Position numbers and translations under genes: made by a program. DNA of 36,392 bases from Archaeoglobus sp. (GTDB lineage Archaea; Halobacteriota; Archaeoglobi; Archaeoglobales; Archaeoglobaceae), in NCBI GenBank assembly GCA_017656505.1, contig JACDNU010000025.1, forward strand, positions 1-36,392, given 5' to 3'. Below the pieces are notes generated by a model, which had not been told where the DNA came from, ran no database searches, and saw nothing but the letters and a program-made list of their open reading frames with translations. This document shows, in pieces, positions 1 to 36,392 of the stretch (position 1 is the first letter of the stretch; each line of letters opens with the position of its first letter).

Positions 1-56
1 AAACAATCGTCATCTTCGGCCTCGTTATCAGCTTCATCCTGATGTTCGCATTCTAG
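1..56 (+). CDS. atpK: A-type ATP synthase subunit K (c), first copy, 3' end only
   Basis: The frame beginning at base 3 encodes the last 17 residues of a proteolipid c subunit and stops with TAG at 54-56. Bases 1-55 are identical to 508-562, the end of the complete atpK downstream, so this is the tail of a second atpK copy cut only by the window edge. It would supply c-ring protomers of the membrane rotor. The following genes are on the same strand. The nucleotide-level identity over the visible part suggests a recent duplication or gene conversion; the rest of this copy cannot be judged here. Confidence 0.85.
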   Translation, partial: TIVIFGLVISFILMFAF

Positions 57-60
57 GCTA

Positions 61-100
61 AGGAAAGACGAGGGAAAGACGAGGAAAAGCAAGGAAAAAG
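61..100 (+). repeat. Phased purine-rich tandem repeat, period 10-11 bp
   Basis: Four degenerate units, GGAAAGACGAG, GGAAAGACGAG, GAAAAGCAAG and GAAAAAG, lie between the first atpK stop and the ATG at 105. The A-runs are at 64-66, 75-77, 85-88 and 95-99, so they recur once per helical turn. The last units also provide the only weak Shine-Dalgarno-like purines before the small ORF. Confidence 0.7.
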
Positions 101-104
101 AACC

Positions 105-275
105 ATGGAGCGAGCTGTAAGGTGGTTGGAAAGCAAGATAAACACGGAGAAAAACATAGAGCGCTTTGTAAAATACTACTGGATAATCTCAACCTTTAGA
201 GTCGCTCTGGGGATTACAATAATGATGCTGATATTGATTGGAGGATACAAGTTCGGGGATCTGATTCCCCATTAA
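105..275 (+). CDS. Small single-pass membrane protein inside the ATP synthase operon (56 aa)
   Basis: I do not recognise a family. The ATG at 105 opens a 56-residue frame ending at 273-275. The first 30 or so residues are charged and amphipathic (beginning MERAVRWLESKINTEKNIER), followed by one hydrophobic segment at about residues 32-48 (FRVALGITIMMLILIGG) and a short polar tail. It sits between two atpK genes on the same strand, only 48 bases after the first stop and 42 before the second atpK, so it is almost certainly co-transcribed with the ATP synthase. Position and topology suggest a membrane-associated accessory or assembly factor, but that is inference. Its ribosome site is weak (purines only), unlike the strong site of the next gene, so it may be made in small amounts. 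Confidence 0.7.
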   Translation: MERAVRWLESKINTEKNIERFVKYYWIISTFRVALGITIMMLILIGGYKFGDLIPH

Positions 276-305
276 ATTTTGGAAAACTCATGAAAATCCT
301 AAAAA

Positions 306-312
306 GGAGGTG
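306..312 (+). promoter_or_regulatory. Strong Shine-Dalgarno site of atpK
   Basis: GGAGGTG lies five bases before the atpK ATG at 318, inside AAAAAGGAGGTGAAG. It is one of the best ribosome binding sites in the window, in keeping with the many c-subunit copies needed per ATP synthase. Confidence 0.8.
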
Positions 313-317
313 AAGAT

Positions 318-563
318 ATGGCAGAAGCTTTGATAAGTGATGAGGCGTTCATAAAGGGTTGTGCTGCAATAGGAGCAGGCTTAGCTGTAGGTTTGGCAGG
401 AATAGGTGCAGGAGCTGGTGAAAGCGGAATAGGAGCCGCAGCAGTAGGAGCGATAGCAGAGGACAGAGGCTTTCTTGGCTTAGGTTTGCTTTTCACAGTT
501 ATCCCAGAAACAATCGTCATCTTCGGCCTCGTTATCAGCTTCATCCTGATGTTCGCATTCTAA
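318..563 (+). CDS. atpK: A-type ATP synthase subunit K (proteolipid c subunit)
   Basis: Forms the membrane rotor ring that carries H+ or Na+ and drives ATP synthesis. The 81-residue protein is a two-helix hairpin: a glycine/alanine-rich first helix (about residues 15-45, GAGLAVGLAGIGAG) and a second helix (about 53-80) carrying the essential carboxylate in PETIVIFG, E64. A second acidic residue, E35 in GAGES, falls where Na+-binding c subunits usually carry Gln or Glu, and T65 follows E64, so the ligand pattern E35/E64/T65 resembles Na+-type rings; coupling-ion identity is inference. The length is the single-hairpin type, not a duplicated one. The frame overlaps a shadow ORF on the other strand that has no merit. 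Confidence 0.95.
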   Translation: MAEALISDEAFIKGCAAIGAGLAVGLAGIGAGAGESGIGAAAVGAIAEDRGFLGLGLLFTVIPETIVIFGLVISFILMFAF

Positions 564-583
564 AGCTATTACAGGGTGTAATT

Positions 584-1153
584 ATGCCACTCGATAACGT
601 AATCGGAGAAATATACGAGAAGGGGAAGGAACAAGTGGAGAAGATTCTCAAAGAGGCTGAGAGCGAAGCGGAGAGGATCATTGCAGAGGCAAAAAGAGAA
701 GCTGAGGAAATACTGAGGAAAGCTCGTGAAGATGCGGAAAAGGAGGCAGAGAACCTCCGAAGACAGGAAGTTTCTTCTGTGAGCTTGGAAATGAAGAGAC
801 TCTTCCTGAACAAACAAAAAGAGCTTCTTGAATCGGTTTTCGATCTCACAAGGCAGAGAGTTAGGGAGATGGAGGAAGGAGACAGGAAGAAATTGCTTGA
901 GGCGTTACTCAAAAAGAACGTTCAGGATGGAATGGTCGTTTATTCCAGAAAGGAAGACGAGGACGTGGTTAAGGAAATCATAGGCGGTTTGGGCAAAAAA
1001 GTGGAGTATGCTGGAAACGTGAACTGCCTCGGGGGAGTGATCCTTGAGGATTCCAAGGAGGGGATAAGGATAAATCTCACGTTTGATGAACTCCTCAATC
1101 AGCTTTTCGATCAGGAGATGAGTGAAGTTTCGAAGATTTTACTGGGTGGTTGA
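584..1153 (+). CDS. atpE: A-type ATP synthase subunit E (peripheral stalk)
   Basis: 189 residues. Residues about 8-100 are a long, highly charged, alanine/glutamate-rich coiled coil (KEAESEAERIIAEAKREAEE), followed by a globular C-terminal domain of about 90 residues ending in SKILLGG. This is the standard layout of the A/V-type E subunit, which pairs with subunit H as the peripheral stalk holding the A3B3 head. ATG 584 lies 20 bases after atpK with AGGGTG upstream. The end overlaps or abuts atpC, depending on its start. Identification rests on architecture plus operon position between K and C. Confidence 0.93.
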   Translation: MPLDNVIGEIYEKGKEQVEKILKEAESEAERIIAEAKREAEEILRKAREDAEKEAENLRRQEVSSVSLEMKRLFLNKQKELLESVFDLTRQRVREMEEGDRKKLLEALLKKNVQDGMVVYSRKEDEDVVKEIIGGLGKKVEYAGNVNCLGGVILEDSKEGIRINLTFDELLNQLFDQEMSEVSKILLGG

Positions 1154-1155
1154 GG

Positions 1156-2169
1156 ATGCTAATTGGAAAGAACGCTACTTGGGCGTACCTGGTTGCAAGA
1201 ACAAAAGTGATGAAAAGAAAGCTCATCCCCAAGGATGAGTACAGGAAACTGCTGAACATGGAATTCAATGAAATAGTCAGGTATTTGGAAGAAACCGAAT
1301 ACAAAAAAGAGATTGATGAGTTCGGTTACAAGTATTCTGGACCAAAGCTGATGGATTACGCTTTGTCGCTAAATCTCTCTAGAACCTATCAGAAGATAAT
1401 CAGGATCTCCTTCGGGCTTGCGAAGGATCTCATAACCAGCTATCTCAAAAAATGGGAAATCATGAACCTTGTCAGCATAATTCGAGGCAAGGCAGCGAAC
1501 ATCCCGCCGGATGAAATTGAGGAGGCAATAGTTCCCGTTGAGAGGGATTTGGATTACTACAGAGCTCTGATTGCTAAAGATGTTGATGAGATCGTTAATA
1601 CTTATCGCGGCACACCGTACTTTGAAACCCTCTCGAAAATGGGTACAATTCCGCCAAATCAGTTGGAAGATGAGCTCTTCAAAACCTACTATCTCGAACT
1701 CACGAAGCTTAAACCAGCGGAACTATCGCTCAAGCTGTTCGTCGATTTCGTGAAAATGGAAGTGGATTTGAGAAACCTTAAAACGATTCTCAGGTTGAAG
1801 GCTGAAGGTGCCACGCCAGATGAGATAATCTCGAGGCTCATACCGAATGGTTTCGAGTTGACTATGGACGAATGCAGAAAACTTGCTACGATGTCTTGGA
1901 GCGAGCTTGTTAAAGCCTTGGAGGGCTACTGGTTCTGGAAAGATATCGAGAAAGTTGAAGAGGAGCTCTCAGCAACCGAGGTGCTTTTTGACAAGGCATG
2001 GATTGAGGCGATAGCAAAGAGGGCGACGAGCTATCCGCTTTCGATTTTGCCGGTGATGCACTACATGGTTCTAAAGAAGGTTGAAGTGGACAATCTGCGA
2101 ATTTTGGGATGGGGCAAGTGGTATAACATGTCCAACGAGGAGATAGAAAGGCAAATGGTGATCGTATGA
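1156..2169 (+). CDS. atpC: A-type ATP synthase subunit C (central stalk, V-type d homologue)
   Basis: 337 residues from the ATG at 1156. A TTG at 1150 in the same frame would overlap the atpE stop by 4 bases, but ATG plus the GGTGGTTGAGG upstream is the better start. The protein is almost wholly alpha-helical with an internally repeated layout, as in the funnel-shaped C/d subunit that docks the central rotor onto the c-ring. Recognisable family features are the N-terminal RTKVMKRKLIPKDEYRKLL segment and the repeated MEVDLRNLKTILRLKAEG-like helices near residues 195-215. It sits between E and F, the canonical order. Confidence 0.93.
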   Translation: MLIGKNATWAYLVARTKVMKRKLIPKDEYRKLLNMEFNEIVRYLEETEYKKEIDEFGYKYSGPKLMDYALSLNLSRTYQKIIRISFGLAKDLITSYLKKWEIMNLVSIIRGKAANIPPDEIEEAIVPVERDLDYYRALIAKDVDEIVNTYRGTPYFETLSKMGTIPPNQLEDELFKTYYLELTKLKPAELSLKLFVDFVKMEVDLRNLKTILRLKAEGATPDEIISRLIPNGFELTMDECRKLATMSWSELVKALEGYWFWKDIEKVEEELSATEVLFDKAWIEAIAKRATSYPLSILPVMHYMVLKKVEVDNLRILGWGKWYNMSNEEIERQMVIV

Positions 2170-2474
2170 AGATCGTCGTGATTGGAGATCCGGAGTTCAA
2201 CATCGGATTTGGGCTTGCGGGAATTGTGAGCGAAAATATTTTTGATGTTAAGAGTGACGAGGAGATAGTAGAGAGTGTGAGAAAGGCAATGGAGGATGAG
2301 GAAGTAGGGATTGTGGTTATAAAATATGATTATCTCAAAAAACTTCCTCCCGCCCTGAGAAAGGAGATAGATGAGAAGGTTCAGCCGACTTTCGTGGCTG
2401 TCGGCGGGAGTGGGGGTGTTGAGGAGATTAGAGAAAAGATAAGAAAGGCGATAGGTGTTGACTTATGGAAGTGA
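2166..2474 (+). CDS. atpF: A-type ATP synthase subunit F
   Basis: 102 residues. Begins [19 protein letters not shown] and contains [18 protein letters not shown], the Rossmann-like fold of A/V-type subunit F, a central-shaft protein inserted into the A3B3 head that can modulate ATP hydrolysis. ATG 2166 overlaps the atpC stop in an ATGA arrangement, so translational coupling is likely. The C-terminal helix (about 83-102) is the part known to contact the head in the family. Normal length. Confidence 0.95.
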
Positions 2475-4210
2475 AAACAGCAGGAAGTGTAGGGGAGATT
2501 TATAGGGTTTCCGGGCCTTTGGTAGTAGCTGAAGGCCTGAAAGCCAGAATGTACGATGTTTGTAAGGTTGAAGGATTAATGGGAGAAGTGGTAGGGCTTG
2601 CTGGCGACAAGGTTCTGATTCAGGTTTACGAGGACACCTCAGGGATAAAGCCAGGAGGCAAAGTTGAAAACACTGGAATGCCGCTCAGCGTTGACCTTGG
2701 GCCGGGTATAATCACCTCAATCTACGATGGAATTCAGAGACCCTTGCCGGTGATGAAAGAAATTTCCGGAGATTTCATTGGGAGAGGTATAGAGGCTTCC
2801 GGCATTGACATGAAAAAGCAGTGGGAATTCAAGCCGACTGTAAAGAAGGGAGACAACGTAAAGGCTGGAGATGTTATAGGGACCGTGCAAGAAACTGCCG
2901 TGGTTGAGCACAAAATACTGGTTCCACCCAACGTAGAGGGAGGAGTTGTAAACGAGATCTACGAAGGGAAGTTTACCGTGCAAGACACGATAGCAGTTTT
3001 GGATAATGGTGTTGAGCTTAAGATGTATCACAGGTGGCCGGTGAGGATTCCAAGGCCATACGTGGAGAAGCTCCCTCCAGAGGTTCCCTTGCTGACTGGC
3101 CAGAGAATTCTCGACTGCCTCTTCCCGATAGCGAAAGGCGGAACGGCAGCGATTCCCGGAGGGTTTGGAACTGGTAAAACGGTCACACAACACCAGCTTG
3201 CAAAGTGGTCGGACTCGCACATAATCGTCTACGTGGGATGCGGAGAGAGAGGAAACGAGATGACAGAGGTTCTTGAAGAATTCCCAGAGCTGATAGATCC
3301 AAGAACGGGTAAGCCGTTAATGGAGAGATCTGTTCTCGTTGCTAACACCTCGAACATGCCTGTTGCAGCGAGAGAAGCTTCGGTTTACACGGGCATAACT
3401 ATAGCAGAATACTTCAGGGACATGGGATACGATGTGGCTGTGCAGGCAGACTCGACAAGCAGATGGGCGGAAGCGATGAGAGAGATGTCAGGAAGACTCG
3501 AAGAGATGCCGGGCGAGGAAGGTTATCCGGCTTATCTCGCTTCAAGGCTTGCAGAGTTCTACGAGAGGGCTGGAAGAGTGAAAACATTGGGCGGAAGCGT
3601 AGGAAGTGTTAGCGTAGTTGGAGCTGTTTCACCGCCTGGAGGAGACTTCAGTGAGCCTGTAACCCAGAACACGCTGAGAATTGTGAAGGTGTTCTGGGCT
3701 CTGGACACTAAGTTAGCTGCAAGAAGACACTTCCCGGCGATAAACTGGTTGCAGAGCTACAGCCTGTATGCTGAATCGCTTGCAGACTGGTTCAAGGAGA
3801 ATGTCGGCTCTGACTGGCCAGAGCTCAGAACGTGGATGATGACGATTCTGCAGGAAGAAGCGAATCTCATGGAGATCGTGATGCTCGTAGGAAAGGATGC
3901 CTTAGCAGACAACCAGCGAGTGCTGCTTGAAGTTGCGAGATACATCAGAGAGGTCTTCCTGTCGCAGTATGCATACCATGAAGTTGACACTTACTGCTCT
4001 GTTGAGAAGATGTACGACATGATGAGGGCGATTAAGGAACTCAACGACATATTCTACAAAGCACTGGATGCAGGCAAAACTGTAGATGAAATCGAGAACG
4101 TTGAGGGTAGAGAAGACTTTGCAAGAGCGAAATTCGAGCAGGATTACAAGAAGTATCTTGATGAGGCTGTTGCGAAAATCAGGGCAAGCTTGCTGGGAGG
4201 TGAATCATGA
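2465..4210 (+). CDS. atpA: A-type ATP synthase catalytic subunit A
   Basis: 581 residues, the ATP-forming subunit of the A3B3 head in the cytoplasm. It has an N-terminal beta-barrel, the A-type-specific non-homologous bulge region (about 115-190), then the nucleotide-binding domain with Walker A GGFGTGKT at 232-239, GERGNEM shortly after, and the conserved [20 protein letters not shown] stretch. No intein interrupts the P-loop, a site that carries one in some archaea. The ATG at 2465 overlaps atpF by 10 bases; GTTGAC precedes it, so initiation probably relies on coupling. Full family length. Confidence 0.98.
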
Positions 4211-5610
4211 AGGAGTATAGAACGATTAGGGATGTTGCTGGCCCCCTTATTTTTGTTGAGAAAACCGAGCCTGTAAGCTACGGTGAACTAGTTCTCATTA
4301 CACTGCCAGATGGCACGGTCAGAAGGGGCCAGGTTCTCGACTCGGCAAAGGATATTGTTGTCGTTCAGTCATTCGAGGGTACGAGAGGTATTGACAAAGG
4401 CTCTGCTGTACGATTTACGGGAGATATCGTTAAGCTCGCTTGTTCCAAAGACATGATGGGAAGAATCCTTTCCGGCTCGGGAGAGCCGATCGATGGAGGT
4501 CCGAAGATCATTCCTGAGGAAAGGCTGCCTATCATCGGTTCGGCCATCAATCCTTATGCAAGAACCTATCCGAGAGAGTTCATTCAAACTGGTATATCCG
4601 CCATCGACGGAATGAACACCCTTGTCAGAGGGCAAAAGCTACCCATCTTTAGCGGCTCAGGTTTGCCGCACAACGACATCGCCTTGCAGATAGCTAGGCA
4701 GGCCAAGGTTAGAGGCACGGGCGAAGAATTCGCTGTCATATTCGCAGCCATGGGTATCACTTACGAAGAGGCACACTACTTCATAAAGGATTTTGAAAGG
4801 ACGGGAGCTCTAGAGAGAGCTGTTATCTTCCTCAACCTAGCAAACGATCCGGCTATCGAGAGACTTATCACTCCAAGAATGGCTCTGACAGCAGCTGAAT
4901 ATCTTGCCTACGAATACGACTACCACATCCTCGTTATTCTGACAGACTTCACGAACTACTGCGAGGCTTTGAGAGAGATCTCGGCAGCCAGAGAAGAGGT
5001 GCCGGGAAGAAGAGGATATCCGGGTTACATGTACACTGACTTGGCGACAAACTACGAAAGGGCAGGCAGAATCAGGGGCAGAAAAGGCTCAATTACTCAG
5101 TTCCCTGTGCTTACGATGCCAGCTGACGACATAACCCATCCGATTCCCGATCTAACCGGCTATATTACGGAAGGGCAGATCGTGCTGAGCAGAGAGCTCC
5201 ACGCAAAAGGCATATATCCACCAATCAACGTGCTTCCATCCCTCAGCAGGCTGATGAAGGAGGGTATCGGAGAAGGAATGACAAGAGACGATCACGTCCA
5301 GTGGAACGACCAGATGTATGCTGCCTATGCAGAAGGTGTTGATCTGCGTGGCTTGGTAGCTATAGTCGGTGAGGAGGCTTTGTCAGAGAGAGACAGGAGG
5401 TATCTGAAGTTTGCTGATGAATTCGAGAGGAGATGGCTCCAGCAGGGAAGATATGAGGACAGAGACATCGAATACACTCTCGATCTTGGATGGGATCTGC
5501 TTTCAATGCTACCTGAGTCAGAGCTGGTTAAGATTGAGAGGAAGTTCATAGAGAAGTATCATCCTGCCTATAGGAAGAAAGCTGCAGAAGAGGCTGCAGA
5601 GGCAGCCTGA
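4207..5610 (+). CDS. atpB: A-type ATP synthase regulatory subunit B
   Basis: 467 residues, the non-catalytic partner of subunit A in the hexameric head. It aligns with the F1-alpha/V-type B fold but has a degenerate P-loop, SGSGLPHND at 149-157, lacking the GKT, which distinguishes it from A. The [23 protein letters not shown] region and the C-terminal helical domain are present, with an alanine/glutamate-rich tail ([11 protein letters not shown]). The ATG overlaps the atpA stop by four bases (ATGA) behind GGGAGGTG, so A and B are coupled, fitting their 1:1 stoichiometry. Confidence 0.98.
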
Positions 5611-5635
5611 TTTTTTCTATCTTACGGTGATATAA

Positions 5636-6286
5636 ATGGCAGAGGTACAACCGACGAGAATGGAGCTCATAAAGCTCAGAAGACGTATAGCAATGGCTAC
5701 CAAAGGACATGCATTGCTCAAGATGAAGAGAGATGGCCTTATAATGGAATTCAGGCAAATTCTCGAGGAGGCGAAGGAAGTTATAGGCAGGATGGTCGAG
5801 AAGTACGAGAAAGCTCAGCAGAAGCTAGCTCTTGCAATGGCCGTGGATGGGACAATGGCTGTAAAGTCGATTGCTCTTGCTTGCTGCAGAATTCCGCCAG
5901 AATTCACGATTAAACGAAAGAACATTATGGGAGTGCCAGTTCCAGTCGTGAAGAAGGAAGCTATCCGCAAGAAGGTTACTGATAGAGATTATGGAGTATT
6001 AAGTACTTCAACTAGGATCGATGAGGCTGTCGCAGCGTTTGAGGAGCTTACGGATGCGATTCTTGAGGTTGCTGAGATTGAGACAACGCTTAGAAGGCTT
6101 ATCGACGAGATAGATAGAACCAAGAGAAGGGTTAATGCTTTGGAATTCAGGGTTATCCCGATGATGGAGGAGACGGCGCGCTTCATAACCTTCAAACTCG
6201 AGGAGATGGATAGGGAGAATATCATAAAGCTGAAACACCTCAAGAAGAAAATGGCAAAAAGGGCTGAAGCGGAAGCAGCAGCCTGA
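5636..6286 (+). CDS. atpD: A-type ATP synthase subunit D (central shaft)
   Basis: 216 residues, the rotating coiled-coil shaft inside A3B3 (gamma-like). It has the family signature PTRMELIKLRRRI followed by GHALLKMKRDGL (24-35), a long N-terminal helix, a central beta hairpin region, and a long C-terminal helix (about 140-210, TLRRLIDEIDRTKRRVNALEF) that pairs with the first. ATG 5636 has GGTGAT upstream and follows atpB by 25 bases. It is the last gene of the operon; T-rich sequence follows directly. Confidence 0.97.
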   Translation: MAEVQPTRMELIKLRRRIAMATKGHALLKMKRDGLIMEFRQILEEAKEVIGRMVEKYEKAQQKLALAMAVDGTMAVKSIALACCRIPPEFTIKRKNIMGVPVPVVKKEAIRKKVTDRDYGVLSTSTRIDEAVAAFEELTDAILEVAEIETTLRRLIDEIDRTKRRVNALEFRVIPMMEETARFITFKLEEMDRENIIKLKHLKKKMAKRAEAEAAA

Positions 6287-6330
6287 TTCTTTTTGATCTC
6301 TTATTTTTCTTTATTTCTTTTTATTTCCTA
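6287..6330 (+). terminator. T-rich terminator of the ATP synthase operon
   Basis: Directly after the atpD stop comes a run of oligo-T stretches with no hairpin, typical of archaeal termination. From 6301 the tract is organised as three near-decamers, TTATTTTTCT, TTATTTCTTT and TTATTTCCTA, so T-runs recur every 10 bp. A TTTAACYCT-type degenerate repeat continues to about 6394 and runs into the end of the convergent gene. Confidence 0.7.
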
Positions 6331-6378
6331 ATTCTCTTTAAACTCATTAGCTTTCTTTAACTTTAACTCTTTAACCCT

Positions 6379-6594
6379 CTAACCCTCTTTAACCTTCCTG
6401 CTCTTCTTCAATGCCACAACTATGTAAACCCAACCGGCGATGATGAGCATTACGCCACCATAAACTGCAGCGTATCCCATTTTCTTGTTAAACAAAGGCA
6501 AAAAGATACCTACAGCAACGAGCAGGTAACCTATCGTTTTCATCCCAACTCCAATCGCGAGCCTTTTCAGCTCCCTCACGAGCTTTGGGTCCAC
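6379..6594 (-). CDS. Small two-helix membrane protein (71 aa), unknown function
   Basis: No family recognised. The GTG start at 6594 (GTGGACCCAAAG) gives 71 residues: a basic N-terminal helix (KLVRELKRLAIG), hydrophobic segments at about 18-34 (MKTIGYLLVAVGIFLPL) and 40-62 (YAAVYGGVMLIIAGWVYIVVAL), and a basic tail KKSRKVKEG. By the positive-inside rule both ends would be cytoplasmic. A TATA-like box centred 25 bp upstream means translation probably starts at or next to the mRNA 5' end. It is convergent with the atp operon, so proximity to ATP synthase does not imply a shared operon. Confidence 0.75.
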   Translation of the reverse strand: MDPKLVRELKRLAIGVGMKTIGYLLVAVGIFLPLFNKKMGYAAVYGGVMLIIAGWVYIVVALKKSRKVKEG

Positions 6595-6613
6595 CTTTGA
6601 AATTCGGTGGAAA

Positions 6614-6623
6614 GATTATAAAG
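6614..6623 (-). promoter_or_regulatory. TATA box of the 71-aa membrane protein gene
   Basis: On the minus strand CTTTATAATC is centred 25 bp before the GTG at 6594, predicting a leaderless transcript. Confidence 0.6.
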
Positions 6624-6679
6624 ATTATTGGGTTTATTGGTTCTTTAACCTAAGTTTACTGATTTATCTAAATCAGCTA

Positions 6680-7093
6680 TCACCAGTTCGCAACTATAAG
6701 AATCGCCGAAACGAGAATCATGAACAGAAGGAAAAGAACGATAAAAATTCTTACAAGGCGTGCAATTCTCTTCTTCTGCTCTCCCGTTATCACCTCAACC
6801 TTTAATCCGGCCATGCTTGCCTTGGTTTTTGCTCCCCCCTCGAATCTCACTTCAACATTGTACTTGCCAGGATAGGGAAATATATAATCAATCTCGAATT
6901 GGCCATAGTTGTCGGAGTGGAATTCCCTCTTCTTTATTCCGTCAATAAAAAGCAGAAGCTTACCTCTCAAAGGCTCCCATCGCTTGTTCTCGGCATCATA
7001 AAGCTGGAGATATCCAGAAAAGGAAACGCTCTCCCCAGGAGTTGGTTTTTTGTCGCTGACATGGAGTCCTGAAATCCTTGTCCTCGCTCTCAT
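6680..7093 (-). CDS. Ig-like domain protein with C-terminal membrane anchor (137 aa)
   Basis: Residues about 1-102 form a beta-rich domain (KPTPGESVSFSGYLQLYD, GKLLLFIDGIKKREF, PYPGKYNVEVRFEGG) resembling the immunoglobulin-like or carboxypeptidase-regulatory-like folds of archaeal surface proteins. A basic patch KKRIARLVR then precedes one hydrophobic helix at about 115-134 and the tail ANW. There is no signal peptide, so the orientation is unclear: a tail-anchored cytoplasmic domain or an inverted topology are both possible. ATG 7093 follows a TATA-like AAGTTTATCTT about 34 bp upstream, leaving a leader of a few bases. The specific role is unknown. Confidence 0.75.
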   Translation of the reverse strand: MRARTRISGLHVSDKKPTPGESVSFSGYLQLYDAENKRWEPLRGKLLLFIDGIKKREFHSDNYGQFEIDYIFPYPGKYNVEVRFEGGAKTKASMAGLKVEVITGEQKKRIARLVRIFIVLFLLFMILVSAILIVANW

Positions 7094-7187
7094 AATTTCA
7101 CAATGCTATTTGCTCGCAAGGAAGATAAACTTTTAGGAGACCAAAGAGGTGGGAAATTAGAAAACATCAGAAAAACTAAATGAAAAC

Positions 7188-7195
7188 TATAAATA
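7188..7195 (+). promoter_or_regulatory. TATA box of the 77-aa membrane protein gene
   Basis: TATAAATA is centred about 26 bp before the ATG at 7217, and no Shine-Dalgarno sequence lies between, consistent with a leaderless mRNA. Confidence 0.75.
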
Positions 7196-7216
7196 AACTC
7201 TCGCAAATCCAGCTTT

Positions 7217-7450
7217 ATGAGAGAAGCTGACACGAAATTGGCCATTGTAGCTTTACTCTGCCTTATCGGATTGGCGGCGATTCCGAAAGCTATGGCTTTC
7301 TCCCTCGATCCCATCTCACAATTCGCTCCTATCTGGCTTTACGTCATCTATCGCTTCACGGGTATTTGGAAGGAGAATCCAGCTTACAGATCTTATTTCA
7401 TGATTGGTTTGACGGTGGCGATTTTGCTATTCTACACTTTTATGAAGTGA
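7217..7450 (+). CDS. Small multi-pass membrane protein (77 aa), unknown function
   Basis: Three hydrophobic stretches are visible at about residues 8-28 (LAIVALLCLIGLAAIPKAMA), 32-47 (PISQFAPIWLYVIYRF) and 59-76 (YFMIGLTVAILLFYTFM), with a charged loop GIWKENPAYRSY between the second and third. I recognise no family. The first segment could act as a signal anchor. It has its own promoter and is divergent from the Ig-like membrane protein gene. The 60 bases after it are AT-rich and lead into the glycosyltransferase promoter. Confidence 0.7.
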   Translation: MREADTKLAIVALLCLIGLAAIPKAMAFSLDPISQFAPIWLYVIYRFTGIWKENPAYRSYFMIGLTVAILLFYTFMK

Positions 7451-7486
7451 TCTGAATAATTTAATTAAAAATAGTTAAAATTAAAG

Positions 7487-7495
7487 CTTTTTATG
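7487..7495 (+). promoter_or_regulatory. TATA box of the glycosyltransferase gene
   Basis: CTTTTTATG lies 22 bp (to ATG 7513) or 28 bp (to ATG 7519) upstream of the two in-frame start candidates. No Shine-Dalgarno sequence is visible. Confidence 0.5.
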
Positions 7496-7512
7496 CCGAG
7501 AGCATCTACTAC

Positions 7513-8571
7513 ATGATTATGAGGGTGGGCATTCTGTCAAGATGGAATGCCACTTGTGGGGTTTCGTTGCATGCTGAACTCATCGCTTGGGAGTTCATCA
7601 AGATGGGCTTGGATGTAAGAATCTTCGCCCCCTATATCCGCACTGCAAACCGCTGGTGGCACCATCGAATCATCAAGGAAGATGAGCCTTTCGTAACCAG
7701 ATGCTACTCTGAACTGAGGCCGAGGGACTTCTCAGGGGGCAGTCTCGAGTTTGATAAGATTGTGAAAGAGAAGTTTGACTTTTTCATTGTGGAATCTTAC
7801 ACGAGCATCCCATACACCGAGGTTGAAAAGTTGGTTGAAAAGTTGGACTGTTTTAAGATAGTTGTTATCCACGAGGGCAGCAGGGCGGACATAAGATATC
7901 TCGATCTCAGAGTATTCGACTCCATAGTCGTTTTTGACGAGAGGTACATCAACGAAATGCTTCCCGAATACCACGATATCGCTAAAATAATACCCTATCC
8001 CTGCCATCCCGTCGAGAAGGGGAGCAGAAAGTTTGCAGAAGACCGCCTTACCTTCTTCAGTTTCGGCAGACAGCCCGTTGTTGAATATGCCGACTACATC
8101 GAGGCTTTAGAGTGGTTATCGAGGAAATACGACTTCGTTTACAAGATAGTCAGATCTGACGGCTTCCTGCCTTTCGATAAGCCATGGATCGAGCAGAGCA
8201 ATGGTAAGATTCCTAACAGCGAGCTTTATTCGTATCTACATTCAGCCGACATTCATCTATTGCCGAAGGGAAACACGAGCTACGTCGTGGTTTCCTCAAC
8301 CCTCTGCCAGTGTCTGGGAAGTCTGGTGCCAACAGTCGTACCTAATACGAGGCATTTCGAGAAAGTCGACAAGGAAGCGGTAGTAATCTACAAAAGCGTT
8401 GAAGAGCTTAAAGAAAAGCTTGTGGAGCTTATTGAGAACGAGAACCTGAGAAAGAAAATTGCAAAGGCTGCCGAGAGATACGTGGAAAAAAACAGGGTTG
8501 ACAAAATAGCTAGGATGTTCTTAGATCTCTACACAGATCGGACCCTACTTCACTCTGTTGCTGTCCAGTAA
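7513..8571 (+). CDS. GT4-type glycosyltransferase
   Basis: 352 residues with a GT-B layout. The N-terminal Rossmann half begins MRVGILSRWNATCGVSLHAELIAWEF, with the glycine and His of the acceptor-side loop. The C-terminal half contains LTFFSFGRQPVVEYADYIEAL, SYLHSADIHLLPKGNTSYVVVSS and PTVVPNTRHFEKVDKEAVV, typical of GT4 nucleotide-sugar binding, and it ends with the usual helix (LIENENLRKKIAKAAERYVE). The donor is probably a GDP- or UDP-sugar; mannose is suggested only by the neighbours. An alternative start is ATG 7519, two codons in. Its last 27 bases overlap the 3' end of the GH130 gene on the other strand. Confidence 0.85.
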   Translation: MIMRVGILSRWNATCGVSLHAELIAWEFIKMGLDVRIFAPYIRTANRWWHHRIIKEDEPFVTRCYSELRPRDFSGGSLEFDKIVKEKFDFFIVESYTSIPYTEVEKLVEKLDCFKIVVIHEGSRADIRYLDLRVFDSIVVFDERYINEMLPEYHDIAKIIPYPCHPVEKGSRKFAEDRLTFFSFGRQPVVEYADYIEALEWLSRKYDFVYKIVRSDGFLPFDKPWIEQSNGKIPNSELYSYLHSADIHLLPKGNTSYVVVSSTLCQCLGSLVPTVVPNTRHFEKVDKEAVVIYKSVEELKEKLVELIENENLRKKIAKAAERYVEKNRVDKIARMFLDLYTDRTLLHSVAVQ

Positions 8572-9585
8572 CGCCATGAGATTTGAAACGTCTATCTCAC
8601 CTATCACAACAGCCGAGTCAGCGGCTCCGTAGGAGATCAGCAGAGAATCGTCAATCAGCTGCGCCCCGCATGGGAAAACGACAAACGGCCTGTCACCAAA
8701 AACCTCGTAGGGTTCGCTTGGTTCAAGAATATAATGCGGCGTTACGGCTGTGATCTCCAATTTTTTGTTCATCAGCACCGCGAAAACCCGGTAAATCTTC
8801 GTCTCCCTGTCAACGCTGTGCATCAGCAGGAGATACTCTTTATCGATTTTTACTGGAGGTGTCCCCCATCCTATCTTCTCCTCGAACTCCTGAGCCTCCA
8901 AAGCGAGGGAAGTGTTCTGTACCGTCACCTCTTCAAACTCCTCAGCTTTCAAGGATTTCTCCGGAACCTCGCTTATTACCGGATAGAACTTCTCGTCGCT
9001 CATGTGTAGGCGGTGGAATAGGGCAAGCTTGTCCTTTGCCTTGAAGAGGAAGGCATCCTTGTCGCTGATAACAAATCCCCTCAGCTCGGGGGAAAGTCTG
9101 TAGACAGATAGCTTCCTCCAGTGGTCGTTTTCTTCGACAGCCGTAATTGGTAGGGTTCTCTCAGTCCTTATCGACGGATCGAAGTAGTTCACGGTTCTAC
9201 CGCAATAAGTCATGTACCTTCTGCCATCGATCTCGTAAACTCGAGGATCTTCGACCCCCCAAAGGTCAAATCTGTTGTTCGGGAAGACTTTGATCTCGGC
9301 TGTATAATGTCCAGAGAAGGCGTTCGTGTAGATATCTCGGTGGGGGACGAAGATTTCAGCAACGGCACTCGCGTAGGTGAAGTATCCTAACACAATTCTC
9401 GCGTAAACTGTGATCTCTCCATCCTCTACAACGAGTGAAGGATTGAAGATCGTGACAGGATTATCTACAGGATACCTCTTTAGGTGAACTCTATTTGCCG
9501 TTATAACGCAGAGTCTCCTGACTAAATCTTCCGTTTTATTTTCTCTGCAAACTTCAGCGCCAATTTCACAGATGAGCCTGAACAT
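8545..9585 (-). CDS. GH130-family mannoside phosphorylase or mannosidase
   Basis: 346 residues with the five-bladed beta-propeller signatures of glycoside hydrolase family 130: NPVTIFNPSLVVEDGEITVYAR (43-64), GVEDPRVYEIDGRRYMTYCG (110-129) with the probable catalytic acid D113, GWGTPPVKIDKEYLLLMHSV, and the closing YGAADSAVVIGEID. GH130 enzymes phosphorolyse or hydrolyse beta-1,4- or beta-1,2-mannosides. I cannot settle phosphorylase versus hydrolase without mapping the phosphate-binding basic residues. There is no signal peptide, so it acts in the cytoplasm. Its 3' end overlaps the glycosyltransferase. Start ATG 9585 is 26 bp after a TATA-like box. Confidence 0.85.
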   Translation of the reverse strand: MFRLICEIGAEVCRENKTEDLVRRLCVITANRVHLKRYPVDNPVTIFNPSLVVEDGEITVYARIVLGYFTYASAVAEIFVPHRDIYTNAFSGHYTAEIKVFPNNRFDLWGVEDPRVYEIDGRRYMTYCGRTVNYFDPSIRTERTLPITAVEENDHWRKLSVYRLSPELRGFVISDKDAFLFKAKDKLALFHRLHMSDEKFYPVISEVPEKSLKAEEFEEVTVQNTSLALEAQEFEEKIGWGTPPVKIDKEYLLLMHSVDRETKIYRVFAVLMNKKLEITAVTPHYILEPSEPYEVFGDRPFVVFPCGAQLIDDSLLISYGAADSAVVIGEIDVSNLMALLDSNRVK

Positions 9586-9606
9586 CGACCTAAAATTTTC
9601 TCCACC

Positions 9607-9614
9607 CTTTTAAA
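9607..9614 (-). promoter_or_regulatory. TATA box of the GH130 gene
   Basis: TTTAAAAG on the minus strand, preceded by an A/T-rich stretch, is centred 26 bp before ATG 9585; no Shine-Dalgarno site intervenes. Confidence 0.55.
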
Positions 9615-9679
9615 TTTTTCCTATTTCTCATCACCACCTCTTCCACTGAATCACTTCAATTTTTAGCATGTCTCATCCT

Positions 9680-10567
9680 CTAATTCAGGGCATAGATTCT
9701 GCAAACCAGAGTTTTGTTCCCTTCAATCCTGTACTCTTTCGTAATTGCAGGAATAAGACAGGATTGTCCACTTTTAAGCTCCAAAACCTCGCCATCGCTC
9801 TCGAGAATCGCTGCTCCTTTTAAAACCAAAAGGATGTTAAATCCCTCGATTCTAAATTCTCTGGTATCGGAAATGTTAACGACCTCTGCTCCAAACTTTT
9901 CCATCTGAACCTTGCCCTTTTCACCCTTTACTTCTTCAACAGGAGTGATCTCCATTTTAAGAGCTTTCAAAGCCTTATCAAGCTGTGCAGCTCTTCCACT
10001 GAAATCGTAGATTCGGTAAGTTATGTTTGAATTCGAGGAGATCTCCAAAAGCTTTACCTTCTCTGCGAAATGAATCGTTCCGGCAGGAATCCTGAAAGAG
10101 TCGAGGAATTCAGCCTCGAATTTGTTCATTTTGTCCAGAACTTCTGGAGCAGATACTTGAGAAGGCTCCACCTCTTCTTTGAAACCAATATAAACTTTCC
10201 CCTTTTCGAGGATTAGCCAAGCCTCGTCTTTGCCTGACTCTTTTTCTCTTAGAACTCTCGCCACTTCATCGCTGGGATGGACTTGAACGCTAATCTGCGA
10301 ATTTATATCCAGTAATTTCACTAGAATGGGCAACGATTCAGAATCTTTACCGACAATCTCTCTTCCTGCAATCTTGAGAAGCTCCAGAAAATTCATTTTT
10401 TCTCCGTTAATTATAACGATGGAAGGCTTGGATGGATGGGATGAAAACTCCCATGATTCCCCGATTTTTCTGTTGTCTTTGATACCTTTAAATTCGGCTA
10501 TCCATTCATCTCCCCAAGGCTTCTCCACAAGGTTCGGCTCCTGTAGGATGAACCTTGGGAGTTCCAT
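9680..10567 (-). CDS. manA: Mannose-6-phosphate isomerase, class I
   Basis: Interconverts fructose-6-phosphate and mannose-6-phosphate, feeding GDP-mannose synthesis. The 295-residue cupin shows the family motifs KPWG (16-19), GESWEFSSHP (36-45), VQVHPSDE (94-101), DEAWLIL (114-120), PAGTIHFAE (161-169) and EISSNSNITYRIYDF. The zinc ligands are Q95, H97, E115 and H166. This is the short class I form, without the extra domain of some homologues. The ATG at 10567 follows a TATA-like box by 25 bp. The gene is on the same strand as the GH130 gene, with 94 bases between them holding that gene's promoter, so they are adjacent but separately transcribed. Confidence 0.93.
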   Translation of the reverse strand: MELPRFILQEPNLVEKPWGDEWIAEFKGIKDNRKIGESWEFSSHPSKPSIVIINGEKMNFLELLKIAGREIVGKDSESLPILVKLLDINSQISVQVHPSDEVARVLREKESGKDEAWLILEKGKVYIGFKEEVEPSQVSAPEVLDKMNKFEAEFLDSFRIPAGTIHFAEKVKLLEISSNSNITYRIYDFSGRAAQLDKALKALKMEITPVEEVKGEKGKVQMEKFGAEVVNISDTREFRIEGFNILLVLKGAAILESDGEVLELKSGQSCLIPAITKEYRIEGNKTLVCRIYALN

Positions 10568-10587
10568 AAAAGATTGTGGTTGGAATT

Positions 10588-10596
10588 GATATTTAT
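10588..10596 (-). promoter_or_regulatory. TATA box of manA
   Basis: ATAAATATC on the minus strand is centred 25 bp from ATG 10567, predicting a leaderless transcript. Confidence 0.6.
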
Positions 10597-10639
10597 CTAT
10601 GCGGTTGACGCTAGTTGGATTTTAACTTAATTTTTCTAT

Positions 10640-11428
10640 CTATCGTTCAGCTTTAAGCTTTTTCAGAAATTCCAGCACATATTGGTTGAATTCCTCGGGA
10701 TTCTCAACCTTAGCGAGATGAGCAGAATCCTTAACCATCTTCAGCTCGGCATTCGGTATGAGCCTTGCAATCTCCTCTCCTATCGCTGGAGGAGTTGTAA
10801 CATCCCTTTCTGCCACTAAAACGAGTGTTGGTACATTTATTTTTGGGAGTAAACTCTCAAAATCAATTTTTGCCAGTTCGATTGTGGCTTTCTTATAGAA
10901 TTCCTTGTCATTTTTCCTTATAACAGTCTTGACGAAATCCTTCAGATCCTCTCTATCCTGATGGATCGAGAGGTTCGCTATGAATTCTGCTATCTCCTCC
11001 ATGCTTGCTTTCTCAACGAGCTTAAGTCTCTCCTCGAAAAGGGGTTTTGCGGCTTCAGGCAGCTTATGCAGGGTGTTTGCGAGGATTAAAGATTTCACCC
11101 TTTCCGAATACCTCTCGAAGAAAGCCATGCATACCGCTCCTCCCATTGAAAGTCCAAGCAGATTTGCTGATTCTATTTCCAAAAAATCCATTAGGTTTTT
11201 CACGTCGCTTGCAAAATCGTAAACGGATATGCTTTCTGGCACATCGGACATCCCGAAACCTCGTAAATCAAGGCTTACAACTCTGAAATGCTTTGAAAAC
11301 TCATCATACTGAAACGTCCAACCTTCCAAGCTTTCGCCAAGGCCGTGGATGAGGATTAAAGGTTCCCCCTCTCCGACTTCAAAGTATCGAAGCTTCAAAC
11401 CATCTGAATCGAAAAAGCCAAATCGCAT
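10640..11428 (-). CDS. Alpha/beta hydrolase
   Basis: 262-residue alpha/beta-hydrolase fold protein. It has an oxyanion-hole HGLGES motif (29-33 region), nucleophile S94 in GLSMGG, probable acid D209 in VAERDVTTP, and H237 in DSAHLAKVENPEEF, so the Ser-Asp-His triad is complete. The lid region (about 120-190) is charged and helical. It is cytoplasmic, with no signal peptide. The substrate cannot be predicted; related enzymes include esterases, lactonases and C-C hydrolases. A TATA-like GATTAAAAA (plus-strand view) is 24 bp upstream of the ATG. It is divergent from ribH. Confidence 0.9.
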   Translation of the reverse strand: MRFGFFDSDGLKLRYFEVGEGEPLILIHGLGESLEGWTFQYDEFSKHFRVVSLDLRGFGMSDVPESISVYDFASDVKNLMDFLEIESANLLGLSMGGAVCMAFFERYSERVKSLILANTLHKLPEAAKPLFEERLKLVEKASMEEIAEFIANLSIHQDREDLKDFVKTVIRKNDKEFYKKATIELAKIDFESLLPKINVPTLVLVAERDVTTPPAIGEEIARLIPNAELKMVKDSAHLAKVENPEEFNQYVLEFLKKLKAER

Positions 11429-11447
11429 AGGAATAATTTGCTCAAAA

Positions 11448-11456
11448 GATTAAAAA
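11448..11456 (-). promoter_or_regulatory. TATA-like box of the alpha/beta hydrolase gene
   Basis: TTTTTAATC on the minus strand is centred 24 bp before ATG 11428, with no Shine-Dalgarno site between them. Confidence 0.5.
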
Positions 11457-11461
11457 GGTAG

Positions 11462-11473
11462 CGATTGCAATCG
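11462..11473. promoter_or_regulatory. Perfect 12-bp palindrome upstream of the hydrolase promoter
   Basis: CGATTGCAATCG is its own reverse complement. It lies 5 bp upstream (hydrolase direction) of the TATA-like box, a position suited to a regulator binding site. Confidence 0.45.
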
Positions 11474-11502
11474 AAATGATATTTGCACTTACGGATCATT
11501 CA

Positions 11503-11529
11503 CAGACTAATCCCAGACTATTCTCAGAC
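11503..11529. repeat. Three CAGAC direct repeats, 11-bp period, upstream of ribH
   Basis: CAGAC starts at 11503, 11514 and 11525; the first two copies read CAGACTA and the third CAGACAA. The array ends a few bases before the ribH TATA-like box, so a protein could bind the three copies on one helix face. Confidence 0.55.
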
Positions 11530-11532
11530 AAA

Positions 11533-11541
11533 ATATTAAAA
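11533..11541 (+). promoter_or_regulatory. TATA-like box of the ribH operon
   Basis: ATATTAAAA lies about 38 bp before ATG 11575, leaving a leader of around 12-15 bases that contains the GGTGGTAG ribosome site. Confidence 0.5.
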
Positions 11542-11574
11542 TAACCTGATCTATTCCCAAGCGTTGGTGGTAGA

Positions 11575-12006
11575 ATGGAAAAGATCAAACTCGGCCTAGT
11601 TGTTGCTGAATTCAATCGGGATATAACCTACATGATGGAAGTTCTCGCTAAAGAGCATGCTGAGTTTCTCGGAGGCGAGATTACGGACATAATAAGGGTT
11701 CCGGGTGTTTTCGACACTCCCATAGCTGTAAAGCGAATCCTTGAGAGATCGGATGTTGATGCGGTCGTTGCTGTAGGAGCGGTCATCGAAGGCGAGACTG
11801 AGCATGATGAAGTGGTTGCCCAGCATGCAGCCAGAAAGATCATGGATCTATCGCTCGAATACAACAAGCCTGTAACCCTCGGCATCTCTGGCCCGGGAAT
11901 GGGCAGGATCGCTGCCCAGAAGAGAATCGAGTATGCTAAGAGGGGAATTGAGGCAGCTATAAAGCTTGTTAAAAGGTTGAAGGAGTATGACGAGCAGAAG
12001 GGTTAA
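11575..12006 (+). CDS. ribH: 6,7-dimethyl-8-ribityllumazine synthase
   Basis: Condenses 5-amino-6-ribitylamino-uracil with dihydroxybutanone phosphate in riboflavin synthesis. The 143 residues show the archaeal RibH pattern: LGLVVAEFNRDITYMME, VPGVFDTPIAVKR, GAVIEGETEHDEVV with the catalytic His in TEHDE, and GISGPGMGRIAAQKRIEYAKRG. It is not the paralogous archaeal riboflavin synthase RibC, which lacks the GETEHDE and GPGM motifs. The family forms icosahedral or pentameric assemblies. GGTGGTAG lies 4 bases before the ATG. The 3' end overlaps the aminotransferase gene by 20 bases. Confidence 0.96.
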   Translation: MEKIKLGLVVAEFNRDITYMMEVLAKEHAEFLGGEITDIIRVPGVFDTPIAVKRILERSDVDAVVAVGAVIEGETEHDEVVAQHAARKIMDLSLEYNKPVTLGISGPGMGRIAAQKRIEYAKRGIEAAIKLVKRLKEYDEQKG

Positions 12007-13117
12007 TGCTGTAGCTCCTTCGGCAACCCTCAGGATCTCCGAAGCTGCAAAGAAGCTAAAACGAGAAGGGAAGGCCGTAGTTGACATGAGCGTCGGGGAG
12101 CCGGATTTTCCAACTCCATCTTTTATCATTGAAGCAGCCTACAAGGCGATGAAAGAGGGAAAGGTGTTCTACACCCCAACTAAAGGCATACCAGAGCTGC
12201 TTGAAGCCATCTCATGGAAGCTTAAAGAAGAAAATGGTTTGGATTTCTCTGCTGACAACATAATTGTAACTCCCGGAGCCAAGTATGCCATTTTCGAAGC
12301 GATAATGTGCCTGATTGATGAAGGGGATGAAGTCATCCTCCTCGATCCTTCTTGGGTGACTTACGAAGCATGCATCCTCATGGCAGGTGGCAAGGTTGTG
12401 TGGGTTCCGCACACTGAGGACTTTAAAGATGCTCCTGTAGAGGAATTCATCACCTCCAAAACCAAAATGATCATCTTCAACTCTCCAAGCAATCCTTTGG
12501 GGGTAGTTTACCCAGAATCATTCTTAAAGAAGCTTAGAGATCTTGCAATAGATCATGATCTGCTGATTATGTCAGACGAGATTTATGAGAAGATAATCTT
12601 CGAAGGAAGGCATGAGAGCATAGCTTCGCTCGATGGAATGCTTGAAAGAACGATCCTGATAAACGGATTGTCGAAGACTTATTCGATGACAGGCTGGAGA
12701 ATTGGCTATGCTGCTGCCAGAGGAGACATCATCAAAGCTATGGCGAGAATGCAGTCTCATTCAGTAAGCCATCCCACCTCTTTCGTTCAGTATGCGGCGG
12801 TTGAAGCGATAAAAGGTGATCAGAGCTTTATCGATGACATGGTAGCAGAATTCAAGGCGAGAAGGGACATCCTTATGGAAGGGTTGGATAAACTTGGTAT
12901 AAGGTATGCCCCACCACAGGGGGCCTTCTACGTCTTCATGGACGTTGGGGAAGATAGCCTAGATTTCTGCGAGAGATTTCTGAAAGAAAGCTACGTTGCA
13001 ACAACTCCAGGGGCTGCCTTCGGAAAAAGCTACAATACGTGGGTAAGGGTTAGCTACGCAACCTCCCGCGAGAACATTCGGGAAATGCTTAACCGGCTTG
13101 ATAATTTTATGGGGTAA
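11987..13117 (+). CDS. Class I/II aminotransferase (aspartate-aminotransferase type)
   Basis: PLP-dependent fold-type I transaminase, 376 residues. Visible landmarks: the N-terminal MSVGEPDFPTP (34-44), FYTPTKGIPELLEAI, the PSNPLG segment with N169, SDEIYEKIIF with D197 and Y200, and the PLP Schiff-base K230 in INGLSKTYSMTGWRIGYA with R238. The C-terminal WVRVSYA arginine binds the substrate alpha-carboxylate. Specificity (aspartate, aromatic or other) cannot be fixed from sequence. ATG 11987 lies inside the end of ribH, so the two are co-transcribed; the pairing need not mean a shared pathway. An AT-rich stretch follows. Confidence 0.93.
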   Translation: MTSRRVNAVAPSATLRISEAAKKLKREGKAVVDMSVGEPDFPTPSFIIEAAYKAMKEGKVFYTPTKGIPELLEAISWKLKEENGLDFSADNIIVTPGAKYAIFEAIMCLIDEGDEVILLDPSWVTYEACILMAGGKVVWVPHTEDFKDAPVEEFITSKTKMIIFNSPSNPLGVVYPESFLKKLRDLAIDHDLLIMSDEIYEKIIFEGRHESIASLDGMLERTILINGLSKTYSMTGWRIGYAAARGDIIKAMARMQSHSVSHPTSFVQYAAVEAIKGDQSFIDDMVAEFKARRDILMEGLDKLGIRYAPPQGAFYVFMDVGEDSLDFCERFLKESYVATTPGAAFGKSYNTWVRVSYATSRENIREMLNRLDNFMG

Positions 13118-13236
13118 TTTAATTTTATAAAATAATATTTTCATTAACGTACGAAACAGGCAGATTTTTTCAATAATTCCTCTGATTTTTGAATTACTGG
13201 TTTCGTAGGCTTGAAGAGTTTTGAAAAATAGCGCAA
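13118..13236. other. AT-rich intergenic stretch after the aminotransferase
   Basis: It contains T-rich segments suited to termination (13118-13145) and a loose inverted repeat, ACGAAAC near 13150 against GTTTCGT near 13200. I see no coding potential. Together with the following promoter and mini-ORFs it makes up the roughly 300-base gap before the FMN oxidoreductase. Confidence 0.5.
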
Positions 13237-13245
13237 TATTTATAT
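13237..13245 (+). promoter_or_regulatory. TATA box of the FMN oxidoreductase operon
   Basis: TATTTATAT is centred about 32 bp before the first mini-ORF ATG at 13273, so transcription should start near 13267. The palindrome at 13244-13268 lies between this box and the predicted start site. Confidence 0.6.
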
Positions 13246-13268
13246 GCATTAAATCGGCTTTAATGCAT
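13244..13268. promoter_or_regulatory. Perfect 10-bp inverted repeat over the TATA/start-site region
   Basis: The arms are ATGCATTAAA (13244-13253) and TTTAATGCAT (13259-13268), separated by TCGGC. Spanning the end of the TATA box to the predicted start site, it is well placed to act as an operator for a dimeric repressor. Confidence 0.6.
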
Positions 13269-13272
13269 TAGT

Positions 13273-13314
13273 ATGTCAAGTAATATCACAGAAAGAATGA
13301 GATGTTTTGCTTGA
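13273..13314 (+). CDS. Possible 13-codon leader ORF
   Basis: ATG at 13273 encodes MSSNITERMRCFA and then stops. It lies just downstream of the predicted transcription start, so it could be read as a near-leaderless leader peptide. The gene after it has its own Shine-Dalgarno site. No homology is claimed and the ORF may not be translated. Confidence 0.2.
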   Translation: MSSNITERMRCFA

Positions 13315-13329
13315 TGGGAGGAGATAAGT

Positions 13330-13419
13330 TTGCTGAAGGTAGTTGCTAAGCCGGAAGGTATGCATGAGATACCATCTCTGCGAGGTTTGCGTAAGGGCTT
13401 TTTGAGTTATGGGAGGTGA
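13330..13419 (+). CDS. Possible 29-aa upstream ORF with strong Shine-Dalgarno
   Basis: A TTG at 13330 preceded six bases earlier by GGGAGGAG opens 29 codons (starting MLKVVAKPEGMHEIPSLRGL, ending SYGR) and stops at 13417-13419, inside the GGGAGGTGA that serves the next gene. The ribosome site and the junction argue for translation coupled to the downstream FMN protein. It could be a small accessory protein, a leader peptide or a gene remnant. I recognise no family. Confidence 0.35.
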   Translation: MLKVVAKPEGMHEIPSLRGLRKGFLSYGR

Positions 13420-13424
13420 ATAGG

Positions 13425-15011
13425 ATGGGAAATTTGAGAAGGCCGAATGCTAATGATGCAACTGGAACGTTCAATCGTTCCAGAAACGTTGTTCCGATGT
13501 CCGGGCTTTGCTCAAGGTGCGTTGACGGCTGTAAAGGGGGATGTGAGGTCTGGTTGGCATCTTTCAGGGGGAGGGAGGTGTTGTACCCTCAGCCCTTTGG
13601 GGAGATAACCGCGGGAGCAGATAAGAACTATCCTGTGGACTACTCCCACTTAAGCATTCAGGGCTATGCAAGGGGAGCAAAGGGTCTGGAAGGTGAAGCG
13701 AGTCCTGACGAGGCTATCTTTTCGAATGCTGATACTACGACAGAATATGGGTGGGAGAAAAAAGTGAAGATGCTCATCCCCATTTTCACGGGGGCATTGG
13801 GATCTACTGAGATAGCTCGGAGGAACTGGGAACATTTTGCAGTAGGTGCTGCTATCTCTGGCATTACAATCGTGTGCGGAGAGAATGTATGTGGTGTAGA
13901 CCCCGAACTTGAGCTTGATTCAGAGGGAAAAGTAAAGAAGTCGCCTGAGATGGATCGTAGAATAGAGATATACAGAAGGTTTCATGAGGGATATGGAGAG
14001 ATACTCGTTCAGATGAACGTTGAAGATACGAGGCTTGGTGTTGCTGAATATATTGCAAGTAAACATAACCTTGAGACGATCGAACTCAAATGGGGACAGG
14101 GAGCAAAGAGCATAGGTGGCGAGATAAAGGTAAAAGATATAGAGAGAGCAATTGAACTTAAGAAGAGAGGATATATCGTTTTGCCTGACCCTGAAAATCC
14201 TGCAATTAGAGAAGCATATAAAAGAGGGTCGATCAAAGAATTTGAGAGACATTCAAGGCTCGGGTTTGTAAGTAAGGAATCCTTTTTGGAAGAGATAGAT
14301 AGGCTAAGAAGTATTGGGTTCAAGAGAATCACACTGAAGACCGGTGCTTATTCTGCTGTTGATCTTGCGATGGCATTGAGGTTTGGAGCAGAGGCGAAGC
14401 TTGACTTGATCACGATAGACGGTGCACCTGGAGGAACAGGAATGAGCCCGTGGCCGATGATGAACGAGTGGGGAATCCCCACGTTTTACCTTGAATCTTT
14501 GACCTATCAATTTTGCCGGAAACTAGAGGAAAATGGTTTTAGAGTTCCTGATATTGCTATTGCCGGAGGTTTTTCCACCGAAGATGGGATATTCAAGGCA
14601 ATAGCCATGGGAGCACCTTATGTGAAGGCGGTATGTATGGGAAGGGCACTAATGATTCCGGGAATGGTAGGCAAAAATATCGGAAAATGGCTGAAAGAGG
14701 GCAGTTTGCCAAAAAACGTCTCCAAATATGGAGATAGCGTGGAGGAAATCTTCGTCTGCTACGAAGAGTTGAGGGATAAGTATGGAAGCGAGATTAAAAA
14801 CATACCCTTAGGGGCAGTGGCCATGTATACATTCTGCCAGAAGATAAAGGTGGGGTTGCAGCAATTAATGGCAGGTAGCAGAAACTTCAAAATTTCAACG
14901 ATATCTCGCAGCGACTTAATGGCTTTAACTGAAGAGGCAGCGAAGATTTCAGGAATTCCATATGTAATGGAAGCTTATAGGGAAGAGGCAGAGAAGATCT
15001 TGGAAGGATGA
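13425..15011 (+). CDS. FMN-binding glutamate synthase-like oxidoreductase
   Basis: 528 residues. The bulk matches the FMN/TIM-barrel synthase domain of glutamate synthase: MLIPIFTGALGS, IELKWGQGAKSIGGE, RITLKTGAYSAVDLAMALRF and LITIDGAPGGTGMSPWP. The glutaminase and the canonical NAD(P)H-subunit domains are absent, so ammonia-dependent glutamate synthesis is unproven. The N-terminus carries a four-cysteine motif, CSRCVDGCKGGC (C29, C32, C36, C40), probably an Fe-S or metal site, and a second pair sits at C151/C156. ATG 13425, seven bases after GGGAGGTG, is preferred over the upstream in-frame GTG at 13416, which overlaps that site. Probably a redox enzyme of unknown substrate. Confidence 0.85.
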   Translation: MGNLRRPNANDATGTFNRSRNVVPMSGLCSRCVDGCKGGCEVWLASFRGREVLYPQPFGEITAGADKNYPVDYSHLSIQGYARGAKGLEGEASPDEAIFSNADTTTEYGWEKKVKMLIPIFTGALGSTEIARRNWEHFAVGAAISGITIVCGENVCGVDPELELDSEGKVKKSPEMDRRIEIYRRFHEGYGEILVQMNVEDTRLGVAEYIASKHNLETIELKWGQGAKSIGGEIKVKDIERAIELKKRGYIVLPDPENPAIREAYKRGSIKEFERHSRLGFVSKESFLEEIDRLRSIGFKRITLKTGAYSAVDLAMALRFGAEAKLDLITIDGAPGGTGMSPWPMMNEWGIPTFYLESLTYQFCRKLEENGFRVPDIAIAGGFSTEDGIFKAIAMGAPYVKAVCMGRALMIPGMVGKNIGKWLKEGSLPKNVSKYGDSVEEIFVCYEELRDKYGSEIKNIPLGAVAMYTFCQKIKVGLQQLMAGSRNFKISTISRSDLMALTEEAAKISGIPYVMEAYREEAEKILEG

Positions 15012-15064
15012 AAACACCTCGCGTAACGTATTGCGGATAAAAGAAGTTGTCAAAAGGCAATTTG

Positions 15065-15096
15065 GGGAAATCTTTGATTTCCCTTTTATTCTTTTT
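15065..15096 (+). terminator. Hairpin plus oligo-T terminator
   Basis: GGGAAATC (15065-15072), a TTT loop and GATTTCCC (15076-15083) form a perfect 8-bp stem followed by TTTTATTCTTTTT. This looks like a bacterial-type intrinsic terminator for the FMN oxidoreductase transcript. Its T-run overlaps the TATA-like TTTTTATAC of the next small ORF. Confidence 0.7.
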
Positions 15097-15141
15097 ATAC
15101 GCTGTTAAGTGAGACATTTTGTTCTATTTCAAGATCGCCTA

Positions 15142-15273
15142 ATGGAAGAGGAGGACTGGAAGTTTCTGGAAGAGCAGGTGGACAGCTACTGCAGACACTT
15201 CAGCAGGGACAGGAAAAGATATGGAAGGGGCTTCATCAAGCTCGTTCCAATTTCGAGGAGAGTATGGGGATGA
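15142..15273 (+). CDS. Small basic hypothetical protein (43 aa)
   Basis: ATG 15142 opens 43 codons beginning MEEEDWKFLEEQVDSYCRHF, with a basic second half (RDRKRYGRGFIKLVPISRRVWG). The acidic helix followed by a basic, aromatic-rich segment looks like a real small protein, not random sequence. A TATA-like TTTTTATAC lies about 45 bp upstream, leaving a leader of some 18 bases without a clear Shine-Dalgarno site. No family is recognised. It is on the same strand as ccdA and ends 53 bases before it; ccdA has its own TATA-like box in that gap. Confidence 0.45.
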   Translation: MEEEDWKFLEEQVDSYCRHFSRDRKRYGRGFIKLVPISRRVWG

Positions 15274-15290
15274 TTTATGCCTACAGATCA

Positions 15291-15298
15291 TATATTAT
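15291..15298 (+). promoter_or_regulatory. TATA-like box of ccdA
   Basis: TATATTAT is centred about 32 bp before ATG 15327, predicting a leader of only a few bases; no Shine-Dalgarno site is present. Confidence 0.5.
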
Positions 15299-15326
15299 TT
15301 ATGCCGGCTGAACCAGTAAAAATTGG

Positions 15327-16013
15327 ATGATCGGGTTTCTGGGATATCTCATCTCCTTCGCCGGAGGGGTGCTGTCGGTATTCTCACCCTGCATACTTCC
15401 GGTTCTTCCTGTCATACTTGCAACGGCGGAGGGAAAGTGGTGGAGGAGCATTTTGGTTGTTATCGGCCTAGTTTTTTCCTTTGGGGTTCTTGGGCTGGTT
15501 TTCGGTATTTTGGGCTCAATAAAAATTGTAAGTTACATAGCTTTTGTAGTTCTCTTTATTTTCGGGATTATGCTCGTTTTCGACCTTCAGGTCTCTCAAT
15601 TTGATATACTGAGTGGATTTTTTGGAAGAAAAATGGTGAAAGCCTCAACCTCCTCTTTCTATCCATTTGTTCTTGGAATGAGCCTCGGAGTGATCTGGAG
15701 CCCCTGCATTGGCCCGATTTTGGGGGCAGTAATTGGATTGGTTGCTGTAAGCGGATCTGCTTTGGGTGGAACACTTCTGATGCTATCCTACGCATTTGGA
15801 ATGGCCGTTGCCATATCAGCGATTTTAATTGCCGGCTCCAGGTTTTCGGGGAAGTTAATCGAAAATCAGACAACAATAAACCGGATTTTCGGAGCTGTAA
15901 TTCTTACATTCCTCTTCCTGATGCTGTCAGGCATTCTGGATTTCCTGGAAATTCTGCTCATTCAACGACTTGAAGGCTTTGAAGAATGGGTGAGAGGTTT
16001 TCTATCTGTTTGA
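15327..16013 (+). CDS. ccdA: CcdA/DsbD-type transmembrane thiol transporter
   Basis: 228 residues with six hydrophobic helices. Two symmetric Cys-Pro motifs define the family: SPCILPVLP with C22 in the first helix, and SPCIGPILG with C127 in the fourth. The protein passes electrons from cytoplasmic thioredoxin to extracytoplasmic thiols, for cytochrome c maturation or disulfide reduction. There is no fused thioredoxin domain and no thioredoxin gene next to it, so the extracytoplasmic partner must be elsewhere. It is convergent with RNase Z, with 21 bases between the stops. Confidence 0.92.
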   Translation: MIGFLGYLISFAGGVLSVFSPCILPVLPVILATAEGKWWRSILVVIGLVFSFGVLGLVFGILGSIKIVSYIAFVVLFIFGIMLVFDLQVSQFDILSGFFGRKMVKASTSSFYPFVLGMSLGVIWSPCIGPILGAVIGLVAVSGSALGGTLLMLSYAFGMAVAISAILIAGSRFSGKLIENQTTINRIFGAVILTFLFLMLSGILDFLEILLIQRLEGFEEWVRGFLSV

Positions 16014-16034
16014 AATTTTGACTTCCTCTAAACT

Positions 16035-16949
16035 TTATTTCTCTAAAGGAACCTCAATTTCCAGAAAATCTTCGGCAACAACAGTATTTGGAAAAATTTC
16101 CCTGGCTTCTTCCAGCAAGGGTGAGGAGTCTTTGGAGTATCGGGCACTTATATGCATGAGAACGAGTTTCTTCACCCTAGCTTTAAGAGCTATCTCAGCG
16201 GCTTCTCTCGCTGTTGAGTGCTTCGTCTCCTTAGCCCAATCGAGTAAATCATGGGTGAAGGATGCATCATGGATTAGAATGTCAGCATTCTTCGCTATCT
16301 CAGCGATCTTGTCGATAGGTCTCGTATCTCCAGTGTAAACTATCTTCCTCCCCGGCCTCGGTTCTCCTACAACCTCTTCTGGCTTAATTACTCTTCCTCC
16401 AACCTCAACGCTTTCTCCTCTTACGAGCTTCGAATACAGAGGCCCAGGAGGAATTCCGAGTTTTTCCGCTCTCTCCCGGTTGAACTTCCCCGGCCTGGGT
16501 TTTTCAATAAAAGCGTAGCCGTAGCTCTCGATTATGTGTTCGGTTTTGAATGCTATAACGCTGAAATTCCCGAAATCGAACAGCTTTCCATCCTCAACAC
16601 CGTGAACCTCTATTGGAAACTCGAAGTTATGGTAGCCGAAAAGCCGGAACATCGTAGAGAGGAAGGTTGGATTGGGTGTGTAAACGTTCAACCTTTCTTT
16701 CCTGTCGTTGAGCGACATCGTTTCGAGCAGTCCAAAAAGGCCAATGAAATGGTCGGTGTGCAAGTGAGTAATAAAGATGTTGTTCAGCCTTTTGAAACCA
16801 GTCTTCGCCCTCATCATCTGTCTCTGCGTTCCCTCCCCGCAGTCGAAAAGTATCCTCTCTCCGTTGTAGTTTAAAAGAATAGAAGATGGATTCCTCTCAA
16901 CACTCGGAATCGTGCCCGAAGTGCCGAGAAAAGTTATTTTTAAAAACAT
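16035..16949 (-). CDS. rnz: Ribonuclease Z (tRNA 3' endonuclease)
   Basis: Removes 3' trailers from pre-tRNAs. 304 residues with a metallo-beta-lactamase core: FLGTSGTIPS at the N-terminus, the metal site HLHTDH (62-67), GDTRP, and HISARYS near the C-terminus. The GIPPGPLYSKLVRGES segment corresponds to the exosite region of the short RNase Z form. ATG 16949 follows rps10 by 26 bases without a Shine-Dalgarno site, and a T-rich stretch lies in that gap, so it may be read through from rps10 or start from a weak promoter there. Confidence 0.96.
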   Translation of the reverse strand: MFLKITFLGTSGTIPSVERNPSSILLNYNGERILFDCGEGTQRQMMRAKTGFKRLNNIFITHLHTDHFIGLFGLLETMSLNDRKERLNVYTPNPTFLSTMFRLFGYHNFEFPIEVHGVEDGKLFDFGNFSVIAFKTEHIIESYGYAFIEKPRPGKFNRERAEKLGIPPGPLYSKLVRGESVEVGGRVIKPEEVVGEPRPGRKIVYTGDTRPIDKIAEIAKNADILIHDASFTHDLLDWAKETKHSTAREAAEIALKARVKKLVLMHISARYSKDSSPLLEEAREIFPNTVVAEDFLEIEVPLEK

Positions 16950-16975
16950 CTCGGAAAATTAGTTTAAAAAAGAAA

Positions 16976-17296
16976 TCAGGTTTCGAGGACTATCTCTATG
17001 TTCACATCCTTCGGAACTTGGATTCGCATGATCTGCCTTAAAGCTCTCTCATCGGCAGCGATATCAATCAATCTCTTGTGGATTCTCATTTCCCAGTGGT
17101 CGTAGGTCTCAGAACCCTCTCCGTCAGGTGCCTTTCTGACTGGTACAACCAGCCTTTTCGTTGGCAAAGGCACCGGGCCGCTCATTTCAACTCCAGTCTT
17201 AGTGGCTATTTCCTTTATCTGGTTGCAGATTCTATCGAGATCCACCGGATTCAATCCAGAGAGTCTGATCCTTGCTTTGTAACCCTTGATCGCCAT
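16976..17296 (-). CDS. rps10: 30S ribosomal protein S10 (uS10)
   Basis: 106 residues of archaeal uS10: [21 protein letters not shown] at the N-terminus, [23 protein letters not shown] carrying the loop that reaches into the 30S head, and [12 protein letters not shown]. It follows tuf by 27 bases with a GAGGG ribosome site, the usual archaeal tuf-rps10 pairing. Full length. Confidence 0.98.
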
Positions 17297-17323
17297 GGAA
17301 AACCCTCGGAAAATAGGAAAAAA

Positions 17324-18595
17324 TTAGGTTCTCTCTGTGAGGTCGAGAACCATTCCTGCAGCAACAGTCTGTCCCATATCCCTGATCGCAAATCTGCCTA
17401 GGGGTGGGATCTCCTTAACCTTCTCTATTACCATCGGCCTTGTTGGCTCGAGCTTGACTATCGCAGCATCTCCAGTCTTCAAGAATTGTGGGTTCTCTTC
17501 CTTTGCTTGGCCAGTTCTTGGATCAATCTTCTTCTGCAACTCAACGAACCTGCATGCGACCTGAGCCGTGTGAGCGTGTACGACAGGTGTGTAACCTACG
17601 GTTATAGCAGTCGGATGCTGCAATACGACTATCTGGGCTGTGAAGTCCCTCACGACAGTTGGCGGATTATCTGTATGTCCGCATACGTCTCCTCTTCTGA
17701 TATCGTTCTTGCTAACTCCTCTCACGTTGAAGCCTATGTTGTCGCCGGGAACAGCTTCGGGAATCGCCTCGTGATGCATTTCAATGCTCTTAACTTCTCC
17801 GCTTACGGCTGGCGGCATGAATATGACCTTGTCTCCCGTCTTAAGCACTCCAGTCTCGACTCTGCCTACTGGAACGGTTCCAACACCGCTTATCGAGTAA
17901 ACATCTTGCACAGGGATCCTCAAAGGTTTGTCGATGGGCTTCTCCGGAGCCTTGAACATGTCGAAGACTTCAAAGAACGTGGGGCCATCGTACCAAGGCG
18001 TTTTGTCAGACTTCTTTATGACGTTATCGCCGTAGTAAGCTGAGGTTGGGATCATCGGTATTTCATCAGCCTTATAGCCAACCATCCTGAGGAGCTTTGC
18101 AACCTCTTCCTTGACTTGTTCGTATCTATCTCTGTCGTAGTTGATCTTATCCATCTTGTTTATCGCAACGACGAGCTGATTTATGCCGAGTGTTCTCGCC
18201 AAGAACACGTGCTCTTTCGTCTGAGCTTGAACGCCATCGTTAACGTCGACAACAAGAATTGCAGCATCAGCCTGGCTCGCTCCGGTAATCATGTTCTTGA
18301 TGAAGTCCCTGTGGCCGGGGCAGTCGACAATCGTGATGTAGTACTTGTTCGTCTCAAACTTTCTGTGAGCAACGTCGATCGTTATGCCTCGCTCCCTTTC
18401 TTCCTTAAGCTTGTCCATGACCCATGCAAACTCGAAAGTAGCTTTTCCTTTCTCCTGTGCCTCCTTCCTGTATTTCTCTATGATGTGCTCTGGAATCTCT
18501 CCCGCCTCATAAAGCAGCCTTCCTATTAGCGTGCTCTTCCCGTGGTCTACATGCCCGATCATGGCAATATTGATGTGCTCCTTCTCCTTAGCCAT
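17324..18595 (-). CDS. tuf: Translation elongation factor EF-1alpha (aEF1A)
   Basis: GTPase delivering aminoacyl-tRNA to the ribosome. 423 residues with G1 GHVDHGKST (14-22), the effector region [16 protein letters not shown]3 DCPGH (91-95) and G4 NKMD (146-149), followed by two beta-barrel domains ending in [10 protein letters not shown]. It has its own TATA box and a predicted leader of about 60 bases with GGAGG 9 bases before the ATG, unlike the leaderless genes nearby. It is separated from EF-2 by the RCK/antiporter pair, whereas many archaea keep rps12-rps7-EF2-tuf-rps10 together. Confidence 0.98.
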
Positions 18596-18650
18596 AATAC
18601 CAATCCTCCATAATTATTCTTTTTAGCTTTCCAGTTTTTATCCTATTCTA

Positions 18651-18675
18651 GCTATCTTCAATCGCTTTAGATAGC
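18651..18675. promoter_or_regulatory. Inverted repeat near the tuf start site
   Basis: GCTATC (18651-18656) and GATAGC (18670-18675) flank 13 bases between the tuf TATA box and the predicted transcription start. The arms are short, so it may be chance. Confidence 0.3.
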
Positions 18676-18679
18676 GGGG

Positions 18680-18688
18680 TATATAAAA
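18680..18688 (-). promoter_or_regulatory. TATA box of tuf
   Basis: TTTTATATAC on the minus strand is a near-consensus archaeal TATA element about 90 bp before ATG 18595, giving a predicted start near 18655. Confidence 0.75.
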
Positions 18689-18867
18689 CTTTCACTGGGG
18701 AAATCCTTGATCAACGTCCAGCCAAACTTAAATTGGATTGAGCTTTTTTCGAAAGTTTTTGAAGGAAGAAAAACGCAAAGCATGTCAGGAGATCGAAATG
18801 CATTTATGGATTTACGGGGCATGCAACAATCTTGTATCTCTCTTTCACTAGAAAGAGTTTTGATCAA
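18689..18867. repeat. Pair of 26-bp bipartite direct repeats in the tuf/RCK gap
   Basis: Two copies of CTTTCACT, ten variable bases, then the palindrome TTGATCAA occur at 18689-18714 and 18842-18867. The 16 fixed positions and the 10-base spacing are identical. The first copy touches the upstream edge of the tuf TATA box; the second lies about 50 bp upstream of the RCK promoter. The 127 bases between have no supported gene. A hairpin CTCTTTC/GAAAGAG with an ACTA loop (18840-18857) overlaps the second copy. Confidence 0.6.
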
Positions 18868-18919
18868 GTTGAATGTGGTTAATGGTTGTTTTTAGCAGAT
18901 AAGATAATTCCTGAAAATT

Positions 18920-18928
18920 CTTATACAT
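18920..18928 (+). promoter_or_regulatory. TATA box of the RCK gene
   Basis: CTTATACAT is centred 25 bp before the GTG start at 18949, predicting a leaderless transcript. Confidence 0.6.
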
Positions 18929-18948
18929 GAATTTCCATAGATTGTAAT

Positions 18949-20145
18949 GTGTTTTTAATATTCGGAAGTGGTAGAGTAGCTCGTGAGATAGCAAAGAAAC
19001 TCGATGATTATCTGCTGATCGTAGAGGATCGCAGTTTGGCGGAAAAACTGGAAAGAGAGGGTTTTAAAGCTGTATGGGTAGATCCAGAGGATCTGATTAA
19101 CCTTCCTCTCAATCTCCCTCTCAAAGATTCTACAGTTATACTTGCGTCTAACCTCTCTCGTAACCTTAAGATAGCGGAAATTGTGAAAGGAATTGCTAGG
19201 GACGTTATTGCAGTTGGGGAAAAACCGGAAGCTTGTAGTATCTACTCCGAGATGGGAATTTCGAAGGTCTGCGGAACTGCAATAGCCGCAACTGTACTCT
19301 CAGAGGTTTCAGAACTTAAAAGGAGGTACGTAGAGGTTAAAATCGACCGCTATAATGAAGGCCAGAACCTGAAAGATCTTGATCTGGGAGATTTCTGCAC
19401 GATCTTATCGGTTATAAGGGATGGAAAGCTCATGAAACCCCATCCAGAGCTGAGGTTGAAAAAAGGTGATATTCTGGGCGTGCTCTGTGGTAGAGAAGTC
19501 AGGTACACAAAACATCCCTTTGAAGAGGTTTTTGTCGTTTTAACGGAGGAGAAAAATTCAGAAAAACTTCTCAAGGAGGTTGAACTCTTTAAGAGCAAGT
19601 TTCAGTCTCACGTGCTTTTCATGCACAAGATTGGCGATACCTTGGCATGTACAACCGCTGAACCTGAGAATCCAAATCCCGTTGGGCTGGATGAAGCGAT
19701 CAGGATCGTAAAGGAGTTCAGGGTAAAACCTGATCTTATAATCTCGGATGTTGGGAAAAAGGATGACTCCCTTCTGGAAGAAACAACCTCAATCGCTCCA
19801 TTACTGATTGCAAAGGGGAAAAATGCTTATGAGAAAATTCTCACAATCGTTAATACCGCAGACCCATACGATCTTTTAAATGCTGCAGTTTCCCTCGGGA
19901 TCTCATGTAAATGCAAGATTCTCTTTCTCGATGTCTCCCAGCTTTCCCTACTCTCAAAATTCACGGAAACTCCAGGTCTGGAAATAAAAGTCTCGAAAGG
20001 TAATCAGGTAATAGATGCTGTGAAGGAAGCAAGATCGGATTACGATCTAATATTGGTCTCTTGGAAGAATGATGTTGGGAACATAGATTTTGGAATTCTC
20101 AAAAAAATAATTTTCGACACTCAAGCATCTGTCATTGTTGTCTAA
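18949..20145 (+). CDS. RCK (TrkA-like) regulatory protein with USP-like C-terminal half
   Basis: 398 residues. RCK-N is at about 1-115, starting MFLIFGSGRVAREIAKKL with the dinucleotide-binding GSGRVA. RCK-C (TrkA-C) is at about 125-182 (EGQNLKDLDLGDFCTILSVI, PELRLKKGDILGVLCG). The remaining 215 residues look like two universal-stress-protein-type alpha/beta units (about 193-291 and 295-398), each ending in a buried strand such as SIAPLLIAKGK or ASVIVV. RCK domains gate K+ channels and antiporters in response to nucleotides or ions. GTG 18949 is the start; the ATG two bases earlier is out of frame. The antiporter follows 9 bases after the stop, so this is very probably its regulator. Confidence 0.85.
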   Translation: MFLIFGSGRVAREIAKKLDDYLLIVEDRSLAEKLEREGFKAVWVDPEDLINLPLNLPLKDSTVILASNLSRNLKIAEIVKGIARDVIAVGEKPEACSIYSEMGISKVCGTAIAATVLSEVSELKRRYVEVKIDRYNEGQNLKDLDLGDFCTILSVIRDGKLMKPHPELRLKKGDILGVLCGREVRYTKHPFEEVFVVLTEEKNSEKLLKEVELFKSKFQSHVLFMHKIGDTLACTTAEPENPNPVGLDEAIRIVKEFRVKPDLIISDVGKKDDSLLEETTSIAPLLIAKGKNAYEKILTIVNTADPYDLLNAAVSLGISCKCKILFLDVSQLSLLSKFTETPGLEIKVSKGNQVIDAVKEARSDYDLILVSWKNDVGNIDFGILKKIIFDTQASVIVV

Positions 20146-20154
20146 GGTGATCTG

Positions 20155-21294
20155 ATGGAAGTCTACGATTTTTATAATATAGCCATCATAACATCCGTTG
20201 CTTTCGCCTCTCCAATCCTCGCAGAGAGATTGAGGGTTCCAGCTGTTGTAGTTGAGATAGTTGCCGGAATAATTCTTGGTGTGAGCTTTTTGAATCTCAT
20301 AAAAAATTCTGAGTGGGTCTCTTTTCTCTCCGCTCTGGGTTTGATATTTCTTATGTTTCTATCGGGTCTTGAAATCGATTTCAACCTTCTGCTAAAAAAG
20401 GAGAACGTTTTCAGACCCCTTATCTATCTATCCATCTCCTTTTCACTCGTCCTCCTTATAACTAGGCTTCTCGGACTGGATTTCATCTACGCGATACTTC
20501 TCACCAATGTCTCAGTTGGAATAGTTATGCCCACTTTGAGGGAGTTGAAGATTGAGACGAGCAATTTCGGACAGGTGGGGATTGTGACCTCTCTGCTAAC
20601 AGATTTCACAACGATGTTCCTGCTTTCGATTTACGTAATCCTTCTTACAACTGAGGGCGGAATCTTGCAGATTGCACTTCCTTTTGGCATATTCACAATC
20701 TTCATTCTTTCCTATTATCTGGGAAGACTGGCAATCTGGTATTTTCCCGACTTCATGTCAAAGTGGTTTGAAGAGGATCCGATGGAACTTGGAGTTAGAG
20801 GCTCCATCGCCATAATCATCTTTTTCGTTGGTGTATCCTATTTTCTGGGCGTTGAGGCAATTCTTGGGGCGTTTCTGGCCGGAACTCTCTTTTCCCTAAC
20901 CTTTAGATCGGGAGAAGTATTATCTAGAAAACTTTTCGGTATCGGATACGGGTTCCTGATCCCCATATTTTTTATACAAACCGGAGCCTCTACGAAGTTG
21001 ATTTTCGACTTCAGTGCGATTTACTTCATAATTCTTCTCCTTCTCATCGCGTACACGGTCAAGATCTTTCCATCGTTTGTTGTTTTTGGAGATAGGATTA
21101 AAGCTTTGAGTTTTGGAATCTTGCAAACCTCCAAACTAAGTTTAACTATAGCGGCGGTTGAGATAGGTTTCAAGCTCGGCTTAATCTCAAGCTTTGAAAA
21201 AACGAACATAATTCTTTTTACGATTCTAACATCTCTCCTCTCACCAACCCTCTTTAAGTTTTATACGAAGAAGTATGAGAAATTGATTGATTAA
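20155..21294 (+). CDS. CPA2-family cation/proton antiporter (Kef/Na+-H+ exchanger type)
   Basis: 379 residues with about eleven to twelve transmembrane helices (PF00999-type). The N-terminal FASPILAERLRVPAVVVEIVAGIILG and LGLIFLMFLSGLEIDF are classic for CPA2. The ion-site helix contains LLTDFTTMF, so the carboxylate is preceded by Thr, not the Asn or Asp of electrogenic exchangers; Kef-type K+/H+ exchange is therefore plausible but unproven. It lacks its own RCK domain, which is supplied by the preceding gene. ATG 20155 has GGTGAT upstream, so it is translated from the RCK mRNA by a Shine-Dalgarno site. Confidence 0.9.
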   Translation: MEVYDFYNIAIITSVAFASPILAERLRVPAVVVEIVAGIILGVSFLNLIKNSEWVSFLSALGLIFLMFLSGLEIDFNLLLKKENVFRPLIYLSISFSLVLLITRLLGLDFIYAILLTNVSVGIVMPTLRELKIETSNFGQVGIVTSLLTDFTTMFLLSIYVILLTTEGGILQIALPFGIFTIFILSYYLGRLAIWYFPDFMSKWFEEDPMELGVRGSIAIIIFFVGVSYFLGVEAILGAFLAGTLFSLTFRSGEVLSRKLFGIGYGFLIPIFFIQTGASTKLIFDFSAIYFIILLLLIAYTVKIFPSFVVFGDRIKALSFGILQTSKLSLTIAAVEIGFKLGLISSFEKTNIILFTILTSLLSPTLFKFYTKKYEKLID

Positions 21295-21330
21295 GTTAGA
21301 ATTAAGAAGGATTGAATTAAAATTAGAGCA

Positions 21331-21362
21331 GAATTAATTAAAATTAAACGAAAAATAAAAAC
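21331..21362 (-). terminator. T-rich terminator of the EF-2 transcript
   Basis: Read on the minus strand, the 60 bases after the EF-2 stop hold several oligo-T runs (TTTTTATTTTTCG, then TTTAATTTTAATTAATT) and no stable hairpin. The antiporter gene converges from the other side. Confidence 0.6.
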
Positions 21363-21388
21363 TTTGTTAAGCCTAACTCTAGTCTCAC

Positions 21389-23575
21389 TCAGGCAACGAA
21401 GTCTTCAGGTTTTGGAATTTCCAACTTCAGACCCTTTCTCTTCCTGACTTCCATTATGAAATCCTGAAGCATTCCAGAAGGAACTAGCTCAAATCCTGAA
21501 ACTTCGGTGCTCCAGATGGCCTTCCCTGCCGTTGCAGATCTGATGTCTCCGGCGAAACCGAACATCTCCTTAACCGGAGCCTTTGCTATAACCGTTACCA
21601 TGTCTCCCTCCGTTTTCATCTCGAGAACTTGTCCTCTCCTTCCCTGAATCTCCCTCGTCACATTTCCGAGCATGTCTTGAGGCACAGAAATGAAGACCTT
21701 CTGATAAGGCTCAAGCAAAGTCGGATTCGCTTGCAGTATGGCTGCGAATATTGCAGATCTCACTGCCGGGATAACTTGGGCTGGGCCGCGATGCACGGCA
21801 TCTTCGTGCAGCTTGCAATCAACGAGCTTGACTTTAACTCCCATTACCGGCTCCCTTGCCAAAGGCCCTGCACGCATCGCCTCTCTGAAACCCTCTAAAA
21901 TGAGCTCCATCGTCTCGTTCAGGTACTGAATACCTTTCGTTACATCGGTAAAAACGTTTCCTTCGTAGTACTCCTGAACTCCCGCAGCCTCCTCCTTTGT
22001 AAGCCCAGCCTCCTGAAGGAGTCTCCTCCTCTCCTTTTTATCCATTTTCATGTCAACGGTTCCTTCCTTAAATGCCTTAAGTACAGCCTCGGGTAGAGGC
22101 TCGACGACGATGTAAAATCTGTTGTGCTTGTTGGGGCTTTTGCCCTCTACAGTTGGTGAGACAGCAGTCACGGTTTCTCTGAAAACGACTATCGGCGGGG
22201 AGGTTATGACGTCGAGGTTCCTATCTCTTCTTATCTTTTCAACCGTAACTTCTAAGTGAAGCTCACCCATTCCGCTAAGCAGATGCTCTCCCGTCTCCTC
22301 GTTAAGCGTAACTTGCAGCGTTGGATCTTCCTTAGCTATCTGCCTTAAAACTTCGATGAGCTTCGGTAAATCCCTCGGATTCTTTGCTTCGATTGCCATT
22401 GTCACCACCGGCTCGCTTACGTGCTTTATCGCCTCGAAAGGTATGAAATCCTCGAGGTTCGTACATGTCGAGCCGGCAACGGCATCCTTTAAGCCCACAA
22501 CTGCCACGATGTTTCCGGCCGGCACCTCTGGCACGTCAACCCTCCTCGGGCCCATGAAAAGGCCGACATTCTGGATTCTGTTCTTGGCCTTGCGATCGAC
22601 TATGTAAAGCTCCACTCCACCTTTGAGCGTGCCGCTGAAGAGTCTTCCAACAGCTATCTCACCAGCATGCGGATCGGCTACGATCTTCGTGATCATTAAG
22701 GCTATCGGACCTTTAGGATCGCATTTTGCCATCGCTTGGCCCTCAGGGCTCTCAAAATTCCCCTTCCATATGACCCTTATTCTCTCTTTTTGCGCCTGCA
22801 ATGGATTGGGGAGATGCCTGATAACCATGTCCAAAACAACTCTGTGGAGAGGTGATCTCTTCGAAAGCTCGTCAGTCTGGCCGTTCTGGATCATCTCCGT
22901 CACTTCTTTAAATCCAACTCCAGTCTCCTTCATCGACGGAACGCTTACCGCCCACTTGTATAGAGCTGAACCAAAGGCAACGCTTCCCTCTGTAACCTCT
23001 AGCCTCCATTCCTTGTATCTCTCTGGCCTCATCGACTTTATCAGCTTGTTGACGTCATTTATCACCTTTAGCAAACGATTCTGCATCTCTTCTGCAGATA
23101 ATTCGAGTTCTTTAATCAGTCTGTCAACCTTGTTGACGAAGAGAATCGGTTTAACGTTCTCTCTCAGTGCTTGGCGTAATACCGTCTCAGTCTGGGGCAT
23201 TACTCCCTCGACAGCATCGATGACAACTATCGCTCCATCAACAGCTCTCATAGCTCTTGTAACGTCTCCTCCAAAGTCCACATGCCCAGGAGTGTCGATG
23301 AGGTTGATCAGGTATTCTTCACCCTTATATTCGTGAACCATTGAAACGTTCGCAGCGTTGATCGTTATGCCTCGCTCCTGCTCCTGCTCATCGAAGTCTA
23401 GGTAGAGCTGTCTTCCTGCGAGCTCCTCGCTTATCATCCCCGCTCCTGCCAAAAGGTTGTCGCTGAGCGTCGTTTTGCCGTGATCAATGTGGGCAACAAT
23501 ACCCATGTTTCTTATTTTCTCAGGCTTGTACATCAGCTCTGTAATCTTATCGATCATTTTTTTCGCTCTGACCAT
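21389..23575 (-). CDS. fusA: Translation elongation factor EF-2 (aEF2)
   Basis: Translocase GTPase, 728 residues from ATG 23575 ([20 protein letters not shown]). A longer in-frame opening reaches 23671, but it would overlap rps7 and adds an unrelated basic stretch, whereas GGTGG precedes the chosen ATG. G1 AHIDHGKT is at 28-35, with NKVD further on and [10 protein letters not shown] as G3. The diphthamide His lies in [15 protein letters not shown] near residue 600, the substrate of the archaeal diphthamide pathway. No intein. Last gene of the polymerase/ribosomal cluster. Confidence 0.97.
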
Positions 23576-23588
23576 CGCTACCACCTGT

Positions 23589-24170
23589 TTATCTTGCGCT
23601 CTTCGCGACTCTTTCAACTTCTTCCTTCTTCGCCACAGCAAAGCTCTTGCTATCGTTATTTGCTGCAGCAATAATTTCTTCAGCCAAACAAACCTCTATA
23701 CTCTTTTTCGATTTAAAGCTGGCCCTTCTTGCACCTTCAGCTATATTTCTCAGCGCAACATCCAGCCTTCTCAGGCTTGAAGTGTCAACGGATTTTGGCA
23801 CTGCAATTCCGCCATATTTGAGTCTGACTATCTCCTCCCGAGGGCCAGCATTCATAACAGCATCAACCAAAACTTGCAAGGGATTCTGCTTGGTTCTTTT
23901 CTCGATAATCTCAAAAGCCCCTTTAACGATATTATGGGCCAGAATCTTCTTTCCCGTATTTTTCTCCTTTCTCATTACCTTGTTTATCAATCGCTCGACG
24001 ATGAACACCTTTCTTTTTCCAAAGGGAATTTTCGAGTGCCTTCCATGGGTGTGATATACGTATGTCGGCTTTAAAGAAATGTAGTTCTTTAACGCTGGAT
24101 CCTTGATCTCCACCTCATCCGGGTTGTACTTACCAAAAACAAGCAATTCTTCCTCGCTAAAACCGTACAC
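23589..24170 (-). CDS. rps7: 30S ribosomal protein S7 (uS7)
   Basis: 193 residues. Core motifs are [41 protein letters not shown] and [36 protein letters not shown], the archaeal/eukaryotic-type uS7 with an N-terminal extension. It organises the 30S head near the E site. The start is GTG 24170, four to five bases after AGGTGA. EF-2 starts 13 bases after the stop. Confidence 0.97.
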
Positions 24171-24177
24171 GCTTTCA

Positions 24178-24222
24178 CCTCAGTTCGCTTTTTCCTCAAT
24201 TTTACCTCAGTTTTTACCTCAA
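24178..24222 (-). repeat. Repeated TGAGG motif between rps12 and rps7
   Basis: On the minus strand TGAGG recurs four times (plus-strand CCTCA at 24178, 24194, 24205 and 24217), three of them followed closely by oligo-A runs 10-12 bp apart. The repeat nearest rps7 serves as its ribosome site; the one nearest rps12 overlaps its stop codon. Confidence 0.6.
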
Positions 24223-24642
24223 TGGTTTCTCCTTTCTTCCCTTCCAAAGCTCCTTCAGCGATACGTTGTTGACCTTGATGACCTTATATCTGATGCCGGG
24301 AATGTCTCCCATGCTCCTACCCATTCTACCGCCTATCTTTTCCACAATCACTTCATCATGCTCATCTATGAAATTGATCGAGCCATCCCCGGGTGTGAAC
24401 GCTGAAATCTGCTTTCCATTCTTGATGAGCTGAACTCTCACAGCCTTCCTTATCCCCGAGTTCGGCTGCCTTGCCTCGACTCCGAGTTTTTCCAGTACTA
24501 TCCCTCTTGCCATTGGTGCCCCTTCGAGCGGATCCGACTTGACATTGAGCCTGAGCACTCTCCTTACATATCTTTTATCGCTCCATCTGAACTTTTTCTT
24601 CTGTTCGATCAGCTTCCTTCCTGCGAACAAACCTCTGCCCAT
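24214..24642 (-). CDS. rps12: 30S ribosomal protein S12 (uS12)
   Basis: 142 residues of the archaeal uS12 type: [54 protein letters not shown] and [19 protein letters not shown]. It monitors codon-anticodon pairing at the decoding site. ATG 24642 has AAGGTGA upstream. It follows nusA by 41 bases. Confidence 0.98.
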
Positions 24643-24683
24643 TATATCACCTTAACTATTCGTTATTTCAATCCCTTTCACGA

Positions 24684-25103
24684 TCACTTCACGATTATGC
24701 TTTCGATGTCGTGATGCCTTTTGGCCAACTCTTTGGCCTTGTTTATATTTTTGCCTCCTTTGCCTATCACCAGCCCCTTAAGCTGGGGATTGACGCTTAT
24801 TATCGCGTACTTCTTATCATCCTTCTCTTGCAGCTTCACACTGATATTAATCGGTTTAAAAATGTTTACTATGAACTCAACCGGATCGTCTGAATATTCT
24901 ACAACTTCAATCTTCTTGCCTATAAGCTCCCTTGTACGCTCGATGTTTATTCCACCTTTGCCTATCGCAGTCCCCATATCCCCTTTCTTAACAACAAAAA
25001 CAACCTTGTCATCTTGCACAACACAATCCTTAACGCTTGCTCCGGTTATGCTTTCAAAAAGGGTTAAAAATCTAATACTCTCAGCTGAAAGTTTAACTCC
25101 CAT
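24684..25103 (-). CDS. nusA: Archaeal NusA-like transcription factor, KH domains
   Basis: 139 residues comprising two KH domains with GXXG loops in AIGKGGINIERTREL (46-60) and VIGKGGKNINKAKEL (112-126). It lacks the S1 and N-terminal polymerase-binding domains of bacterial NusA, which is normal for archaea. Its place between rpl30e and rps12 is the canonical archaeal one. A promoter element 33 bp upstream suggests that nusA-rps12-rps7-EF2 can also be transcribed independently of the polymerase genes. Confidence 0.95.
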   Translation of the reverse strand: MGVKLSAESIRFLTLFESITGASVKDCVVQDDKVVFVVKKGDMGTAIGKGGINIERTRELIGKKIEVVEYSDDPVEFIVNIFKPINISVKLQEKDDKKYAIISVNPQLKGLVIGKGGKNINKAKELAKRHHDIESIIVK

Positions 25104-25131
25104 ATTATCAGCCTCTGTTTTGGCTTTTTGA

Positions 25132-25140
25132 CTTATAAAA
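25132..25140 (-). promoter_or_regulatory. Internal TATA box upstream of nusA
   Basis: TTTTATAAG on the minus strand is centred 33 bp before ATG 25103, in the 121-base spacer after rpl30e, which is unusually long for this operon. Confidence 0.55.
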
Positions 25141-25224
25141 GCTTAGTATCTCCCTTTTCATCTACTCTTCTTACTTGTCTTTTTAACTACGCTCTCGAAC
25201 TTAAAGCCCCTCAAACCTCACAAA

Positions 25225-25515
25225 CTATGAAACTGCGCTCAGAATCTCTGAATCACCTGGATCGATTATTGCAAGCATTGAAACGCCAAAAGGCTTTCCG
25301 CATGTCGCTCCGAGATCCATGTTGCTGCCGTTATAGGTTATCACCGGCACATCAAATCCCTTGAGTTCCTCAAAAAACTCCTCTGGGCAATTAGCTGCCA
25401 TTACAACTAGTTTCACATCACCATTTTTCAAAGCCTTCAGTGTTCTTTTAGCTCCGAGATAAACCTTTCCAGTGTTTAAAGCTTTTCTCAAAGCCTTCTC
25501 AACATCGATCTTCAT
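25225..25515 (-). CDS. rpl30e: 50S ribosomal protein L30e (eL30)
   Basis: 96 residues with the L7Ae/L30e fold: KALNTGKVYLGAKRTLKALKNGDVKLVVMAANCPEE and GSNMDLGATCGKPFGVSMLAI. It is found next to rpoA'' in many archaea. AGGGGTGA lies 7 bases before ATG 25515. Normal length. Confidence 0.97.
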   Translation of the reverse strand: MKIDVEKALRKALNTGKVYLGAKRTLKALKNGDVKLVVMAANCPEEFFEELKGFDVPVITYNGSNMDLGATCGKPFGVSMLAIIDPGDSEILSAVS

Positions 25516-25560
25516 GTTCTTTCACCCCTTGATTCTTGGTTTTTTGTTTTTAGCTAACTC

Positions 25561-25597
25561 TACTTTTCTTTACTCTTCCTTACTTTTCCTTACTTTT

Positions 25598-25600
<3 letters not shown>
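25561..25600 (-). repeat. Decamer tandem repeat between rpoA'' and rpl30e
   Basis: Four consecutive 10-bp units on the plus strand: TACTTTTCTT, TACTCTTCCT, TACTTTTCCT, TACTTTTCTA. The period is exactly 10 bp, and the last unit includes the rpoA'' stop codon (TAG at 25598-25600, minus strand). Confidence 0.8.
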
Positions 25601-29379
<3,779 letters not shown>

Positions 29380-29384
29380 CCTAA

Positions 29385-29424
29385 CACCTCAAAACATCTT
29401 AAAACACTTCAAAACACCTCAAAA
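29385..29424 (-). repeat. Four-unit SD-like decamer repeat before rpoA'
   Basis: Read on the minus strand the units are TTTTGAGGTG, TTTTGAAGTG, TTTTAAGATG, TTTTGAGGTG, each exactly 10 bp, filling the rpoB'-rpoA' spacer. Every unit carries a Shine-Dalgarno-like GAGGTG variant and a T4 tract in helical phase. The nearest unit ends 5 bases before the rpoA' ATG and is its ribosome site. Confidence 0.85.
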
Positions 29425-29431
29425 TTTCTAA

Positions 29432-31243
29432 TTATGCCTTATCACCTAAAATCAGCCTTGGAGCCACCATCATCGATTTCAGCTCATCGAGCAAAAGCTT
29501 GAAAGCGTAGCTCATCACAACTCTGTGGATGTTCGTGTCATCATCGCAAACATGGCAGTATGCGGTATGCTTTCTGTAATCGAAGGTTGCTACATGACCG
29601 CAATTTCCGCAAACGTACACTTCTACTTTATCCGATTCTTCGAGCAATCTGTCCTTCAGCAGCAGAGCAGCACCGTGGCCTATGAGCACATCCCTCTCCA
29701 TCTCTCCGAATCTTAGACCGCCTTTTCTTGCTCTTCCCTCTGTCGGCTGTCTTGTCAAAACCTGAACCGGTCCCCTGCTTCTTGCGTGAATCTTGCTCGA
29801 TGCCATGTGATACAGCTTTTGATAGTATATAACTCCCACAAAGATGTCAGCCACGAATCTCTTGCCGGTTATGCCGTCGTACATTACTTCTTTGCATGTA
29901 TGCGAGAATCCGTACTTTTTCAGAGCTTCTCTCAAATCCTTCTCTTTTTCGCCATAAAATATCGTTGCATCTATCCTCCTTCCTTCTAAAGCTCCAACCT
30001 TGCCACCAATCATCTCTAAAACATGCCCGACTGTCATTCTCGATGGAATGGCATGGGGGTTGATTATTATATCAGGCACAATCCCGCTTTCGGAGAAGGG
30101 CATGTCCTCTTCGGGAACTATAAGCCCGATCACTCCCTTCTGGCCGTGCCGAGAAGCGAACTTGTCGCCCAGTTCCGGAATTCTGAGATCCCTAACCCTA
30201 ACCTTGGCAAGCTTCGAACCACCTTCCGATTGGGCGAGAAAAACTTTATCGACAATCCCTTTCTCATTTGATCGCATGGTTATGGACGTCTCCCTCCTCT
30301 TTTGCGGGGAAATTCCCAATTCTGTAGGTTCTTCCAGAAATCGAGGTGGAGATGTTTTTCCTATTAAAACATCATCTGGCCCAACCTCCGTCTCAGGAAA
30401 GACTAAACCATCTTCGTCAAGATGTGCGTAAGCTTCCGCACCTCTGAAACCGGAGATATCAGCCCCGGGGATTTCAAACTTGTCTTCCTGACCTCCCGGA
30501 TATCGCATCTCTTCGGTTTCGTAGGTTCTGAAGAAGTGACTCCTTCCGAGTCCCCTTTCTATGCTCGCTTTGTTGAAGATCAAAGCATCTTCAATGTTAT
30601 ATCCCTCGTAGCTTATCACCGCCACAACAAAATTCTGGCCCGCGGGCCTTTCATCGAACTTTATCTCAAGCTGCGTATCCGTTGTCACTATCGGTATCTG
30701 CGGGTAATGCAACAAATGCCCCCTTGTGTCTGCTCTCCAGTCGAGGTTCGAGAAAGGCAAGCCTAAGCTTTGCTTGATCATTGCAGCCCCCATAGTATTC
30801 CTCGGCGATGCATTATGCTCCGGATAAGGAATGGAGCCTGTGCAGATTCCCACAATAAGGGCAGGATCAAGCTCCAGATGAGTGTGCTCAGGAGTTAAGT
30901 CCTCCTCGTTAACGGCTATGTAGGCGTTCTCCTCCTCCTCCGAATCGAGGAACTCGATAACTCCGATCTTCACGAGATCGTCAAAGGTTATCTCCCCAGA
31001 CTTCAGAAGCTCTATATGTTCGGGTTTTACAGCTGGTTGTCCGCCTCTTACGACGATTAAAGGTCTTCTTGCCCTTCCCGCATCGGTATTAATCCTTACT
31101 TCATTTGAATCCTCATAGTAGACAACATTAACCTGAGTTGAAATTTTTCCGGCTCTTCTGAGCCTTCTTATGTGATTTGCAAGTTTCTCTCCATCTTCAT
31201 AAAATCCGATCAGAGCTCCGTTAACGTAAACCCTGGCTTTCAT
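29432..31243 (-). CDS. rpoB1: DNA-directed RNA polymerase subunit B' (C-terminal half of B)
   Basis: 603 residues, equivalent to the catalytic and wall part of bacterial beta. Visible features: [32 protein letters not shown], the [24 protein letters not shown] segment with the conserved Lys residues near the active site, and the C-terminal zinc site C545, C548, C563 and C566. The split from B'' at this point is characteristic of methanogens and Archaeoglobales, one reason for the taxonomic guess. ATG 31243 follows rpoB'' by 18 bases, with GGAGGGGATAAG as a strong ribosome site. Confidence 0.98.
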
Positions 31244-31261
31244 CTTATCCCCTCCTTCTCC

Positions 31262-32791
31262 TTAGCCTCCTTTTATCGGCTCAACGCCCAAGTCGAAGAG
31301 CGTCTCAAGAACTTCCTTCTCATCCGTGCCAACGCTAACCTCAGCATACTGGGCGAAGTTCTTGACTAATCCACAGTTAGGTCCTTCTGGAGTCTCGCTC
31401 GGGCAGATCCTGCCCCACTGGGTTGGATGCAAATCTCTTGCCTCGAAATGAGGCTGAGATCTGGACAACGGAGATATGACCCTTCTGAGATGAGATAAGA
31501 CTGAGATATAGTTGTGCCTATCTATGAGCTGTGAAACTCCAGTCCTGCCTCCAACCCAGTTTCCTGTCGCCATTGGATGCATAATCCTGTCTGTCAGCAC
31601 ATCGCTCCTTACAGCTGTGCTCATTTTCAGCGGTCTTCCCCTAACTTTAGCCCTCTCGAGCTGGTATTTCACATCCTTTATCAGCCTGAGGAAAGCAACG
31701 CGGAAAATCTCTTCCATCAGGTCTCCGGCGAGCTTCAACCTCTTGTTTGCGTAGTGATCCTTGTCATCCTCCATTCTTAAGCCGAGGGTAAGCTCTAAAA
31801 CAGCCTCGGCCATTCTGGCGAGGAAAAAGGCCTTCGCTCTTCTGCTCTCTGGAGTCGTGCCAAGATGCGGCAGGAAGTACTGATCTATCACTTGATTTGC
31901 TCGACTGAGCTTGTATTCCCTACTCTGTCCGGGAGCGACCCTTCTGCCTATAAGCTCGATCGCCTCCTCCTGAGTTTCCACCTCTGCCACCTCGATATTC
32001 TCCAGCATGAACTTCATCATCTCTGGATTTTCGCTCACCATAGTCACTATTTCCTGATCCGTTTCAACACCCAACGCCTTCATCAGCGTTACGAACTGAA
32101 TCGTCTTCGGAATCTGCGGGAATGAGACTTCCAGAATGTTGTTCTTCCCCCTCTCAACGACAACAAGAGCTCTGTAGCCGGATCTCTGGCTGAAAACCTT
32201 GGCTATTTCAATGCTCTCCCCATACCTCTCCTCCTTCTCAAGCAAAATCTTGTTTGGAGCTAAGTCTTCGAGGGTCATCAGGGCTCTCTCGCTTCCGTTG
32301 ATTATGAAATGCCCGCCCGGATCGAGAGGATCTTCCCCAAGCAGAGCGAGCTTTTTCTCGTAGGTTGAAGGTAGAGGATATCTCAATCTTTCAATCGTAT
32401 CATCGATGTTGTCAGGGTGGAGATTGCATCTGCTTGACTTCACCATTATCGGGAGCATCCCAATGGTTACGACTTCCTCCTCAAGTTCTCTGCCTTCATC
32501 TATCACCTGCGCATGCAGATGTACTTTTGCAGCGTACGTCAGATTTCTCAACCTTGCTGTTGAAGGGACAAGAGGAGGTTCAGAGCCATCCGCTTCCCTT
32601 ATTATCGGCCTATCAACCCATATCCTTCCAAGCTTTACGTAGGTGTCTGGGATATCAAGCTCGATCTTTTTCTGTTCGTCTATGACCTTCTGAAGCCCCT
32701 CTTCTATGAACCTGTTAAACGAATCTATCTGATGCCTTACAAGCCTTTCATGGGTGAAATACGCCCTAGCAAGAACTCTCCTATCCAACAT
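31262..32791 (-). CDS. rpoB2: DNA-directed RNA polymerase subunit B'' (N-terminal half of B)
   Basis: 509 residues with protrusion, lobe and fork regions: VRHQIDSFNRFIEEGLQKVI at the N-terminus, GHFIINGSERALMTLEDLAPNKI, and near the C-terminus SHLRRVISPLSRSQPHFEARDLHPTQWGRICPSETPEGPNCGLVKN, the rifampicin-pocket/fork region. It ends where B' begins, so the two form one functional subunit. ATG 32791 has AGGTGTTAAGTA upstream. The 162-base spacer to rpoH is longer than the others in the operon. Confidence 0.98.
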   Translation of the reverse strand: MLDRRVLARAYFTHERLVRHQIDSFNRFIEEGLQKVIDEQKKIELDIPDTYVKLGRIWVDRPIIREADGSEPPLVPSTARLRNLTYAAKVHLHAQVIDEGRELEEEVVTIGMLPIMVKSSRCNLHPDNIDDTIERLRYPLPSTYEKKLALLGEDPLDPGGHFIINGSERALMTLEDLAPNKILLEKEERYGESIEIAKVFSQRSGYRALVVVERGKNNILEVSFPQIPKTIQFVTLMKALGVETDQEIVTMVSENPEMMKFMLENIEVAEVETQEEAIELIGRRVAPGQSREYKLSRANQVIDQYFLPHLGTTPESRRAKAFFLARMAEAVLELTLGLRMEDDKDHYANKRLKLAGDLMEEIFRVAFLRLIKDVKYQLERAKVRGRPLKMSTAVRSDVLTDRIMHPMATGNWVGGRTGVSQLIDRHNYISVLSHLRRVISPLSRSQPHFEARDLHPTQWGRICPSETPEGPNCGLVKNFAQYAEVSVGTDEKEVLETLFDLGVEPIKGG

Positions 32792-32794
32792 TAC

Positions 32795-32914
32795 TTAACA
32801 CCTCTTAACCTCTAAATTTTTTAGAAATGGTCTAGAATTTCTAGAACTCTCTCCCAGATTCTCAAAAGTAAACTCGATACTACAAACTAATCCTAAAAAA
32901 TCATTCAAGTCCAT
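32795..32914 (-). CDS. Possible 39-aa ORF between rpoH and rpoB''
   Basis: ATG 32914 opens 39 codons (starting MDLNDFLGLVCSIEFTFENL), ending TGT TAA just before the rpoB'' ribosome site. GGAGTG touches the start codon, too close for a standard site. A 15-bp palindrome (32831-32845) lies inside it. It may be chance in an otherwise empty spacer; comparison with relatives would decide. Confidence 0.2.
   Translation of the reverse strand: MDLNDFLGLVCSIEFTFENLGESSRNSRPFLKNLEVKRC
32831..32845. repeat. 15-bp palindrome in the rpoH-rpoB'' spacer
   Basis: TCTAGAA, one central base, TTCTAGA: perfect 7-bp arms. It could be a protein site or a small RNA hairpin in the leader of rpoB''. Confidence 0.5.
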
Positions 32915-32953
32915 CACTCCATTTCCGTTTTCATATTTCTTATTCTTAAATTT

Positions 32954-33187
32954 TTAAACAACAAGTCTGTAAACTATCGACTTTCCGGAGGTGGGACTTT
33001 CCCTCTCTACCCTAACTATATCTCCCACCTTTGCTCCTATTTCCTTTGCAATCGGATCATCAACCTTGATCTTTGGTAACTGCTCTTTGTTCAGCCTCAG
33101 GGTTTCTAAGATCTTCTTTGCCTCCTCTTCCGACAGAAGCTCATGCTTGGGTACGAGTATATGATCTTGCAGCCTAATCTTGCTCAT
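32954..33187 (-). CDS. rpoH: DNA-directed RNA polymerase subunit H
   Basis: 77 residues from ATG 33187 (MSKIRLQDHILVPKHELLSEEE), the RPB5 C-terminal-domain homologue at the lower jaw. An in-frame GTG at 33196 falls inside the GGAGTGA ribosome site, so the ATG is preferred. Motifs HILVPKHELLSEEEAKKIL and DPIAKEIGAKVGDIVRVERESPTSGKSIVYRLV are typical. It heads the polymerase operon and lies only 27 bases after the tRNA-Lys gene. Confidence 0.97.
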   Translation of the reverse strand: MSKIRLQDHILVPKHELLSEEEAKKILETLRLNKEQLPKIKVDDPIAKEIGAKVGDIVRVERESPTSGKSIVYRLVV

Positions 33188-33214
33188 CTTCTTCACTCCT
33201 TTTATAGGGATGAA

Positions 33215-33288
33215 CGGGCTCGACGGGATTTGAACCCGCGGCCAACGGGTTAAAAGCCCGTTGCTCTGCCTGGCTGAGCTACGAGCCC
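33215..33288 (-). tRNA. tRNA-Lys (anticodon TTT)
   Basis: 74-nt cloverleaf on the minus strand. Acceptor GGGCTCG (33282-33288) pairs perfectly with CGAGCCC (33216-33222), followed by discriminator G at 33215; CCA is not encoded. The D arm is AGCTCAGCCAGGCAGAGC, the anticodon stem ACGGG/CCCGT encloses CTTTTAA with anticodon TTT, and the T arm is GCGGG-TTCAAAT-CCCGT. No intron. Confidence 0.97.
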
Positions 33289-33323
33289 AGAAGTTTTCCC
33301 AGTCTTAATGACAATAGCCACTG

Positions 33324-33333
33324 GATATAAATT
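33324..33333 (-). promoter_or_regulatory. TATA box upstream of tRNA-Lys and rpoH
   Basis: On the minus strand ATTTATATCC, inside an A/T run, lies 40 bp before the tRNA 5' end, giving a predicted start about 14 bases upstream of the mature tRNA. No other promoter is visible before rpoH, so the tRNA and the polymerase operon may share this one. Confidence 0.6.
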
Positions 33334-33447
33334 TTTTTCCGTGGAATGTAGAAGAACTCAAACGGAGGGTTTTAAAACTTATTGGTTGGTGTTCTCGTTT
33401 CGTGTTTTTGCTAATTTTCCCTTTTCCGACAGTCCATCATGCCTAAA

Positions 33448-34131
33448 CTAAAAGCCGTATTCACCCATCAGCGGGACAAATCTGACTGCACCCCAAGTTC
33501 TTCTTTTCACCTCCCCCTTTTCATCTTTTTCAACAACAACCAGGTTCTGCATGAAGTTTCCTACTGGCAGAACCATCTTTCCTCCTGCTTTGAGCTGCTG
33601 GATCAGTGGTTTTGGAACATCTGGGGCTGAAGCTGTGACGAATATTCTGTCGTAGGGGGCCTCCTCCTCAAACCCTTTGCTTCCGTCTCCTACCACCACC
33701 ATTACATTTTTGTATCCCAAAGCTTCTAAAATCTCCCTCGCTTTCTCAGCAAGCTCTGGAATCCTTTCAACTGTTACAACCTTTCCTTTCTCGCCTACAA
33801 TCTCCGCAACCACGGCAGCGTGATAACCTCTGCCCGTCCCAACCTCAAGCACCTTCTGCCCCTCCTCTAAATCCAGAAGTTCGCACATTATTGCAACCAT
33901 GTGCGGTGCGCTTATCGTCTGGTCTTTTCCGATCGGCAGAGGTGTGTCAGCATACGCATCATCTCTGTAATTGAAAGGAACGAAAAGATGCCTCGGAACC
34001 TTAAGCATGGCTTTGTAAACTTTCTCGCTGAGGTTGAGCTCATCCTTCAACCTCTCCATTAGCCTGAACCTTTTCTCGAAATAGGGATCGAAGCTATTGT
34101 CATTCATCTCTTGATCTTTTTCCTTTCCCAT
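33448..34131 (-). CDS. pcm: Protein-L-isoaspartate O-methyltransferase
   Basis: Repairs isoaspartyl damage in aged proteins using S-adenosylmethionine. 227 residues from ATG 34131. The PCMT motif [19 protein letters not shown] (62-80) and the SAM-binding motif [17 protein letters not shown] (94-110) are intact, followed by [23 protein letters not shown]. The acidic N-terminus ([13 protein letters not shown]) is slightly longer than in many homologues; an internal ATG at 34107 is an alternative start. No Shine-Dalgarno site; an AT-rich element lies about 25-35 bp upstream. Confidence 0.95.
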
Positions 34132-34186
34132 TCAGCTTGAGTTTTAATTTAACGATTATTAATTTTTATCCCGGAAAGCTAAAGTA

Positions 34187-34195
34187 GTTTAAAAT
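34187..34195 (+). promoter_or_regulatory. TATA-like box of the acyl-CoA dehydrogenase gene
   Basis: GTTTAAAAT is centred 26 bp before ATG 34217. A GGTGAT also lies close to the start, so the start is either leaderless or uses a very short leader. Confidence 0.5.
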
Positions 34196-34216
34196 CCTTT
34201 GTTTAATGGTGATCGG

Positions 34217-35509
34217 ATGTATCCTGATTTGGATGAACTTTCCGATGATGCCAGACTTTTGAAAGAGGAAGTGCACAGATTTGCTGCTGAAGTCATCAGA
34301 CCAGCGTCGATTGAACTCGATAGGATGAAACCCGAGGAGAGGATCAAAAGAAATTCGCCGTACTTCAAGGTTATGAAGGCGATGAAAAGGCTTTCTTATC
34401 ACAAAATCCACATTCCGGCTGAGGAAGGCGGTCTCGATCTTTCTCCGCTTGAGAGGTACATAATTATGGAGGAGCTCGGCTGGGGGAGCTTGGGTTTAGC
34501 AACGGCCATAGGAGTGGATCAGATCCCCTTTGTTAACGCTCTGCTTTTCGGGCCTCCTGAGCTGAGAGATCTCGTCAATCAATGGCTGAACGATAAGGAA
34601 TGCAAGTATCACGGCTGCTGGGGCGTTACGGAGCCGGAGCATGGAAGCGATTACTTGCTTTGCTTCAGAGATGAGGAAGCAGGGAAGTTCGGGAAGGGGA
34701 ATGTTGTGGCTTGGAAGGAGGGAGATGAATGGGTTCTTAAAGGTCAGAAAGCTGCATGGATTTCTTCTGCACCAACAGCAACCCATTGTGGCCTGCATGC
34801 GCAAGTAAGGGAAGGTAAAGCAATATACGACGGAATCTTCTGCATCGTGCCGTTGGACGCGGATGGAGTTAGGAAGGGAAAGGTTGCAGACATGATGGGT
34901 ATGCGAGATGGGCCACAAGGGGAGCTTTTCTTCGATAACGTTAGAATTCCGGATCATTACGTAATAGTTGCTCCAACCCAGTTCTACGGAATCTTCTTCG
35001 ATCAGCTTCTCTGCCTCACCAGCTGCGGAATCGCAGCGTTCGCTGTCGGCTTAGCCAGAGCAGCGTTCGAAGAGGCTTTGGCGTATGCGAGGCAAAGGGA
35101 GCAAGGAGGTATGCCACTGGTAAAGCACAAGAACATCAAGCTCAAGCTTTACGGGATGTTCGAGAAGATTGAAACCGCTCGATACTTTGTAAGAAAAGCT
35201 ATGGAGCATGTCCATCGAAAAATTCTGGAGGAGAAAACTTTTGACGCATTTCCAAGACATTCAAGGGCAGCGCAGATCTACGCCAAGCGAATCGCTTTCG
35301 AGGTTGCCAACGATGCCTTGCAAATCTTTGGGGCTTATGGCTTGAGCTCCGAGTTCATAATAGAAAAGCTCTTCAGAGATGCGAGGGCTTTGTTAATCGA
35401 GGATGGAACAATCGAGGTTTTAAGCTTTGACGCAGCAGACGATGTTATTTCGAGCTATGAAAAGGATTACTACGATGTGGAGTCAATCATAAGGAGGTAT
35501 GAATATTAA
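34217..35509 (+). CDS. Acyl-CoA dehydrogenase family protein
   Basis: 430 residues from ATG 34217; a TTG at 34199 would extend it by six codons, but the promoter and GGTGAT favour the ATG. The FAD/substrate signature is WGVTEPEHGSD (135-145), DGPQGELFFDNVRIPDHYVI follows the middle beta domain, and QREQGGMPLVKHKNIKLKLYGM starts the C-terminal helical domain. The position that holds catalytic Glu in medium-chain enzymes (YEGT) reads EDGT here, with D396 aligned and E395 next to it. The substrate is unknown. The gene is followed 46 bases later by an acetoacetate-decarboxylase-family gene on the same strand, a probable operon. Confidence 0.9.
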   Translation: MYPDLDELSDDARLLKEEVHRFAAEVIRPASIELDRMKPEERIKRNSPYFKVMKAMKRLSYHKIHIPAEEGGLDLSPLERYIIMEELGWGSLGLATAIGVDQIPFVNALLFGPPELRDLVNQWLNDKECKYHGCWGVTEPEHGSDYLLCFRDEEAGKFGKGNVVAWKEGDEWVLKGQKAAWISSAPTATHCGLHAQVREGKAIYDGIFCIVPLDADGVRKGKVADMMGMRDGPQGELFFDNVRIPDHYVIVAPTQFYGIFFDQLLCLTSCGIAAFAVGLARAAFEEALAYARQREQGGMPLVKHKNIKLKLYGMFEKIETARYFVRKAMEHVHRKILEEKTFDAFPRHSRAAQIYAKRIAFEVANDALQIFGAYGLSSEFIIEKLFRDARALLIEDGTIEVLSFDAADDVISSYEKDYYDVESIIRRYEY

Positions 35510-35555
35510 TGAATATTGGATAGCTTATTTCTAATAGTTTTAAGGAGGTGTTGGA

Positions 35556-36296
35556 ATGGTTAAGGGAATTCCCTTCGATTCTCCTCTCTATGAGGTGGAT
35601 GGGGAGATTGAGTATAGAAATTGTGAGGGAATCGTGGCCTTTTTTACCATCAAAGGAGACGTGAGCGACCTTCTGCCTGAGGGATTAAAGCCTTTAAGCG
35701 ATCCGGCTCAGGGAGGAATATGGATAGCACACTACCCATTCAGCACGGTCGGCGAGTACCACGAATTTCTATCAGTTATTCAGGTTGAAGACACGAAAGG
35801 TGAGATGGGTTACTATATTCCCTACATTTACGTAACAAATGATGCTGCGCTTGCTGCTGGCAGGGAGATTGCTGGTGCTCCAAAAAAGCTTGCAAAAATT
35901 GAGCTTGTAAAGGAATATGATTTGGTTCAGGGTATCCTTGAGAGACCTAGCGGAAAGAGACTCGTAACATTCACGATGAAGCCGAGTTATAAGGCTTCTT
36001 TCGACTTCATCTCGGCTATTCTACCAAAGCCAACCCCCTTGCTTTCGGTAAGGCATCTTCCTCCGGTAAACGGTGAAGGTGGGGTTACGCAGCTGGTGAA
36101 GTGGTATGCTGACGTCGATTTTCATTCGACAGCAAACGGGGAGAAAGCGTTGTATGGCGGAATAGCATCCGTTACCTATGACTCACCGTCTGCTATTGAT
36201 CCAGTACATAAGATTGAAATAGGCGAAATTTTGACGGCAGTTTACTTCCAATTCGACATGAAACTCGGTTTCACCGAAATCTTGAAAGAGTACTGA
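35556..36296 (+). CDS. Acetoacetate decarboxylase family protein
   Basis: 246 residues matching the ADC fold. The EIAGAPKKLAKIEL segment (104-117) contains the lysine pair K110/K111 equivalent to the Schiff-base Lys and its pKa-lowering neighbour in acetoacetate decarboxylase. The N-terminal DVSDLLPEGLKPLSDP and YPFSTVGEYHEF are also typical. The substrate is likely a beta-keto acid; some family members are hydratases or aldolase-like, so acetone formation is not certain. GGAGGTG lies 5 bases before the ATG. A T-rich tract follows the stop. Confidence 0.87.
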   Translation: MVKGIPFDSPLYEVDGEIEYRNCEGIVAFFTIKGDVSDLLPEGLKPLSDPAQGGIWIAHYPFSTVGEYHEFLSVIQVEDTKGEMGYYIPYIYVTNDAALAAGREIAGAPKKLAKIELVKEYDLVQGILERPSGKRLVTFTMKPSYKASFDFISAILPKPTPLLSVRHLPPVNGEGGVTQLVKWYADVDFHSTANGEKALYGGIASVTYDSPSAIDPVHKIEIGEILTAVYFQFDMKLGFTEILKEY

Positions 36297-36332
36297 AAAA
36301 GAATGTTAAAAGACTTGAACTTAAAATGAAAC

Positions 36333-36348
36333 TTTATTTTATTTTTTT
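36333..36348 (+). terminator. T-rich terminator after the decarboxylase gene
   Basis: TTTATTTTATTTTTTT begins 37 bases after the stop codon without a hairpin, a typical archaeal oligo-T terminator. Confidence 0.65.
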
Positions 36349-36392
36349 AGGGTCCTTGCAAAATCAACAATCTAATCTCTTTTTTCACACTT

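Follow-up and report, generated by a model that had tools for sequence, protein, structure and literature searches.

The four tandem 10-bp units located between rpoB' and rpoA' at positions 29385-29424 of the window (the whole stretch of 36,392 nucleotides analysed here) are best explained, with a probability that we put at about 0.8, by a lineage-enriched and largely homology-independent process of short tandem duplication, which enlarges intergenic spacers and in this case copied the rpoA' ribosome site by chance. The repeats look more like the mark of DNA mutation in this heat-loving archaeon than like a ribosome-binding device.

The array between rpoB' and rpoA'

Read 5' to 3' on the minus strand from 29424 to 29385, the array has the sequence TTTTGAGGTG TTTTGAAGTG TTTTAAGATG TTTTGAGGTG, followed by TTAGG and by the ATG of rpoA'. 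Unit 1 (29415-29424) is identical to unit 4 (29385-29394), unit 2 (29405-29414) carries one substitution, and unit 3 (29395-29404) carries two. Unit 4 is the Shine-Dalgarno (SD) sequence of rpoA' (GAGGTG, 5 nt before the ATG); it is common to relatives and is located where the site belongs, in agreement with the original prediction that the final unit serves as the ribosome site of rpoA'. GAGGTG is intact in units 1 and 4, and its core is lost in units 2 and 3. The array also contains four T4 tracts, spaced exactly 10 nt apart. The upstream gene rpoB' (29432-31243, minus strand; Pfam Rpb2 domains 4-7) ends with a TAA stop codon at 29434-29432, and the downstream gene rpoA' (26746-29379, minus strand; Pfam Rpb1 domains 1-5) starts with the ATG at 29379. 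The array had been described as filling the spacer; it does lie inside it, but covers 40 of the 52 bases. The existence of the four tandem units is confirmed by the reading of the minus strand, by Tandem Repeats Finder (29383-29424, period 10, 4.2 copies) and by the autocorrelation score of 17, a value that 20,000 dinucleotide shuffles of the 52-nt spacer never attained. The genes around the array follow the order rpoB'', rpoB', rpoA', rpoA'', L30e, nusA, S12 and S7, where the gene between L30e and S12 is presumed to be nusA from its position in such an operon. The nearest named relatives of the window's genome (hereafter G000) are Archaeoglobus metagenome genomes. No RNA family was detected at Rfam gathering scores over 21000-33000, and neither a sigma-70-like promoter nor an intrinsic terminator was predicted at the array, the promoter model being a bacterial one and hence little informative for an archaeon.

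We compared the region upstream of rpoA' in 30 loci, 29 of them from relatives and one from the window's genome. Most have no more than a few bases between the end of rpoB' and the start of rpoA', and the stop codon of rpoB' is often found within TGAGGTG. Species of the window's genus have longer spacers, which differ from one species to the next (16, 39, 41, 52 and 63 nt). G003 (locus L082), whose rpoA' is 98% identical to that of G000, is without the array and has one unit only, ATTTTGAGGTGTTAG, at the same distance from the ATG; the counterparts of unit 4 read ATTTTGAGGTGTTAGA-ATG in G003 and TTTTTGAGGTGTCAAA-ATG in G001. The whole 40-nt array, with up to 3 mismatches allowed, was found once, in one of six genus genomes. 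Because G003 has a single unit at the same distance from the ATG and only one genome of six has the array, we regard the ATG-proximal unit as ancestral and the others as added upstream of it. Two SD-like copies are present in the rpoB'-rpoA' spacer of G002 (L084), 24 nt apart, and of G028 (L108), 9 nt apart; these pairs are apparently independent of the array in the window.

Other arrays in the window

Similar arrays had been proposed at 61-100, 6301-6330, 24178-24222 and 25561-25600. All of them are real, but their units differ from one another and one of them lies between convergent genes. The array in the rpoA''-L30e spacer (25560-25597, minus strand) consists of AAAAGTAAGG units with a period of 10, begins directly after the rpoA'' stop codon and ends more than 40 nt before the start of L30e; it is present in one of six genus genomes, and the spacer has a length of 82 nt versus 28, 15 and 16 nt in orthologs. 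The array associated with the rps12-rps7 spacer (24171-24223, minus strand) is composed of TTGAGGTAAAA-like units of approximately 11 nt and straddles the rps12 stop codon, in a spacer of 43 nt versus 4, 11 and 4 nt in orthologs. In both cases the array borders on or overlaps the stop codon of the gene before it, and the coding end seems to have been copied into the spacer. A third array (6297-6327, period 10) lies in the spacer 6287-6378, which separates convergent genes, so that no ribosome site is needed there. The purine-rich array at 61-100 (plus strand), upstream of an open reading frame that starts at 105, has AGGAAAGACG-like units of 10-11 nt.

Genome-wide extent of the arrays

The survey of G000 covered the window and twenty 20-kb stretches (436 kb of 2.52 Mb); the samples of other genomes comprised 239 kb of G003, 327 kb of G001 and 400 kb of each of the remaining ones. 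Genes were called with our own caller based on codon usage, not taken from annotation. N-free spacers of 15-400 nt were scored for ungapped tandem similarity at periods of 6-30, with dinucleotide shuffles as the null model and a threshold score of 11. The outgroup set (L007-L080, mostly around the rpo operon, with the gene model trained per locus) provides a rough comparison.

An array with a score of at least 11 was found in 63 of 322 spacers of G000 versus 3.0 expected (62 when the periods are limited to 20). Thus, the claim of a recurring spacer architecture in this genome is upheld, and the rpoB'-rpoA' spacer is not unique. The enrichment extends to co-directional (35/212), divergent (12/51) and convergent (16/59) spacers. 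The numbers of array-bearing spacers elsewhere (expected values in parentheses) are 18/145 (0.9) in G003, 12/194 (1.0) in G001, 11/217 (1.2) in G005, 5/217 (0.6) in G009, 4/213 (0.9) in G015 and 4/184 (0.4) in G035; the outgroup loci have arrays in 17 of 323 spacers (3.0 expected), concentrated in L018 and L036 with four each. Judged by eye rather than by formal clustering, the units of the 63 arrays of G000 are unrelated between loci, as expected of duplicated adjacent DNA. The orthologous spacers of near relatives are without the array and shorter. The periods are spread over approximately 6-14, centred on 9-11, with 10 as the commonest value and no second peak near 21. A period fixed at 10 is incompatible with this spread, and nothing sets 10 apart, since the centring on 9-11 is in part an effect of the scoring, in which a pair of short copies stays below the threshold. 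Of the 82 G000 arrays, 28 contain approximately three copies or more.

Two side observations concern particular loci. L036 (Candidatus Methanoxibalbensis ujae) has arrays in 4 of 10 spacers, including 7836-8000, one of them with about six 15-nt units, and its lineage may be another duplication-rich one. The arrays L127:14690-14788 and L125:7996-8070 are built of the units TTTAAATACA and GTTTTAAATA, respectively, which we take to resemble the archaeal TATA element, and this suggests duplicated promoter elements.

Exact duplications: density, size and edges

Exact duplications with a period of at least 8 are strongly over-represented in the spacers of G000 (50 in 35.6 kb versus 2.2 expected, i.e. 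1.40 per kb, found in 18 of the 21 stretches) and of G003 (24 in 14.9 kb versus 1.0 expected, i.e. 1.61 per kb). All 24 duplications of G003 are located in 12.1 kb of main-contig spacer; the 2.8 kb of spacer on C1-C12, mostly small contigs, contains no such duplication. The densities in five other Archaeoglobaceae are 0.31 per kb in G001, 0.45 in G005, 0.16 in G009, 0.19 in G015 and 0.24 in G035, and the outgroups have 0.15. Counted by spacer, exact duplications are present in 63 of 467 in G000 and G003 together versus 18 of 411 in G001 and G005 (Fisher p 2e-6). The units responsible for the excess measure 6-13 bp in G000 and up to 14 bp in G003, with none longer.

The edges of the duplications were compared with those of simulated blunt duplications. 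No extra match beyond the unit was found in 43% of 74 duplications versus 49% in the simulation, and at least three extra matched bases in 23% versus 11%. The frequency of the longer matches, twice that of the blunt null, indicates that some homology-guided slippage contributes.

Spacers of different species, those of G003 included, are too diverged for base-by-base alignment. Length tests, from which ortholog pairs with a spacer longer than 330 nt were excluded, revealed that the array-bearing spacers of G000 are longer relative to their orthologs than the array-free ones (Mann-Whitney p 0.002 against G003, 0.015 against G001 and 0.001 against G005), a link that is inflated because longer spacers offer more room for an array.

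The coding DNA of G000 contains 24 in-frame exact duplications versus 2.7 expected from codon shuffling, and 11 out-of-frame ones versus 4.7, which is also an excess, if a weaker one. Such an in-frame bias is expected of a general process filtered by selection. In-frame coding duplications have nearly the same density in G000 (0.063 per kb) and in G005 (0.066 per kb), despite a threefold difference in spacer density, which places the difference between the genomes mainly in the spacers. A mere increase in the rate of mutation would lift the coding and the spacer densities alike, so the tolerance or the targeting of spacers may differ as well.

Alternative explanations

The array could be read as a set of tandem SD units that recruit or hold ribosomes, by standby or reloading, and thereby raise or couple the translation of rpoA', but this seems to us improbable. 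Units 1 and 4 do keep GAGGTG, the latter at normal SD spacing, and the SD-like pairs of G002 and G028 agree with such a role; so does, as at most a weak trend, the number of additional SD cores found 18-60 nt ahead of starts in G000 (19 in 165 spacers versus 12.8 in shuffles), although in other genomes these cores are at chance level. Against it, units 2 and 3 have no SD core, and a second SD copy is missing from 27 of the 30 rpoB'-rpoA' loci (relatives or self). Unit 4 is an ordinary SD site, but copies upstream of such a site, as seen here, do not recur at other starts. The original prediction had a repeated ribosome-binding motif as the organizing feature of the arrays, yet an SD core is repeated in at least two units in only 3 of 48 co-directional arrays of G000 and in 0 of 38 of the genus members G003, G001 and G005, and the pattern GAGGT-N2-8-GAGGT is in no excess over the whole genome (116 occurrences versus 182 in the reversed control). 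Nor are the arrays concentrated near starts: 13 of 48 extend into the final 20 nt ahead of a start codon, compared with 18.9 expected. Divergent and convergent spacers have arrays as often, and so do spacers that lead into no start codon. What the arrays contain, where they lie and how often the pattern occurs in the whole genome led us to reject tandem ribosome sites. Helically phased T4/A4 tracts, which would curve the DNA and, for instance, position archaeal histones within spacers or make RNA polymerase slow down there, are a far less probable explanation still. The exact 10-nt spacing of the four T4 tracts before rpoA', the commonest array period of 10 and the presence of A4/T4 in at least two units of 38 of 82 arrays agree with it; however, any A4/T4 tract is found in 44 of 82 arrays versus 47.6 expected from random spacer segments, and the spread of the periods (about 6-14, with no second peak near 21) is unlike helical phasing. 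As the tracts are no commoner than in random segments, we consider them copied, not chosen: the phased tracts of the original prediction exist, but phasing follows from duplication, and phased A-tracts as a preferred feature of the arrays were rejected on the same count. Common target-site duplications span a range that includes the 8-13 bp lengths of the units, which speaks for the footprints of excised mobile elements as the source of the repeats, but the unit lengths are broadly spread instead of fixed and about a third of the arrays have three or more copies, and we give this source hardly any credence.

Classical replication slippage, which needs short direct repeats that are already present and turns ABA into ABABA, is a more serious contender, if on the whole a rather unlikely one as the general explanation. 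Archaeal replicative polymerases, namely PolB and PolD of Pyrococcus, are reported to slip in vitro (PMC4134008), and ABA to ABABA insertions are given as a main insertion class in rad27-deleted yeast (PMC5677150); the G000 arrays with about three or more copies are also what growth by slippage would give. On the other hand, ABA events require flanking homology, and that of most exact duplications is not above the level of blunt copying. Microhomology slippage explains a minority at most. The likeness to yeast deficient in rad27/FEN1, in which insertions outnumber deletions and short adjacent stretches are duplicated, has a limit in that the yeast events are described as flanked by short direct repeats (PMC5677150), whereas the edges seen here are near the blunt expectation and FEN1 is present: an open reading frame with XPG_N was found in 25 of 25 genomes searched, the duplication-rich ones included. 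The loss of FEN1 was therefore rejected as the cause.

Candidate enzymes

A Y-family polymerase (DinB/IMS, PF00817) is encoded at G000:C7:28246-28692, G003:C40:22787-23230 and G004:C235:2354-2800, and in none of 13 other Archaeoglobaceae searched, a distribution that matches both duplication-rich genomes measured. Among the outgroups, the 20 of 34 genomes with PF00817 have no exact duplications in 12.3 kb of spacer at the sampled loci, and the 14 without it have four in 7.8 kb. As the outgroups with DinB show no excess, DinB is not sufficient and is a lead at most; moreover, it represents one gain on one branch and thus cannot be told apart from the branch's other traits. For NucS_C (PF01939), matches were obtained in G001, G002 and G005, at only 24-36 bits, so that they may be other nucleases; G000, G003 and G004 lack such matches. 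Which of the genomes searched have or lack DinB, FEN1 or NucS does not account for the excess of duplications.

A model of short tandem duplication

We propose that the ancestral rpoB'-rpoA' spacer would have contained one ribosome site (TTTTGAGGTG), a few bases and the ATG, and that copies of the 10-nt stretch were probably added upstream of this ancestral unit. The insertion would have been tolerated because the functional site stayed as far from the ATG as before, and the surplus units may be largely neutral for the translation of rpoA'. The underlying process would act genome-wide on intergenic DNA, adding head-to-tail copies of about 6-14 bp, and would be most productive in G000 and its near relative G003. 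Judging from the edges and sizes of the duplications, the first copy may arise by a mostly homology-independent step limited to approximately one helical turn, for which the filling and resealing of a break whose ends are offset by about one turn, or the rejoining of short flaps, are candidates; two copies could then reach three or four by ordinary slippage. It is possible, although we put this forward with more doubt than conviction, that in one Archaeoglobus sublineage new intergenic DNA stems mainly from an unrecognised mode of blunt, homology-independent tandem copying of 6-14 bp and not from foreign insertion, and that ribosome sites and promoter elements are repeatedly duplicated as a by-product of this copying.

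The arrays share with known short tandem duplications and close direct repeat mutations the head-to-tail adjacent copies, the unrelated units, the predominance of two copies and the lineage-specific occurrence; they differ in that about 20% of spacers bear arrays, that the units do not exceed about 14 bp, that the edges are largely free of homology and that the phenomenon is concentrated in one archaeal sublineage. In the open-licence literature we found no description of tandem SD arrays or of short tandem duplications in archaeal spacers, which is weak evidence of novelty. Of two surveys of prokaryotic repeats (PMC12699852, PMC6749651), one mentions an enrichment of tandem repeats with 6-9 bp units in some prokaryotic phyla, and both give a low overall repeat density for archaea; the accessible text of PMC6749651 contains no occurrence of Archaeoglobus. 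Unlike prokaryotic short tandem repeats and satellites, the arrays reported here are short, imperfect and intergenic.

What deserves attention is how dense, how limited in size and how blunt at their edges the short tandem duplications are in this single sublineage of archaea. They show how intergenic DNA can expand quickly in a compact archaeal genome. The mutation signature is testable (short, blunt, up to about 14 bp) and differs between close relatives, which makes the responsible enzyme trackable. Finally, repeated motifs that resemble ribosome sites or promoters need not be regulatory in such genomes.
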